From NCBI RefSeq assembly GCF_019203965.1, contig NZ_CP076448.1, forward strand, positions 1,193,001 through 1,257,000: DNA of 64,000 bases, given 5' to 3'. Source of the stretch: Elioraea tepida. GTDB lineage: Bacteria; Pseudomonadota; Alphaproteobacteria; Acetobacterales; Acetobacteraceae. The notes beneath the pieces are model-generated. The model made no database searches. It was given only the letters and a program-made list of their open reading frames with translations, and had not been told where the DNA came from. Numbering within the stretch: position 1 is the first letter of the stretch; every line of letters starts with the position of its first letter. A program made the position numbers and the translations under genes. Positions 1 through 64,000 of the stretch are shown here, piece after piece.

Positions 1-115
1 CGATTTTGTCGGGCCCTGGCCGGAGGGGGCGGAGCGCACGAGCCGGATCGTGTTCATCGGGCGCAACCTCAACCGGCCCCAGCTCCGCCGCGGCTTCGAG
101 GCCTGCGCGGCATGA
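1..115 (+). CDS. COG0523 (CobW-type) GTPase, C-terminal fragment
   Basis: Only the last 37 codons are in the window, ending at TGA 113-115. The peptide contains RIVFIGRNLNRPQLRRGFEAC, which matches the end of the CobW C-terminal domain: a short strand with F-I-G-R-x-L, then a helix with an L-R-x-G-F-x-x-C pattern. COG0523 proteins are G3E GTPases that handle metals, often zinc or cobalt, and several are metallochaperones. In alphaproteobacteria such a gene is often followed by a WD40-repeat gene, as here, with a gap of under 50 bases. The substrate metal cannot be judged because the GTPase domain and CXCC motif lie outside the window. Confidence 0.7.
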   Translation, partial: DFVGPWPEGAERTSRIVFIGRNLNRPQLRRGFEACAA

Positions 116-139
116 CGAGAGCCCGATGAGGAGCGTTGC

Positions 140-166
140 ATGACCGAGCCGCGCAGCAAGCCGTGA
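140..166 (+). promoter_or_regulatory. possible 8-codon leader or relic start of the WD40 gene
   Basis: A GAGGAG ribosome-binding site at 128-133 sits at good distance from ATG 140. That frame reads MTEPRSKP and hits TGA at 164-166. The TGA overlaps the in-frame GTG 163 of the WD40 gene as GTGA. Either this is a tiny translationally coupled leader, or the true N-terminus is split by a one-base deletion or a two-base insertion. The sequence alone cannot decide. Confidence 0.25.
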
Positions 167-1236
167 GCGAGACGTCCTCCGCCGTCGATTTCGTTCTCGA
201 GACGCGCGGGGCGAGCCACGCGCTTGAGGCGCACGTGGTCGCGGCCGCCATCGAGGCTGGCTCGCGCGCCGCCGCCTTCGCTCTCGGCGACGGCACAGTG
301 GCGCTCGTCTCGCTCGGCGACCCGAAGCGACTCGCCGCACGGCCCGCGGTGCATGACGGCGCCGTGCTCGCGCTCGCGCCCGATTCGCAGCCCGGGGCGT
401 TCCTGACGGGGGGAGACGATGGCCGCTTCGCCCGGCTCGACGCCGCGGGAGAGGCGGCCACGCTCGCCTCCTGGCCGGGGCGCTGGGTGGAGCACGTTCT
501 CGCCCATCCCGGCAAGGGGTCGGGCGGGGCAGGCTCCTGGCGCGCCGCCTCGGCCGGCAAGACCGTTCACCTGTTCGCGGGAGGGAACGGTGCCGAGCCG
601 CTCAAGGCGCTCTCCCACCCCTCGACGGTGACTGGTCTCGCGACGGAGGCAAAAGGCAAGTGGCTCGCCGCGAGCCACTACAACGGCGCGAGCCTCTGGT
701 TCGTTACCGCGAAGGAGGACAGGCCCCGCGCTCTCGACTGGAAGGGAAGCCACACGGCGATCGCGATGAGCCCCGACGGCCGCTACATCGTCACCGCGAT
801 GCAGGAGAACTCACTCCACGGCTGGCGGCTCGCGGACGGGGCGCACATGCGGATGAGCGGCTACCAGGCCAAGACCAAGTCCCTCTCCTTCACCGCGCAC
901 TCCCGCTGGCTTGCGACCTCCGGGGCGGAGTCGGTCGTCTGCTGGCCCTTCTCCGGCGACGGGCCGACGGGGAGGGCGCCGCGCGAGCTCGCGGGCGGTG
1001 ACGCCGTGCTCGTCACCCGCGTCGCCTGTCACCCCGAGCACGAGGTGGTCGCGGCCGGCTTCGCCGACGGCCTCGTCGTGCTCGTCGAGATCGAGAGCGG
1101 GCGCGTCCTGCCGGTGGCGGACCAGGGCCGCGGCCCCGTCTCGGCGCTCGCCTGGAGCCCTGACGGCCGCTGGCTCGCCTTCGGCACAGAGACCGGCTTC
1201 GCCGCGGTGGTGGACTTCGCAGGGCCTCGCGCGTGA
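163..1236 (+). CDS. WD40-repeat beta-propeller protein
   Basis: A 357-residue protein made of WD40-like blades. Typical blade pieces are SPDGRYIVTA followed by WRLADG, CHPEHEVVAAGFADG, and SPDGRWLAFGTETG near the C-terminus. There is no signal peptide or membrane segment, so a cytoplasmic scaffold is likely. It follows a COG0523 GTPase gene by 47 bases, a pairing seen in other alphaproteobacteria and suggesting a shared metal-homeostasis role (inference). The start is uncertain: GTG 163 is chosen because an upstream ATG at 140 is out of frame and TTG 136 lies too close to the ribosome-binding site. The FkbM gene follows 10 bases later. Confidence 0.8.
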   Translation: MSETSSAVDFVLETRGASHALEAHVVAAAIEAGSRAAAFALGDGTVALVSLGDPKRLAARPAVHDGAVLALAPDSQPGAFLTGGDDGRFARLDAAGEAATLASWPGRWVEHVLAHPGKGSGGAGSWRAASAGKTVHLFAGGNGAEPLKALSHPSTVTGLATEAKGKWLAASHYNGASLWFVTAKEDRPRALDWKGSHTAIAMSPDGRYIVTAMQENSLHGWRLADGAHMRMSGYQAKTKSLSFTAHSRWLATSGAESVVCWPFSGDGPTGRAPRELAGGDAVLVTRVACHPEHEVVAAGFADGLVVLVEIESGRVLPVADQGRGPVSALAWSPDGRWLAFGTETGFAAVVDFAGPRA

Positions 1237-1246
1237 GGGAGCGGAG

Positions 1247-2011
1247 ATGAGGCGCGCGCTCGCGCATGCCGCGGGGCTCGTCCGGTCGGTCGCGATCTAT
1301 CATCGCGGCGGCAGGGCGCGTCGCGCCGCGCTCGACGCCTGGTATCGGCGCTTCCTCGCACCGGGCGAGCTCGCCTTCGACATCGGCGCGCATGTGGGAG
1401 ACCGCGTCGCTGCGTTCCGACGCCTCGGCGCCCGCGTGGTGGCGGTCGAGCCCCAGCCGGGGCCGATGCGCGTTCTGCGCCTGATGTTTGGGCGCGACCG
1501 CGGCGTCACGCTCGTCGCCGCCGCCGTCGCCGCCAGGCCGGGGACGGTGACGCTTCACCTCAACCCGGCGAACCCGACCGTCTCGACCGCCTCGACGGCG
1601 TTCGTGAAGGCGGCCAAGGGCGCCGTCGGCTGGGAGGGGCAGAGCTGGTCGGAGGCGGTCGAGGTTCCCGCCGTGACGCTCGATGCTCTCATCGCCGAGC
1701 ATGGGCTTCCGGCCTTCGCCAAGATCGACGTCGAGGGTTTCGAGGCGGAGGCGCTCGCGGGGCTCGGCACCGCCCCGCGCTCGGTCTCGGTCGAGTTCAC
1801 GACGATCCAGCGCGATGTCGCGACGGCCTGTCTCGACCGTCTCGCCGCGCTCGGCTATCGCGCCTTCAACGCCTCGCTCGGCGAGAGCCTCGCCTTTGCT
1901 CACCCAGGGCCGATCGAGGCCGCGGCAATGGCGGCGTGGCTCGAAGGCCTGCCGGCCGAGGCGAACAGCGGCGACATCTACGCAAGCCTCGAGCCCGCGC
2001 GGCTTCGCTAG
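1247..2011 (+). CDS. FkbM-family SAM-dependent methyltransferase
   Basis: A 254-residue protein with the SAM-binding motif FDIGAHVGD at about residues 44-52, an acidic strand end (VVAVEPQ), and the FkbM signature KIDVEGFEAEAL in the second half. FkbM enzymes are O-methyltransferases acting on sugars or other small hydroxyl groups. The substrate here is unknown. The ATG at 1247 has a GGAG site just upstream and begins 10 bases after the WD40 stop. It converges with the next gene so tightly that both TAG stops share the bases CTAG at 2008-2011. Confidence 0.85.
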   Translation: MRRALAHAAGLVRSVAIYHRGGRARRAALDAWYRRFLAPGELAFDIGAHVGDRVAAFRRLGARVVAVEPQPGPMRVLRLMFGRDRGVTLVAAAVAARPGTVTLHLNPANPTVSTASTAFVKAAKGAVGWEGQSWSEAVEVPAVTLDALIAEHGLPAFAKIDVEGFEAEALAGLGTAPRSVSVEFTTIQRDVATACLDRLAALGYRAFNASLGESLAFAHPGPIEAAAMAAWLEGLPAEANSGDIYASLEPARLR

Positions 2012-2481
2012 AGCCAGCGACGCACGCGGCGGAGATAGGCCTCGTAGGCCGATCCGAACCGGGCGGCGAGATAGTGCTCCTCGCGGGCGATCACGAGCCG
2101 GTCCATCACCACGAGGACGGGAGCGAGCAGCAGAAGCGCCCAGATCGAGGCGAGCGCAAGCGCAAGCCCCGCGTACGCCGCGGTGATGCCGAGATACATC
2201 GGGTTTCGGCTGAACGCGTAGGGGCCGCTGTCGACGAACCGCGTCGCGGCCTGCCAGGTGGGGATCCCTGTGCCCGCGCGGTGGAACAGCCACGCGGCCC
2301 AGCCAGCAAGGCCCAGGCCGAGGACGATCAGGAGGCTCGCCGCCCCGTGCCGGAGCAGGTCAGGCACGGCGGCATCGATCGGCACCAGCCGGTCGAGACC
2401 GATGCCGAGGAGGAACGCACCGCCATAGAGAACAGGCGGGTGGACCGCGACCGGAGGCGGCGTCGCATCAGGAACGCTCAC
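2008..2481 (-). CDS. Isoprenylcysteine/phospholipid-type membrane methyltransferase
   Basis: A 157-residue membrane protein with about four hydrophobic segments. It carries the family signature GPYAFSRNPMYLG, and toward the end an E-E-x-x-L...FG-x-x-Y-x-x-Y pattern leading to VRRWL. These are the SAM-binding features of the ICMT/PEMT superfamily. In bacteria the substrate is rarely known. GTG 2481 is chosen as the start because it overlaps the ygfZ stop as GTGA, implying translational coupling with ygfZ. Confidence 0.8.
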   Translation of the reverse strand: MSVPDATPPPVAVHPPVLYGGAFLLGIGLDRLVPIDAAVPDLLRHGAASLLIVLGLGLAGWAAWLFHRAGTGIPTWQAATRFVDSGPYAFSRNPMYLGITAAYAGLALALASIWALLLLAPVLVVMDRLVIAREEHYLAARFGSAYEAYLRRVRRWL

Positions 2482-3305
2482 GTCGCTGAGGCCTCCGCCT
2501 CCGCCATCCAGTGTGGGCGCTCGGGCACGAGCACGGCTTCGCCGCAGCGGAGCCGCTCGCGGAGCGCCTCGGTGCGCAGCATCGCGAGTGCCCGCCCGTC
2601 GCGCCCGGAGCGGATGGTTCCGACCTCCGCCTCGCCGGCCATCACCGGCGTCCCCGGCGGCGGCAGGGGGCCCTCGACGCGCACCGGAAACAGCCGGCGA
2701 CGGACGAGGCCGCGATAGCGCGTCCGGGCCGTCAGCTCCTGACCCATGTAGCACCCCTTGGTCCAGGAAATGCCCCCCAGCGCATCGAACCAGGCCTCGA
2801 GCAGGAGGGTGCGGTCAGGCTCGAGGTCGCGCGATCCGTCCGGCAGGCCCAGGGCGAGGCGGTGCGCGTCCCACGCCGTCCACTCGGCGTTCGGCTCTGG
2901 CGCAGCATCGGCGGGGAACACGCCGCGCCAGCCCGCCTCGGGCAGGCGCGGATCGGCCGCGGCGAGTCCCGCCGGAACGGCAGCGCCGTCCCAGCCTGCG
3001 GCGACGACGATCCCGGGCGAGATGTCCTCCACCGACACCTTGGCGCGAAGCCGGAAGCGGGCGAGGCGCTGGGCGAGGTCACTCGCCCGGTCGCGCTCGC
3101 ACTCGAGCACCAGCCGGTCGCCGCCATCGAAGACGAAGAACTCGTGCAGCCACTTGCCCTGCGGGGTCAGGAGGGCCGACCAGAGCGCCCGGCCGGGGGC
3201 CGCTTCGCGCATGTCGGCCGAGACGAGGCCTTGGAGGAACACCAGCCTGTCCTCGCCCGTTACCGCCACGGCGCCGCGGTGCGGAAGCTGCGCGATCTTA
3301 CCCAT
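2478..3305 (-). CDS. ygfZ: tRNA-modifying / folate-binding protein YgfZ (CAF17 family)
   Basis: A 275-residue aminomethyltransferase-fold protein. The family hallmark K-G-C-Y-x-G-Q-E is present as TKGCYMGQELTARTRYRG. YgfZ binds tetrahydrofolate and supports assembly of certain Fe-S enzymes such as MiaB. The start at 3305 gives MGKIAQLPHRGAVAV, the usual N-terminus; in-frame codons further upstream would add an unconserved extension. It is divergent from the glycosyltransferase at 3389 and coupled to the downstream methyltransferase. Confidence 0.88.
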   Translation of the reverse strand: MGKIAQLPHRGAVAVTGEDRLVFLQGLVSADMREAAPGRALWSALLTPQGKWLHEFFVFDGGDRLVLECERDRASDLAQRLARFRLRAKVSVEDISPGIVVAAGWDGAAVPAGLAAADPRLPEAGWRGVFPADAAPEPNAEWTAWDAHRLALGLPDGSRDLEPDRTLLLEAWFDALGGISWTKGCYMGQELTARTRYRGLVRRRLFPVRVEGPLPPPGTPVMAGEAEVGTIRSGRDGRALAMLRTEALRERLRCGEAVLVPERPHWMAEAEASAT

Positions 3306-3388
3306 GGCCTGCGAGATGGGCCCGCGCGCGGAGGCGGACAAGCCGCCGCTCCTGACACGCGCCCACACCTCGGCTAAAAGGGCGCTCG

Positions 3389-4363
3389 ATGCGGATCCTG
3401 TTCATGACCGCGACCCGGATCGGGGATGCGGTTCTCTCCACCGGCCTGCTCGACCACCTGCTCCGACGTCACCCGGGCGCCTCCGTCACCGTCGCTTGCG
3501 GCCCCGCGGCCGTGGGCCTGTTCGAAGCCATGCCGCGGCTTGAGCGGGTGATCGCGGTCGAGAAGCGTCGCCTCAGGCTGCATTGGCTCGCGCTCTGGCG
3601 CGAGGTTGCGGCGACGCGGTGGGATGTCGTCGTGGACCTGCGCGGCTCGTTTCTCTCTGCCTTCCTGCGCGCCCGCACCCGGCACATCCTGCGCGGCCGG
3701 CGCGGGGGCGACCATCGCGTCGCCGCGCTCGGCGCCCTTTTCGGCCTCGACCCTCCGCCTTTGCCGGTGGTGTGGACATCGGAGGCGCACCGCGCCAAGG
3801 CGGCGCACCTCATCCCCCCTGGCCCGCCCGTCATCGGGCTCGGCCCGACCGCGAACTGGCCGGGCAAGGTGTGGGAGCCCCGGCGTTTCGTTGCGCTGTT
3901 CGATCGTCTCGCCGCTGCCGACGGCCCGCTTCCCGGCGCCCGCGCCGCGGTTTTCGCAGGCCCCGGCCCGGCCGAGCGGGCGATGGCGGAACCCGTGCTC
4001 GCGGCGCTGCCGCGCGGCCGCACGATCGATCTCGCGGGAAAGCTCTCCCTGGCCGAGGCCGCGGCCGCGCTCTCCCGCTGCGCGCTCTTCGTCGGCAACG
4101 ATTCAGGGCTGATGCACCTCGCTGCCGCTGCGGGTGCGCCGACGCTCGGCCTGTTCGGCCCCTCGCCTCCGGAGCAGTACGCCCCGCTCGGCCCGCGCTC
4201 GGCCTTCGTGTGCACGCCGGAAACGGTCGAGGAGCTTACCGGACGGCCGGGCTACGATCACCGCACCACGGGCAGCCTGATGGGAACGCTGAGCGTCGAG
4301 TCGGTCTACACGGCGGCGTCGGGGCTGCTCGCCCGCCTCCCCGCGCCGCTTGCGGCGCAATGA
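3389..4363 (+). CDS. Glycosyltransferase family 9 (heptosyltransferase-like)
   Basis: A 324-residue GT-B fold protein. It starts MRILFMTATRIGDAV, the GT9 nucleotide-sugar fold opening. It carries the C-terminal motif FVGNDSGLMHLAAAAGAPT followed by LFGPSPPEQYAPLG, the ADP-heptose-binding region. GT9 enzymes add heptose or related sugars to the LPS inner core on the cytoplasmic face. It opens a run with a GT2, a GT4 and an AsnB-like gene, overlapping the GT2 as ATGA, so this is probably an LPS-core or other surface-glycan operon. Confidence 0.85.
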   Translation: MRILFMTATRIGDAVLSTGLLDHLLRRHPGASVTVACGPAAVGLFEAMPRLERVIAVEKRRLRLHWLALWREVAATRWDVVVDLRGSFLSAFLRARTRHILRGRRGGDHRVAALGALFGLDPPPLPVVWTSEAHRAKAAHLIPPGPPVIGLGPTANWPGKVWEPRRFVALFDRLAAADGPLPGARAAVFAGPGPAERAMAEPVLAALPRGRTIDLAGKLSLAEAAAALSRCALFVGNDSGLMHLAAAAGAPTLGLFGPSPPEQYAPLGPRSAFVCTPETVEELTGRPGYDHRTTGSLMGTLSVESVYTAASGLLARLPAPLAAQ

Positions 4364-5172
4364 GCGCCGCGGTGGCGGACGCGGCAAAGGAGAGGCCGAG
4401 GCTTTCCGCCCTCGTCGTCGCGCGTAACGAGGAGGCGCGGCTTGCGGGCTGTCTGGCAACGCTCCGGTTTGCGGACGAGATCGTCGTGGTGCTCGACCGC
4501 ACCACCGACGCCTCCGCCAGGATCGCCGCCGAAGCCGGCGCACGCGTGATCGAGGGCGCCTGGCCGGTCGAGGGGGACCGGCGCAACGCGGGGCTTGCCG
4601 CCTGTACCGGTGACTGGATCCTCGAGGTCGATGCCGACGAGCGCGTTCCGGAGGCGCTGGCGGCGGAAATCCGCTCGGTCATTGCAACGAGTCGCTTCGC
4701 CTGGCACGAGATCCCGATCGAGAACTACATCGGCGACCATCTGGTCCGCCACGGCTGGGGCGGCAGCTTCGGCACCTCCGCGGTGCCACGGCTCTCCCGC
4801 CGCGGCGCCAAGCGCTGGGGGCGGGAGCGCGTGCATCCCTCGCTTGCCTGGACCGGGGAGAAGGGGCCGCGACTTGCGAACGCCCTTCTGCACCACGTCG
4901 ATCGTGACATTAGCGACATGATCCGCCGTCTCGACCGCTACTCGAGCGCACGCGCAGCCGACCTGATCGCGCGCGGCGAGATCGGCACGCTCGCGGGCAA
5001 TCTGCGCCGCTTCGTCTCGCGCTTCTGGAAGTGTTTCGTCGCGCGGCGCGGATACCGCGAGGGGGCGTGGGGGTTCCTGATCGCGCTCTGCGCCGGCCTC
5101 TACCCACTTCTGGCGCACCTCAAGGCGCGGCTCGAGCCTGAGCGCCACCGCCGCGGTGGCGAGGCGCAGTGA
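4360..5172 (+). CDS. Glycosyltransferase family 2 (WaaE/KdtX-like)
   Basis: A 270-residue GT-A enzyme. It shows the early motif VVARNEEARLAGCLATLRFADE, cut here to its key parts (N-E-E, then A-D-E-I-V-V), and the metal-binding D-A-D in ILEVDADERVP. The C-terminal part has a basic amphipathic and hydrophobic stretch (FLIALCAGLYPLL), as in KdtX/WaaE core glycosyltransferases that work at the inner membrane. The ATG at 4360 overlaps the GT9 stop, and the stop overlaps the GTG of the GT4 gene. Confidence 0.83.
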   Translation: MSAAVADAAKERPRLSALVVARNEEARLAGCLATLRFADEIVVVLDRTTDASARIAAEAGARVIEGAWPVEGDRRNAGLAACTGDWILEVDADERVPEALAAEIRSVIATSRFAWHEIPIENYIGDHLVRHGWGGSFGTSAVPRLSRRGAKRWGRERVHPSLAWTGEKGPRLANALLHHVDRDISDMIRRLDRYSSARAADLIARGEIGTLAGNLRRFVSRFWKCFVARRGYREGAWGFLIALCAGLYPLLAHLKARLEPERHRRGGEAQ

Positions 5173-6197
5173 CGCGGGTCGCGATGGTGATGGCGGGCGG
5201 GCGCCATGGCGGGGCTGAGACGTTCTTCGTTCGCCTCTCGGCAGCGCTCGCCGCCGCAGGCGAGGAGCTGCTCGCCCTGATCCGCCATGATGAGGCGCGC
5301 GAGGCCGCGCTTGCCGCCGCCAATGTCGCCGTGCGCGGCTTCTCCTTCGGCGGGCCGCTCGACCTTCTCACCCGCCCGCGCCTCGGCGCCGCGCTGCGCC
5401 GCTTCGGCCCGCGCGTCGTCGTCGCCTGGATGAACCGCGCCGCGGCGAAGACCCCCTCCGGCCCCTGGGTCCAGGTCGGCCGCCTCGGGGGCTACTACGA
5501 CCTTCGCTACTACCGGCGCTGCCACCATCTCGTCGGCAACACCGAAGGCATCGTCCGCTGGATCATCGCTGAGGGCTGGCCGGCCGAGCGGGTGCACCAT
5601 CTGCCCAACTTCACGCCCGACCTTTCCGGCGCCGAACCGGTTTCGCGCGCCTCCCTCGGCGTGCCCGAAGGCGTTCCGCTGCTGCTCGCAATGGGCCGCC
5701 TGCACCGCAACAAGGGGTTCGACACGCTGATCGAGGCGCTGCCCGCGGTCGCGGAGGCGCATCTCGTCATCGCCGGCGAGGGGCCAGAACGCGCAGCACT
5801 GGCCGCCCACGCCGCCCGGTTGGGCATCGCCGCGCGCACGCACCTGGTCGGCTGGCGCGACGACCAGGCCGCGCTTCTCGCTGCCGCCGATCTGTTCGTC
5901 TGCCCCTCGCGGCACGAGCCGCTCGGCAATGTCGTGCTCGAGGCGTGGTCGGCGGCACGGCCGGTCGTCGCCGCCGCCGCGCAGGGGCCGTCGGAGCTGA
6001 TCGAGCACGGCAGGACCGGGGTGCTCGTGCCGCCCGACGACCCGGCCGCGCTCGCCGCGGCGATCTCCGGCCTGCTGGCCGAGCCGGCGCGCGCCGCCGC
6101 CCTTGCCGCTTCCGGGCGTGTGACGTGGGCGGAACGATACGCAGCGGGGCCGGTCGTCGCGCGCTGGCGCGATTTCCTCGGCTCCGTCAACGCCTGA
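5169..6197 (+). CDS. Glycosyltransferase family 4
   Basis: A 342-residue GT-B enzyme. N-terminal GGRHGGAETFFVRLS is the acceptor-side glycine loop. The retaining-GT motif E-x7-E appears as SRHEPLGNVVLEAW. LAMGRLHRNKGFDTLIEAL marks the start of the donor domain. The family transfers sugars from nucleotide donors; the exact donor and acceptor are not visible. GTG 5169 overlaps the GT2 stop as GTGA and the stop overlaps the next ATG, so three glycosyltransferases and an amidotransferase appear to be translated from one message. Confidence 0.85.
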   Translation: MTRVAMVMAGGRHGGAETFFVRLSAALAAAGEELLALIRHDEAREAALAAANVAVRGFSFGGPLDLLTRPRLGAALRRFGPRVVVAWMNRAAAKTPSGPWVQVGRLGGYYDLRYYRRCHHLVGNTEGIVRWIIAEGWPAERVHHLPNFTPDLSGAEPVSRASLGVPEGVPLLLAMGRLHRNKGFDTLIEALPAVAEAHLVIAGEGPERAALAAHAARLGIAARTHLVGWRDDQAALLAAADLFVCPSRHEPLGNVVLEAWSAARPVVAAAAQGPSELIEHGRTGVLVPPDDPAALAAAISGLLAEPARAAALAASGRVTWAERYAAGPVVARWRDFLGSVNA

Positions 6198-7963
6198 TGT
6201 GCGGCATCGCCGGAATCGCGCTCAAGCCCGGCGCGACCCTGCCCGAGGCGACCGAGCGCGCCCTCGACGCGGCCCTCGCCCATCGCGGCCCTGACGGGTC
6301 AGGCCGGCATGCCGCCCCGGGCGCGGTGCTCCTTCAGCGACGCCTTGCGATCATCGACCTCGCGACCGGAGACCAGCCTCTGTTCGAGCCGGGCGGGGCG
6401 GCGCTCGTCGCCAATGGCGAGATCTACAACTACCTCGAGCTGAAGCGGGATGCGCTCGCCGGCGTGACGTTCGCGACCGCGAGCGACTGCGAGCCGCCGC
6501 TCCATCTCTACCGCTGCGAGGGCCTCGGTTTCGCGCGTCACCTGCGCGGCATGTACGCGATCGCGATCCACGACCGTACCGGGCGACGCGTGGTGCTCGC
6601 GCGCGACCCGTTCGGCATCAAGCCGCTCTATCTCGCCGACACCCCGCGAGGGATCGCCTTCGCCTCGGAGCCGGCCGCACTGCTCGATGCCGGGCTCGTG
6701 CCGCGCGGGCTTGATCCGCGCAAGCGCGACGAGCTTCTCGAGCTGCAGTTCACCACCGGCGCGGAGACTCCCTTTCCCGGCATCCGCCGCCTGATGCCGG
6801 GCGAGACGGTGGCGATCGAGGAGGGGCGGATCGTCGCGCGCGAACGCCTCGCAGCGCTGCCCGAAGGCGGGCCCGAGGAGATCGCGGAAGGGGAGGCGCT
6901 CGCTCGGCTCGACCGCGCGCTCGCCGACAGCGTCTCGGTGCACCAGCGCTCCGATGTGCCCTACGGCCTGTTCCTGTCGGGCGGGATCGACAGCGCGGCC
7001 GTGCTTGCGGCGATGCGTCGGCTCGATACGCGGCCGGTGCTCGCCTTCACCGCCAGCTTCGACGCGCCGGGTGCGGCCGACGAGCGCGCGGCGGCGCGCG
7101 CCGCCGCGGCCGCGGCCGGGGCGCACCATGTCGAGATCACGGTCACGGAGGCCGAGTTCTGGGCCCATCTGCCCGCGATCGCCGCGGCGATGGACGACCC
7201 GGCGGCCGATTACGCGATCGTCCCGACCTGGGTGCTCGCCCGCCGCGCGCGCGAGCACGTCAAGGTCGTCCTCTCCGGAGAGGGGGGGGACGAGATGTTC
7301 GGCGGCTACGGCCGCTACCGCTCGGCGATGCGGCCCTGGTGGCTGGGCGGGCGGGTGATGCGAGCGCGCGGCATCTGCGAACGACTGCGGATACGCCGCG
7401 ACCTCGCGCCAGGCTGGCGCGACGGCATGGAGGCGGCGGCGGCAGCGGCGGCGGCGCCCGGCCGCACCCGGCTGATGGCGGCGCAGGCGACCGACATGGT
7501 CGACTGGCTCCCCAATGACCTGCTCGCGAAGCTCGACCGCTGCCTGATGGCGCACGGGGTGGAGGGACGAACCCCGCTGCTTGACCCGGTGGTGGCCGCG
7601 GCTGCGTTCCGCCTGCCCGACTCGCTGAAGGTGCGCAACGGCATGGGCAAGTGGCTGTTGCGCGCCTGGCTCGCCGAAGCGCTTCCCGAGGCGCGCCCCT
7701 TCGCGCGCAAGCAGGGCTTCACGGTGCCGATCGCCGCCTGGATCGGCGCGAAGTCGGAACGGCTCAGCGCCCTGCTCGCCGCCGACGAGGCGGTGGCGGA
7801 GGTGGTGCGGCCAGGCGCCGTCGCCGCGCTTCTCCGCCCGCCGCTCGGCAAGCACGCGGCGTTTGCCGCCTGGACGCTGCTGTTCTACGCGCTGTGGCAC
7901 CGCCGCCACGTGCGCGGCCTGCGGGCGGAGGGCGACGTGTTCGAGACGCTCGCGCAACGCTGA
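6197..7963 (+). CDS. asnB: Glutamine-hydrolysing asparagine synthase (AsnB-like)
   Basis: A 588-residue two-domain enzyme. The glutaminase domain begins MCGIAGI, with Cys2 as nucleophile, and has RLAIIDL, NGEIYNY and DPFGIKPLY. The ATP-pyrophosphatase domain has SGGIDSAAV and VLSGEGGDEMFGGY. Classic AsnB makes asparagine from aspartate, ATP and glutamine. Homologues inside surface-glycan clusters can instead amidate sugar acids or tune LPS. Here it overlaps the GT4 gene by one base, so a glycan role is possible. The sequence does not separate the two options. Confidence 0.85.
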   Translation: MCGIAGIALKPGATLPEATERALDAALAHRGPDGSGRHAAPGAVLLQRRLAIIDLATGDQPLFEPGGAALVANGEIYNYLELKRDALAGVTFATASDCEPPLHLYRCEGLGFARHLRGMYAIAIHDRTGRRVVLARDPFGIKPLYLADTPRGIAFASEPAALLDAGLVPRGLDPRKRDELLELQFTTGAETPFPGIRRLMPGETVAIEEGRIVARERLAALPEGGPEEIAEGEALARLDRALADSVSVHQRSDVPYGLFLSGGIDSAAVLAAMRRLDTRPVLAFTASFDAPGAADERAAARAAAAAAGAHHVEITVTEAEFWAHLPAIAAAMDDPAADYAIVPTWVLARRAREHVKVVLSGEGGDEMFGGYGRYRSAMRPWWLGGRVMRARGICERLRIRRDLAPGWRDGMEAAAAAAAAPGRTRLMAAQATDMVDWLPNDLLAKLDRCLMAHGVEGRTPLLDPVVAAAAFRLPDSLKVRNGMGKWLLRAWLAEALPEARPFARKQGFTVPIAAWIGAKSERLSALLAADEAVAEVVRPGAVAALLRPPLGKHAAFAAWTLLFYALWHRRHVRGLRAEGDVFETLAQR

Positions 7964-7980
7964 ACCACGGGGAAGAATCG

Positions 7981-9333
7981 ATGGCCGAGCACTACGACCT
8001 GATCATCCGCGGCGGCAGGGCCGTCCTGCCCTGGGGCGAGGCGGAGGCCGACCTCGGCGCCCGCAACGGGCGGATCGTCTCTCTTTCCGTCCCCGCCGGG
8101 GCGACGGCCGAGACGGTGCTCGACGCGCGCGGGCTTGCCGTCCTCCCTGGGCTGATTGATGCGCATGTGCACTTCCGCGAGCCGGGGAACGATTCGGTGG
8201 AGACGATCGCCACCGGAACGAAGGCCGCCGCACTCGGCGGGCTCGCCGCCGTCTTCGACATGCCGAACACGAGCCCCCCGATCGTCGACAGCGACACGCT
8301 CGCCTGGAAGCGCCGGCATATCGAGGGGCGGGCCTTCGTCGACATCGGCCTCTACGTGGGCGCAACGAAGGCCAATATCGAGTCGCTCGCGTTGCTCGAA
8401 GTCGAGCCCGGCGTGTGCGCCATCAAGGTGTTCGCGGGCTCCTCGACCGGCGACCTCCTCGTCGAGGACGATGCGAGCCTCGAACGGGTGATGCGCTCAG
8501 GATTCCGGCGCGTCGCCTACCACAGCGAGGACGAGTACCGGCTTCGGGAGCGCGCACCGCTCTTCAAGCTGGGGGACCCGCATCTCCGCCACGCCGAATG
8601 GCGCGATGTCGAGACGGCCTTCCTCGGCACGCGCCGACTGATGGCGCTCGCCCGACGCACCGGCCGGCGCGCCCATATCCTGCATGTCTCGACGGCGGAG
8701 GAGCTCGCCTACCTGCGCGACCTCCGCGACATCGCGACCGTCGAGGTGCTGGTGAACCACCTGACCCAAGTGGCGCCGGAGGTCTACGAGACGCTCGGCG
8801 GCTTCGGGGTGATGAACCCGCCGATCCGCGACCGTCGCCACTACGAGGCCGCCTGGGCGGCGGTCGCCGACGGGACGGTGGACGTGGTCGCCTCCGACCA
8901 TGCGCCGCATCCGAAGGAGGCGAAGCTCAAGCTCTGGCCGCAGTGCCCGGCGGGGCTGACGGGGGTGCAGACGATCGTTCCCGTGATGCTCGACCATGTG
9001 AATGCTGGCCGCCTGACGCTCCCGCGTCTGGCCGACCTGATGTGCGCCGGCCCCGCGCGCGTCTACGGCGTGGTCGGCAAGGGGCGGATCGCGGCGGGCT
9101 ATGACGCCGACTTCACGCTCGTCGACATGAAGGCGGAACGGACCATCACGAATGACTGGATCGTCTCGCCCTGCGGCTGGACGCCGTTCGACGGGGTGCG
9201 GGTGCGCGGCTGGCCGGTCGCGACCGTGGTGCGGGGGAAGGTGGTGATGCGCGAGGGGGAGCTCATCGGCGAGCCCTCGGGAAGGCTCGTCAGGTTCGGC
9301 GACACGCTTCGGCGCGCGGCGGAGGCGGCCTGA
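7981..9333 (+). CDS. pyrC: Dihydroorotase (PyrC-type amidohydrolase)
   Basis: A 450-residue amidohydrolase. It has the metal-binding DAHVHFREPG, the FDMPNTSP strand, a lysine in IKVFAGSSTGDLL, HILHVST, and DVVASDHAPH with the catalytic Asp. These are the landmarks of class I dihydroorotase, which converts carbamoyl-aspartate to dihydroorotate in pyrimidine synthesis. Allantoinase is the closest alternative, but the SSTGDLL and SDHAPH contexts favour dihydroorotase. ATG 7981 follows the asnB stop by 17 bases with a GGGGAAG site, so it may share that transcript. It converges with odhB. Confidence 0.85.
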   Translation: MAEHYDLIIRGGRAVLPWGEAEADLGARNGRIVSLSVPAGATAETVLDARGLAVLPGLIDAHVHFREPGNDSVETIATGTKAAALGGLAAVFDMPNTSPPIVDSDTLAWKRRHIEGRAFVDIGLYVGATKANIESLALLEVEPGVCAIKVFAGSSTGDLLVEDDASLERVMRSGFRRVAYHSEDEYRLRERAPLFKLGDPHLRHAEWRDVETAFLGTRRLMALARRTGRRAHILHVSTAEELAYLRDLRDIATVEVLVNHLTQVAPEVYETLGGFGVMNPPIRDRRHYEAAWAAVADGTVDVVASDHAPHPKEAKLKLWPQCPAGLTGVQTIVPVMLDHVNAGRLTLPRLADLMCAGPARVYGVVGKGRIAAGYDADFTLVDMKAERTITNDWIVSPCGWTPFDGVRVRGWPVATVVRGKVVMREGELIGEPSGRLVRFGDTLRRAAEAA

Positions 9334-9437
9334 GGCTCGGGCGCGTCCCGCCCCCACCCCTCTCCCCCTGCGGCGGCTCGACGGATCGTCTCGCCTGCCC
9401 TCGTTCCGCGCCCTGGCGCGCCGCTGCGCGCGCGGCG

Positions 9438-10697
9438 TCAGACCTCGAGCAGCAGGCGCTCCGGCGCCTCGATCGCCTCCTTGATGCGCACGAGCGTGCT
9501 CACCGCCTCGCGGCCGTCAATGATGCGGTGGTCGTAGGAGAGGGCGACATACATCATCGGCCGGATCTCGACCTTTCCGGCCACCGCCACCGGCCGGTCC
9601 TCGATCTTGTGCATGCCGAGGATGGCCGACTGCGGAGGGTTGAGGATCGGGGTGGAGAGGAGCGAGCCGAACACCCCGCCGTTGGTGATCGAGAACGTTC
9701 CGCCCGCCATGTCCTCGAGCGTGAGCGTGCCGTCGCGCGCCCTTCGGCCGAACTCGGCGATCGCCCGCTCGATCTCGGCGATCGAGAGCGTCTCGGCGTT
9801 GCGCAGCACCGGCACGACGAGGCCCGAAGGCGCGGAGACGGCGATGCCGATGTCGATGTAGTCGTGGAAGACGATCTCCTCGCCCTCGATCGCGGCGTTG
9901 ACGGCCGGGAACTCGCGTAAGGCCGCCACGCAGGCCTTGACGAAGAAGCCCATCAGCCCGAGGCGCACGCCGTGCCGCTTCTCGAACGGCTCGCGGTAGC
10001 GCGCCCGAAGCGCTATCACCGCCGACATGTCGATCTCGTTGAAGGTGGTGAGGATGGCGGCGGTGTTTTGCGCCTCCTTCAGCCGCCGCGCGATGGTCTG
10101 CCGAAGCCGGGTCATCCTCTGCCGGCGCACCGTGCGCGCCCCGGGCGCGGCAGGAGCGGGGGCGGGAGCGGGGGTGGGGGTGGGGGCAGGCGCGAGAGCG
10201 GGCGCGGGTTTCGGCGCCGGCACGGGCGCGGCGACGGGAGAGGGGCGCGGCGTCGCCCCACCCTCGATCACCTTCAGCACGTCCGCCTTGGTGACCTGCC
10301 CCGCCTTGCCGGTTCCGGTGACGGAGCCCGAGGCGAGGCCAGCCTCCGCCATGAGCTTCGCCGCGGCAGGAAGCGGCGGGCGGGCCTCGGCAGCGGCCGG
10401 AGCGGGCGCGGCAGCAACCGCCGCGGAAGGCGACGCAGGCTTCGCCGCCACCGACGCCGCGCCGGCGGCGATTGTGCCCAGCACGGCGCCGACCTCGACC
10501 TCGGCTCCTTCGGCAGCGACCACGCTCTCGACCACCCCGGCGGCCGGGCTCGGCACCTCCACCGTCACCTTGTCCGTCTCGAGCTCGACCACGGGCTCGT
10601 CCGCCGCCACCGCCTCGCCCGGCTTCTTCATCCAGCGCGCGACGGTTGCGGAGGCGACACTCTCACCGAGAGCGGGAACCTTGATCTCGACCGACAT
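9438..10697 (-). CDS. odhB: 2-oxoglutarate dehydrogenase E2, dihydrolipoyl succinyltransferase
   Basis: A 419-residue E2 subunit. A single lipoyl domain comes first (Lys43 in ETDKVTVEV), then a peripheral-subunit-binding domain ([20 protein letters not shown]). A long Ala-Pro linker at about residues 165-200 follows, and then the acyltransferase core with the catalytic HRIIDG. It transfers succinyl from lipoate to CoA in the TCA cycle. The start at 10697 gives [13 protein letters not shown] and is preceded by GGGGGAG. The E1 gene lies upstream on the same strand, separated by an unrelated hydrolase gene. No E3 gene is in the window. Confidence 0.95.
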
Positions 10698-10797
10698 CGC
10701 CTCTCCCCCTTTGGTTCGGACCGCCGCAATAGAGGCGTGGCGAGCTGCGGAAGGCAATCGTGCATCTCGCTGGTCCCGCGTGCCCGCCGGGCCGGGA

Positions 10798-11805
10798 TCA
10801 GCGCAAGCCGGCTGGCGGAGAGGGCGTCAGGACGGTGGCGAAGAAGTCGCGCACCCGTCGCACCGAATCCCGTGCTGCCTCTTCGTTCCGCACGACCCGA
10901 ACAGGCCCGCCACGGCCGCCCGCTGCCGCCGGATCGAAAAACGTCACCTCACCCTGCCGCAGCCGGTCCCAGGCGTGGGTGACCCCGTCATAGACGTGCA
11001 GGAGAACCAGTGCACCCGATTGCGGACTCGTGCGGCCGCCGAAGGCATCGCGACAGTCCTGTCCGTCGGGTCGCGTGTCGTAATCCTCGATCCCGGCGGC
11101 AAGAACGAGAATGGGCATGAGCGGCCAGCGTCCCGTGACGACGCGATGGGAGGCCGTACCAGGAACCGCGAAGGCCCAGCACACGGGATAGAGAGACGCG
11201 ACCCCCTTGAACCAGACGTCCGGCTTCGGGAAAGCCGAACGCACCTCAGGCGAGGCCAGGAGCAGTCCCATCACGGCGCCCCAGGACTGACCCATCACGC
11301 CGATCCGATCGCGGTCGATCATCGGGTGCGCGGCGAGGAACTCCAAGGCGCCAACCGCGTCGGCGATGGTGTGGAAGGTGGAACGTGGTCTCGCCCTGGA
11401 CAGGTCGACACCCGGAAGCACACCCCTTGGTCCCCACATGTCGATTTGCAGCGCTGCGATCCCGGCCTCACGCAGGGCCTGAACGTAAGGCGTCGCCCTG
11501 CCGTCTATGCCGGCGGTCGAATGCAGCACGACGACAGCCGGGAACGGGCCCGCGCCCGGCGGCAGTGTCAAGGCCCCGCCGATGACACGCGGCGCTTCGG
11601 GGATTCGTCCATCCGGTTGGACTGGCGATCTGAGGCTCTGGCGTGGGTTGATGGTCAGGATCTCGACAAGCGTGCTCTCGGCAGGCAGGCGCTCAGGGGA
11701 TAGCCAGGGCGACCGAAGCGGCTCGACCTGCCCCGGGCCACCCTCCTGGCCAGGACCAGTGCACGCCGTGAAGGCGAGCAAAGCTGAGAGAACCCACCGC
11801 CTCAT
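10798..11805 (-). CDS. Dienelactone-hydrolase-like lipoprotein
   Basis: A 335-residue alpha/beta hydrolase. The N-terminus [15 protein letters not shown] is a signal peptide with a loose lipobox and Cys15, so it is probably lipid-anchored. The nucleophile elbow is MGQSWGAV with serine, unlike the cysteine of true dienelactone hydrolase. A later Asp (GIEDYDTR) and His (GVTHAWD) complete a plausible triad. The substrate is unknown. It sits between odhA and odhB on the same strand, 100 bases from odhB and 120 from odhA. It breaks the usual adjacency of these two genes, so it may be an insertion in the operon. Confidence 0.75.
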
Positions 11806-11925
11806 GTCCGTGGTTCAATGTTTTGACGACCGCGAAAACCGTGCGAGGTCTTGCACGATCCTCTCCGGCAACGAAAGACGTCAGTCGCGGTGAGCTGGGG
11901 CACCGGCGTAGGGTGACGCCACGCC

Positions 11926-14748
<2,823 letters not shown>

Positions 14749-15048
14749 CCCGTTCGACTTCCGGCCGTCGCAGGGCCGGCCCCTTGCCTGATGACGTTCC
14801 ACCCCACGGGGCTCTCGCGCGCGCGGAGACTACACCGCTCCCACGCCGCCGTCTCGCGGAAGCCTCGCCGCCGCGGTGGCTAGATACCCTATCCGGCCAG
14901 GGCGTCGGCATGCGCGGCGCGGCGCGCGTGTCATGCGCCCTGCACATGGATGGGCCGACCGCCCTGCCGGGCGGACAACGCCGGGCGGGCGTGACAGGCA
15001 TCGCCGGCGCGTCACACTGCGTGTGCTGCGCGACGGGAGGGGAGCGGG
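14749..15048. other. 300-bp divergent intergenic region
   Basis: This gap separates odhA (minus) from the FAH-family gene (plus), so it must hold both promoters. The only compositional break is an A/T-rich patch at 14881-14893 (TAGATACCCTATC), which could be a -10 region on either strand. I see no matching -35 element. A GGGAGGGGAGC run at 15035-15047 is the ribosome-binding site of the plus-strand gene. No small gene or RNA is supported. Confidence 0.4.
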
Positions 15049-15957
15049 ATGACGACACGACTCGCGACGATCGAGGCGAACGGGCCAAGCCTGGTGGCTC
15101 TGGTGCGCGACGACGGCTCAGCGCTCGACGGGCTGGCCGCCGCCCGCGCCGCGGGCCTCGACCCTGCGCCGCTTTCCGACATGGTCGAGACCATCCGCGC
15201 CTGGGCATCGGTGGGCCCGGGCTTGCGCGCCGCGGCGGCCGACCCGCCCCCCGGCGCGGTGCTGCCGCGCGGCAGCTTCCGCCTGCTCGCGCCGATCCCG
15301 CGCCCGCGCAAGAACGTCTTCTGCGTCGGGCGGAACGACATCGAGCACGTGGCGGAAGGAGACCGAGTCGCCGGCCGCGAGACCGAGGTGCCGAAGTACC
15401 CGCAGTTCTTCACCAAGCCCCCGACCGCCGTGATCGGGCCGGACGAGACCGTCCCCTCCTACGCCGCGATCACCCGGCTGCTCGACGACGAGGTCGAGCT
15501 TGCCCTCGTGATCGGCCTCAGCGCCCGCGACATTCCGCCCGAGCGGGCGTTCGCCCACGTGTTCGGCGACACCATCGTCAATGACATCGCCGCCCGCGAC
15601 CTGCAGCGCCGGCACGGGCAGTGGTTCAAGGGCAAGGGGCTCGACCGTTCCTGCCCGATGGGACCGTGGATCGTTCCGGCGGACGAGATCCCCTCTCCGC
15701 CAGACCTTGCGATCTCGCTCACCGTCAACGGCGAGACGCGGCAGTCGAGCCGTACGAGCCAGCTGATCTTCGACATCCCGACCATCATCTCGCTCCTATC
15801 GCAGGGCCTGACCCTCGAGACAGGGGATGTGATCGCCACCGGAACGCCCTCCGGGGTGGGCTATGCGATGACGCCGCCGCGCGCGCTCGGCCCGGGCGAC
15901 GTGGTGGAGGCAGCCGTGGAGGGAGCCGGCACGCTGCGCACCACCATCGTCGCCTGA
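15049..15957 (+). CDS. Fumarylacetoacetate-hydrolase-family protein
   Basis: A 302-residue FAH-fold protein. FCVGRNDIEH and PKYPQFFTKPPTAVIGP form the usual substrate-loop region. Metal ligands fall in DDEVELALVIG, and the end has ETGDVIATGTPSGVG. The fold covers acylpyruvate hydrolases, 2-hydroxyhepta-diene-dioate isomerases and oxaloacetate decarboxylases, all Mg-dependent enzymes acting on beta-diketo or 2-keto acids. The exact reaction is not readable from the sequence. It stands alone on the plus strand and converges with the DUF2155 gene. Confidence 0.82.
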   Translation: MTTRLATIEANGPSLVALVRDDGSALDGLAAARAAGLDPAPLSDMVETIRAWASVGPGLRAAAADPPPGAVLPRGSFRLLAPIPRPRKNVFCVGRNDIEHVAEGDRVAGRETEVPKYPQFFTKPPTAVIGPDETVPSYAAITRLLDDEVELALVIGLSARDIPPERAFAHVFGDTIVNDIAARDLQRRHGQWFKGKGLDRSCPMGPWIVPADEIPSPPDLAISLTVNGETRQSSRTSQLIFDIPTIISLLSQGLTLETGDVIATGTPSGVGYAMTPPRALGPGDVVEAAVEGAGTLRTTIVA

Positions 15958-15976
15958 GCGCGGAAAAACGGGGGCC

Positions 15977-16354
15977 TCAGCGGCAGGCGAGCACGCGCAG
16001 GTCGTAGACCGGGTGTTCGAGCATGTTGAGCCCGGGGGAGGCTGCGAACATCCAGCCCCGGAACGGCACCTCCGGCGCGCCGGGACGGGTGTCGCGCACC
16101 TCGAGCCAGGCGGCCGCGTCTGGAGGGTCGTCGGGCGGGCGCCGGTGGCAGGCGCCGACGCGGATCAGGAGCGTGCCGAAGCGCACCGGCTGATCGAGGG
16201 GCACCTCCAGCACGACGATCCGCGCCGTCACCTTGTCGAGCGCTTGGAGCTCCGCTGTCCGGCCGGGGATCCAGGCGGCGGCCGACTGCGCCAATGCAGG
16301 CCGGGCGGCGAGGCAGAGGCAGAGCAGGGCGGACAGCGCGACCCGTCGGATCAT
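15977..16354 (-). CDS. DUF2155 exported protein
   Basis: A 125-residue protein with a cleavable signal peptide (ALSALLCLCLAARPALA). A compact domain follows, with LDKVTARI, GTLLIRVGAC and FRGWMFAASPGLNMLEHPVYDLRVLAC. This closely matches DUF2155, restricted mostly to alphaproteobacteria. It is periplasmic, of unknown function, and has three cysteines after the signal peptide. It is the last gene of a minus-strand group with an NDUFA12-like gene and mlaD, a conserved neighbourhood in this class, which hints at an envelope role. Confidence 0.85.
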   Translation of the reverse strand: MIRRVALSALLCLCLAARPALAQSAAAWIPGRTAELQALDKVTARIVVLEVPLDQPVRFGTLLIRVGACHRRPPDDPPDAAAWLEVRDTRPGAPEVPFRGWMFAASPGLNMLEHPVYDLRVLACR

Positions 16355-16373
16355 CGGCGCAGCGGCGCGGCGC

Positions 16374-16601
16374 TCAGCCCTCGCCAGGGCCCCTTAGGCC
16401 GGCGACGAGATCGGCCAGCATCCGCCGCAGCGCGGCTGGGTCCACCCCCATCAGCACCGCATCCTCGAAGGTGTCGCGCAGCACGGCCTCCGCCTCGGCC
16501 CAGTTCTCCTCGAGGACCTTGAGCTTCTCCCGGCAGGAGACGGGTGTCCCGTCCGGCTGCAGCCAGCGACGCACGCCGACCTTGGTGCCTTCACCTGCCA
16601 T
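16374..16601 (-). CDS. Small hypothetical protein (75 aa)
   Basis: A 75-residue acidic protein starting MAGEGTKVGVRRWLQPDGTP. It shows helical, charged character and no membrane segment. The ATG at 16601 lies just past the mlaD stop at 16604-16606, so it is probably coupled to mlaD. It does not match a family I recognise. The tight placement between mlaD and the DUF2155 gene, normal codon use and the lack of a better reading frame support it being real. Function unknown. Confidence 0.55.
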   Translation of the reverse strand: MAGEGTKVGVRRWLQPDGTPVSCREKLKVLEENWAEAEAVLRDTFEDAVLMGVDPAALRRMLADLVAGLRGPGEG

Positions 16602-16603
16602 GC

Positions 16604-17140
16604 TCAGCCGCCGGGCCGGGCCTGACCCTGCCCTTCGCCCCCCTGGCCCGCTCCTCCCAGTGTGCCCTGGCCCTGCTTCTGCAGCGCGGAGACGAGGTCC
16701 GTCACCGAGAAGATGAACCGCCCAAGCAGCGCCTCGAGGCTGATCGCCGCCTGGGTGGCCTCGATCGTGCCGCCGTCGCGAATCATCCGCTCCGACCCGC
16801 CCGGAACGAGAGCGATGTAGCGTCCGCCGAGCAGGCCTTCGGAGGTGATCTCGGCCGAGGTGTCGACGGGCAGCCTGATCTTCGGATCGATCCGCATCGT
16901 CACCACCGCGAGATAGGTCTCGGGGTCGATCCGCTGATCGACCACCTGGCCGATCTTGACGCCGGAGAGACGCACATCCGCCCCGGCGGCAAGGCCGTCG
17001 ATACGGTCGAACTTGGCAACGACCGTGTAACCCTGGGTGACGCTGCGGCCCGAATGGCTGACGGCGTAAAAGAGGAAAACGGCGGCCACGCCGAGCACGA
17101 TTGCGCCCGCGATGATCTCGGCGATGCTCCTGCTTTTCAT
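16604..17140 (-). CDS. mlaD: MlaD, outer-membrane lipid asymmetry protein
   Basis: A 178-residue MCE-domain protein. One N-terminal membrane anchor (IIAGAIVLGVAAVFLFYAV) is followed by the MCE core with IDGLAAGADVRLSGVKIGQV and EGLLGGRYIALVPGG. A hydrophobic helix (SLEALLGRFIFSV) and a Gly/Gln-rich tail follow. MlaD hexamers bind the MlaFE ABC transporter and carry phospholipid between membranes. mlaE and mlaF are not in the window. It lies between the NDUFA12-like gene and the 75-residue gene, all on the minus strand. Confidence 0.9.
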   Translation of the reverse strand: MKSRSIAEIIAGAIVLGVAAVFLFYAVSHSGRSVTQGYTVVAKFDRIDGLAAGADVRLSGVKIGQVVDQRIDPETYLAVVTMRIDPKIRLPVDTSAEITSEGLLGGRYIALVPGGSERMIRDGGTIEATQAAISLEALLGRFIFSVTDLVSALQKQGQGTLGGAGQGGEGQGQARPGG

Positions 17141-17152
17141 GGCCCGGTCCCT

Positions 17153-17545
17153 TCACCGCCGCGGCGACGCACCCTCCGCTTCCGGCCCAGCCTCGGCCTC
17201 GGGTGTCCAGGCCTCGTAGTCGCCGGTCGCACGCTGACGCCGTCCGCCTTCGAGGTCATGGCCCGGTGGCCGGTAGGCCAACGGCGTGCCGGTGAGGTTC
17301 GGCTGATGCTCCTTCTGCCAGGGATAGAGCTTGACCTCGGGCAGGGGGGCGTCGGTCGTATAGTGCAGCCAGGCATGCCATTCGGGCGGAACCTCTGAGG
17401 CATCGACGTTGCGCGCGTAGATCACCCAGCGGCGCCGGCGCATCCCGGGCCTCGGGCGACGCTCCTCGTAGTAGACATTGCCGAAGCGGTCGCGGCCAAC
17501 CTCGCGGCCGCGCAGCCTCGTGAACAGGCGTGTGCCGATGGTCAT
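17153..17545 (-). CDS. NDUFA12-family complex I accessory subunit
   Basis: A 130-residue protein. GREVGRDRFGNVYYEER, RRRRWVIYAR and PPEWHAWLHYTTD are the signature of NDUFA12/B17.2, an accessory subunit of respiratory complex I found in alphaproteobacteria and mitochondria. The C-terminal YRPPGHDLEGGRR is also typical. ATG 17545 gives MTIGTRLFTRLRG; frames further upstream lack conserved residues. It starts the group NDUFA12, mlaD, 75-aa gene, DUF2155. Confidence 0.88.
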   Translation of the reverse strand: MTIGTRLFTRLRGREVGRDRFGNVYYEERRPRPGMRRRRWVIYARNVDASEVPPEWHAWLHYTTDAPLPEVKLYPWQKEHQPNLTGTPLAYRPPGHDLEGGRRQRATGDYEAWTPEAEAGPEAEGASPRR

Positions 17546-17732
17546 CCCTCCGCCTTTGGGATTTGGCGCGGCGGACCATCGCACGCGCCCCGCCGCCCAG
17601 TCCAGCCACGCTCGGCCCCGCCCGCCTTGCCCCACCGCATCTGGTGGGAGCCTTAAGCGCAGCCCCCAAGATATGCTTTCCGTGACGCAGATGCCACGTT
17701 AGGATCATGGCCTCTCGGACGGAGGGGAAGCG

Positions 17733-19166
17733 ATGGCGCGGCCCGGCGGGCCATCCGGACGGCAGAGCGGTCACCACGCCGAGCTCTGGGCGGGTTTCGC
17801 CTGGACACGGCATGAGGTCGCGGTCGAGGACGCGGCCGAGGACGGGGCGCAGCGCACCATGTTCCCGCGCATCGTGTCCCTTCCCGCAGCTTATGGGCAT
17901 GCCGGAGCCGAGGCCTTCGTGTCGCTCGCTCCCGGCGCGGCCACGCTTGCTGACGCGGTCGAGCCGCTGTTGCGCTCCTGGCGCCGGGCGGGGCTCGCGC
18001 GCGGCGTCCTGCCGGGGCCGGAGGAGGCGGAAGGTCTCTTGGACGCGCTCAGGCTCCAGCTCGCGACTGCCCGCGGCGCCCCGGACGCGGCTCTCTGGCA
18101 CGGCGTGCGGGGGGCCGAGCCGCGCTGGGTGATCGACCTCGCCGCCTTCGTCGAGCCCTCCCAGGATGTCGCCACCGCCGCGCTCGCCCGCGCTGTGGCT
18201 CAGGCGATGACGGCGCTCGAGCTCGCCGGACCGCACGGGCCGGCCCGGGCGGTCGCCGTGGTGCCCGTGAACCTCGCCGCTGCCCTGATGGCCGCCGGCC
18301 TCCCCTATGCCGAACCGGAAGGCCGTGCGACCGCCGCCGCCATCCTCGGCCTAGTCCTTGGAACCGCCGTCGAGGCCTCCGCTTCGCTCGCCCGGCGCCT
18401 CTCCCCCTGCCCCGCCTGGGTCGAGCGTCGCGGCTCGGTTCTCGCCGCGCTCGAGTCCCTGTTCGACCGGATCCCCCCGGGCGCCCCGGCACCCCTCGCA
18501 GCCGAAGCCGCGGCCGCGCTCGACCGCGGCCTCGCGGCCGCCCGGCGGCACGGCTTGAGACAGCTTGGCCTCGTCGCGCTCGGGGGGCCGGGGCCGGTCG
18601 AGCGCCTGCTCGGCGCCGACAGCGTCGGGGCCGAGCCCGTGCCGTCCCTCGTCCGCCACGAGGAAGGGGAGGCGCGGCGGCTGATCCGCAGCCTGATCCG
18701 CCCTGCCCAGCGGGCGATCGCCGCGCTCGGCCTGCCGCCCGGGGAGGAACGTGCGGCGGTGGCCGCCATCGCCGGCCACGGAACGCTCGCAGGTGCCCCG
18801 CAGCAGGCTCTCGAGGCCCTCGTCGCGGCGGGGATCGACCCGGTCGCGCTCGACCGCCATCTCGCCGGGTCCGTCTCGCTCGCCCACGCCGTCGCTCTCG
18901 CCGATCCCGATTCCCCCTTTCCCGAGGGACCGATCTTTGACGCGCTCGAGCGTCATGCGATCGGCACCGGCTTGGCGGAGGACGCACCGCACCTTCCCGA
19001 CGCCGTCCGCAAGGCCCTCGCCACGGGCGCCTCGCCGGCGGCGCGGGCGGCGATGGCCCAGGCGGTCGCCCCCTTCCTCGGCCTCGGCCTCGCCGACAGC
19101 ACACGCACCGCGCGCCGCCGCCCCGCCCGGGCCCCCGCTCCGCAGAAGCTCGCCGCCGCGAGCTAG
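17733..19166 (+). CDS. Degenerate class II ribonucleotide-reductase (NrdJ)-like protein
   Basis: A 477-residue protein I read as a shrunken relative of the B12-dependent reductase NrdJ. The N-terminal third follows NrdJ, including RGAPDAALWHGV where NrdJ has the A-x-P-N-S-P-Q-W-F-N-T-G segment. Residues 348-356 (GHGTLAGAP), followed by a helix with VAAGID, match the NrdJ C-terminal repeat G-H-G-T-L-x-G-A-P. The long ten-stranded barrel in between is mostly gone, and Cys226 is the only cysteine, so the catalytic and CxxC cysteines are absent. It cannot reduce ribonucleotides. A regulatory or structural role is inference. It stands alone on the plus strand, divergent from the NDUFA12 gene. Confidence 0.5.
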   Translation: MARPGGPSGRQSGHHAELWAGFAWTRHEVAVEDAAEDGAQRTMFPRIVSLPAAYGHAGAEAFVSLAPGAATLADAVEPLLRSWRRAGLARGVLPGPEEAEGLLDALRLQLATARGAPDAALWHGVRGAEPRWVIDLAAFVEPSQDVATAALARAVAQAMTALELAGPHGPARAVAVVPVNLAAALMAAGLPYAEPEGRATAAAILGLVLGTAVEASASLARRLSPCPAWVERRGSVLAALESLFDRIPPGAPAPLAAEAAAALDRGLAAARRHGLRQLGLVALGGPGPVERLLGADSVGAEPVPSLVRHEEGEARRLIRSLIRPAQRAIAALGLPPGEERAAVAAIAGHGTLAGAPQQALEALVAAGIDPVALDRHLAGSVSLAHAVALADPDSPFPEGPIFDALERHAIGTGLAEDAPHLPDAVRKALATGASPAARAAMAQAVAPFLGLGLADSTRTARRRPARAPAPQKLAAAS

Positions 19167-19328
19167 CCGGGAGCTCGAGGTCGCGGCTGCCGGCATCGGC
19201 CCGCGCTCGCCCTGCGTTCGCCCCTCTCTGCCTCGCCCTGGCGGGCCGCCCGTCGCGGCGGCCGGATTCCCGCCTACGTCGATCTGCTTTAGCGTCTCGG
19301 CGGCACAGAACGCGGAGGAGATCGGGCG

Positions 19329-19796
19329 ATGGCCGGACGGATCGAGGCGAGACTTGCGGAACTCGGGTTGACGCTTCCGCCGGCGGCAAAGCCGATCGCG
19401 ACCTACGTTCCCTTCGCCGTCACGGGGAAGCTCGTCGTCGTCTCCGGGCAGCTGCCGCTCAAGGACGGGGTGCTCGCCGTCACCGGCAAGCTCGGCGAGA
19501 CCGTCTCGGTCGATCAGGGGCAGGAGAGCACGCGGCTCTGCTTCCTCAACGTTCTTGCGCAGCTTCGCGAGGCGGCGGGCGGCGATCTCGACCGGGTGAA
19601 GCAGGTGCTTCGCCTCGGCGGGTTCATCGCCTCCGCCCCGGGCTTCACCCAGCAGGCGCTGGTGATGAACGGCGCCTCAGACCTCTCTGTCGCGGTGTTC
19701 GGCGAGGCGGGGCGGCATGCGCGCACGACGATCGGCGTGCCGGTGCTTCCCGCCGATGCGGCCACCGAGGTGGAGGCGCTCGTCGAGCTCTACTGA
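19329..19796 (+). CDS. RidA-family (YjgF) protein
   Basis: A 155-residue protein of the YjgF/YER057c/UK114 superfamily. LVVVSGQLPLKDG, GFTQQALVMNGASDL and GRHARTTIGVPVLP (with the family arginine) are present. RidA proper deaminates reactive enamines. This longer variant belongs to a subgroup whose substrate is unknown. ATG 19329 has GGAGGAG immediately upstream. It precedes the FemAB-like gene by 38 bases. Confidence 0.85.
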   Translation: MAGRIEARLAELGLTLPPAAKPIATYVPFAVTGKLVVVSGQLPLKDGVLAVTGKLGETVSVDQGQESTRLCFLNVLAQLREAAGGDLDRVKQVLRLGGFIASAPGFTQQALVMNGASDLSVAVFGEAGRHARTTIGVPVLPADAATEVEALVELY

Positions 19797-19834
19797 CCGC
19801 TTGGCGGGCGGCAGCGCCGGGCCACATCGGCGGC

Positions 19835-20995
19835 ATGGCAGGCACGCTCGCCCTCACCCTCCACCCCTCGATCGCCGAGCTCGGCGCCGCCGAGTGGGAC
19901 GCCTGCGCGGGCTCAGCCAACCCCTTCGTCAGCCACGCCTTCCTCTCGGCGGTGGAGGAGAGCGGCTCGGCCGGGCCGCGCACCGGCTGGATGCCGCTCC
20001 ATGCCGCCCTGCGCGACGGAACGGGACGGCTTCTCGCCTGCACGCCGATGTATGTGAAGGCGCACAGCTGGGGCGAATACGTGTTCGACCAGGGTTGGGC
20101 GGACGCTTACGAACGCGCGGGCGGGCGCTACTACCCGAAGCTCCAGGTGGCGGTTCCGTTCAGCCCCGTGCCGGGGCCGCGGCTTCTCGTGCGCCCGGAT
20201 GTGCCAGACGCCGCCGCCCTGCGCTCGGCGCTCGCGGGGGCGATCGCTCGCGTGTGCGAAGAGCGCGGCTTTTCCTCCGCGCACGTGACGTTCTGCACGG
20301 AAGCCGAATGGCACGCGCTCAAGGCCGAGGGCTGGCTCGGGCGGATGAACCTGCAGTTCCACTGGCGCAACGAGGGCTACAGGACGTTCGATGATTTCCT
20401 CGCCGCCCTCTCCTCCCGGAAACGCAAGCAGATCCGCAAGGAACGCGCCCGTGCCGCCGAGGGCCTCTGCTTGCGCACGCTGCGCGGGGCCGAGATCACG
20501 CCCGCACACTGGGACGCGTTCTTCCGCTTTTATCGTGCGACGGTCGACCGGAAGTGGGGCCAGGCCTATCTGACGCGGCGTTTCTTCCCCCTTCTCGGCG
20601 AGCGGCTCGGCGAGAAGGTGGTGCTGATGTGGGCCGAACAGGAGGGCCGCCCGGTCGCCGGCGCGCTCAATCTTCTCGGGGCCGACACGCTCTATGGCCG
20701 AAACTGGGGTGCCCTGATCGACCAGCCCTTCCTGCATTTTGAGCTCTGCTACTACCGGGCGGTGGAGTTCGCGATCGCGCATGGGCTTGCTCGCGTCGAG
20801 GCGGGGGCGCAAGGAGCGCACAAGGTGAGCCGCGGCTATCTGCCTGTGCCCACCTTCAGCGCGCACTGGATCGTCCACCCAGGGCTGAGGCGCGCGGTCG
20901 CGGAGTTCCTCGGCCGCGAGGTTCCGGCGGTCGAACGCGAGATCGCAGCGATCGCGGCGGAAGCCTCGCCCTTCCGGGAAGACCGCGAGGGCTGA
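19835..20995 (+). CDS. FemAB-like / DUF482 GNAT-fold protein
   Basis: A 386-residue protein. NPFVSHAFLSAVEESGS, PMYVKAHSWGEYVFDQGWA, FHWRNEGYRTFDDFL and SRKRKQIRKER are the conserved stretches of the DUF482 ('peptidogalycan biosynthesis') family. The family has a duplicated GNAT fold like FemAB aminoacyltransferases. Its reaction is not established. It is cytoplasmic. It is followed after 7 bases by a DMT exporter. Confidence 0.8.
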   Translation: MAGTLALTLHPSIAELGAAEWDACAGSANPFVSHAFLSAVEESGSAGPRTGWMPLHAALRDGTGRLLACTPMYVKAHSWGEYVFDQGWADAYERAGGRYYPKLQVAVPFSPVPGPRLLVRPDVPDAAALRSALAGAIARVCEERGFSSAHVTFCTEAEWHALKAEGWLGRMNLQFHWRNEGYRTFDDFLAALSSRKRKQIRKERARAAEGLCLRTLRGAEITPAHWDAFFRFYRATVDRKWGQAYLTRRFFPLLGERLGEKVVLMWAEQEGRPVAGALNLLGADTLYGRNWGALIDQPFLHFELCYYRAVEFAIAHGLARVEAGAQGAHKVSRGYLPVPTFSAHWIVHPGLRRAVAEFLGREVPAVEREIAAIAAEASPFREDREG

Positions 20996-21002
20996 GGCAC
21001 CG

Positions 21003-21878
21003 ATGCTCGGGGCCTACGCGATGCTCGCGGCCTCGATGATGCTCGTCGGCGCCAATGTTCCGGTTGCGAAGCTTCTCGCCGAGGACCTGCCGATCCCGCT
21101 GATCGCCTCGCTCCGCTGCCTGATCGCCTGCCTCGTTCTGTGGCCGCTGATGCGCGCGATCGAGCCGCGCACCCGCCCCGCGCGCGAGGTGATGCGAAAC
21201 CTCTTCTGGCAGGCCGCCTTCGGCACGGCGCTGTACAATGCCGGGCTGCTCGCGGGCTTGCGGCTCACCACCGCGCTGGAGGCAGGGCTCGTGCTCGCGA
21301 CGCTGCCGGCGGTGGTGGCGATCGGCTCCGCCGTGTGGCTCGGCGAGCGTCTTTCCGCGCGCGCCTGGGCGGCGGCAGCACTCGCCGCGGCCGCGATGGC
21401 GGCGATCAACGCCGTGCGGGCCGAAGTGGGCGGCGAGGGGAGCCTCTTCGGCAACGCGCTCGTGTTCGCGGGCGTGATCGGGGAGGCGGCGTACGTGCTG
21501 CTCGCGAAACGGACGGCGGGGCGCGTCGGCGTCATCACCGCGGCGTTCTGGATGCAACTCTTCTCCGCCGCGCAGCTCGCGCCCTTCGCCGCCCTCTCCC
21601 TGCCCTGGCTCGCCCCCGGCGCGGCGAACGCGGCCAATGCCGCGCTGCTCCTGTTCCATGCGTTGACCGCCTCCGTCCTCTGCCTGGTGCTCTGGTATGG
21701 CGGCATGCGTCGCGCACCCGCGAACGTCGCCGGTGTGTACTCGGCCTTCCTGCCGGCGACCGCCGCGGTGCTCGGCGTTCTCGTGCTCGGCGAGCGGTTT
21801 ACTGAGGTGCACGCCGTGGGGCTTCTCGTGATGGTCGCCTCCATCCTGCTCGCGACCTGGCCGGCTCGGCCGCGATGA
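21003..21878 (+). CDS. EamA/DMT-family transporter
   Basis: A 291-residue membrane protein with about ten hydrophobic helices in two EamA repeats. The opening LAASMMLVGANVPVAKLL and the second-repeat helix YSAFLPATAAVLGVLVLGER are typical of the drug/metabolite transporter superfamily. These usually export amino acids, metabolites or toxic compounds at the inner membrane. The substrate is unknown. The stop overlaps the ATG of the DUF2075 gene as ATGA. Confidence 0.85.
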   Translation: MLGAYAMLAASMMLVGANVPVAKLLAEDLPIPLIASLRCLIACLVLWPLMRAIEPRTRPAREVMRNLFWQAAFGTALYNAGLLAGLRLTTALEAGLVLATLPAVVAIGSAVWLGERLSARAWAAAALAAAAMAAINAVRAEVGGEGSLFGNALVFAGVIGEAAYVLLAKRTAGRVGVITAAFWMQLFSAAQLAPFAALSLPWLAPGAANAANAALLLFHALTASVLCLVLWYGGMRRAPANVAGVYSAFLPATAAVLGVLVLGERFTEVHAVGLLVMVASILLATWPARPR

Positions 21879-23829
21879 GGGCGTCGCTTGCCTGCACCGG
21901 CGCCGAGCTGCTCGCGCGCACCGCGGGCGACATCGTCGGCCGCCTCGCCGCAGCGCAGGCCGAGCGGGGGCTCGCGGCGACCGCAGCGCAGATCGGCGCC
22001 TGGGAGGCGAGCCTCGCGCGGCTTCGCGAGGCGGTGGCGGCAAACGGCGGAGCGGGCTGGACGATCGCCTTCGAGTACGACCTGATCCGACTCGGCAAGC
22101 GGATCGACGCGGTTGTGCTGACCGACCGCGCCATCTCCTCGAGTTCAAGACACGCGACGCCTCTCCTGCCGCTCTAGCCGACGCCGAGGATTATGCGCTC
22201 GACCTCTTCGACGTCCACGCGGGCTCGCGCGAGCATGTGATTTTTCCGATCCTGGTCACGGAACATGCAACCGTCGGGTTTCCGCGTCAGCCGCCGCTTC
22301 TGTGGCATGGCGTGGTCTCGCCCATCGCCTGTGACGGTGCGGGGCTCGCGCGGCTCATCGGCTGGATCGGGAGCCAGGTTCCGCCGCCGCGCACGCCGCT
22401 CGATGGGGCTGCGTGGCTTGCCGCGCCCTATCGTCCGGTTCCGGGAATCGTCGAGGCGGCGACGATGCTGTATGCGCGCAATGGCGTGGCGGAGATCGCG
22501 GCCGCCCGGGCGGACGCGGCGAACCTCACACGCACGACGGCAGCCATCGCACGCACCATCGAGCGCGCGAAGGCGGCCGGATCACGCGTCGTCGTGGTCG
22601 TGACCGGCATTCCAGGCGCGGGGAAGACCCTGTGCGGCCTCAACGCCGTGTTCGGCCCTGCGCGACAGGAGGGCGCTGCGTTCCTGACCGGCAATGCCCC
22701 GCTCGTGACCGTGCTTCGCGCCGCTCTGGCCGAGGATGCCGTCGCACGTGGCGAATGCAGCCGCGTGGAGGCGAACCGGCGCGTGGCCCAGGCGATCCAG
22801 AACGTCCACCGCTTCCTCGAACACTATGTGCTCGCACCGCAGGAGGTCCCGCACGAGCGGCTGATCGTCTTCAACGAGGCCCAGAGGGCGTGGGACGAAG
22901 CGAAAGCGCGAGCAGGGACGCAGAACCGGCGCTCGCACCTCGCGATGAGCGAGCCCGCGCACACGCTCGAGATCATGGGCCGCCATGATGGCTGGGCCGT
23001 GATCGTCGCGCTGGTCGGCCAGGGCCGGGAGATCAACACCGTCGAGGCAGGTCTTGCCGAGTGGCACCGCGTCATCGAGGCCCCCGGCAGCTGGCGCGCT
23101 GCCGCGGCCGAAACGCTCGCGGAAGGACCGGATCCGCCCTGGCTCTCGCGCGATCCGCACCTGCACCTCGCCGTCTCGATGCGCAGCGTCCGCGACGTCG
23201 CCGCCGCCGACTGGATAGAGGCGGTGATCGCCGGCGACGCGGACCGCGCCCGCGCGATCGCCGAAGAGACGGGCGGCGTGCCGTTCCATCTGATGCGCAA
23301 CCCCGAGGCGCTGCGCACCGCACTCAGGCGGCTTCCGCGCGGTCGGCGGCGGGCCGGGATCGTGCGCTCTTCCGGTGCAAAACGGCTTCGCGCCGAGGGC
23401 TTCGGGCCAGAGGTGCAGGGGGAGGACATCGCCCACTGGTTGCTCAGGCGTTGGCCGGACGTGCGGGCCTCGGACGCGCTCGAGGTCTGCGCCATCGAGT
23501 ATGCTTGTCAGGGGCTCGAGCTCGACATCGTCGGTCTCGCCTGGGGCGGCGATTTCATCCGCCACCGGGCGGGGTGGGAGGCGCGGCGCTTCGTCGGCAC
23601 GGCCTGGCAGCGCGAGCGGGCGGAGGCGCACTTCGTCGCCAACACCTACCGCGTGCTTCTGACGCGCGCCTGCTATGAGACGGTCATCTACGTCCCGCGC
23701 GGCGCCTTGGACGAACCGACGCGCGACCCTGCCGAGTTCGAGGCGTTGGCCGCGTTCCTCTCCCGGTGCGGGGCGACGGCGTGGGCGGAGCCTGTTCGCT
23801 CCTCTCTCCCGGAGGCCGGGCTGCTCTGA
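21875..23829 (+). pseudogene. DUF2075-domain helicase/nucleoside-triphosphatase, frameshifted
   Basis: Two reading frames together make one DUF2075 protein. The first (21875-22177) ends its sensible part at KRIDAVVLTDRAI. The next residues expected, LEFKTRDASPAALADAEDYALDLF read in parts as LEFKTRD and EDYALDLF, are in the +2 frame from base 22135 and continue to 23829. A single missing base near 22133-22137 explains this. The second frame has Walker A (GIPGAGKT), a Walker-B-like FNEAQRAWD, and QGLELDIVGLAWGGDF. DUF2075 proteins resemble SF1 helicases and occur in accessory regions. If the shift is real, the gene is dead or makes a truncated ATPase. Confidence 0.8.
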
Positions 23830-23975
23830 ACCGCCCCACGCCTGCCCTGCCGCGCGAGCGGCACGGCGGCGAGGCCGCCCGCCTCGCGACGCGATCCCTC
23901 CGCAAGGAGGCTGTGCTCACCTGGCCGCTCCCCGCCGCTCTGGCCGCTCCGCCCAGGCCCCGCTAGCCTCGCCGG

Positions 23976-24842
23976 ATGCGCCGGCGACTTACCCTCATCG
24001 TCCTCTTCGCTCTGCTCCTGCCGGGCGCGGCCGGAGGAAGCGATCTCGTCATCGCCACCTGGAACATCGCCTGGCTCACCACCAAGCCGCCCGGCCACCC
24101 CGCCCTGCCGCACCACCACCTCCCCCGCCGGGAGGAAGACTTCGCGGCCCTGCGCGGCTACGCCGAGGCGCTCGCGGCCGACGTGGTTGCCGTGCAGGAG
24201 ATCGACGGCCCGCTCGCGCTCGCCCGCGTGTTCGACCAGAGGGCCTACGCCTTCCACCTCACGAGCGAGGCGGACATCCAGCGTCCCGGCTTCGCGATCC
24301 GACGCACGCTCCGCTTCCGCGCCAACCCCGATCTCGTCGCGCTCGATCTCGCCCCTGAGGCGCGCAACTCGCTCCGCCGCGGCGCCGACATCACGGTCGA
24401 GACCGCGGCAGGGCCGCTGAGGCTGCTCTCGGTCCACCTCAAGGCGGGGTGCGCACGCGACCGGCTCACCGAGCCACAGCGCTTCGACTGCGTTCAGCTC
24501 GCCCGCCAAGTGCCGGTGCTCGCAGGCTGGATCCGCGCCCGCGAGAGCGAGGGAATCGCCTACGCGATCCTCGGCGACTTCAACCGGGAGCTCGGGCCGC
24601 GTGACGACATGTGGCGGGCGCTCTCGGAAGCCGGAACGATCACCCACGCCAATCGCGGCCGCGCGAGCCCCTGCTGGGGCGGGACGGCGTTCGTCGACCA
24701 TATCGTTCTCGGCGGCCCGGCGCGACGCTGGCTCGTTCCGAGCTCGCTTCGGGTCCTCGTCTATCGCGAGACCGATCGCGAGGCGAGAGAACGGCTCTCC
24801 GACCACTGCCCCGTCCGCGTGACGCTGAGGCCGGGCGGCTGA
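23976..24842 (+). CDS. Secreted endonuclease/exonuclease/phosphatase-family hydrolase
   Basis: A 288-residue protein with a signal peptide (LIVLFALLLPGAAGG) and a full EEP fold. The catalytic landmarks are ATWNIAWL, VQEIDG, LSVHLKAGC, ILGDFNREL and LSDHCPVRV, supplying the Asn, Glu, His, Asp-Asn and Asp-His residues. It is a Mg-dependent phosphodiesterase, plausibly a periplasmic nuclease or phosphatase. The ATG at 23976 follows an intergenic gap of 146 bases with no clear promoter. It converges with the MBL gene. Confidence 0.85.
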   Translation: MRRRLTLIVLFALLLPGAAGGSDLVIATWNIAWLTTKPPGHPALPHHHLPRREEDFAALRGYAEALAADVVAVQEIDGPLALARVFDQRAYAFHLTSEADIQRPGFAIRRTLRFRANPDLVALDLAPEARNSLRRGADITVETAAGPLRLLSVHLKAGCARDRLTEPQRFDCVQLARQVPVLAGWIRARESEGIAYAILGDFNRELGPRDDMWRALSEAGTITHANRGRASPCWGGTAFVDHIVLGGPARRWLVPSSLRVLVYRETDREARERLSDHCPVRVTLRPGG

Positions 24843-24878
24843 CGCCGCCCGCCCCCCTTTTCTCCCGCGCTGCGCGCC

Positions 24879-25835
24879 TCAGATCGCCGAGGTCCAGGGC
24901 ACCGGGATCAGGTCGTAGCCGGTGCCGGAGCGGCGGACATAGCCGAGCGCCGGGAACGGCCAGTGATAGCCGATGATCATCGTCCGGTCGGCGGCGGCGC
25001 GGTCGAAGAGCGCGCGTCGCGTCGCCTCCGCCGCCTGGGGGGCCATGTCGAAGACGATGTGCCAGCCCGGGTTCTTGACGTTGATCGTCGGGTGGTTGGT
25101 GACGTCGCCGAGCACAAGCAGGCTCGCCCCGCCATTGGCGATCACGTAGGACGTATGTCCGGGCGTGTGGCCATGCGTCGGTAGGCCCGTGATTCCGGTG
25201 ACGATCTCGGCGTTGGAGGCGATGCGCCTGATCCGCTCGGCCGGATAGGCGCCGAAGCGGCTCTTTACCATGCCGGCCGGCTGCTGCGGCGCGCGCTCGC
25301 TCATCCAGAAGGTCCATTCCGCCTCGGGCACGATCAGCTCGGCGTTCGGAAACCGCGCCTGGCCCTCGCGGCTGACGAGGCCGGAGACATGGTCGCCGTG
25401 GAAATGGGTGAAGAGGATCTTGCTCACCCGTGCGGGGTCGATCCCGGCGGCGGCCATGTTGTCCCACATCGTGCCGGCGGTCGGCGCAAGCAGCCCGCCC
25501 GTGCCAGTGTCAAACAGGATCAGATCCGTCCCCGTGTTGACGACGGTGATGTTGAAGGTGATGTCGAGATGATCGGTCGGCAGCATGTCGGCCGCAAGCG
25601 CGGCGCGGACGGCGGCCGCGTCGGCGTTGCGCACGAAGCCCTCGGCCGGGTTGGGACGGCGATTGTAGCCGTCATTCACCACCGTCACCTCGAAGGCGCC
25701 GACCTTGAGGCGATAGAAGCCTGGCGCCTGGCGCAGGGCCGGAGCGGCCTGCCCTTGGGCGAGCGCCGGCGCGGCAGCGAGCAGGGCGGGAGCGGCGAGG
25801 GCAGTGCCAAGGGCGCGGCGGCGGGATATCGGCAT
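24879..25835 (-). CDS. Tat-exported MBL-fold metallohydrolase
   Basis: A 318-residue protein. The N-terminus SRRRALGTALAAPALLAAAP is a twin-arginine-like signal peptide. The metal site is complete: THFHGDHVSG, THGHTPGHTSY, LVLGDVTNHP and IGYHWPFPALG. The family spans lactonases, arylsulfatases and general hydrolases; the substrate is not evident. It is probably periplasmic. Divergent from the DUF2237 gene with a gap of about 110 bases. Confidence 0.85.
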   Translation of the reverse strand: MPISRRRALGTALAAPALLAAAPALAQGQAAPALRQAPGFYRLKVGAFEVTVVNDGYNRRPNPAEGFVRNADAAAVRAALAADMLPTDHLDITFNITVVNTGTDLILFDTGTGGLLAPTAGTMWDNMAAAGIDPARVSKILFTHFHGDHVSGLVSREGQARFPNAELIVPEAEWTFWMSERAPQQPAGMVKSRFGAYPAERIRRIASNAEIVTGITGLPTHGHTPGHTSYVIANGGASLLVLGDVTNHPTINVKNPGWHIVFDMAPQAAEATRRALFDRAAADRTMIIGYHWPFPALGYVRRSGTGYDLIPVPWTSAI

Positions 25836-25944
25836 GGCGTCCTCCGAGACGCTGATGATCCGGCGATCGTGAGGTAGTCACGCAGCACCCGAGACGCCAT
25901 CTGGGAGGTCATGCACGGAACCGTGAACGGAGACGGAGGCGAGG

Positions 25945-26349
25945 ATGCCGAGGGATGGTGACCTGCCGCGGCGCGGAGGGGGAGGGGCGCGAAACGTGCT
26001 CGGCGGCCCGCTCGCGCCCTGCTCGTTTCAACCGCTGACCGGTTGGTTCCGCGACGGATGCTGCAACACCGAACCGGGCGACGTCGGGCTGCACACCGTC
26101 TGCGCGGTGATGACCGAGCGGTTCCTCGCCTTCTCCAAGGCGCGCGGCAACGATCTCTCCACACCGCGGCCCGAGTTCGGCTTTCCCGGCCTAAAGCCGG
26201 GTGACCGCTGGTGCCTCTGCGCCGCGCGCTGGCAGGAGGCGCTCGAGGCGGGCGAGGCGCCGCGCGTGGTGCTCGCCGCGACCCACGCCGCGAGCCTCTC
26301 CGTCTGCTCGCTCGAGGACCTCAAGGCGTACGCGATCGACCTCGCCTGA
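25945..26349 (+). CDS. DUF2237 protein
   Basis: A 134-residue protein matching DUF2237 along nearly its whole length: RNVLGGPLAPCS, PLTGWFRDGCCNTEPGD, GLHTVCAVMT, GNDLSTPRPEFGFPGLKPGD, RWCLCAARWQEAL. The many conserved cysteines suggest metal or redox chemistry, but no function is established. The start at ATG 25945 is preceded by GGAGGCGAGG and adds a short unconserved N-terminus ahead of the usual NVLGGPL. A PPK2 gene follows after 105 bases. Confidence 0.85.
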   Translation: MPRDGDLPRRGGGGARNVLGGPLAPCSFQPLTGWFRDGCCNTEPGDVGLHTVCAVMTERFLAFSKARGNDLSTPRPEFGFPGLKPGDRWCLCAARWQEALEAGEAPRVVLAATHAASLSVCSLEDLKAYAIDLA

Positions 26350-26454
26350 CGCCGCCCCTCGCCGCGGGCCGCCCGACGCAACGGAATGCCGCTCGCGCTT
26401 GCCGCGTCGTGGCCATCGGCCGATCCTTGCGCCACCGAGAGCGGGGAACGGGGC

Positions 26455-27363
26455 ATGGGCGAGGACACGACGAAGGGGCTGCGGAAGAGGGCGCTTCGCC
26501 TTCTCGATCGCTACCGGGTGACGGAGGGCAAGGGGTTCCGGCTCAAGCGCATCGACCCTGCCGACACGGCGGGGCTTGATTTCGACAAGGCCGAGGCGCG
26601 CAGCCTGCTTGCCGAAGGAACGGAGCGACTCGCCGCGCTCCAGGAGCGTCTCTACGCCGATGACCGCTATGCCATCCTGCTGATCTTCCAGGCGATGGAC
26701 GCCGCCGGAAAGGACAGCACCATCAAGCACGTGATGTCGGGTGTGAACCCGCAGGGCTGCCAGGTGACGAGCTTCAAGCATCCCTCGGCCGAGGCGCTCG
26801 ACCACGACTTCCTGCACCGCCACCAGGCCGCCCTGCCCGAGCGCGGACGGATCGGCATCCACAACCGCTCCTGGTACGAGGAGGTTCTGGTGGTGCGCGT
26901 CCACCCCGAAATCCTCGCCGCGCAGAAGCTCCCCGCCCCGCTCGTGACGAAGCGGATCTGGACGGAGCGTCTTGCCGACATCGCCGCCTACGAGCGCTAT
27001 CTCGCGCGCCAGGGCACGGTGATCCTGAAGTTCTTCCTGCACGTCTCGAAGGAGGAGCAGAAGCGCCGCTTCCTCGAGCGGATCGACCGCCCCGAGAAGA
27101 ACTGGAAGTTCTCCATGGGCGACATCCGCGAGCGCGGCTTTTGGGACGACTATCAGGCGGCCTATGAGGAGGCGATCCGCGCCACCGCCGCCCCCCACGC
27201 GCCGTGGTTCGTCGTGCCGGCCGACAACAAGTGGTTCACGCGCCTCGTCGTCTGCGCCGCCGTGGTGACGGCGCTCGAGGATCTCGACCTGCGCTTCCCC
27301 GAGGTGACGGAGGCGATGAAGGCCGAGCTCGAAGCGGCGCGCACCGCGCTGCTTGCGGAGTGA
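26455..27363 (+). CDS. PPK2-family polyphosphate:nucleotide phosphotransferase
   Basis: A 302-residue P-loop kinase. Walker A lies in FQAMDAAGKDSTIKHVMSG, the lid region is in HNRSWYEEVLVVRVHP, and WKFSMGDIRERG with FVVPADNKWFTR completes the family pattern. PPK2 enzymes phosphorylate nucleotides with polyphosphate. This sequence resembles the short one-domain group acting on AMP or ADP. ATG 26455 is chosen because the upstream in-frame extension is unconserved. It sits in front of a GlsB stress protein. Confidence 0.88.
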   Translation: MGEDTTKGLRKRALRLLDRYRVTEGKGFRLKRIDPADTAGLDFDKAEARSLLAEGTERLAALQERLYADDRYAILLIFQAMDAAGKDSTIKHVMSGVNPQGCQVTSFKHPSAEALDHDFLHRHQAALPERGRIGIHNRSWYEEVLVVRVHPEILAAQKLPAPLVTKRIWTERLADIAAYERYLARQGTVILKFFLHVSKEEQKRRFLERIDRPEKNWKFSMGDIRERGFWDDYQAAYEEAIRATAAPHAPWFVVPADNKWFTRLVVCAAVVTALEDLDLRFPEVTEAMKAELEAARTALLAE

Positions 27364-27415
27364 GGGGCTCGGTGAGGCTTGACCTTATGACCCGGCTCAG
27401 CGAACGGACCGGCGC

Positions 27416-27652
27416 ATGATCGGCTTTCTCCTCATCGGGCTCATCGCCGGCTGGCTCGCGGGGCGGATGATGCGTGGCCAGGGGTTCGGCCTCCTTGGCA
27501 ACCTCGTGCTCGGCGTGGTCGGCGCCTTCGTCGGCGGCTTCGCGCTGCGCATGATCGGTTTCCACGCGGCTGGCCTGATCGCCGAGCTCATCACCGCGAC
27601 GATCGGCGCGGTGATGCTGCTCGTGCTCGGGCGTGTGCTGAAGCAGGCGTGA
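27416..27652 (+). CDS. GlsB/YeaQ/YmgE-family membrane protein
   Basis: A 78-residue, very hydrophobic protein with three membrane helices and Gly-rich turns: IGLIAGWLAGRMMRGQGFG and LVLGVVGAFVGGF. It is typical of the transglycosylase-associated (DUF350-like) stress family, whose members are induced by envelope or oxidative stress. The molecular role is unknown. Its stop overlaps the GTG of the following oxidoreductase gene as GTGA. Confidence 0.85.
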   Translation: MIGFLLIGLIAGWLAGRMMRGQGFGLLGNLVLGVVGAFVGGFALRMIGFHAAGLIAELITATIGAVMLLVLGRVLKQA

Positions 27653-28620
27653 GCGTGCCCCTCCGCACCGCCGCCGTGGTCGGCGCAGGACTTGCCGGGC
27701 TCGCCTGCGCCCGCGCTCTGGCCGAGGCCGGCGTTGCGGTGACGCTGTTCGACAAGGGCCGCGCGGCAGGCGGGCGGCTTGCGACGCGCCGCGTCGAGAC
27801 GGGAGGCAGACGCCTCGGCTTCGACCACGGAGCGCAATACCTCACCGCGCGTGGCCCAAGCTTCGCCACGGTGCTCGAGACGCACGCGGTGCGCTGGCCG
27901 GCGGTCGCGGACCGTGAGGCGCATGTCGGCACGCCCGGGATGTCGGCCCTGCCCCGCGCCCTTGCCGCCGGGCTCGACCTCCGCCCCTCGCGCAGCGTCG
28001 TCGGGCTCGCCCGTCGCGAGAGGGGATGGATCCTCCGCCACCACGAGGGCGATCTCGCGCGCGGCCCCGCTCCCGACCGGCCGCCCGAGGAGGCCGGGCC
28101 GTTCGACGCAGTCGCCGTCGCTGTGCCGCACGCCCAGGCCGCGCCGCTTCTGCCCCCGGCGCTGGCGGCTTCTCTCGCGCCGGTGCGCGTCGCCCCGTGC
28201 TGGGCGCTTCTTGTCGCGTTTGACGCGCCGGTCCCGCTGCCTGACGCCGTTCGGCCTGACAGCGGCCCGCTCGCATGGGCAGCGCGGGATTCCGCCAAGC
28301 CCGGCAGAACAGCGGAGGCCGAGTGCTGGGTGGTCCATGCCGGGCCGGACTGGAGCCGCACCACTCTCGAGCGCCGCGCCGAGGAGGTGGCGCCCGAGCT
28401 GCTCGCGGCCTTCGCCGAGCTTGCCGGCGCGCTCCCGCCCGCGCTCCACCTCGCCGCGCACCGATGGCGCTATGCCCTTGTCGAGTCCCCGCTCGGAGCG
28501 CCCTGCCTCGTCGACCCCTCGCTCCGGATCGGCGCCGCAGGGGACTGGTGCCTCGGCCCGCGCGCCGAGCACGCCTGGGACAGCGGCACCGCCCTCGCCG
28601 CCGCCCTGCTCGGGAGCTGA
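27649..28620 (+). CDS. FAD-dependent amine-oxidase/renalase-like oxidoreductase
   Basis: A 323-residue flavoprotein. The dinucleotide fold AAVVGAGLAGLACARALAEAG is at the N-terminus (first 25 residues), followed by FDKGRAAGGRLATRR and FDHGAQYLTAR. The C-terminal GDWCLGPRAEHAWDSG is the second FAD contact. It resembles renalase-type NAD(P)/FAD oxidoreductases, which bacteria may use to repair off-pathway NADH isomers; that role is inference. GTG 27649 is chosen for overlap with the GlsB stop. Confidence 0.8.
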   Translation: MSVPLRTAAVVGAGLAGLACARALAEAGVAVTLFDKGRAAGGRLATRRVETGGRRLGFDHGAQYLTARGPSFATVLETHAVRWPAVADREAHVGTPGMSALPRALAAGLDLRPSRSVVGLARRERGWILRHHEGDLARGPAPDRPPEEAGPFDAVAVAVPHAQAAPLLPPALAASLAPVRVAPCWALLVAFDAPVPLPDAVRPDSGPLAWAARDSAKPGRTAEAECWVVHAGPDWSRTTLERRAEEVAPELLAAFAELAGALPPALHLAAHRWRYALVESPLGAPCLVDPSLRIGAAGDWCLGPRAEHAWDSGTALAAALLGS

Positions 28621-28629
28621 GGGCCGCGC

Positions 28630-29298
28630 TCAGCCGCGGCGGGCGAGCAGCGGGCCGAGCACGTCGGTCACGCCGGCGATGGTGATCTGGACGCCGACCG
28701 CGAGCAGAAGGAAGGCCGAGAGCCTCGTCAGCGTGCGGCTGCCTGACCGGCCGAGGCGCACCGCGATCCGCCCCGCATCGAGATACCCGATCCAGATCGA
28801 GACGGACATCGCGACGATCGCCGCGGTCGCGCCGAGCACGTAGGCGGCAAGCGCCTCCGAAGCGGCGGGGCGGGAGGAGCCGAGCGCGATCGCAACCGCG
28901 ATCGTCCCCGGCCCCGTCGTGAAGGGAAGCGTCAGCGGAAAGAAGGCGACGTCGTCTCCTTCGGCCGCCGGGGCGGCCTCGTCGCGCTTGCGCCCCTCGC
29001 GCGCCTCCGGGGCGGAGAGGATCGACCAGGCCCAGAGCGACACCACGAGCCCGCCCGCGATCCGCAGCGCGGCGATCGAGATGCCGAACAGGTTGAGCAC
29101 AACCGACCCGCCCCACATTGCGACCAGCATCACGATCAGGCTGTTGATGGCCACCTTGCGGGCGAGCACGGCCTGGTCGGCCGCCGGCCGCACCTTGGTC
29201 ACCTCGTGGAACAGGAAGGCGCCGGCGATCGGGTTGACGATCGAGAACAACGCCGGGAACACCAGAAGGAAGGTCGAGACGGCGGCCTCGGGCAGCAT
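28630..29298 (-). CDS. MarC-family integral membrane protein
   Basis: A 222-residue protein with about six hydrophobic helices. LFSIVNPIAGAFLFHEVTK near the N-terminus and PLTLPFTTGPGTIAVAIAL in the middle are MarC landmarks. The family has no proven substrate and is no longer thought to mediate multiple-antibiotic resistance. ATG 29298 gives MLPEAAVSTFLLVFP, the usual length. Upstream in-frame starts would add 22 unconserved residues. Convergent with the flavoprotein gene and divergent from the CtrA-like gene. Confidence 0.85.
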   Translation of the reverse strand: MLPEAAVSTFLLVFPALFSIVNPIAGAFLFHEVTKVRPAADQAVLARKVAINSLIVMLVAMWGGSVVLNLFGISIAALRIAGGLVVSLWAWSILSAPEAREGRKRDEAAPAAEGDDVAFFPLTLPFTTGPGTIAVAIALGSSRPAASEALAAYVLGATAAIVAMSVSIWIGYLDAGRIAVRLGRSGSRTLTRLSAFLLLAVGVQITIAGVTDVLGPLLARRG

Positions 29299-29439
29299 CG
29301 GGCGGGACCATGGCACAGCGACGGTCCGGGCGGCACCCATGCCGGCGCATGGCATCGCACACACTCGTCGCGACAGCGCAACCCTCCGTTAACGTTTCTC
29401 TGAAAGGCTTCTTAAGCGCCCACTGCGTGTGCATGGTCC

Positions 29440-29467
29440 TTGCGAAAACAATCGGCGGTAGTATCAT
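29440..29467 (+). promoter_or_regulatory. Candidate promoter of the CtrA-like gene
   Basis: A -35-like TTGCGA at 29440-29445 and a -10-like TATCAT at 29462-29467 are separated by 16 bases. They lie in an unusually A/T-rich patch for this window, about 55 bases upstream of the start. Two TTAA half-sites occur upstream at 29389-29392 and 29412-29415, but their 19-base gap does not fit the usual 7-base CtrA spacing. Confidence 0.4.
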
Positions 29468-29477
29468 GCCAGCAGAT

Positions 29478-29492
29478 GCTACCTAAGGTAGC
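29478..29492. promoter_or_regulatory. 15-bp palindrome at the predicted start of the ctrA-like message
   Basis: GCTACCT-A-AGGTAGC is a perfect 7-1-7 inverted repeat, placed about 10 bases after the predicted -10 and 30 bases before the ATG. It could be an operator or a 5' RNA stem. It has no matching partner elsewhere in the window. Confidence 0.35.
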
Positions 29493-29521
29493 GGGCCCCG
29501 TGAGGCAGGTCGCTGGAGGGG

Positions 29522-30226
29522 ATGATGCGTATCCTGTTGGTTGAAGACGAGCTGGTCGTTGCCCGTTCGGTCGCCGCTCTGCTCAGTGGCCACCGCATCA
29601 CCACCGACATCGTCGGCTCCGGCGAGGAGGGGCTCGACCATCTTCGCATTTACACCTACGACGCCGTGGTGCTCGACCGGATCCTGCCGGACATGGACGG
29701 GCTCGAGTTCGTCCGCCGCGTACGGACCGCGCGCATCACCACACCGATCCTGATGCTGTCGGGCCACGGCGACACCGCCACGCGTGTGAAGGGCATCACG
29801 CTCGGGGCGGACGATTTCCTGACCAAGCCGTTCGAGCCGCAAGAGCTGGTCGCCCGCCTGCTCGCGATCGTCAGACGCGCCTCCGGCTTCGCCGACCAGA
29901 CGCTCCGCGCCGGCCCGATCGAGATGGACCTCAAGTCGCAGGACTGCCGCGTGAATGGCCGCCCCGTGCACCTGACCGGCAAGGAGCAGGCGATCCTGCA
30001 ACTGATGATGACGCGCAAGGGCATGGTGCTGTCGAAGGAGGCGATCCTGACCCACCTCTACGGCGGCATGGACGAGCCGGAGATCAAGATCGTCGACGTG
30101 TTCGTCTGCAAGTTGCGCAAGAAGCTCGCCAACGCCGGAAGCCCGAACCTGATCGGAACGGTCTGGGGTCGCGGCTACATCCTGCGCGAGCCGAGCCCAA
30201 GCGAGTCCAGCGTCGCCGCCGCCTGA
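29522..30226 (+). CDS. ctrA: CtrA-type response regulator
   Basis: A 234-residue OmpR-class regulator. The receiver keeps the acidic pair, the phospho-acceptor Asp52 (VVLDRILPDMDG), the Ser in LMLSGHGD and the Lys in LTKPF. The winged-helix domain contains HLYGGMDEPEIKIVDVFVCK, cut to its core GGMDEPEIK, which is nearly specific to CtrA, and ends WGRGYILREP. The last residues are VAAA, like the Ala-Ala degron that targets Caulobacter CtrA to ClpXP. The receiver is divergent from textbook CtrA (for example LDRILPDMDG), so a CtrA paralogue is possible. Adjacent ATG codons at 29522 and 29525 make the exact start uncertain. Confidence 0.75.
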   Translation: MMRILLVEDELVVARSVAALLSGHRITTDIVGSGEEGLDHLRIYTYDAVVLDRILPDMDGLEFVRRVRTARITTPILMLSGHGDTATRVKGITLGADDFLTKPFEPQELVARLLAIVRRASGFADQTLRAGPIEMDLKSQDCRVNGRPVHLTGKEQAILQLMMTRKGMVLSKEAILTHLYGGMDEPEIKIVDVFVCKLRKKLANAGSPNLIGTVWGRGYILREPSPSESSVAAA

Positions 30227-30346
30227 GGCTCGAGCAGGCGCCAGCGCCCCTCGCCGCTCCGCCGGCAGCCGGCTCGTTCAGGGACGGGCCACCTGCCGGG
30301 GCTCGCCCACCGGGCGGGGTCGGGGACTGCCCATCCGGTCGCGGCA

Positions 30347-30379
30347 AGGCCGGGCGGCGAGGATCGCACCGCCCGGCCT
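30347..30379. terminator. Strong hairpin between converging genes
   Basis: AGGCCGGGCGG (30347-30357) pairs perfectly with CCGCCCGGCCT (30369-30379) across an 11-base loop. It lies between the ctrA-like stop and the end of the PEP-CTERM gene, which converge, so it could end both transcripts. There is no T-run on either side, so termination is inferred from position and stem strength. Confidence 0.4.
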
Positions 30380-30402
30380 GCCGTGGCCGTCGTGTCGTCC
30401 CG

Positions 30403-32192
30403 TCAGGCGCGGCGCCCACGCGCCACGCCGAGCATCAGGAGATCGACCGCGAACAGGGCGAGCGTGCCGGGCTCGGGCACCGACAGACGGGCGAGATACA
30501 CGCCGGCCCAACCGGTCTCCTCGCTCGCCATCGAGACGCTGATGGCAAGCTAGCCCTTGCGGAAGCCGTCACGCTCGATCGCGATGGCCGAGATCGGCAG
30601 CGGGTTGCCGAGCTCGCCCACGGCAAGGGGGGTCGACGAGCGTTCCCGCCATGCCCTCGCCCAGCACCTCGAAGGGGTTGACGCCTTCGCCGAGATCGAG
30701 GAACAGGCCGAACGCTGCCGCCGCTGCTTCGTCTTCTGGTTTTCTGTTTGACGCCTTCGCCGAGATCGAGGAACAGGCCGAACAGCGAGGCCCCGTCATC
30801 CCCGTCCGGCGTCTTCAGCGCCTTGAACGCGACGCGACCGGCGTCCTGCGCGATGAAGGCGGAGGCGCGCCACCGCGGCGGCTCGCCCTCGTCCTCTTCT
30901 TCGCCCCCGTCCGTTCCCGGCGGCCGGCCGGAGAAGGTCCAGAACAGGAAGTCCTGGTACGCATCGCCGGTTTCGGCGACCAGCGTGAGCTCGCCCGTCA
31001 CCACGTCCTTGACGAAGATCCCTTGGTGCAGCGGCACCTCGCGCGTCGTCGTGCCCGACCCGCCATCCGACTGGGCGATGCAGGCGGCGATGACAGCCGC
31101 GTTGCCCTCGCTTCCGCAGGTGAGGGTGACGGTGCGGGTCTCGGTTCCCCACGCCCCCCAGAAGGCGACGCGCCGGCCGTCGAACGACAAGGCCTCGCCG
31201 ATCCGGTTCAGAGTCGTGCCGCTCGGTGTGGTCACGCCCGGCACGGTCTCGCCGATGCCGACGAGGGTGGTGATCCCGGGTTGGCCGACACGGGCGAGGT
31301 AGATGCCGCCTTCGGTCGGCGCCTCCTCGTTGTCGAGGCCGGTGAAGACGATCTGCCCGGCGGCGGCCGAGGGCGGAGCGGTCGAGCCGAACACGGCCCC
31401 CGGCGCATTCGGGATCGCCTGCCCCGACCAGGCCACCGCGACCGGGGCTCCCGTGCCAGTGACGTCCCGGTAGGACACGCCCGTCTGCCCGGCACCGTCC
31501 ACCGTAGAGTTGCCCTTGAAGGCGATCAGGCCACCATCGAACGCGGCAGGCGACCTCGGAAACTGGTCAAACCGCACGCCCGCCGCGCCGCCGGCCGCCT
31601 CGGAAGGAACCAGGAACTGCGGAAAGCCGGCGATCACGGGCAGGTTCGACATGCCCGTCACAGCCGCGCCGCCGCCTGGCGTGGCATAGATCCCGGCGGT
31701 TCCGACCCGCGTCACGGTCTCCCCAGTGGTCGGGTCGATCACCTGCCACACCGGCTGGGATTGGCCGCGCGTGGCCGCGAGAAGCGACGAGCGGTCGATC
31801 CTCGCGAAGGCGGGGAACTCGTTGAAGGTCGCGCCCGTGTTGTTCGGCTGCGGCACGAGCTGGTTCCGCTCGACGATGACGCCGACCGGACCCAGCGTCG
31901 CCATGTCGCGCGAGAACACGAAGGTGATCGGCTCGCCCGCCTGCTGGCCGCCGCGCGTGCGGGCGCGGAAGACGACGACGGCGTCGTCGTTCACCGAGGG
32001 CGGGCTGTAGCTGTTGAACAGCCGCGTGCTCTCGGGACTGGCGAAGCCGTTGTTGACAACCGTTTCCCAGGTCAGCGGTGACGCCGCCGCCGGCAGCGCG
32101 CCGGCTGCGAGGCCGATCGCGAGAGCGCCTGCCACAGGGCGTCTCGCGGAACGGTGCCACACGTCTCGGGAATTCGCGGTGCGAACGATCAT
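30403..32192 (-). pseudogene. PEP-CTERM exported protein, multiply interrupted
   Basis: The N-terminal 470 or so codons form one frame: a signal peptide (LAIGLAAGALPAAASPL), then a repetitive beta-rich domain with no enzyme motif. Near the C-terminus the frame is broken three times. A 70-base repeat-flanked insert (30677-30782) shifts the frame, one extra C in a six-C run (30627-30632) shifts it again, and TAG at 30550-30552 stops it. Beyond these the original end is readable in the third frame: SVPEPGTLALFAVDLLML followed by GVARGRRA, a clear PEP-CTERM sorting signal. Such proteins are sorted by EpsH-type exosortase to the cell surface or exopolysaccharide. As sequenced, the product lacks its anchor. 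Confidence 0.8.
30677..30782. repeat. 36-bp direct repeat flanking a 34-bp spacer
   Basis: Bases 30677-30712 and 30747-30782 are identical (36 bp, beginning TTGACGCCTTCGCC). The copies are offset by 70 bases, which is not a multiple of three. Both encode FGLFLDLGEGV in the PEP-CTERM gene. Removing one repeat plus the spacer restores the reading frame, so this looks like a recent local duplication. Confidence 0.85.
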
Positions 32193-32200
32193 ACCCCTCT

Positions 32201-32218
32201 CTTCCCTTCTTAGGGAAG
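32201..32218 (-). promoter_or_regulatory. Hairpin overlapping the PEP-CTERM gene ribosome-binding site
   Basis: CTTCCCT (32201-32207) and AGGGAAG (32212-32218) form a perfect 7-bp stem with a 4-base loop. On the minus strand its 3' arm AGGGAAG is part of the purine-rich AGGGAAGAGAGGGG that lies directly before ATG 32192. Folding would hide part of the ribosome-binding site. Confidence 0.35.
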
Positions 32219-32310
32219 TTTAACATCTGAAGGTTACGATGGGGTGGAGGCCTTCTCACGCTCCACCCCGACGTCCTCTTATCTCCGCCCCGCACCGCTG
32301 CGCGGCGCAA

Positions 32311-32445
32311 ACCCGGGCCCTGGGCCAGCGCCAGGACCGGGGCCAGCGCCGGGAGCGGGACCGATGCTGGACCGCGGGCCCGGGCCAGTTCCGGGCCCCG
32401 GGCCGAGGCCGCGGCCAGCCCCCGCCCGCAGGACCGGGCCAACGT
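32311..32445. repeat. Low-complexity GGGCC-rich tract
   Basis: Degenerate repeats of GGGCCAG, GCGCCAGG and CGGGCC over about 135 bases. No exact unit length is kept. It lacks a coding signal other than Pro-Gly strings. Confidence 0.5.
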
Positions 32446-32732
32446 TGCGCCCCTTCACGCTGCGTGAGCGCCTCGCCGCGCTGCTGCGGCCCCGCCTGGC
32501 GTGGCGGCACACCCTGGGCGAAGGCAGAAGCGGGAAGGGCAGGGAACCTCAGGGCGAGCAGCGTGCGTCGTTTCGCGCCGTTCGTCCTCTGTCTTGCAAG
32601 CGTCTGCGGCGGGTTCGATCTCGCGCCGAGAAGCTTCGCTTGTTCCGACCGTCAAAGGCGATGACCCAGATCAGAACATAGCGGTCAAACGGACGGCCAG
32701 GCGCGATCAGGTGCCGCAACATCCAGCGCCGT

Positions 32733-33203
32733 TCAGGGCCGCCAGGGCCGGTGATAGGGGTGGCCGCGGGCGAGCGCGTCAGCGCGATACAGGGCCTCGG
32801 CGAGCATCGCGCGCACGAGCAGGTGCGGCCAGGTGTGCGGCCCCAGGCTCATCACATGCGCCGCGCGGTCGAGCACGGAGCGGTCGAGCCCCTCCGCCCC
32901 GCCGATCACGAAAGCGACCGTCCGCCCCGCCTCGCGCCAGCGCGCAAGCCGCCGCGCGAACGCCTCCGTTCCCTCCGCCACGCCGCTCTGATCGAGCGCG
33001 ACCAGAACCGCCCTCTCCGGCACGGCGGCGAGGATGGCGGTGGCCTCGCGTCGGCGCACCTCGGCGGCATCGCCCTTTCCCTCGGCGATCTCGATCAGCT
33101 GAAGCGACGGTCGCAGCCGGGCGGCATAGCGCGCGAAGAGTGCCGCCTCGGGCGAGGCAGGGGAAGCGCGGCCGACGGCGATGACGGCAAGGCGTGCGGG
33201 CAT
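32733..33203 (-). CDS. rlmH: 23S rRNA (pseudouridine-1915-N3)-methyltransferase RlmH
   Basis: A 156-residue SPOUT-class methyltransferase. [28 protein letters not shown] and [19 protein letters not shown], ending GHPYHRP, are the conserved RlmH stretches, including the knotted SAM site. It methylates pseudouridine 1915 in helix 69 of 23S rRNA. Its usual neighbour rsfS is not in the window. Divergent from the DUF952 gene, with a 47-base gap. Confidence 0.92.
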
Positions 33204-33250
33204 CGACGCGAGTGTTGCCTTCTCGCCCCCGCCGGTCGAGAACCGACGCG

Positions 33251-33607
33251 ATGGAACGGTTGATCTACACCCTTGTGCGCGCCGCCGAGTGGCAGGAAGC
33301 GGAACGGCTCGGCCGTTACGACGGCAGCGCGGATGACCGGCGCGACGGGTTCCTGCACTTCTCCACCGCCGCCCAGGTGCGCGCCTCGGCCGCCAAGCAC
33401 CGCGCCGGCGTGGCGGACCTGTTGCTTGTCGCGGCGGATGCCTCGGCGCTCGGCGAGGCGCTCCGGTTCGAGCCCGCCGCGGGCGGCAAGCGGCCGGGCC
33501 TGTTTCCGCATCTCTACGGCCCGCTGCCGCTGTCTGCCGTCCGCTCCGTCACGCCGCTGCCGCTCGGCGAGGACGGTCTGCACGTGTTTCCCACCGAGAT
33601 CCCGTGA
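33251..33607 (+). CDS. DUF952 protein
   Basis: A 118-residue protein. [39 protein letters not shown] and [13 protein letters not shown] are the standard DUF952 motifs. The fold resembles a small ligand-binding domain and its function is not established. ATG 33251 is chosen to give the usual short N-terminus (MERLIYTL). It is followed by the rpsA leader. Confidence 0.85.
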
Positions 33608-33668
33608 GCGCGCCGCCGCGCCATCTGCGGCAAGACACCGTTCCGCTCGCTCCGGGTGACGCGACGCG

Positions 33669-33698
33669 CTTGACTTTCGCAGCCGCACGCCGTTTCTC
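33669..33698 (+). promoter_or_regulatory. rpsA: Candidate rpsA promoter
   Basis: CTTGAC at 33669-33674 is a near-perfect alphaproteobacterial -35. A weak -10 (TTTCTC, 33693-33698) lies at the right distance. A start near 33705 would give a leader of about 225 bases covering all the hairpins below. Confidence 0.3.
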
Positions 33699-33741
33699 CC
33701 CCCCAGGGTGCGCGCGCGGGCCGAAGCCCGTAGCGCGCCGA

Positions 33742-33908
33742 GGCGTTGGTATCGTCCGACGCCGCGGGCCGCGACCCGGCCCGATTGAGGCAACCGGCCC
33801 CGGGGCACACCCCGGGGCAAGCCGTGTCCGTCGCAGCCGCAGCCGAAGGGCGCGGCGCACGGGGGCGCAAGCCCCGCCAGAGGGCCCGACAACGGTCGGG
33901 CTGGCGGG
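33742..33908 (+). promoter_or_regulatory. Structured rpsA 5' leader, possible autoregulatory RNA
   Basis: Consecutive stems are: GGCGTTGG/CCGACGCC (33742-33763, one G-U pair); CGGGCC/GGCCCG (33765-33783); GCCCCGGGG/CCCCGGGGC with a CACA loop (33797-33818); GGGGC-GCAA-GCCCC with a GNRA tetraloop (33862-33875); and CCCGCCAG/CTGGCGGG (33873-33880 with 33901-33908), which encloses a second stem GCCCGAC/GTCGGGC (33884-33901). The GNRA stem and the last long stem share bases 33873-33875, so they exclude each other. The last stem ends 22 bases before the ATG, next to GAAGGAAGA. S1 represses its own translation in other bacteria. Confidence 0.45.
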
Positions 33909-33930
33909 TTCGAAGGAAGACCAACAGAAC

Positions 33931-35646
33931 ATGGCCCAAACTGCACCCGCTCCCTCGACGGAGGATTTCGCGTCCCTGCTCGAGGCGACGCTCGGCAAGG
34001 ACAGCGGCTTCGACGGGAGCGTGATCACGGGACGGGTGGTCCGGATCGACGGCGACGTCGCTGTCGTCGATGTCGGCCTCAAGTCCGAGGGCCGCATCCC
34101 GCTGAAGGAGTTTGCTCCGCCCGGCCAGAAGCCAGAAGTGAAGCCCGGCGATCTCGTCGAGGTCTATGTCGATCGCTACGAGGACCGCGACGGCACGATC
34201 ATCCTCTCGCGCGAGAAGGCACGACGCGAGGAGGCCTGGACCAATCTCGAGAAGGCCTATGCCGCCCAGGCGCGCGTCACCGGCGTCATCTTCGGGCGCG
34301 TCAAGGGCGGCTTCACCGTCGATCTCGGCGGCGCGGTCGCCTTCCTTCCCGGCAGCCAGGTCGACATCCGCCCGGTGCGCGATGTCGGGCCGCTGATGGG
34401 AACGCCGCAGCCCTTCCTGATCCTCAAGATGGACCGCGCCCGCGGCAACATCGTCGTCTCCCGCCGCGCCGTGCTTGAGGAGACGCGCGCCGAACAGCGC
34501 GCCGAGCTCGTCCAGGGGCTCAAGGAAGGGATGATCCTCGACGGCGTGGTGAAGAACATCACCGACTATGGCGCCTTCGTCGATCTCGGCGGCGTCGACG
34601 GCCTGTTGCATGTCACCGACATCGCCTGGCGGCGGATCAACCATCCCTCCGAGGCGCTCCAGGTTGGCCAGACGGTGAAGGTGCAGGTGATCCGCTTCAA
34701 CCAGGACACGCAGCGGATCAGCCTCGGCATGAAGCAGCTCCAGGCCGATCCATGGGAGGGTGTCGCCGCGAAATATCCCGTGGGCGCCAAGTATGTCGGC
34801 CGCGTCACCAACATCACCGACTATGGCGCCTTCGTCGAGCTCGAGCCCGGGGTCGAGGGCCTCGTGCATGTGAGCGAGATGTCCTGGACCAAGAAGAACG
34901 TCCACCCGGGCAAGATCGTCTCGACCTCGCAAGAAGTCGAGGTGATGGTGCTCGACGTCGACCCGGTGAAGCGCCGGATCTCGCTCGGCCTCAAGCAGTG
35001 CCTGCGCAACCCGTGGGAGGCGTTCCTCGACGAGCACCCGATCGGCTCGACCGTGTCAGGCGAGGTGCGCAACATCACCGAGTTTGGGCTGTTCATCGGC
35101 CTGCCCGGCGACATCGATGGCATGGTCCACCTCTCCGACCTCTCATGGGACGAGCCGGGCGAGCAGGCGATCCAGAAGTACAAGAAGGGCGACGTTGTCG
35201 AGGCGAAAGTGCTCGACGTCGATGTCGAGAAGGAACGGATCTCGCTCGGCATCAAGCAGCTCACGGCTGACCCTGCCGCCGGCGTGATGGACCGGATGAT
35301 CAAGGGCTCGATCGTCACCTGCGTGGTCACGGCGGTGCAGCCGAACGGCATCGAGGTGAAGGTGGACGACGCGGTCACCGGCTTCATCCGCAAGTCCGAG
35401 CTGTCGCGCGACCGGCAGGACCAGCGGCCCGACCGGTTCGGCGTCGGCGACCGGGTGGATGCCAAGATCATGTCGGTCGACCGCCAGACGCGGCGGCTGA
35501 CGCTCTCGATCAAGGCGCGCGAGGTGGAGGAGGAGAAGACGGCGATGGCCGAGTTCGGCTCCTCCGACAGCGGCGCCTCGCTCGGCGACATCCTCGGCGC
35601 CGCGATCCGCCGGCGCAACCAAATGGCCGCCGAAGGCAAGGAGTGA
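33931..35646 (+). CDS. rpsA: 30S ribosomal protein S1
   Basis: A 571-residue protein with six S1 RNA-binding repeats. Clear copies are GVVKNITDYGAFVDLGGVDG, RVTNITDYGAFVELEPGVEG and GEVRNITEFGLFIGLPGDID. Each repeat ends in an R-I-S-L-G-x-K motif. S1 binds mRNA leaders and helps start translation on messages with weak ribosome-binding sites. ATG 33931 follows GAAGGAAGA by about 10 bases. The tail after residue 545 is acidic and then basic, as in other alphaproteobacteria. Confidence 0.97.
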   Translation: MAQTAPAPSTEDFASLLEATLGKDSGFDGSVITGRVVRIDGDVAVVDVGLKSEGRIPLKEFAPPGQKPEVKPGDLVEVYVDRYEDRDGTIILSREKARREEAWTNLEKAYAAQARVTGVIFGRVKGGFTVDLGGAVAFLPGSQVDIRPVRDVGPLMGTPQPFLILKMDRARGNIVVSRRAVLEETRAEQRAELVQGLKEGMILDGVVKNITDYGAFVDLGGVDGLLHVTDIAWRRINHPSEALQVGQTVKVQVIRFNQDTQRISLGMKQLQADPWEGVAAKYPVGAKYVGRVTNITDYGAFVELEPGVEGLVHVSEMSWTKKNVHPGKIVSTSQEVEVMVLDVDPVKRRISLGLKQCLRNPWEAFLDEHPIGSTVSGEVRNITEFGLFIGLPGDIDGMVHLSDLSWDEPGEQAIQKYKKGDVVEAKVLDVDVEKERISLGIKQLTADPAAGVMDRMIKGSIVTCVVTAVQPNGIEVKVDDAVTGFIRKSELSRDRQDQRPDRFGVGDRVDAKIMSVDRQTRRLTLSIKAREVEEEKTAMAEFGSSDSGASLGDILGAAIRRRNQMAAEGKE

Positions 35647-35818
35647 GCGGCCCTCCCCGGCCGGGCGCGGAGCGGACGCAGGCACGGGCAGACGGGCGCG
35701 GACACAGGGGCGGCGCGGCGGATGCGGAGACGGGCGGCGGCCTGAAGCGGGCGCCGCCCGCCTTGCGCCGCCGAACCGCACGTGACGCCGCGCCTGCTCT
35801 CGTGCATATCGTGCGCCG

Positions 35819-36757
35819 ATGGCGCTCGAAACCGACCTCCTGATCGACCGGCGACGGCTCAAACGCAGCCTCGCCGTCTGGCGCGTTGTCGCCCTCCTCG
35901 CAGTGCTCGCGGCCATCGGCCTTGTCGCGTCCGAGACGAGGGAGGCGCGGTCTCTGCTCGGCGGCTCGGTGGCGCGGCTGACCGTCACCGGCCTCATCGC
36001 CGAGGATCGGGAGCGTGACGAGGCGCTGCTCCGGGTGGCGGAGGACGGCTCGGTCCGGGCGCTGATCGTCGCGATCGACAGCCCGGGCGGAACGGTCTCG
36101 GGCGGCGAGGCGCTGCATCGCGCTCTCGCCAAGGTGGCGGAGCGCAAGCCGGTGGTCGCCGTCCTCAGGGGCACCGCTGCCTCGGCCGGCTACATGGTGG
36201 CTCTGCCGGCGGCCAGGATCTTCGCCCGCGAGGCCACCGTGACGGGCTCGATCGGCGTGATCCTGCAGACGGTCGAGTTCGCCGGCCTGCTCGAACGCCT
36301 CGGCATACGCGCCGAGGCGCTCACCTCCGGCGCGCTGAAGGATCAGCCCTCGCCCTTCCGCCCGCTCACGCCGGAAGGCCGCGCCGCGCTCGAGGCGGTG
36401 GTGCAGGACCTCTACGCCCAGTTCGTCGCCATGGTCGCCGCGGGGCGGCGGATGGAGCCTGAGCGGGTGCGCGCGCTCGCCGACGGGCGCGTGTTCACCG
36501 GCCGCCAGGCGCTCGCCGAGGGGCTCGTCGATGCGATCGGCGGCGAGGCGGAGGCGCGCGCGTGGCTTGCCGCCGAGAAGGGCGTTCCCGCGAGCCTGCC
36601 CATTCGCGAGATCGCCCCCGACGAGGCTGGCCGGCTGCTTCCGCGCCTCGTGCGGGAGACAAGAAAAGCCCTTGTTTCAGAACGGCTTAGCCTTGACGGC
36701 CTGATGGCCGTCTGGCACCCTTCCCTGATCGGGGCGGCACGGGGGGGCGGCGAATGA
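35819..36757 (+). CDS. sppA: Signal peptide peptidase SppA
   Basis: A 312-residue membrane serine protease of the short (single-domain) type. One N-terminal membrane helix ([15 protein letters not shown]) is followed by the ClpP-like fold: [15 protein letters not shown], the nucleophile Ser in [24 protein letters not shown], and the general-base Lys in [13 protein letters not shown]. It clears cleaved signal peptides from the inner membrane. Its TGA overlaps the ATG of ihfB. Confidence 0.93.
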
Positions 36758-37077
36758 CGCGATCGGAACTGATTGCCGAACTGGCGCGGCGCAACCCGCA
36801 CCTGATGCAGCGCGACGTCGAAGCGATCATCACGACCGTGTTCGACGAGATCGTCGCCGCGCTCGCTGCCGGAAACCGCGTCGAGCTGCGCGGCTTCGGC
36901 GCCTTCTCGGTGAAGAAGCGCGATGCCCGGACGGGGCGCAACCCGCGCACGGGCGAGGCCGTCGCGGTCGCCGAGAAGCTCGTGCCGTTCTTCAAGGCGG
37001 GCAAGGAGCTCCGCGAGCGGCTGAACCGCGGCACGGGCGGGGGCGGGCGAAGCGCCCGCGCCCAGGCGACGGGCTGA
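36754..37077 (+). CDS. ihfB: Integration host factor subunit beta
   Basis: A 107-residue DNABII protein. [17 protein letters not shown] begins the helical dimer body. [20 protein letters not shown] with RNPRTGEAV carries the beta-arm and its tip proline. The lysine/serine tail ([15 protein letters not shown]) is an extension. IHF-beta pairs with IhfA to bend DNA. It overlaps sppA as ATGA and is followed by lapA, the usual alphaproteobacterial order. Confidence 0.95.
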
Positions 37078-37088
37078 GGGGGCGCGAG

Positions 37089-37418
37089 ATGCGGGCGTCC
37101 TGGCTCGTCACCATCCCCCTCGCGGCGCTGCTCGTTCTGTTTGCCGTCTCCAACACCGAGGTGGTGCGGCTGAAGCTCTGGCCGTTCGACCACACGGCCG
37201 ATCTACCGCTGTCGGTGGCCGTGCTCGGCGTCTCGGCGGTGGCCTTCCTGTTCGGCGCAACCGTCGCCTGGATGGCCGGATTGCCCGCGCGGATGCGCGC
37301 GCGGCGGCTCGAGAACACGGCGAACGCTCTCCGCGCCGAGGTCGAAGAGCTGAAGAAGGCGCTCGCGCGCGCGCCCACACCTGCGGAGAAACCGGCCGGG
37401 GCTCTCGCCCGGCGCTGA
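37089..37418 (+). CDS. lapA: LapA-family (DUF1049) membrane protein
   Basis: A 109-residue protein with two N-terminal membrane helices (LVTIPLAALLVLFAVSNTE and LSVAVLGVSAVAFLFGA), then a cytoplasmic coiled helix with Leu and Glu heptads (LENTANALRAEVEELKKAL). In E. coli LapA is a small inner-membrane partner of LapB in LPS control. Whether that holds here is inference. It follows ihfB by 11 bases. Confidence 0.85.
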   Translation: MRASWLVTIPLAALLVLFAVSNTEVVRLKLWPFDHTADLPLSVAVLGVSAVAFLFGATVAWMAGLPARMRARRLENTANALRAEVEELKKALARAPTPAEKPAGALARR

Positions 37419-37555
37419 CCGCCCCGTTGGGCGCCCCCACCTGCCGTCACGCGCAATCGCGTCGAAGGGACTGATGGAGGCGATCCTTCGCACCGCTCGG
37501 CCCGTCGACGAGCGGTTTGTCAGGGCGGGATCGCCGGTGGCCGCAGAACGGGCAC

Positions 37556-37584
37556 TTGGCGCCGCCTGCCGCGGGTGCTAGAGC
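37556..37584 (+). promoter_or_regulatory. Candidate pyrF promoter
   Basis: TTGGCG (37556-37561) and TAGAGC (37579-37584) lie 17 bases apart, about 100 bases before the pyrF ATG. Both elements are weak matches to consensus. Located in the 267-base gap after lapA, which otherwise holds nothing I can support. Confidence 0.3.
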
Positions 37585-37685
37585 TGCCGCTGTACGGCTC
37601 ACATCAGCCCCGCATGGGTGGAGCGGTTCGAAGCGACGGAAGCGACCGCCTTTCACCCCCGCGCAGCCCGCTTGAGCGACGGTGC

Positions 37686-38399
37686 ATGCCCGCACGGCCA
37701 AGCTCCCCCGCCGCACGCCTGATCGTCGCCCTCGACACGGCCGATCTCGCCCGCGCCACGGCCTTGGCACGTGCTCTCGCCGGCGAGGTCGGCCTCGTGA
37801 AGGTGGGCCTCGAGCTCTTCGTCGCCGAGGGCCCGCGCGCGGTGGCGGAGATCGCCGCCCTCGGCGCTCCGGTCTTCCTCGACCTCAAGCTGCACGACAT
37901 CCCCAACACCGTCGCCGGCGCCGTCCGGTCGGCCAATGCGCTCGGCGCGGCGATGCTCACCGTGCACGCCGCGGGCGGGGCGGAGATGATCAGCGCCGCA
38001 CGCTCTGCCGCCGAAGCCGCCGGCGCCGCCCGGCCGATGATCCTCGCCGTGACAGTGCTCACGAGCCTCGGCGCCGCCGACCTCGCGGCAACCGGCGTCG
38101 CGGGCGGCCCGGTCCAGCAGGTGCTTCGCCTCGCCCGCCTCGCCGTCGAGTCAGGGGCGGACGGGATCGTCTGTTCACCCCGCGAGGTCGCTCCGTTGCG
38201 CGATGCCCTGGGCCCGGGCGTTCCGCTGATCGTTCCCGGAATCCGCCCTGCCGGAGCCGACGCCGGGGACCAGAAGCGGGTGATGACTCCCGCCGAAGCC
38301 CTGGCCGCCGGGGCCGACTGGCTCGTGATCGGCCGCCCCATCACCGGCGCAGCCGACCCGGCGGCGGCGGCACGCGCGATCGCCGCAAGCCTCGGATGA
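37686..38399 (+). CDS. pyrF: Orotidine 5'-phosphate decarboxylase
   Basis: A 237-residue TIM-barrel enzyme. LIVALDT opens the barrel, [11 protein letters not shown] follows, and the catalytic Asp-Lys-Asp set is in [32 protein letters not shown] and WLVIGRPIT close the phosphate site. It makes UMP in the last step of pyrimidine synthesis. ATG 37686 gives [12 protein letters not shown]. The stop overlaps trpF as ATGA. Confidence 0.95.
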
Positions 38400-39067
38400 G
38401 CGTCACGGTCAAGATCTGCGGCCTCACCGACGCCCCCGGTTTCGACGCGGCCGTGGCGGCGGGGGCCGACATGGTGGGCTTCGTCTTCTACCCGCCGAGC
38501 CCGCGCGCCATCACGGCGGACGCGGCCGCCGCCCTCTCTGCCCGGCACGCGGGCGGGCCGCTCCGCGTCGGACTGTTCGTCGACGCGGACGACGACACGA
38601 TCGCAGCGACGCTCGCGGCCGTGCCGCTCGATCTGCTCCAGCTACACGGCGCGGAGCCGCCCGACCGCGTCGCAGCGATCAGGCGTCGCTTCGGCGTGCC
38701 GGTGATGAAGGCGGTCGGCGTCGCCACGCGGGCGGAGGTGGCGCGCGCGATCGCGGACTACGGCGCGGTCGCCGACCGGATGCTGTTCGACGCCAAGCCC
38801 CCGCCCGCCGGCACGCCTGGCGCCCTTCCCGGCGGCAACGCCGCGGTCTTCGACTGGTCGGTGATGCACGGCATGTCCGTCCCCGTCCCGTGGCTGCTCG
38901 CAGGCGGGCTCACGCCGGACAACGTCGCCCGGGCGATCGCCACCGTCTCGGCACCCGGTGTCGATGTGTCGAGCGGCGTCGAGCGCGCGCGCGGGGTGAA
39001 GGACCCCGCCCTGATCCGGGCCTTCGTCGCGGCGGCGAAAGCGGCGTCAAGGGAGGGCAGCGCCTAA
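38396..39067 (+). CDS. trpF: Phosphoribosylanthranilate isomerase
   Basis: A 223-residue TIM-barrel isomerase. The catalytic Cys is in KICGLTDA and the catalytic Asp is in [21 protein letters not shown] and [11 protein letters not shown] are further family markers. It catalyses the third step of tryptophan synthesis. Overlaps pyrF and is followed by trpB after 83 bases. Confidence 0.95.
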
Positions 39068-39150
39068 GCGCGCGCGGCCACAGCGCCCCGGGCTCTAGGC
39101 CGGGGGCGGGATTTGCGCTACCACCCCGGCTTCCGCACGGGAGGCGAGAC

Positions 39151-40380
39151 GTGACCAAGCCCCTTTCCTCGGCGCTTCCGAACAGCCTGCGCACGGGCCC
39201 GGACGAGCGCGGGCATTTCGGACGTTTCGGCGGCCGCTACGTGGCCGAGACCCTGATGCCGCTGATCCTCGAGGTCGAGCGCGCCTATACGGCCGCGAAG
39301 GCTGACCCCTCCTTCCAGGCGGAGCTTGACCGCTATCTCGCCGACTATGTGGGCAGGCCGAGCCCGCTGTGGTTCGCCGAGCGGCTGACACAAGCGCTTG
39401 GCGGGGCGCAGGTCTGGTTTAAGCGCGACGAGCTCAACCACACCGGCGCACACAAGATCAATAACTGCATGGGCCAGATCCTGCTCGCGCGGCGTATGGG
39501 CAAGAGGCGCATCATCGCCGAGACGGGAGCGGGCCAGCACGGTGTCGCGACCGCAACGGTCTGCGCCCTGTTCGGCCTTCCCTGCACCATCTACATGGGC
39601 GCGACCGACGTCGCGCGCCAGTCTCCCAACGTGTTCCGCATGAAGCTGCTCGGCGCGGAGGTGAGGCCAGTCACCTCCGGCGCGGCGACGCTGAAGGACG
39701 CGATGAACGAGGCGCTGCGCGACTGGGTCGCCAATGTCGCCGATACCTATTACTTGATCGGAACGGTCGCCGGCCCCCACCCCTACCCGGCGATGGTGCG
39801 CGACTTCCAGTCGGTGATCGGGACGGAGGCGAAGGCCCAGCTCCTGAAGGCCACGGGGCGCCTGCCCGACGTCGCGGTCGCTGCGATCGGCGGCGGCTCG
39901 AACGCGATGGGCCTCTTCTTCCCCTTCCTCGATGACGCCTCGGTGCGGCTCATCGGCGTCGAGGCGGCCGGGCACGGGCTCGACAGCGGCCAGCACGCCG
40001 CCTCGCTCTCGCGCGGCCGCCCAGGCGTGCTGCACGGCAACCGCACCTATCTCCTCCAGGACGAGTTCGGCCAGATCCTCGAGGCGCACTCGATCTCGGC
40101 CGGCCTCGACTATCCGGGGGTGGGCCCCGAGCACTCGTGGCTGCATGAGATCGGCCGCGTCGAGTATGTCGCGGTGACGGACGAGGAGGCGCTCGAGGCG
40201 TTCAAGCTCTGCACGCGGACGGAAGGCATCATCCCCGCGCTTGAGCCTGCGCACGCGCTCGCGCACGTGGCGAAGATCGCGCCCAAGATGCCGAAGGACG
40301 CGATCATCCTGATGAACCTCTGCGGCCGCGGCGACAAGGACATCTTCACCGTCGCCGAGGCGCTCGGGGTGAAGCTGTGA
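39151..40380 (+). CDS. trpB: Tryptophan synthase beta chain
   Basis: A 409-residue PLP enzyme. The cofactor lysine is Lys102 in [35 protein letters not shown] and [12 protein letters not shown] (phosphate loop) are the other landmarks. It condenses indole and serine. GTG 39151 has GGGAGGCGAG before it and is the only start giving the normal length. Its TGA overlaps the trpA GTG. Confidence 0.96.
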
Positions 40381-41240
40381 GCTCGTACCGCACGCCCGCA
40401 GGCGCGCCGAACCGGATCACCGCGCGCTTCGCCGCGCTCCGCGCCGAGGGGCGCGGGGCTTTGATCACCTTCATTGAGGCCTTCGATCCGGACCGCGCCA
40501 CCTCCGAGGCGCTGCTCCAAGGCCTGCCCGGAGCGGGGGCGGACCTCGTCGAGCTCGGCGTTCCCTTCACCGACCCGATGGCGGACGGGCCGACCATCCA
40601 GCGCGCCGGCCAGCGCGCGCTCAAGGCAGGCGCGACCCTTCCCGGCACGCTCGAGCTGGTGCGGGGTTTCCGTGCCAAGGACGGAACGACGCCGGTGGTG
40701 CTCATGGGCTACTACAACCCGATCCTCGCCCATGGTCCGGAACGTTTCTGCTCCGACGCGGCTGAGGCAGGCGTCGATGGCCTGATCGTGGTCGACCTGC
40801 CTCCCGAGGAGGCCGACGAGCTCACCGCCCACACCGTTCCGAACCGGCTTGAGCTGATACGCCTCGTCGCGCCGACCACGGACGAGACGCGTCTTCCCTT
40901 CGTGCTCGCGGGCTCGGGCGGCTTCATTTACTACGTCTCGATCACCGGGATCACCGGAACGCGCTCGACGACGGAAGCGCAGCTCGCCGAGGCGATCCCG
41001 CGCATCCGGCGCGCCACCGACCTGCCGATCGCCGTCGGCTTCGGCGTGCGCACGCCCGAGCAGGCGGCCATGGCGGTGCGGATCGCCGATGCCGCCGTCG
41101 TCGGCTCCGCCCTGCTCGACACGCTCGCGGCCGATCTCGACGAGTCGGGCCGGGCGCGGCCGGGAACGGTCGAGAAGGTTCTCGACCAGGTGCGCGCGCT
41201 CGCCGCCGGCGTGCGCGGCGCCCGCCGCGAGGCGGCCTGA
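40377..41240 (+). CDS. trpA: Tryptophan synthase alpha chain
   Basis: A 287-residue TIM-barrel lyase. The catalytic Glu is in [17 protein letters not shown] together with the catalytic Asp. [24 protein letters not shown] and [11 protein letters not shown] complete the pattern. It releases indole from indole-glycerol phosphate and channels it to TrpB. GTG start overlaps trpB as GTGA. Confidence 0.95.
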
Positions 41241-41260
41241 GCGGAGCCGACGCGGCAGCG

Positions 41261-42169
41261 ATGAACTGGCTCACGAACTACGTCCGGCCGAAGATACGCA
41301 CCCTGCTCGGGCGCAAGGACGTGCCGGAAAACCTCTGGCACAAATGCCCCGCCTGCGAGCAGATGATCTTCCATCGCGAGCTCGAGAAGACCCTTCGCGT
41401 CTGCCCGAGCTGCGGCCACCACATGCGGCTTCCCGCCAAGGCGCGGATCGCGATGCTGATGGATGAGGGCTACGCCACCATCGAGCTTCCGGCGGTGCCG
41501 CAGGACCCCCTGCACTTCCGCGATCAGAAGCGCTACGTTGACCGTCTCAAGGCCGCCCGCGCCGAGACCGAGCTCGAGGACGCGATCATCGTCGCGCACG
41601 GAACGATCGGCGCCTACCGCGCCGTGGTCGCCGTCTTCGCCTTCGAGTTCATGGGCGGCTCGATGGGCACGGCGGTGGGCGAAGCCCTGGTCGCCGCCGC
41701 GCGGCTTGCGGTTCTGCAGCAGGCGGCGCTCGTCGTCGTCACCGCCTCGGGCGGGGCGCGCATGCAGGAGGGCGTGCTCAGCCTGATGCAAATGCCGCGC
41801 ACCATCATCGCGGTTCAGCACGTGAAGGACGCGGGCCTTCCCTACCTCGTGGTGCTGACCGACCCGACGACGGGCGGGGTGACGGCCTCCTTCGCGATGC
41901 TCGGCGACGTCCACATCGCCGAACCGGGCGCTCTCATCGGCTTCGCCGGAGCGCGGGTGATCGAGCAGACGGTGCGCGAGAAGCTCCCCGAAGGCTTCCA
42001 GCGGGCGGAGTATCTGCACGCGCACGGCATGGTCGACCTCGTGGTGAAGCGCGCCGAGCTCAAGCAGACGCTGGCGCGGCTGATCGGGCTCCTGACCGAA
42101 CCGGCGGCGCGGCGCGCCGCCCGCCCAGGTGCAGAGGTGATCGCGCTGCCTGCGCCGCAGGCGGATTGA
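41261..42169 (+). CDS. accD: Acetyl-CoA carboxylase carboxyltransferase subunit beta
   Basis: A 302-residue carboxyltransferase. The zinc ribbon has Cys29, Cys32, Cys48 and Cys51 (KCPACEQ and VCPSCGHH). The crotonase fold has [31 protein letters not shown] and [16 protein letters not shown]. It works with AccA to carry carboxyl to acetyl-CoA in fatty-acid synthesis. Lies between trpA and folC, the standard alphaproteobacterial order. Confidence 0.95.
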
Positions 42170-42177
42170 GGAGCGCC

Positions 42178-43467
42178 ATGGCGGGCATCGTCGCGGCGCC
42201 ATCGGAGGCGGTGATCGCGCGGCTTGCGCGCCTGCATCCGAAACTGATCGACCTCTCGCTCGGGCGGATCGAGCGGCTGCTCGCCCGGCTCGGCCACCCG
42301 GAGCGGCGCCTGCCCCCCGTCCTCCACGTCGCCGGAACGAACGGCAAGGGCTCGACCTGCGCCTTCGCCCGCGCGATCGCCGAGGCCGCTGGGCTTCGCG
42401 TGCACGTCTACACGAGCCCGCATCTGGTGACGTTCCATGAGCGAATCCGGCTCGCCGGCACGCTCGTCACCGAGGAGGCGCTGTCCGCCGCGCTTGAGGA
42501 GGCCGAGGCCGCGAACGGCGAGGACCCGATCACCGTGTTCGAGATCACCACAGCGGCGGCGCTCGTTCTGTTCTCGCGCGTCCCGGCCGATCTCCTGGTG
42601 CTCGAGGTCGGGCTCGGCGGCAGGCTCGATGCGACGAATGTCGTCGAACGCCCGGCCGCGACCGCGATCACCCACATCGCGATGGACCACATGGAGTTCC
42701 TTGGCGACACGCTCGCGTCGATCGCCTTCGAGAAGGCCGGGATCCTCAAACCCTCCGTCCCCTGCGCCACCGGCCGCCAGGAGGAGGAGGCGATCGAGGT
42801 GATCCGCGCGCGCGCCCGTGACGTCGGCGCACCGTTGCGCGCACGCGACGAGGCCTGGACGATCGGTCCCCACGGCTCGGGCCTGCGCTACGCCGACGCC
42901 GAGGGCACGCTCGACCTGCCGATGCCTGCCCTGCCGGGCGTGCACCAGCACGACAATGCGGGGATCGCCATCGCCGCGCTCCGGGCGATGCGCGGGCTTG
43001 CCTTCCCGGCCGAGGCCTTCGCCGAGGGGCTCGCGCGCGCGCGCTGGCCCGCGCGGATGCAGCGGCTTGGGCGCGGTCCGCTGCTCGACCTTCTGCCCGA
43101 GGGCTGGGAGCTCTGGCTCGATGGCGGCCACAATGCCGATGCCGGGCGCGCTCTCGGCGCCCATCTCGCCGCCAACCCCTCGCCGCCGTGGCACGTCGTC
43201 GTCGGCATGAAGTCGGGCAAGCAGACGGCCGAGTTCCTTCGCCCCATCATCCCGCACGCCGCGAGCCTCTGGGCGGTGGCGGAGCCCGACCAGCACCTCG
43301 CCCAAGCACCGGAGGCGATCGTCGCCGCCTCGGGCGGCGTGGCGCGGATCGGGCCGCGCGTGGCCGATGCGGTGGCCGCGATCGCGCGTGAGGCGCGGGC
43401 GCCCGCGCGCATCCTCGTCTGCGGCAGCCTCTATCTCGCGGGCGTGATCCTCCGCGACCACACCTGA
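42178..43467 (+). CDS. folC: Folylpolyglutamate / dihydrofolate synthase
   Basis: A 429-residue Mur-ligase-fold enzyme. The P-loop is HVAGTNGKGSTCAF, followed by YTSPHLVTFHERIR, FEITTAAALVLFS and GLGGRLDATNVV. It glutamylates dihydropteroate and folates. ATG 42178 follows GAGGAG by 9 bases; a TTG at 42166 overlapping accD is less likely. Converges with the sugar dehydrogenase gene with a 5-base gap. Confidence 0.92.
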   Translation: MAGIVAAPSEAVIARLARLHPKLIDLSLGRIERLLARLGHPERRLPPVLHVAGTNGKGSTCAFARAIAEAAGLRVHVYTSPHLVTFHERIRLAGTLVTEEALSAALEEAEAANGEDPITVFEITTAAALVLFSRVPADLLVLEVGLGGRLDATNVVERPAATAITHIAMDHMEFLGDTLASIAFEKAGILKPSVPCATGRQEEEAIEVIRARARDVGAPLRARDEAWTIGPHGSGLRYADAEGTLDLPMPALPGVHQHDNAGIAIAALRAMRGLAFPAEAFAEGLARARWPARMQRLGRGPLLDLLPEGWELWLDGGHNADAGRALGAHLAANPSPPWHVVVGMKSGKQTAEFLRPIIPHAASLWAVAEPDQHLAQAPEAIVAASGGVARIGPRVADAVAAIAREARAPARILVCGSLYLAGVILRDHT

Positions 43468-43472
43468 GCGCG

Positions 43473-44582
43473 TCAGGCAGGATCGAGACGCCAGATCGCG
43501 CCGTCGCGGCTGTCGGTGACGACGAGCACGCGCCCGTCAGGCAGAACGCGCACGTCGCGGATCCGCTCGCCGAACATCGGGATACGCTCCTCAGCGACGA
43601 TCCGCTCCCCCTCGCGCGTGAGGCGGAACAGGGCACGGGCACGCAGCGCCCCCACGAGAAGATCGCCACGCCAGCCGGGGAAGGCCGCCCCGGTGACGAC
43701 GGCGAAGCCCGAGGGCGCGATCGAGGTCGGCCCCCAGACCTTGAGGGGGTCCTCCATCCCCGGCAGGGACCGATGCTCGGTGATCACCGAGCCGTCGTAG
43801 TTCACGCCGTGCGTGGCGCGCGGCCAGCCGTAGTTCGCGCCGCGCCGGATCAGGTTCACCTCGTCCCCGCCCTGCGGCCCGTGCTCGTGCGACCAGAGCG
43901 CCCCGGTCTCGGGATCGACCAGGAGCCCCTGGATGTTGCGATGGCCGTATGACCAGATCTCCGGCCGCGCCCCCGCCCGGCCGACGAAGGGGTTGTCGCG
44001 CGGGATCGAGCCGTCGTCGGCGAGGCGTATGATCTTGCCGTTGAGGTCGGCGAGGTCCTGCGCACGCTCCATCTGGAACCGGTCGCCGAAGCCGGCATAG
44101 AGCATCCCATCGAGGCCGAAGGCCATGCGGCAGCCGAAATGAAACCCGTTGCGGACCCGCGGCGTGACAGAGAAGATCGCCTCCGGCGCGGTGAAGCGCT
44201 CGCCCTCGAGCCGAAGCCGGGTGATGGTCGAAGAGGTTCCGCCCTCGCCTTCGGTGACGTGGCAGAGATAGACGAGGCCGTTCTCGGCGAAGCGCGGGTG
44301 CAGGACGACGTCGAGCATGCCGCCCTGGCGGTTCGCGACCGTTGCCGGCGTGCCGGGAAGCGGCGGGGAGAGCCGGCCGTCGGCGCCGACGAGGCGCACG
44401 CGGCCGGGGCGTTCCGTCACGATCAGCCTCCCGTCCGGCAGCGGAGCGACGGCCCAGGGATGCTCGAGCCCCTGGGCGAGCACGGTGACGCGGAACGCGG
44501 CGCGCTCGGTGCGCACGACCTCGGCGCCAGCGGGATACGCCGCAAGCGACGCGGCAACGGCGAGCACTGCGCCTCGGATCAT
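43473..44582 (-). CDS. PQQ-dependent aldose sugar dehydrogenase-like protein
   Basis: A 369-residue exported protein with a signal peptide (AVLAVAASLAAYPAGA). Six-bladed propeller motifs of the soluble aldose dehydrogenase (YliI) family are present: GLEHPWAVAPLPDGRLIVTE, NRQGGMLDVVLHPRF, FGCRMAFGLDGMLYAGFGDR and EHGPQGGDEVNLI. The family oxidises aldoses in the periplasm with PQQ and calcium. No PQQ genes are in the window. It is convergent with folC and lies upstream of no obvious partner. Confidence 0.85.
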   Translation of the reverse strand: MIRGAVLAVAASLAAYPAGAEVVRTERAAFRVTVLAQGLEHPWAVAPLPDGRLIVTERPGRVRLVGADGRLSPPLPGTPATVANRQGGMLDVVLHPRFAENGLVYLCHVTEGEGGTSSTITRLRLEGERFTAPEAIFSVTPRVRNGFHFGCRMAFGLDGMLYAGFGDRFQMERAQDLADLNGKIIRLADDGSIPRDNPFVGRAGARPEIWSYGHRNIQGLLVDPETGALWSHEHGPQGGDEVNLIRRGANYGWPRATHGVNYDGSVITEHRSLPGMEDPLKVWGPTSIAPSGFAVVTGAAFPGWRGDLLVGALRARALFRLTREGERIVAEERIPMFGERIRDVRVLPDGRVLVVTDSRDGAIWRLDPA

Positions 44583-44673
44583 CTCCCCCTCCCAGCCGCC
44601 GTGTCGCCGCGACGATGGGGCGTTCGCCGCGGACCGGAATCCGCCGCCGGAGCGCCCGGCCGCGGCGCGCGGG

Positions 44674-45000
44674 TCACAGGTTCGCGTCCACCCAAGCCGT
44701 GAGGTTGCTCTTGCTGTCGGCGCCCATCTTTGTGGCGACGGGCTGGCCGCCCTTGAACAGGATCAGCGTCGGGATGCCGCGCACGGCGAAGCGGTTCGGC
44801 GTGACCGGGTTCTCGTCCACGTTCACCTTCGCCACGGTCAGCCTGCCGGCGTAGGCCGCGGCGATCTCCTCCAGCGCCGGGGCGATCGCGCGGCATGGCC
44901 CGCACCACTCGGCCCAGAAATCGACGAGGACGGGGTGGTCGGCCTTCAGCACATCGGTCTCGAAACTCGCATCCGACACGACCTTGGTGCGCGCGCTCAT
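44674..45000 (-). CDS. trxA: Thioredoxin
   Basis: A 108-residue protein with the redox site Cys33-Gly-Pro-Cys36 ([14 protein letters not shown]) and the cis-proline loop [13 protein letters not shown]. It keeps cytoplasmic protein thiols reduced. It lies just downstream of addA on the same strand, a typical alphaproteobacterial arrangement. A possible weak promoter (TTGGTG/TAGAAC, 19-base spacer) lies at 45064-45094. Confidence 0.95.
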
Positions 45001-45116
45001 GCCTCTCTCCGTGGTGTCATGGCCCGTCGGGTATCGTGTTGCCGGGCCCGTGGTCCGGCCCAGGTTCTAGCACGGCCCCCGCCCGCGGCACCAAGCGACC
45101 CCGGGGCCGCCTCTGG

Positions 45117-48100
45117 CTAAATGGTGGCGGGAGCGTGAGCGTCCAACAGCGAGTCAGGAAGCTCCATCAGGCGTGCGGCATAGGTCCAGACGAGGGCGCA
45201 GCGCACCTCCCGGCCCGGAAAGGCGCCGCGCAGAACCGCGCGATAGGCGGCCATCTGCCTGAGATAGGCCGGCGGCACGTCCTCGAGACGGTCGGGCGGG
45301 GGGCGGTTCGTCTTGAAGTCGGCCACGAGAACCTCGGTGTCGGTGATGGCGAGACGATCGACCTGGCCTGAGACGACTCGCGAGCCGATCCGGCCCGTCA
45401 CGGCCGCTTCGGCGAGCGCTCCGGGAGCGAAGAGCGGGGCGAAACGCGGGTCATCGAGGACAGCGAGCGTCTCGGCGACGAGCTCCGCCACGGTATCCGC
45501 GGCAAGGCCGAGCCCGGGCGCGGAGAGGAACGCCTCAGCCGCGCTCCGGCGCCGCTCGGGCGGCAGGTGCGGCAGGTGCTGGAGCAGGGCGTGCACAAGC
45601 CTGCCGCGCTGGAACCGCCTCGCTCCTGGCTCCGCCCCGGCGAGCGGCGAGGCGGCGGCTGGCTCGTCGTCCTCCTCCGCCGAGGGGGCGAGCGGGCGCG
45701 GCGGCGTCTCCTCGGCAGGTGGCGGTCGACGCGCCCAGGTTGGAACCGGGGGAAGGCGCACGGGCGCGGCGCTTTCCGGCTCGCGTCGCAGCGCCGCGTC
45801 GGGCGCCTGGGCGGTGGCGAGCCGCATGCCCCCCACCGGCCAGCCTGTTTCGCCGAGCAAGGCACCCGGGTCGAAGGCCGCCGCCTCGGCACCGGCAAGA
45901 CGGCGGAACCCAGCCGCGACGAGATCATACCAGCAGCTCTTGTCCTTTCCCTCCCCTCTGCGGCTGAGGGCGCCGGTCACCAGAAGCCGATCCTCCGCGC
46001 GGGTGAGCGCGACATAGAGAAGGCGGCGATACTCCTCGAGATCCTCCTCCCGTCTCCGGGCACGCGCCTGCTCGACCGGCTCGGGGCAAAGCTCGGCGCG
46101 CGGTGCCCAGAGCGGCACCTGCGCATGCGTTGCCTTATCTTCCAGCCAGTAGAGGTCGTCGACGGGGTCGGTGACGGAGGTGGTGTCGGCGAGGATCACG
46201 ACCGGGCTCTCGAGCCCCTTCGCGCCGTGGACGGTCATCACCCGCACCGCGTCCGCACCCGGCTCCTGCTCGCGCTTGATCTCGGCCCCGCCGCCGCGAA
46301 GCCAGGCGAGGAAGCCCTGGAGCGATGGCGGGTGCGACCGCTCATGCGCGAGCGCGGCGCTGAGCAGCTCATCGAGCGGGTCGGCGGCGTCCGGCCCGAG
46401 CCTCGCAAGCAGCCGCGCCCGCCCGCCGAGCGGCCCGAGCAGCCGGGCGATCAGGGCATGCGGCGTGTCGAAATCCGCCCGCGCGGCGAGCGCGGCGAGC
46501 GTGGCCTCGGCGTCCTGCCAGTCGGGCCGTTCGGCTGCGCGCCGGCGAAGTTCGGTGCGCAGGCTGCGCCGCCCGCGCGCGGTCGCGAGCTCCATCAGCG
46601 ACGGGTCGGAAAGGCTGAACAGCGGCGAGCGAAGCGCCGCGGCAAGGGTCAGATCGTCCTCGGGCAATAAGAGCGACTCGAGGGTGGCGAGCACGTCCTT
46701 CACCGCGAGTTCTTCGACGAGCACCATGCGATCGACGCCGCTGACCGGAACGTTCCGCTGCTTGAGCGCGCGGATCAGCCAGCTGACGAAGGCGCGGCGA
46801 CGACGCACTAGGACCAAGACGTCGCCGGGGCGGATGGCGCGGCCGCGGGCGGGCAGACGCTCGCCGTCCTCGATCCAGCGCTGGATCTGCGCCGCGATCG
46901 CGAGCGCGAGCTTCTCCTCCCCGTTGCGCGCACGCGCGCTCGGCTCGGGGTTCCACGCGTCGGCCTCGGGCAGCTCGTCCGGCGGGATGAGTGGCCACAG
47001 TTCGACCGAGCCCGCCTCGCCCGCGCGCACCGGCCGGTGCAGGATCGGCTCGCCGTCGAGCGCCACGCCCTTCGCCGCGTCCGGATCGGCGAACACGGCA
47101 TCGACGAGCGCAAGCACCGGAGCGGTGGAGCGGAAGGAGACGGCAAGCCGCTCGGAGCGGAAGTGCGAAGCGCCGAAGCAGGCCGTCACGCGCTTTCGCG
47201 CCCGCTCGCGCGCGCGGCCGAACTCTTCCGGCGCCGCCCCCTGGAAGCGGTAGATGCTCTGCTTGACATCGCCCACCGCGAACAGCGTGCGCACGACGCC
47301 CGCCCGCGCTCCTTCGCCCGCGAAGAAGTCCTCCGTGAGAAGCTCGACCACGTGCCATTGCGCGGCCGCACTGTCCTGCGCCTCGTCGATGAGCACGTGG
47401 TCGAGCCCGCCATCGAGCTTGTACTGCACCCAGGCCGTGTCGGTCGCGGCGAGCAGGCGCCGGGTGCGCTCGATCAGGTCGTCGTAGTCGAGCCCGGCGC
47501 GGACGCGCTTGCGCCGTTCGTAGCCCTCGATCACAGGGGCGACGAGACGCACCACCGCCTCGGAGGCGAGGGCAGCGCGGATGCGGCGGCGACGGTCTTC
47601 GACCGTGAGGACGGCATCCGCCTCGCCCTCGAGCACGGCGAGGATGTCCGCCATCGCGGCGACAGCCCGCTGTGTGGCAAGGCGCGTTCGGATCGTTCCC
47701 TTCTCCGTGAGGTACAGGTCTCGCCAGTCCTCCCATCGTGCGGCCCTCTCCTCGGGCGTGAGCGCGAGCCACCGTTTCATCGCCTCGCCGCGCGCCATGT
47801 CCGTCGGCGAGCCGCGGCGGAGCGCGTCGGCCGCGGCCACAAGCCGCGTCAGATCGCGCCCGCAGGCCTCGGCAAGCAACGCGTCCTCAGTCTCCTCGAC
47901 GTCGAGGCCAAGGATGCGCCGCTGCATCGCCGCCACGCCGTCAGGTGCGTTGGCTGCCGCGAAGGCCCGCTCGAGCCGTCCACGTGCGGCGAGCACGCCG
48001 CGCACGAGATCGGAGAAGCCGTCCTGCTCAGTGAGCGGCGCAAGCGTTGCGAGGGCCCGCTCCATCCCTGCTGTCGGCCGGGCGAGCGCCTCGTCACGCG

Positions 48101-48590
48101 CGGCCGCCAGGGCCTCGGCTGAGTCGCGTTCCTCGAGCAGGGTGAAATGCGGCGCGATCTCTGCCTCGAGCGGGAAGCGGCGGAGCAGGCTCTGGCAGAA
48201 GGCGTGGATGGTGGCGATCCTGAGCCCGCCCGGGTGGTCAAGCACGCGGGCGAACAGGCCGCGGGCGCGCGCCAACGCCTCCTCCGTCACCGCCACGCCG
48301 AGCCGCGACAGCTCCTCCCCGAGCGCGCTGTCCTCCATCGCCGCCCACGCGCCGAGACGCGAGGCGATCCGTGTCGCCATCTCCGCTGCTGCGGCGCGGG
48401 TGAAGGTGAGGCAGAGGATCCGGCCCGGATCGGTTCCGCCGAGGAGAAGCCGAAGCACACGCGCGGTCAGAAGCGTGGTCTTGCCAGAGCCTGCGGAGGC
48501 GCCCACCCAGGCCGAGACGGACGGGTCGGACGCGCGGCGCTGCGCGGCTTCGGCGTCCGCGCGCGCGTCGCCAAGGGCCCACTCAGTCAT
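45117..48590 (-). CDS. addA: AddA, double-strand break repair helicase-nuclease
   Basis: A 1157-residue UvrD-type helicase with a C-terminal nuclease. Walker A is GASAGSGKTTLL, Walker B VLIDEAQDS, further helicase motifs GDVKQSIYRFQGA and VMTVHGAKGLES. The nuclease core is VLVADFKTNRPPPD. With AddB it resects broken ends and loads RecA. ATG 48590 overlaps the AddB stop region. The operon order tsaE, amgK, murU, addB, addA is conserved in alphaproteobacteria. Confidence 0.95.
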   Translation of the reverse strand: MTEWALGDARADAEAAQRRASDPSVSAWVGASAGSGKTTLLTARVLRLLLGGTDPGRILCLTFTRAAAAEMATRIASRLGAWAAMEDSALGEELSRLGVAVTEEALARARGLFARVLDHPGGLRIATIHAFCQSLLRRFPLEAEIAPHFTLLEERDSAEALAAARDEALARPTAGMERALATLAPLTEQDGFSDLVRGVLAARGRLERAFAAANAPDGVAAMQRRILGLDVEETEDALLAEACGRDLTRLVAAADALRRGSPTDMARGEAMKRWLALTPEERAARWEDWRDLYLTEKGTIRTRLATQRAVAAMADILAVLEGEADAVLTVEDRRRRIRAALASEAVVRLVAPVIEGYERRKRVRAGLDYDDLIERTRRLLAATDTAWVQYKLDGGLDHVLIDEAQDSAAAQWHVVELLTEDFFAGEGARAGVVRTLFAVGDVKQSIYRFQGAAPEEFGRARERARKRVTACFGASHFRSERLAVSFRSTAPVLALVDAVFADPDAAKGVALDGEPILHRPVRAGEAGSVELWPLIPPDELPEADAWNPEPSARARNGEEKLALAIAAQIQRWIEDGERLPARGRAIRPGDVLVLVRRRRAFVSWLIRALKQRNVPVSGVDRMVLVEELAVKDVLATLESLLLPEDDLTLAAALRSPLFSLSDPSLMELATARGRRSLRTELRRRAAERPDWQDAEATLAALAARADFDTPHALIARLLGPLGGRARLLARLGPDAADPLDELLSAALAHERSHPPSLQGFLAWLRGGGAEIKREQEPGADAVRVMTVHGAKGLESPVVILADTTSVTDPVDDLYWLEDKATHAQVPLWAPRAELCPEPVEQARARRREEDLEEYRRLLYVALTRAEDRLLVTGALSRRGEGKDKSCWYDLVAAGFRRLAGAEAAAFDPGALLGETGWPVGGMRLATAQAPDAALRREPESAAPVRLPPVPTWARRPPPAEETPPRPLAPSAEEDDEPAAASPLAGAEPGARRFQRGRLVHALLQHLPHLPPERRRSAAEAFLSAPGLGLAADTVAELVAETLAVLDDPRFAPLFAPGALAEAAVTGRIGSRVVSGQVDRLAITDTEVLVADFKTNRPPPDRLEDVPPAYLRQMAAYRAVLRGAFPGREVRCALVWTYAARLMELPDSLLDAHAPATI

Positions 48591-51582
48591 CACCGCCGCC
48601 CCACTCCTCGACGCGGGCAAGATGCAGATAGTCGGAGAACTGCGGCGCGCGGTGCGGATGCGGCCGCGGCCAATAGGCGGCGGAGGGGTCGTCGAAGCGC
48701 GCCCGCAATGCCTCGAACCGCTCCCAGGCGGCGGCGGCGAGCGCCGCGGCGTCGCCCTTGACGGGCGTCTTGGCCCCCGGCTTGAAGCCGCCGCCGAGCT
48801 TCCAGTAGGCGAGGTGCGACGCGATCCCTCGCCCGACCTCGGCGAAGGCGCCGCGCTCTGCCATCGCCGCCTCGAGGGGGAGCTGGATCGCATAGGCCTC
48901 CTCGATCTCCTTCTGGGGCGGGATCGTTCCCGTCTTGTAGTCGATCAGCCTGAGCGTGCCGTCCGCGAGGCGGTCGATCCGGTCGGCTCGGCCGTGCAGC
49001 ACGAACCCGCCCGGAAGGGCAAGTTCCCCCTTCACCTCGGCGAAGCTCTCGACCGGGCCTTCCTCGGCGAGGCGCCTCTCTTCCGCCTCCGCTACCCATT
49101 TGGCGATTCGGGCAAGCCGCGGCCGCCAGAACGCCTCCCGCGCCGGCGCGGCCAGCGCCTCGAGGCTTCGGGCGCCCTGCTCCTCGATCCAGTGCCGGAA
49201 CGTCGCCACCCCGGGCCACCCCTCCTTCCGCATCCGCCGCAGCGCCGAGGCGATCGCCGCGTGCACAACCGTTCCCCAGTCGGACCGATCGATCGGTTCA
49301 TCAAGCTCGGGAAGCCTGCGGAGACCGAGGATATGCTTGGCGTAGATCTCGAACGGGTCGCGCAGGAGCCGCTCCACCTCAGTCACGGACAGACGCTTCG
49401 GCCGAAGAGCAAGCGGCGGGCGCGGCTCAGCCCTCGGCTCGGGCGTCACACAGTCCGGAGCGTCGAGGGCGCGGGCGATGCCGAGCCAGTCTGCCGGCGG
49501 CCTGAGATGGTCGCCGGGGCCGAGCTGGCTCTCGAGGAAGGCGTCGAGGCGGACGAGCCAGCGGCTCGGGACGGTCGGTGCGCCATCGACACGGCGCGCC
49601 CGCGTCAGCAGCATCTCGGGCGCGGAGGAGAGGGCGAGCGCGACGTCGTGCGCCGCCTCGCCGATCGCGGCTTCGGGCGAGGCGAGGCCGAAGCGCGTGC
49701 GCATCGGCCGCGACATCCACGGGCCTGGGTCGACGGCGGCGGGCCAGGTGCCCTCGTTCAGCCCGCCGAGGATCACGAGCTCGGCCGATTGCAGGCGGGC
49801 CTCGAGCACGCCCCAGATGAAGAGGCGCGGATGCGGCGCCCCCTCGCCCGCACTGCCGATGCGGCGAAGGCGCACCTCGACGCCCGCGAACAACGCCTCG
49901 AACAGCCCGGGCCAGGACTCGGGCGGGATTGGGCCCATGTGCTCGAGCGCCTCGAGCGCCTCGGCCATGCGCGCTGCCGCTGCCTCGCCAGCCTCCTGCG
50001 CCCAGAGCTGCCGCGCTCCGGGCGCCGTATCGGTCGCGGCAAGCGCCTCAGCCGCGGCAAGCGTCGCGGCGAGCAGGCGCGCGGGCGGCGCCTCGGACAC
50101 CTCGAGAGCGGCAAGCAGTGGCCCGAGCGAGCGCTTGAGCGCCTCGATCACGCGGGCGGCGGCGGCAAGACCGCGCGGGCGATGCTCGCGCGCAAGGCGC
50201 GCGGCGTGGGCGTACGCCGCCTCGAGCCCGGCGATCCCTGGTGCCGGGCGCTGCCCGCGCAGAAGCGCGAGCTCGAACAGCCGAACCGCGGCGCGGAAGC
50301 GGCCCGGGCGCATGCCGCCCGAGGCGAGAGGATGTTTCAGAAGCGCAAGGAGTGGCACAGGCGCGAGGCGCTCGGCGCACGCCGTGACGAGCAGGCGCAG
50401 ATAGACGCCGGGCGGTGTCGCCCCGAGCGGGCGGCCGGCGCTGTCGTCGGCGCGGATGCCGAAGCGCGCGAGAGCTGCGGACACGCGGGCGGCAAGGGCG
50501 CGATCGGGCGTGACGAGTGCGGCGCGCCGGCCGGGCGTCTCGAGCGCCGCGCGCATCGCAAGCGCGATGACGAGCGCCTCCTCGTTCTGGTCGGCCGCGT
50601 CGATCCGGCCGAGGCCGGCGATCCCGGCGCGCACCGCCTCGCGCTCCACCCTGCGCCAGTCGCCCATGCCCTCGGCGGGAAGCATCATTCGCGACACCAC
50701 ACGCGCCCGCGCCGCGAAGGCCCCCGACGCGCCCGCGCCCGGCCAGGGGCGGACCTCCTCGCGGGCCACGCCAAGCCGACCGAGAAGCCGCTTCAGCCCA
50801 GCCTGCGGGTGGCTCTCGCCGATCGCCTCCCAGGCGGCAGCGTCCATGTCGAGGTCGAGGCCGGGCAGAACGACCGCTCCGGCGGGAAGGCGCGCGACCG
50901 TTGCAAGCAGACGGCCGACCGCAGGGATGCCGCCCGTGGAGCCGGCGGCGATCACCGGCGACTCGGGCGGCGACCTCTCCCAGTGCCGGCGCCGCGACTC
51001 GAGCAGCGCCACAAGCCGGGCGGCAGGGTCGGCAAGCCCGTTGTCGGCAAGCCAGCGTGGCCAGTGACTGGTGACGATCTCGAGGAAGGCGATCGTCTTC
51101 AGCCAGTGCTCGGCATGCGCCGCCTCGGCCGCGTCGGCAAGGCGCGCCGGGTCGGCCTCCTCGCGCGCCATCTCGTCGAGCAGCGTGGCGAGCTCGCCCG
51201 CAAGCCGGAAGGCGTGGTCTGCCGAGGCGACGCCGGCGGCGCGCTCCTTGGCGAGAACGAGCCGCGCAAGCGCCGCCTGGCGACGCAGCGCCCCGACCGC
51301 CGGCGGCGGAGCCTCGAGACCAGCGAGGATCACGCCCTCGTCCGCCGCTTCGGCGAGAGCGATCGTGCGCGGCAAAAGAAGCGGCCGCCCCTCGGTCAGG
51401 CGAAGGAAGGCCTCGGCGAGGCCGCGCGCCGCGCGTCGCGTCGGCAGAACCACCGTCATGCGGGCGAGCGCTGCCTGATCCTCCTTCGCATCGCGCCACA
51501 GCCCGGCCGCGAGCGAGTCGAGGAAGGGGGCCTCGGGCGGGATGGTGAAGACGGCCGGGTCGCGTCGGCGATCGGCGCCCAT
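48583..51582 (-). CDS. addB: AddB, double-strand break repair nuclease subunit
   Basis: A 999-residue partner of AddA. TVVLPTRRAARGLAEAFLR near the N-terminus is the inactive helicase-like start of the alphaproteobacterial AddB type. VILGGLNEGTWPAAVDPGPW and the nuclease motif LRLIDYKTGTIPPQKE with the following Gln helix define the rest. ATG 51582 gives MGADRRRDPAVFTIPP and starts 5 bases after the murU stop. A start further upstream would overlap murU. Confidence 0.93.
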   Translation of the reverse strand: MGADRRRDPAVFTIPPEAPFLDSLAAGLWRDAKEDQAALARMTVVLPTRRAARGLAEAFLRLTEGRPLLLPRTIALAEAADEGVILAGLEAPPPAVGALRRQAALARLVLAKERAAGVASADHAFRLAGELATLLDEMAREEADPARLADAAEAAHAEHWLKTIAFLEIVTSHWPRWLADNGLADPAARLVALLESRRRHWERSPPESPVIAAGSTGGIPAVGRLLATVARLPAGAVVLPGLDLDMDAAAWEAIGESHPQAGLKRLLGRLGVAREEVRPWPGAGASGAFAARARVVSRMMLPAEGMGDWRRVEREAVRAGIAGLGRIDAADQNEEALVIALAMRAALETPGRRAALVTPDRALAARVSAALARFGIRADDSAGRPLGATPPGVYLRLLVTACAERLAPVPLLALLKHPLASGGMRPGRFRAAVRLFELALLRGQRPAPGIAGLEAAYAHAARLAREHRPRGLAAAARVIEALKRSLGPLLAALEVSEAPPARLLAATLAAAEALAATDTAPGARQLWAQEAGEAAAARMAEALEALEHMGPIPPESWPGLFEALFAGVEVRLRRIGSAGEGAPHPRLFIWGVLEARLQSAELVILGGLNEGTWPAAVDPGPWMSRPMRTRFGLASPEAAIGEAAHDVALALSSAPEMLLTRARRVDGAPTVPSRWLVRLDAFLESQLGPGDHLRPPADWLGIARALDAPDCVTPEPRAEPRPPLALRPKRLSVTEVERLLRDPFEIYAKHILGLRRLPELDEPIDRSDWGTVVHAAIASALRRMRKEGWPGVATFRHWIEEQGARSLEALAAPAREAFWRPRLARIAKWVAEAEERRLAEEGPVESFAEVKGELALPGGFVLHGRADRIDRLADGTLRLIDYKTGTIPPQKEIEEAYAIQLPLEAAMAERGAFAEVGRGIASHLAYWKLGGGFKPGAKTPVKGDAAALAAAAWERFEALRARFDDPSAAYWPRPHPHRAPQFSDYLHLARVEEWGGGDD

Positions 51583-51587
51583 CGCGT

Positions 51588-52325
51588 TCAGCGAGCCATG
51601 GCGAGGGTGGAGGTGCGGCCGCTCAAGAGGCGCTCCGCCTCGGCCAGATCTTCCGGCGTCGAGAGGTGCAGCCAAATCCCGTCATGCACCACCGCGGTGA
51701 GCCTTCCCGCTTCGATCGCACGGTCCCACAAGAGGTTGGTGCTGAACGGGCCTTCCGGCGCGCCAGCGAACAGGGATGGTGCCGCAAGCTGCACCCCGGC
51801 GAAGAGATAGGGAACGATCTCGCGCTCGCGCGGCCGGCGCACACGCCCGAGCGGGTCGACGGCGAAGTCACCCCTCCCCGTATAGGCCGGAACCTGCGCG
51901 GCGCGGTGGACGAGCAGCACGGCATCGCACGCCTCCGGGTCGAAGGCGGCGGCGAGGCGGGCGAGAGCGGGCGTCACGCCGTCGAGCCAGAACGCATCTC
52001 CGTTGACGACGTAGAACGGCTCGGGTCCGAGATGAGGCAGGGCGCGCACGACCGCCCCGCCGGTCTCGAGAAGCGTCTCCTCGTGGCTCTCGATGATGGC
52101 CGGGCGGATGCGGGCGGCAAGAGCGGCGCGCACGCGCTCGGCCTGCCAGTGGGTGTTGACGACGACCGTCTCGACGCCGGCGGCGTCGAGATGGTCGAGA
52201 GCGCGGTCGAGCAGGCTCCTTCCGGCGACCTCGAGCAGCGGCTTGGCGGTCGCATCCGTCAGCGGGCGCATCCGGGTTCCGAGCCCTGCGGCCAGGACCA
52301 TGCCGCGCCTCGGCATCGCGATCAT
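51588..52325 (-). CDS. murU: N-acetylmuramate 1-phosphate uridylyltransferase MurU
   Basis: A 245-residue nucleotidyltransferase. The N-terminal signature is MVLAAGLGTRMRPLTDATAKP; VVNTHWQAERV and FYVVNGDAFWLDG follow. MurU uses UTP to make UDP-MurNAc from recycled MurNAc-1-P, bypassing de novo synthesis and giving intrinsic fosfomycin tolerance. The assignment rests on the neighbouring AmgK kinase. Its ATG 52325 overlaps the amgK stop as ATGA. Confidence 0.88.
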   Translation of the reverse strand: MIAMPRRGMVLAAGLGTRMRPLTDATAKPLLEVAGRSLLDRALDHLDAAGVETVVVNTHWQAERVRAALAARIRPAIIESHEETLLETGGAVVRALPHLGPEPFYVVNGDAFWLDGVTPALARLAAAFDPEACDAVLLVHRAAQVPAYTGRGDFAVDPLGRVRRPREREIVPYLFAGVQLAAPSLFAGAPEGPFSTNLLWDRAIEAGRLTAVVHDGIWLHLSTPEDLAEAERLLSGRTSTLAMAR

Positions 52326-53314
52326 GCCGCCCTCGCCTCCGGTGCACGGCGGAGTGCCGGCGGGATGTACGCGTCGAACCAGGCGGCGAGCGGGGCGCAA
52401 GCCGGATGGGCGAGAGCGGCCGCGAGCAGCGCCCAGGTGCGCGGCGCGTGGGCGAGATAGCGGCTCTTGCCGTCGCGACGCTCGAGCCGGGTCCAGAGGG
52501 CGGCCACGCGGGTGTGGCGGACGGCAGCGTGGGCGGCGAAGGCGGCATCGAAACGATCGATGTCGCCGAGGCCGGTCGCGGCGGCGTAGCGGGCGCGCAT
52601 CGACGCGCGCAGCGACGGCGCGAGGTCCCGCCGCGCATCCTCGAGCAGGCTCGCAAGATCGTAGGCCGGGTGGCCGGCGGCGGCGTCCTGGAAATCGAGG
52701 AGGCCGCACGCCGCCTCCCCGCGCCGCCCCTCGAGGCGGAGCAGATTGTCGACATGGAAGTCACGCAAGGCGAGAACGGGCGGGTCGGACGCGAAGGGCG
52801 CGAGCGTGGCAACGACGGCCTGCCGGAAAGAGTCGTGAACAGATCGATCCGGCACCGTTCCGAACATCGCGGGCCACCACCACGCGAGCAGCGTCGCGGA
52901 CGCGGCCTCCGCCATCGCCGGCGCATCCCACGCAGGTGCCCAAGCGGGGGGCGGGACGCGATGCAGAACCGCGAGCGCATCGACCGCAAGCGCGTAAAGC
53001 GCCGCCTCGTCCTCTCCGGCGGCGAGCAGGCGGCTGAAGGTGTCCTCGCCGAGGTCCTCCACGAGCGCAAGGCCCGACACCGGATCGGCGGCGTAGACCT
53101 CGGGCGCGGACAGCCCGAGCGCGCGCAGGTGGCGGGACACCCGCACGAAGGGGGCGATCGAGTCCGCGTCCTGCGGGCAGACCATGAGCAGAGCCGGACG
53201 CGGCCCGCCCGAGAGCCGCTCGTAGCGCCGGGCGGAGGCATCGCCCGGCAGGGGGGTGCGTCGTGCGTCGGCGTAGCCATGCGCGGCGAGGAACGCCCCG
53301 ATGCTCATTCGCAC
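52322..53314 (-). CDS. amgK: Anomeric MurNAc/GlcNAc kinase AmgK
   Basis: A 330-residue APH-fold kinase. DASARRYERLSGG is the nucleotide loop region; the catalytic loop is LRDFHVDNLLRLEG and the metal-binding DFQ is in CGLLDFQDAAAGHPAYDLASL. AmgK phosphorylates recycled MurNAc at C1 for MurU. Two nearby starts, 53314 and 53308, are possible. It overlaps tsaE (stop at 53305), giving a tightly coupled set. Confidence 0.87.
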   Translation of the reverse strand: MRMSIGAFLAAHGYADARRTPLPGDASARRYERLSGGPRPALLMVCPQDADSIAPFVRVSRHLRALGLSAPEVYAADPVSGLALVEDLGEDTFSRLLAAGEDEAALYALAVDALAVLHRVPPPAWAPAWDAPAMAEAASATLLAWWWPAMFGTVPDRSVHDSFRQAVVATLAPFASDPPVLALRDFHVDNLLRLEGRRGEAACGLLDFQDAAAGHPAYDLASLLEDARRDLAPSLRASMRARYAAATGLGDIDRFDAAFAAHAAVRHTRVAALWTRLERRDGKSRYLAHAPRTWALLAAALAHPACAPLAAWFDAYIPPALRRAPEARAA

Positions 53315-53790
53315 AGCCCCAAAAGCCGGTCACCCCAGCCCGAGAGCGTGACCTCGCGCGCCCCGGGGGCACCGCGGACGGGAGAGAGCCGGATCGCGAG
53401 TGCGTCCTCCGGCGTGCGCGTGCCGAGACGCTCGGGCCACTCCACAAGCACGATCCCTCCTCGCGCCTCGTCCCAGCCGAGCTCGGCAAGCTCCGCCTCT
53501 GCGCCGAGGCGCCAAAGGTCGTAGTGCCAGGCGGTGGCGCCGCCGGGGAGCGGATAGGTCTGCACGAGCGTGAACGAAGGGCTCGGGACGACAAGCGAGG
53601 GATCGCCGGTCGCGGCACGGAGGAAGGCGCGCGCGAGCGCCGTCTTGCCTGCGCCATAGGGGCCGGCGAGCAGGATCGCATCTCCCGGCCGCGCCCGCGC
53701 GGCGAGGAAGGCGCCAAGACGCTCCGTCTCCCTCTCGTCGGCGAGGGTGAGCGTCACCGTGCCGTGCTTCGCCATCAGGCTGGTCGTCAT
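53305..53790 (-). CDS. tsaE: tRNA threonylcarbamoyladenosine factor TsaE
   Basis: A 161-residue P-loop ATPase. GPYGAGKTALARAFL is Walker A; SPSFTLVQTY, WHYDLWRLG and IVLVEWPERL are family markers. TsaE assists TsaB/TsaD in making t6A37 on tRNA. ATG 53790 is chosen; an internal ATG at 53775 is an alternative. It overlaps amgK by 10 bases. Confidence 0.93.
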   Translation of the reverse strand: MTTSLMAKHGTVTLTLADERETERLGAFLAARARPGDAILLAGPYGAGKTALARAFLRAATGDPSLVVPSPSFTLVQTYPLPGGATAWHYDLWRLGAEAELAELGWDEARGGIVLVEWPERLGTRTPEDALAIRLSPVRGAPGAREVTLSGWGDRLLGLCE

Positions 53791-53885
53791 GCCGCTTCTC
53801 CGCGCGCCGCAGTGTGCCATGCGGCGTCGGCTTGCGCGACCGGGGGGGGTGCGTATCTATGCCGCGGCCGCTTCAGGAGACGGCG

Positions 53886-54905
53886 ATGTCCGGGACGATC
53901 GAGACCGACGTGTGCATCATCGGCGCGGGCCCTGTGGGCCTGTTCGCCGTGTTCGAGTGCGGGATGCTGAAGATGCGCTCGGTCGTGGTCGACGCCCTCG
54001 ATGCGATCGGCGGCCAGTGCATCGCCCTCTATCCCGAGAAGCCGATCTACGACATTCCCGCGCACCCCGCCATCTCGGCGGCGTCGCTGATCGAGCGGCT
54101 GATCGCCCAGGCCGCCCCGTTCCGGCCCGACTATCGCCTCGGCCGGCGCGTCGAGACGCTCGCGCGCGAGGCCGACGGCAGGCTTCGGCTCGGCACGAGC
54201 GCGGGCGACGTGATCCTCGCGCGCGCGGTGATCATCGCCGCCGGCGCCGGGGCCTTCGGGCCCAATCGCCCGCCGCTTGCGGGAATCGAGGCCTTCGAGG
54301 GACGAAGCGTGTTCTACGCCGTGCAGCGGCGCGAGGATTTCCGCGGCAAGCGCGTGGTGATCGCAGGGGGGGGCGACTCGGCGGTCGACTGGGCGGTGAG
54401 CCTTGCCGAGGTCGCGGCCTCAGTCGCCGTGGTGCACAGGCGGCCGAAATTCCGTGCCGCCCCCGAGACGGTCTCGCGGATGGAGGCGCTCGCCCAAGCC
54501 GGCAGGATCGAGATCGTCGTGCCCTATCAGCTCGCGGCGCTGCACGGAGAGGGCGGCGTGCTAGAGGCGGTTGAGGTCGCAACACTCAAGGGCGAGACGC
54601 GTCGTCTTCCGGCCGATGTGCTCCTGCCCTTCTTCGGCCTGTCGATGGAGCTCGGGCCGATCGCGACATGGGGCCTCGGCATCGACCGCAACCACATCGT
54701 GGTCGAGCCCTCGACCTGCGCGACCGGCGTGCCGGGCGTGTTCGCGATCGGCGACGTCGCGACCTACCCGGGCAAGCTCAAGCTGATCCTCCAGGGCTTC
54801 TCCGAAGCGGCAATGGCGGCGCACGCGATCTACCCGATCGTCCACCCCGACGTGGCGCTGCACTTTGAGTATTCGACGACGAAGGGGATCCCGGCAGCGG
54901 CCTGA
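53886..54905 (+). CDS. Ferredoxin/flavodoxin-NADP reductase (TrxR-like type)
   Basis: A 339-residue flavoprotein. The FAD fold is CIIGAGPVGLFAVFECGMLK; GGQCIALYPEKPIYDIP follows; the NADPH fold is VVIAGGGDSAVDWAVSLAEV; and GVFAIGDVATYPGKLKLILQ closes the FAD site. This is the thioredoxin-reductase-like FNR (YumC) type: no CxxC redox pair is present between the folds. ATG 53886 gives MSGTIETDVCII. Stands alone on the plus strand, divergent from tsaE. Confidence 0.9.
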   Translation: MSGTIETDVCIIGAGPVGLFAVFECGMLKMRSVVVDALDAIGGQCIALYPEKPIYDIPAHPAISAASLIERLIAQAAPFRPDYRLGRRVETLAREADGRLRLGTSAGDVILARAVIIAAGAGAFGPNRPPLAGIEAFEGRSVFYAVQRREDFRGKRVVIAGGGDSAVDWAVSLAEVAASVAVVHRRPKFRAAPETVSRMEALAQAGRIEIVVPYQLAALHGEGGVLEAVEVATLKGETRRLPADVLLPFFGLSMELGPIATWGLGIDRNHIVVEPSTCATGVPGVFAIGDVATYPGKLKLILQGFSEAAMAAHAIYPIVHPDVALHFEYSTTKGIPAAA

Positions 54906-55036
54906 CGGGGCGCGGGGACGCGCGTCTGTCTCCCGGGCGTGCTCGGGCCGCGCGACCCGAGGTGGCGCGGGTACAACAGGGCGGCGCCCGGGCCGCTCGC
55001 GTCAGGCCTCTTCGCGTCCGCCGTCGCGGCGGCGCC

Positions 55037-56023
55037 TCAGAGCAGGGCGGCGAAACAGGGCGTTGTGGGGCGGGGCGCGTCCTCCTTCAGCACCGCCACC
55101 GCATCCCCGAACCAGGCGACGAAGCGATCCGCATGCCTGCCGGTGCCGATCGGGTACTGGCGGAGCTTCCACGGGTTCGCCTCCCCCGCCTGCGGGTAGA
55201 GGCCGCCTGCGTTGTAGGCGCAGGCGACGAGCGGCGGGTCGAAATTCGTCAGCCGCGCTTGGCGTCGAAGATAGACGGTTCCGGCGCGAAGCGAGGTCTC
55301 GGGGTCAAGCAGCGCGGCGCGATCGAGCCCGGGCTCGGCGAGGGTCTCGCGCGCGGTGCTGATCAGCGTCTGCATCAGCCCGGCGGAGACACGGTGCGGC
55401 GTGGCGGAGTCGGACACGAAGCCCGGTTCCTCGCGCACCGCGCGCGGGTCGCCGCCGCTTTCGGTGGCGATCGTGGCGAGGATCAGCTCGGCCGGAACGC
55501 CGTAGGCGGCGGCGCATTTCTCGATCGGGGCCCGGAACGTCCGCCAGATCCGGCGAATGGTCTCCGGCTCGCCGCGCGTGCGCCGCGGCGCCTGCTCGCC
55601 GCCGACGACGACTCCCCCCTGCGCGAGCCTCCAGCTCTGCCCTCCCGTCGCCTGCTGCGGGGCGCCATGCGGCACGGACAGCCGCGCGACATAGGGGCGG
55701 ATCAGCGCCCGCCAGTCGCCGCCCTCGGCGCGCGCGGGCGGCGGCACGGCGAGGCCGGGTGCTGGCTCGGCCGAGGCGGCAGTGGGGAAGAGGGCGCTCC
55801 AGGTGTCACGCCCAACGATCCCGTCCACCGCGATCGCCGGATTGCGGGCGCGCAAACGCCTCTGGAACGCGACGACGGCATCATGCGTTGCGGGGCCGAA
55901 GATGCCATCCGCCGTTCCGGAGAGAGCCCCGTCGCGGATCAGCGCCCGCTGCACCGCGCGCACGTCCTCGCCGCGCATCAGCGGGAAGCGCCAGGCGAGC
56001 TCGCGCGAGAGCGCAGCGGTCAC
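55037..56023 (-). CDS. Peptidoglycan-binding lytic transglycosylase without a signal peptide
   Basis: A 328-residue protein. Residues 15-65 are a PG_binding_1 domain (GEDVRAVQRALI, GIFGPATHDAVVAFQ). The C-terminal half is a complete SLT domain: the catalytic Glu in ILATIATESGGDP, GLMQTLIS, and ACAYNAGGLYPQ. It cleaves glycan strands in murein. The N-terminus MTAALSRELAWRFPLM has no export signal, so it would stay cytoplasmic unless released. GTG 56023 overlaps the stop of the lipoprotein gene as GTGA. Last gene of a three-gene overlapping set. Confidence 0.85.
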   Translation of the reverse strand: MTAALSRELAWRFPLMRGEDVRAVQRALIRDGALSGTADGIFGPATHDAVVAFQRRLRARNPAIAVDGIVGRDTWSALFPTAASAEPAPGLAVPPPARAEGGDWRALIRPYVARLSVPHGAPQQATGGQSWRLAQGGVVVGGEQAPRRTRGEPETIRRIWRTFRAPIEKCAAAYGVPAELILATIATESGGDPRAVREEPGFVSDSATPHRVSAGLMQTLISTARETLAEPGLDRAALLDPETSLRAGTVYLRRQARLTNFDPPLVACAYNAGGLYPQAGEANPWKLRQYPIGTGRHADRFVAWFGDAVAVLKEDAPRPTTPCFAALL

Positions 56024-56724
56024 GGCGTGCAGCCCGGGATGGTGGCGCGCCGCGCCGCCGCATCGGCCGCAAGGCGGAGGAGAAGCGCGCGCTCCTCGAC
56101 CTCGGGGTTGGCGGCAAGGCCGGCTGCGGCGAGCCGGGCGGCCTCGCGCGCGCGCTCGCACCGCACCGAATCCGCCCCCGCTCCGGGCCGAGCCAGGTAG
56201 AGCGCGGCGGAGCCGCCGATCGCGGCGCGGCGCGCGGGCGGCAGGCCGGCCGAGAGGGAGAGCGACTCGCGCGCAAGCGGCACTCCGGCCATGACCGTCT
56301 CAAGCTCGGCGCGGCAATAGGCGGCCTGGGCGCGGCCTTGTCGCAAAGCGAGCACCTGGGCCTCGGTGAACCGCCCGGCTGGCGAGCCCATGGCGGCGGC
56401 GAACGCGGCGTGCGCGCAGGCGAGCTCGGCGCGCGCCTCCGCCGTCGCGGCCGGGCAGGCGGCGCCGGGCGCGCGCCGTGCCATCGCGAGCGCGAGGCAG
56501 GACTCGGCGCGGATCGCCATGAGCCTCGCACAGGCCTCGGTCCCGGCGTGCTGGCACGTCTCAACGACCTCTTCATCGGCGATCGCGCGCAGATCCCCGC
56601 GCGCGCGCGCCTGTTGGAACCGCTCGAGCTGCGCAACGTCGGGGTCGAGCAGGCGGCCCACCTGCTGGCAGGCGGCAAGCAGAACCGCAAGAAGCGCGAG
56701 GAGGGTGAGAACGGGCCGGGTCAT
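56020..56724 (-). CDS. Lipoprotein of unknown function (spanin-like position)
   Basis: A 234-residue protein. MTRPVLTLLALLAVLLAAC is a signal peptide with a good lipobox (LLAAC), so Cys19 should be lipidated. The mature part is Ala-rich and helical, with several scattered cysteines (for example VVETCQHAGTEAC and ELACAHA). No recognised domain. ATG 56724 overlaps the stop of the upstream membrane protein, and its stop overlaps the start of the transglycosylase gene, so the three are translated together. Confidence 0.7.
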   Translation of the reverse strand: MTRPVLTLLALLAVLLAACQQVGRLLDPDVAQLERFQQARARGDLRAIADEEVVETCQHAGTEACARLMAIRAESCLALAMARRAPGAACPAATAEARAELACAHAAFAAAMGSPAGRFTEAQVLALRQGRAQAAYCRAELETVMAGVPLARESLSLSAGLPPARRAAIGGSAALYLARPGAGADSVRCERAREAARLAAAGLAANPEVEERALLLRLAADAAARRATIPGCTP

Positions 56725-58211
56725 GCGAGCGTTCCTTTCGCCTGAACGTTTCCGAGATCGGCGACCAGCCGGGCGGGATCGACATGCTTCTCGCGCAGAT
56801 GCCCGACCATCAGAACGAGCGCCTCGAGAGCCGCCCTCTCGTCCTCGGCCGCGCCCTCGCGCACGGCCTGGTCGAGCGCCGCGTTCACCTCGTCCTCGGT
56901 CGGGGGGGGCGCGCCGATCGTTCCGGCCACGGCGGCAATCGTCTCCGGCTTGATATCGTTTGCCGCCTGCTCGGCGAGGAGGGCACGGCGGAACTCGTCG
57001 AGACCCGCCTCGAGCTCCTCGCGGCTTGCGAACAGCGACGCCTCGCCGCCGTAGAGCGACCAGAGCCGCTCCGTCGCATCGTCGCGGGCCACCGCGTCGA
57101 CGAGGGTCGCGAAGAAGCCTCCCTCGCGCTTGCGGGCGGCGAAGACGCGGGAGAAGATCGCGCAGCGTTCCATGCGGATTTCGGCCGAGGTCGGCGTGAC
57201 GACGCCGAAATCGATGAGCTGCGGCTCGTAGGGAGCGGCGAGGATACGGGCACGCCAGCGCCGGTACTCGGCCGAGCCGAGCTGCCAGCCGAGGCCGAGC
57301 ACGAGGGCGACGCTGGCAACCGGGCCGAGCCCGCCGATCGCGGGCAGGGCGCCGGCCGCCTTGCCGAGGAGCCCCCCGAGCGGGGAGCCGACGACCAGCG
57401 CCCGGCCGGCCTCGAGAACCGAGGCGACGGCGCGCTCGGTGACCTCGCCACGGGCAAGCGCCCGCGCCCCTTCCGCGGCGCTGCGGGCACGGCGGATCAC
57501 CTCCTCAGAGCCGGGCGGAATCAGGCCCGGCGGCAGGGCCGGCCCGAGCACCTTGACGAGCACCTCGGCAGCGGCGAGGTGGCGATCGATCAGGCCGAGC
57601 CCCTCCGCCAGACGGCTCTCGCGTGTCGCCGCCTCGGCGGCGCCGCCGGCGCTCCGTTCCGCCTCGGCCGCACGCTCCTCCGCCGCTCGAAGCTCCTCGC
57701 GCGCGGAGGCGAGCGTTCCGGCCAGCTGGCGCGCCGCCTGGCCCTCCGCCCCGCCGGCGCGCGTGCCGAAATAGAAGGCGAAGACGCTCATCACGATGCC
57801 GTTGATGTAGCCGGCGATCGCCGCATCGAGCTTGAGCGCGTTGGCGAACAGGAGGATCGGCAGGCCGACCAGCCCCACGATGAGAGCGAGCAGGGCGCGG
57901 ATCGTGCCCTCGGGAAGCGCCATCGGCAGCTCGCGCAGGCTCGCGATCCGCTCCGGCGGGATCCCTGGATCGCGCAGGAGCGCGAAGAACCGGTTGGCGA
58001 GCCACCACAGGAATACCCCGATCGCGGCACCGACGAGGAACACGAGCAGGGCGGCGAGATTGGCGCCCCCTTCGCCTCGGTCGAGCAGGGCGGCAAGGGC
58101 GGCAAGCCCAGGCAGATCGAGGAGCTGCGCCCCCTTGACCACGAGGATGACGGACGCGCCGACGAGGAGGATCTGGGCGGGGAGCCTGAGCGAGGCGGCG
58201 AGTGCGGTCAC
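56721..58211 (-). CDS. Four-helix membrane protein with coiled coil, unknown
   Basis: A 496-residue protein. Four N-terminal membrane helices appear in residues 5-150: QILLVGASVILVVKGAQLL, LLVFLVGAAIGVFLWWL, IRALLALIVGLVGLPILLF and INGIVMSVFAFYFG. An Ala/Glu-rich coiled coil follows (REELRAAEERAAEAE). A further hydrophobic stretch (LGPVASVALVLGLGWQLG) leads to a soluble C-terminal domain. I do not recognise the family. GTG 58211 is the start fitting the promoter at 58264-58292. First gene of the membrane protein, lipoprotein, transglycosylase set. Confidence 0.65.
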   Translation of the reverse strand: MTALAASLRLPAQILLVGASVILVVKGAQLLDLPGLAALAALLDRGEGGANLAALLVFLVGAAIGVFLWWLANRFFALLRDPGIPPERIASLRELPMALPEGTIRALLALIVGLVGLPILLFANALKLDAAIAGYINGIVMSVFAFYFGTRAGGAEGQAARQLAGTLASAREELRAAEERAAEAERSAGGAAEAATRESRLAEGLGLIDRHLAAAEVLVKVLGPALPPGLIPPGSEEVIRRARSAAEGARALARGEVTERAVASVLEAGRALVVGSPLGGLLGKAAGALPAIGGLGPVASVALVLGLGWQLGSAEYRRWRARILAAPYEPQLIDFGVVTPTSAEIRMERCAIFSRVFAARKREGGFFATLVDAVARDDATERLWSLYGGEASLFASREELEAGLDEFRRALLAEQAANDIKPETIAAVAGTIGAPPPTEDEVNAALDQAVREGAAEDERAALEALVLMVGHLREKHVDPARLVADLGNVQAKGTLA

Positions 58212-58260
58212 GCGAGGACCCGGACGGCATGTTGTCGTGGACGGGACCCCTCCCCTGCGC

Positions 58261-58292
58261 AGGACTATAGTCCTATAGACTGCCTGGCGCAA
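58261..58292 (-). promoter_or_regulatory. Promoter and palindromic operator of the envelope cassette
   Basis: On the minus strand a -35-like TTGCGC (58287-58292) and a -10-like TATAGT (58264-58269) have a 17-base spacer. The -10 lies inside a perfect 14-base palindrome, AGGACTATAGTCCT (58261-58274), and a second CTATAG follows at 58274-58279. This A/T-rich patch is unusual in the window. A dimeric repressor site overlapping the promoter is a reasonable reading. Confidence 0.45.
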
Positions 58293-58355
58293 GGCAGACC
58301 CGGTTGGCAGGCGCGTGCGTCGGCGCCAAGGTGCGCGCCCGGGGAGGAGAAGGCG

Positions 58356-58898
58356 ATGAGCGACGCGACCGCACCGGCCGATACGTCAACTGCTGCGTGG
58401 AAGGACGCTGTGTTCGCCGCCCTCAAGGGCACCGGCGTGACAATAGTGAATTACGTGCCCGATGCCGGGCACGCGCGGCTGATCAGCCTCGCCGAGGCCG
58501 ACCCCGAGATCACCACGGTGGTGCTGACCACCGAGGAGGAGGGAGTGGCGGCCTCTGCCGGTGCGTGGCTCGGCGGGGCGCGCGCCGTGCTCCTGATGCA
58601 GTCCTCGGGCGTCGGCAACTGCATCAACATGCTCTCGCTGGTCGAGGCCTGCCGCTTCCCGATGCTGATGCTCGTGACGATGCGCGGCGAGTGGGCCGAG
58701 TTCAACCCGTGGCAGGTGCCGATGAGCCGCGCAACCGAGACGGTGCTCGCCGCGATGGGGGTTCGCGTGGTTCGCGTCGAGCGGGCGGAGGAGGCGGCGG
58801 AGGTCGTCTCGGCTGCGGCCGACCTCGCCTATGGCTCGGAGCAGGCGGTGGCGGTGCTCTTTGCGCAAAGGTTGATCGGACGGAAGGTGTGGAAATGA
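58356..58898 (+). CDS. ThDP-dependent sulfo-/phosphonopyruvate decarboxylase-like, alpha subunit
   Basis: A 180-residue pyrimidine-binding (PYR) domain protein. GVTIVNYVPDAGHARLISLA, TTEEEGVAASAGAWLGGARA with the family Glu, and LLMQSSGVGNCINMLSLVEA match ComD and the N-half of phosphonopyruvate decarboxylase. Such enzymes decarboxylate 2-keto acids bearing a sulfonate or phosphonate. It needs the beta subunit, whose ATG overlaps its stop (ATGA). ATG 58356 has GGGGAGGAGAAGG upstream. Confidence 0.82.
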   Translation: MSDATAPADTSTAAWKDAVFAALKGTGVTIVNYVPDAGHARLISLAEADPEITTVVLTTEEEGVAASAGAWLGGARAVLLMQSSGVGNCINMLSLVEACRFPMLMLVTMRGEWAEFNPWQVPMSRATETVLAAMGVRVVRVERAEEAAEVVSAAADLAYGSEQAVAVLFAQRLIGRKVWK

Positions 58899-59482
58899 GC
58901 GCGACCGTGATGCAGCGCCGCCCGGCCGTGCGCGCCCTGCTCGCCGACCGGCCGGCGGATCTCCTCGTGATCGCCGGCCTCGGCACGCCTGCCTATGACC
59001 TGTTCGATGCCGGCGACCATGACGGCAATTTCTACCTCTGGGGGGCGATGGGCGGGGCGGCGATGGTCGGGCTCGGGCTCGCGCTCGCGCGCCCCGCGAA
59101 CCCCGTGCTCGTTCTCACGGGCGACGGCGAGGCGCTGATGGGCCTTGGCGCTCTCGCCACGATCGGGGCGCGGAAGCCGTCGAACCTCTCCATCGCCGTG
59201 CTCGACAACGGCCATTTCGGGGAGACGGGCATGCAGAGGAGCCACACAAGCCTCGGCACCGACCTCACCGCGGTCGCCGCTGCCTGCGGCTTCGCCTGGA
59301 CCGCGACGGCGGCGACAGTCGAGGAGGCCCGCGCGCTTGCGCCGCGGCTCGCCGACCGTTCCGGCCCCGCGCTGATACGCCTCGTCGTCGGCGCCGAGCC
59401 CCTGCCGAAGACGCTTCCCCCCCGCGACGGGGCCTATCTGAAGACGCGCTTCCGCGCCAACTTGGGCCTCGCGCCGGCCTGA
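58895..59482 (+). CDS. ThDP-dependent decarboxylase-like, beta subunit
   Basis: A 195-residue ThDP-binding (PP) domain protein. The cofactor motif runs from GDGEALMGLGALATIG to VLDNGHFGETG, matching the G-D-G...N pattern with Mg ligands Asp and Asn. FYLWGAMGGAAMVGLGLALA matches ComE. Together with the alpha subunit it makes a full decarboxylase active site. Followed after 40 bases by a CMD-family gene. Confidence 0.82.
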   Translation: MSATVMQRRPAVRALLADRPADLLVIAGLGTPAYDLFDAGDHDGNFYLWGAMGGAAMVGLGLALARPANPVLVLTGDGEALMGLGALATIGARKPSNLSIAVLDNGHFGETGMQRSHTSLGTDLTAVAAACGFAWTATAATVEEARALAPRLADRSGPALIRLVVGAEPLPKTLPPRDGAYLKTRFRANLGLAPA

Positions 59483-59522
59483 AGCCGACACCCTCATCCA
59501 CTCACCAACCGGGAGACCCCGC

Positions 59523-59918
59523 ATGCCGCAGGATCCGTTCTTCAACCAGACGCTATTCGACAAGGGCCTCGAGGTCCGCAAGGAGGTGCTCGGCAAGGAC
59601 TATGTCGAGAGCTCGCTCGCCAAGGCGGACGATTTCATGCAGGCGTTCCAGGAGTTCACCACCCAGTATTGCTGGGGGATCATCTGGAACCGCCCGGGGC
59701 TGGATCGGCGCACGCGCAGCTTCCTCAACCTCGCGATGCTGATCGCGCTCAACCGCCCGAACGAGCTTAAGCTGCACATCGGCGGCGCGCTGAACAACGG
59801 CATCACCAAGGAGGAGATCAAGGAGGTGTGCCTGCAGGCCTTCATCTATTGCGGCGTGCCGGCGAGCCTCGACGCATTCAAGGTGGCGCAACAGGTCTTC
59901 GCCGAGCGCGGCATCTGA
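59523..59918 (+). CDS. Carboxymuconolactone-decarboxylase-family protein
   Basis: A 131-residue AhpD-like all-helical protein. NRPGLDRRTRSFLNLAMLIA, HIGGALNNGITKEEIKEV and QAFIYCGVPASLDAF are the family signature, including the conserved Glu and the Cys-Gly near the end. Some relatives are true 4-carboxymuconolactone decarboxylases, others act as peroxidases or unknown hydrolases. The link with the decarboxylase and dehydrogenase genes suggests a shared pathway. Confidence 0.85.
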   Translation: MPQDPFFNQTLFDKGLEVRKEVLGKDYVESSLAKADDFMQAFQEFTTQYCWGIIWNRPGLDRRTRSFLNLAMLIALNRPNELKLHIGGALNNGITKEEIKEVCLQAFIYCGVPASLDAFKVAQQVFAERGI

Positions 59919-59923
59919 CGGCG

Positions 59924-60799
59924 ATGGCGCCGCGGATCGCCCCGCCCGCCGCGGTGGCATTCGTCGGCCTCGGCACGATGGGGGCGCCGATGGCGGGCCA
60001 CCTTGCCACGAAGGGATATGCCGTCCGCGGCTGGGACATTTCGGAGGCGGCACGCGCCGCCTCCCCCGTCCCCGTCGCGACGTCGGCGGGTGCGGCCCTC
60101 TCGGGTGCTGAAGCGATCATCACCATGCTGCCGCACGGGAACGCCGTGCGCGAAGCACTTCTCGAGGGCGATGCGCTGGCGGACGCCGCCCCCGGGGCGC
60201 TCGTCATCGACATGTCGTCCTCCGATCCGCTCGGAACCCGCGCGCTCGGTGAGGCGCTCGCGTCCCGCGGCCTCGCTGTCATCGATGCCCCCGTCTCGGG
60301 CGGCGTGCGGAAGGCGCGCGAGGCGAGCCTCGCGATCATGGCCGGCGGGGAACCGGGGGAGATCGACCGGGCGATGCCGCTCCTCGAGGCGATGGGGGCA
60401 TCGGTGTTCCGCTGCGGCGCGCTCGGCGCGGGGCATGCCATGAAGGCGCTGAACAACTACGTCTCCGCAGCAGGCCTCGTCGCCGCCGTCGAGGCGCTCG
60501 CGATCGGCCGACGCTTCGGCCTCGACCCCGAAACGATGGTCGACGTGCTCAACGCCTCGACGGGCCGGAACAACTCGACCGAGAACAAGCTCAAGCAGCA
60601 GGTGATCCCGCGCAGCTTCGCGGCCGGCTTCGCGATCGGGCTGATGGCTAAGGACGTCGCCGCGGCCGCGCGCCTCGCCGACGGCCTCGGTGTCGAGGCG
60701 CCGCTCGCACAGGCGATGGCCGAGCGCTGGGCGGAGGCGGCGCACAGGCTCGGCCCCGGGGCCGACCACACAGCGATCGCGCGCCTCGTCGACCCCTAG
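59924..60799 (+). CDS. Beta-hydroxyacid dehydrogenase (HIBADH family)
   Basis: A 291-residue NAD(P)-dependent enzyme. The Rossmann start is FVGLGTMGAPMAGHLATKG; the substrate loop DAPVSGGVRKA binds the carboxylate; the catalytic Lys is in GHAMKALNNYVSAAG. The family includes 3-hydroxyisobutyrate, tartronate-semialdehyde and sulfolactaldehyde reductases. The SGG loop favours a carboxylate substrate. The TAG stop (60797-60799) lies inside a palindromic element. Confidence 0.85.
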   Translation: MAPRIAPPAAVAFVGLGTMGAPMAGHLATKGYAVRGWDISEAARAASPVPVATSAGAALSGAEAIITMLPHGNAVREALLEGDALADAAPGALVIDMSSSDPLGTRALGEALASRGLAVIDAPVSGGVRKAREASLAIMAGGEPGEIDRAMPLLEAMGASVFRCGALGAGHAMKALNNYVSAAGLVAAVEALAIGRRFGLDPETMVDVLNASTGRNNSTENKLKQQVIPRSFAAGFAIGLMAKDVAAAARLADGLGVEAPLAQAMAERWAEAAHRLGPGADHTAIARLVDP

Positions 60800-60893
60800 A
60801 GCGGTTTCCAGATGAGTGGAAACCGCTCTGGCCTTGTCTTGCGAGCATCTTCACGCATACGGCTGTTTCCAGCCGTATGCGATCTGCTCTAGG
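60795..60893. repeat. 99-bp palindromic intergenic element
   Basis: The ends are CCTAGAGC (60795-60802) and GCTCTAGG (60886-60893), a perfect inverted repeat. Inside are two hairpins: AGAGCGGTTTCCA/TGGAAACCGCTCT (60798-60829) and GCATACGGCTG/CAGCCGTATGC (60855-60880). The CTAG at each end supplies the TAG stop of the converging gene on that side. It resembles the short palindromic repeats common in alphaproteobacterial genomes; no other full copy is in the window. Confidence 0.75.
60798..60829 (+). terminator. Terminator-like hairpin after the dehydrogenase gene
   Basis: AGAGCGGTTTCCA and TGGAAACCGCTCT form a 13-bp perfect stem with a 6-base loop, directly at the stop codon, followed by GGCCTTGTCTT. 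The T-content is modest, so this is a probable but not textbook intrinsic terminator. Confidence 0.5.
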
Positions 60894-61983
60894 CCGCCCG
60901 GGGCAGCGCGCGCCCCGTTGCGGGGTCGAACAGATGGAGCCGCGCCGGATCGAACGCCACCGCCGCCGGCGTGTCGATCGCGGCCCTGACCTCGGCCCTG
61001 ACCTCCGCCGTGATGCGGAGCTTCGGCGCCACCTCCACCTCGACGAGGCGCTCGCTGCCGATCAGCTCCACCATCCACACTGTTCCCGGCACGGCGTCGG
61101 CGTCGTCGGGCGCGGCGAGACGGACATCCTGCGTGCGGATGCCGAGCACGAGCCGCCGCCCCTCGTCTGCCCGCGCGAGGCGGAAGGCCGGCGGCGCAGG
61201 GATCGCGCGGCCAGCGAGCATCAGCACGGGCGTGCCGTCCCGCCCGGCCAGCGTCACCTCGCAGAAGTTCATCGGCGGCGAGCCGATGAAGCCCGCGACG
61301 AACAGGTTCGCCGGGCGGTGGTAGACCTCCTACGGTCTGGCGAACTGCTGCACGACGCCCTCGTTCATGACCGCGACGAGGTCGGACATCGTCATCGCCT
61401 CGAGCTGGTCATGCGTGATGTAGATCGAGGTCGTCTCGAGATCGAGATGGAAGCGCTTGAGCTCGCCGCGCATCGTGGCGCGGAGCTTGGCGTCGAGGTT
61501 CGAGAGCGGCTCGTCCATCAGGAAGATGTCGGGCTTGCGCACCATCGCGCGGCCGAGCGCGACGCGCTGGCGCTGCCCTCCCGACAGGGCGCGCGGCTTC
61601 CGCGCGAGCAGATGGGCGATCTCGAGCACCTTCGCAGCAAGGCCGACCCTCTCCGCCCGCTCCCGCTTCGGAACGCCGCGAACCTTGAGGCCGTAGCCGA
61701 TGTTCGCCGCCACATCCATCGTCGGATAGAGGGCGTAGGACTGGAACACCATCGCAATGTTGCGCTCGCCCGGGGGGAGATGGTCGACCCGCTCGCCGCC
61801 GAACAGGATCGCCCCGCCGCTCGCCCGCTCGAGCCCGGCGATCAGGCGCAGAAGCGTCGTCTTGCCGCAGCCCGAGGGGCCGAGCAGCGTCACGAACTTC
61901 CGCTCCGGGAAGGTGAGGTCGAGCGCCTTCAGCACCACGTTGGCGCAGAAGGACTTCGAGAGCCTCTCGAGCCTGACTTCCAC
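60889..61983 (-). pseudogene. Carbohydrate ABC transporter ATP-binding protein, interrupted by in-frame TAG
   Basis: A MalK/UgpC-type ATPase of 364 codons including the stop that ends it at 60889. Walker A is GPSGCGKTTLLRL, the signature LSGGQRQRVALGRAM, Walker B FLMDEPLSNLD, and the switch His is in YITHDQLEAM. At 61330-61332 a TAG breaks the frame between QQFARP and EVYHRPANLFVAGFIG. Both sides are in one frame, and MalK relatives have P-L-E-V-Y there, so one base change from a Leu codon explains it. The rest is the regulatory TOBE domain. GTG 61983 is the start. Confidence 0.85.
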
Positions 61984-61988
61984 CGACC

Positions 61989-62876
61989 TCAGCCCTTTAC
62001 CGCGCCGGCGCCGAAGCCGGCGACGAGGTGACGCTGTAGGAGGGCGAACAGGATCGCCATCGGAACCGTCATCAGCACCGAGGAGGCCATCATCAGGCCC
62101 AAGTCGACATGCGTTCCGTCGAAGAAGTGCATCACCCCGACCGTCAGCGGAAGGTTCTCCATCGAGTTCATGAACCCCCGCCCGAACAGGTAGTCGTTCC
62201 ACGATACGATCAGGGAGAAGATCGCCGCCGCGACGATTCCCGGCCAAGCCGTCGGCAGCACGATCTCGAAGAACACGCGCAGCCGCGAGGCGCCATCGAC
62301 CAGCGCCGCCTCCTCGATCTCGACCGGAACCCCGCGGAAGAAGGCCCACATCAGCCACATGCAGAAGGGAAGGGTGATGCAGACATAGCCGAGCACGAGC
62401 GACAGGAGCGTGTCGGTTAGCCGGAGCTCCACCATCACAAGGAACATCGGGAAGACGAAGATGATCGAGGGCACCATGTAGCCGACGAGCGCGAGATAGG
62501 GCACCGCCCTCTGGCCGGGGAAGCGGAAGCGCGTGAGCGAGTAGGCGGCGAGGGTCGAGACCACCGTGCTAATCGCGGTGGTGCCGAGCGCGACCACCAC
62601 CGAGTTGAGGAACCAGTCGAGGAAGAAGGCGGAGGGCGGCATAGCCGTCGCGGTCGCGCCGCCGGCCTGGAAATAGGCGTCCTTGCCGGCGAACAGGGCG
62701 CGGTCGTTCTCGAGGGTCCAGGCCTCGGGCAGGAGTGTGGGCGGCCAGGCGAAGATCTCGTCCTTCGGCTTCACCGAGGTGAAGAACGCCCACAAGAGCG
62801 GGAAGCAGACGACGAAGGTGACGGCGAGGAGCAGACCGTAGAGCAGGGCCCGGCCGAGGAGGGCGCGCGTCGTCAC
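61989..62876 (-). CDS. Carbohydrate ABC transporter permease (MalG-like)
   Basis: A 295-residue permease with six membrane helices. The EAA loop that docks the ATPase is EIEEAALVDGASRLRVFFEI, preceded by the usual hydrophobic hairpins. It is intact. GTG 62876 overlaps the stop of the other permease (GTGA). Substrates of this CUT1 subfamily are di- or oligosaccharides or glycerol phosphate; the substrate here is unknown. Confidence 0.85.
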   Translation of the reverse strand: MTTRALLGRALLYGLLLAVTFVVCFPLLWAFFTSVKPKDEIFAWPPTLLPEAWTLENDRALFAGKDAYFQAGGATATAMPPSAFFLDWFLNSVVVALGTTAISTVVSTLAAYSLTRFRFPGQRAVPYLALVGYMVPSIIFVFPMFLVMVELRLTDTLLSLVLGYVCITLPFCMWLMWAFFRGVPVEIEEAALVDGASRLRVFFEIVLPTAWPGIVAAAIFSLIVSWNDYLFGRGFMNSMENLPLTVGVMHFFDGTHVDLGLMMASSVLMTVPMAILFALLQRHLVAGFGAGAVKG

Positions 62877-63819
62877 GCGGGCTTCTCCTCCGCCCCGAAG
62901 CCCGAGACGCGCACGTCGACGATGCTTCCCGCGAGCAGGAGCACGATCATCCCGACGCCGGTCGCTGCGGCCACGCCGAGGCGGAGGTTCGCCATGCCCT
63001 GCTCGAAGGCGTAGACGGCGAGGTTGACCGTGCTCGTCCCGGGCCCGCCGCGGGTCAGCAGGTAGATCTCCTCGAACGTGTTGAAGGTCCAGATCGTTCG
63101 GAACACGACGACGACGACGAGCACCTCTTGAGCAGCGGCAGTGTGATGTCGAGGAACCGCCGCAGCGCCCTCGCGCCATCCACCTTCGCCGCATCGTCGA
63201 GCTCGGTCGGGATCGTCTGCAGCCGCGCGAGCACGCAGATGATGACGAACGGCGTGTACGTCCACACGTTGAGGAGGATCGCCGAGGCCATCGCCATCGC
63301 CGGCGTCGAGAGCCAGGCGATGTTCTCCTCGATCACCCCGGCCTGCAGCAGCACGTGGTTGATGATCCCGATCTCGCGGTTGAAGATCCAACGCCAGTTC
63401 AGTGCGATCACCACCGTCGGCACGATGTAGGGGAACAGCAGGAGCCCGCGGAACACGGCGATCGCCGGGAGTTGCGTGTGCAAGAGAAGCGCGAGGCCGA
63501 CGCCGAAGCCGGTCTGCAGGACGATCGACCAGCCGGTCCAGATCAGGGCCTGGGAGAAGCTCTCCCAGAACAGCGGGTCGGCGAAGATGGCCTCGAAGTT
63601 GCGCAGGCCAGCGAAGCGCACGTCGTCCGGCCGCAGCGGGTTATAGGCGAGGAAGGCCATCCGTATGGCCTCCACCACCGGCCAGATCATGAAGGCGCCG
63701 GCGGTGAGGATGAACGGCAGCATGAAGAGCAGGCCGACCTTCGTGTCGGAGAGGCGCAGGCCGGCGGCACGGCGGGCGCGGCGCGGGCTGCCGCGTGCGG
63801 TCGCGGCCCGCGCCGCCAT
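62873..63819 (-). pseudogene. Sugar ABC transporter permease (MalF-like), frameshifted
   Basis: Two frames together make one permease. From ATG 63819 the protein runs through DTKVGLLFMLPFILTAGAFM to the EAA loop (DDAAKVDGARALRRFLDITL), then LPLLKR. The sensible continuation VLVVVVVFRTIWTFNTFEE is in another frame. One missing base at 63124-63129 in a short purine run would restore KEVLVVV. The C-terminal part ends at 62873. Second lesion in this transporter. Confidence 0.85.
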
Positions 63820-63820
63820 C

Positions 63821-64000
63821 TCAGCCGACGAGCAGGCGCGCGTTGTCGGAGCGGATCGCCTCGAACTGGCGCTGCCCCCACTCCGCCGCCTGGCGCGGCG
63901 TCGCGTTGTTCAGAAGCATCCGCTGCACGGCCTGCGCCCAGACGCTTCTCCCGTGCGCGATGCCGGCGAGTGGGTTGACGCCCTTCTTGAGCTCGTAGCC
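63821..64000 (-). CDS. ABC transporter extracellular solute-binding protein, C-terminal end
   Basis: The last 59 codons before the TGA at 63821 are present; the gene continues beyond the window. LKKGVNPLAGIAHGR, RMLLNNATPRQAAEWGQRQF and the end NARLLVG fit the C-terminal helices of a family 1 sugar-binding lipoprotein. It would be first in the operon: binding protein, MalF-like, MalG-like, ATPase. Two bases separate its stop from the permease ATG. Confidence 0.7.
   Translation of the reverse strand, partial: GYELKKGVNPLAGIAHGRSVWAQAVQRMLLNNATPRQAAEWGQRQFEAIRSDNARLLVG

Follow-up and report, generated by a model that had tools for sequence, protein, structure and literature searches.

Results

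Overall architecture of the locus

The window, i.e. the 64,000-nucleotide stretch of the Elioraea tepida genome (3.37 Mb, single contig) analysed here, contains three genes on the minus strand in the order membrane protein (MP), lipoprotein (LP) and SLT enzyme. The first gene (56721..58211, GTG start) encodes MP, 496 residues with four transmembrane (TM) helices, a coiled coil and a helical C-terminal domain. The second (56020..56724, ATG start) encodes LP, 234 residues with a lipobox cysteine (Cys19), several further conserved cysteines and a TPR-like helical repeat, and the third (55037..56023, GTG start) a lytic transglycosylase of 328 residues that combines a PG_binding_1 and an SLT domain without a signal peptide. 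Adjacent genes overlap by four nucleotides, through an ATGA shared by the MP stop and the LP start (56721..56724), as in most relatives, and a GTGA shared by the LP stop and the enzyme start (56020..56023), with similar overlaps in relatives; the gene coordinates and overlaps in the initial annotation are thereby found to be correct.

On either side of the trio, the genes scanned have metabolic or housekeeping functions and include the halves of a TPP enzyme, CMD, a 3-hydroxyisobutyrate-type dehydrogenase, an ABC ATPase, a pyridine-nucleotide reductase, TsaE, an APH kinase and a PD-(D/E)XK protein. Among them we detect neither phage genes, in agreement with what had been stated from the sequence earlier, nor defence genes. 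There are no obvious cargo or particle genes near the trio in the window and no linked cargo or regulator was seen; across the trio loci no conserved cargo neighbour was found, the flanks varying by clade. Adjoining the trio (51588-53820, minus strand) are genes for TsaE, an APH-type kinase and a nucleotidyltransferase that are common to several trio-bearing genera, and which we take to resemble TsaE-AmgK-MurU of peptidoglycan recycling.

A transglycosylase without export signal

Both enzyme domains are readily recognised (PG_binding_1, 2.2e-14; SLT, 7.5e-17), and membership of the SLT family (PF01464) is supported by a score of 61.4 bits against a curated cut-off of 21.3, as well as by the conserved glutamate motif. 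Glu188 of the ATESGG motif (codon at 55460..55462, minus strand) is presumed to be the catalytic residue by analogy to the SLT family, and in the enzyme alignment (A3) E188, S189 and the YNAG residues are all invariant. No signal peptide is found, as the initial annotation had noted together with the PG-binding domain, and no TM segment either, with no hydrophobic window above threshold along the whole length. Likewise, in the trio relatives that were read the enzyme begins at or near the PG-binding domain and has no signal peptide. The genome carries five other SLT genes.

A TPR-like lipoprotein

LP displays the lipobox LLAAC with Cys19, confirming its earlier designation as a lipoprotein. 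The residue at position +2 decides the address of a lipoprotein, and since this residue is Gln and not Asp, LP likely sits at the outer membrane. The predicted fold is a TPR-like helical repeat (pLDDT 94.6), and in the family the lipobox cysteine is invariant and six further cysteines are invariant or nearly so. No family match was obtained in Pfam, NCBIfam or PADLOC. The parallel to spanins drawn in the initial annotation does not hold, as LP is a TPR-like lipoprotein of disulphide type; its size, cysteine pattern and fold rule out a spanin, it does not correspond to the short lipoprotein with an inner-membrane partner of the Rz1 type, and there is no i-spanin gene within the operon.

A large membrane protein with a conserved hairpin

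The AlphaFold2 model of MP places hydrophobic N-terminal helices at residues 9-31, 48-80, 102-121 and 130-149, followed first by a long helix of coiled-coil type (156-221) and then by a C-terminal helical domain predicted with confidence, in agreement with the four-helix, coiled-coil protein described at the outset. The best-conserved part is TM3-4 (LPEGTxRA...FYFGxR), with P100, G102, R105, Y147, F148 and R151 invariant; the corresponding hairpin, residues 102-151 (GTIRA...YINGIVMSVFAFYFGTR; 57759..57908, minus strand), is similar to holin-type hairpins of phages and GTAs.

Searches of Pfam, NCBIfam and PADLOC assigned MP as a whole to no family, and a search of phage families returned a single weak match (E 0.15). 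PF11351 (GTA_holin_3TM) gives no match to the window MP even at E 1, and the best of the tested relatives reaches 14.7 bits, under the curated cut-off of 24.8 bits. Searches of phage and plasmid records with MP by tblastn were without a match, neither viral contigs nor phage records yielded an MP relative, and fold searches of the PDB and BFVD yielded coiled-coil or bundle matches only, which are uninformative. With about 500 residues, four TM helices and a big soluble domain, MP is unlike typical holins. A membrane protein with an LPEGTVRA...FYFGAK signature and a coiled coil was also encountered in a 3.2-kb locus that has no SLT gene (L242:1411-2313), and the MP hairpin may belong to a wider family.

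Relationship to phage and GTA lysis genes

The SLT subfamily of the window is present in IMG/VR viral contigs, in one of which (L098) the homologue directly follows a phage head-morphogenesis gene. In Rhizobium, Phyllobacterium, Paracoccus, Methylobacterium and others, the SLT domain is fused behind a two-TM hairpin ending in FYWGSSQGSKEK or similar. This hairpin corresponds to phrog_1544, one member also matching the holin family phrog_3427 at 4e-5, and in the SLT tree all fusions fall into a single supported clade, which is placed together with viral SLTs (98/92). A stand-alone phrog_1544 protein is encoded immediately before a Peptidase_M15_3 gene in another viral contig (L238); the phage context of the hairpin rests on few examples, as the viral-contig scan gave only three confirmed loci. 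Upstream of the Rhizobium fusion (L007:5881-8976) lies a gene for a 1031-residue protein with many apparent TM segments and no match in Pfam or PADLOC.

Profile comparison by hhalign relates the fused hairpin to TM3-4 of MP with 96.4% probability (reversed and block-shuffled controls at most 10%), and GTA holins to MP with 51% (controls at most 1.3%). In the whole-genome search the MP profile also retrieves a GTA holin at E 3.8e-5 (L243), itself a PF11351 member at 7.8e-28, that adjoins a gene with GH108 and PG_binding_3 domains. PF11351 has previously been recognised in TeaA, the holin of phage ICP1 tested by expression (PMC7182436). The evidence that TM3-4 of MP and holin-type hairpins share ancestry is good but not conclusive, because the alignment covers a short, hydrophobic stretch. 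The initial annotation was right that MP is large for a holin, while its view that the parallel is only functional appears too weak, since part of MP looks homologous to holin-type hairpins.

Conservation and distribution

Scanning 84,980 species genomes, combined with the whole-genome search, identified about 30 loci that keep the gene order, mostly with ATGA-type overlaps, the lipobox in gene 2 and an enzyme without signal peptide; recurrence of these features in so many loci exceeds chance. They span Alpha-, Beta- and Gammaproteobacteria and Nitrospirota, with MP identity down to about 20-30%, and are carried by Elioraea, Roseomonas, Roseococcus, Humitalea, Belnapia and Rubritepida, and further by Rhodocyclus, Derxia, Methylomonas, Steroidobacter, Sphingomonas and Nitrospirota MAGs. 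Among 299 genomes of the family, 47 carry MP and 42 the enzyme subfamily, and 41 of these 42 also have MP; where contigs allow, the gap between the two genes is mostly about 0.6-0.7 kb, i.e. the length of LP. In a draw of 398 genomes across the phylum four matched, two of them weakly. The trio is a patchy accessory trait. The initial annotation had made its reading depend on homologues free of signal peptides, on conservation of the trio as a block and on MP belonging to no unrelated known family, and the data agree with it on each of these points.

Within clades the chromosomal site is stable, usually with one site per genome. Elioraea, Roseomonas, Craurococcus and Belnapia have in common an order that we take to be pyridine-nucleotide reductase-TsaE-kinase-nucleotidyltransferase-AddB-like, and another clade presumably has aspartate-semialdehyde-dehydrogenase-like neighbours. 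In the enzyme tree, trio copies are scattered over several places and beta-proteobacterial copies fall within an Acetobacteraceae clade (81/79), which suggests that the trio has probably been transferred between lineages. Elioraea tepidiphila (L028:2786-6002) harbours a very divergent trio, with an MP of about 29% identity, and carries it at the chromosomal site that the trio occupies in the window and in E. rosea, and the E. tepidiphila and window enzymes fall in different tree clades; together this suggests replacement in place or fast divergence of the trio at this site.

Upstream regulatory motifs

GTTC-N7-GTTC is the LexA box of Alphaproteobacteria (PMC3323433). We find this box ahead of MP genes in 17 of the 52 distinct upstream regions, covering nine of 26 MP lineages (at 60% identity), several of them in Acetobacteraceae. 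Control spacings (N3-N6 and N8-N12) occur zero to one time each in the same 52 regions and the reversed motif zero to two times, and the remainder of the loci contains six boxes in 385 kb. Upstream of the window trio the box is absent; the lexA gene of the same genome bears one itself. No E. coli-type box (CTGT-N8-ACAG) was found upstream of the beta- and gammaproteobacterial copies, and a scan for the sigma-70 consensus gave no match. GAAC-N12-GTTC is in excess over the other spacings, occurring in six of the 52 regions.

Upstream of MP in the window lies a perfect 12-bp palindrome, GGACTATAGTCC (58262..58273), that occurs only once in the genome and represents a candidate operator. A similar GGACTNNAGTCC is found in loci L028 and L056. 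The counterpart of the window palindrome in E. tepidiphila is GGACTGAAGTCC, and that in Falsiroseomonas, located after the LexA box, is GGACTTAAGTCC. In L056 and L060, a palindrome-like site, GGACTTAAGTCC or GGATTTAAGTCC, comparable to that of the window, follows the LexA box about 40 nucleotides upstream of MP, and it is possible that this site constitutes a second operator. An identical 15-mer, GTTCCTCATATGTTC, was observed four times (G000:C1, positions 1375689, 2356424, 2503788 and 2640872), perhaps as part of a repeated element.

Discussion

With a probability of roughly 60%, and on sequence evidence, we propose that the trio is a chromosomal, domesticated module of holin-endolysin type that serves lysis or opening of the envelope and is linked to the SOS response in relatives. 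The initial annotation had suggested a domesticated module of this kind; viral SLTs, the hairpin fusions, the similarity of the MP hairpin and LexA boxes in nine lineages argue for it, and its spanin component is abandoned. As the trio is conserved outside prophages and wired to LexA in many relatives, it probably bursts cells or opens the wall on command.

The following sequence of events is conceivable. The operon would be derepressed by DNA damage or, in Elioraea, by another signal, and MP would build up in the inner membrane; its coiled coil and helical domain, together a large cytoplasmic part, would gate oligomerisation, hold the enzyme or do both. Upon triggering, MP would admit the signal-less transglycosylase to the periplasm, where it would cut glycan strands, and the TPR-like LP may act at the outer membrane to restrain, position or finish the opening, so that a subpopulation would lyse or release vesicles. 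What the sequence shows is the order of the genes, the domains of the enzyme and its missing export signal, the coupling of MP and enzyme, and the LexA boxes; we infer export via MP, its triggering, the ensuing lysis and what LP does. A more far-reaching version, possible but doubtful, is that MP has co-opted a holin-type hairpin and represents, together with the TPR lipoprotein, a previously undescribed trans-envelope machine, i.e. an inner- and outer-membrane pair that exports and times a single transglycosylase for SOS-controlled opening, replacing spanin-based cassettes in several phyla.

The closest functional parallels are found among type 10 secretion systems (T10SS), such as Serratia ChiWXYZ/SmaLC and Yersinia entomophaga YenLC (HolA-PepB-Rz-Rz1), which accomplish lytic release by a subpopulation (PMC10847048). 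As is proposed for the trio, holin/endolysin logic is there employed outside prophages, in the chromosome among ordinary genes, and both have a murein hydrolase without export signal. However, T10SS comprise a small holin, an endolysin cleaving peptidoglycan crosslinks and a two-part spanin, whereas the trio joins a transglycosylase to a large MP and to a lipoprotein of TPR-like fold, without an Rz/Rz1 pair; the MP hairpin resembles holin-type proteins, but MP is large and matches no holin family. The alphaproteobacterial pair of GTA holin (PF11351) and GH108 endolysin shares with the trio a final hairpin ending in FYFGAR and an adjoining murein hydrolase gene. Unlike MP, the GTA holin has about 150 residues and no large C-terminal domain, its hydrolase belongs to a different family and no lipoprotein partner was seen; the window genome contains no PF11351 match. 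The phrog_1544-type fusions (Rhizobium jaguaris WP_162950472 and relatives) unite a homologous SLT and a similar hairpin in one polypeptide, and at the R. jaguaris locus neither a separate MP nor a lipoprotein was seen alongside; the 1031-residue membrane protein lies upstream there. The pyocin endolysin Lys of Pseudomonas aeruginosa causes explosive lysis of a stressed subpopulation, with release of vesicles and DNA (PMC4834629). Comparable to what is proposed for the trio, Lys, a prophage-type endolysin, acts in stressed cells, but it is encoded in the pyocin cluster, whereas the trio is free of particle genes. Because the two-component spanin is missing and MP scores below the PF11351 cut-off, we assign the trio neither to T10SS nor to phage cassettes.

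Among other explanations, remodelling without lysis deserves attention although we judge it rather unlikely. Here MP would be a gate or tether exporting little transglycosylase, with the outer-membrane lipoprotein guiding or inhibiting it, and local opening would serve vesiculation, release of DNA or protein, or repair. The large, structured cytoplasmic part of MP, the well-folded TPR-like LP, suited to protein-protein contacts, and the long-term retention of the trio at stable chromosomal sites are compatible with such a function, but lysis accounts at least equally well for LexA control in relatives and for the enzyme having phage-type homologues. Clearly less probable is anti-phage abortive infection, in which infection or DNA damage would set off cell suicide: PADLOC profiles give no match, the neighbours are housekeeping or metabolic rather than defence genes, and there is usually one site per genome with stable synteny, despite the patchy spread (47/299 in the family, 4/398 in the phylum), the very divergent trios at a single site among Elioraea species and the upstream SOS boxes, all of which abortive infection would account for.

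That the three genes are simply a housekeeping operon for a transglycosylase whose export goes unrecognised seems very improbable; SLT and PG-binding domains are common and the genome has five further SLT genes, but the accessory, patchy distribution, the lack of a signal peptide on the enzyme in the relatives read, the conserved coupling of enzyme and MP and the LexA boxes speak against it. Least credible of all is a decaying remnant of a prophage lysis cassette, which the viral relatives of the enzyme might suggest. It is contradicted by the conservation of the trio, with three intact genes in about 30 divergent loci, by the phage-free surroundings and by the failure to find any MP relative in viral contigs or phage records.

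In conclusion, the preferred interpretation as a domesticated module, if true, would represent programmed lysis of holin/endolysin type without a spanin or prophage context, in which two of the three gene families are described in none of the libraries searched. It would also provide a candidate route for DNA, vesicles or particles out of Roseomonas-type and other bacteria.
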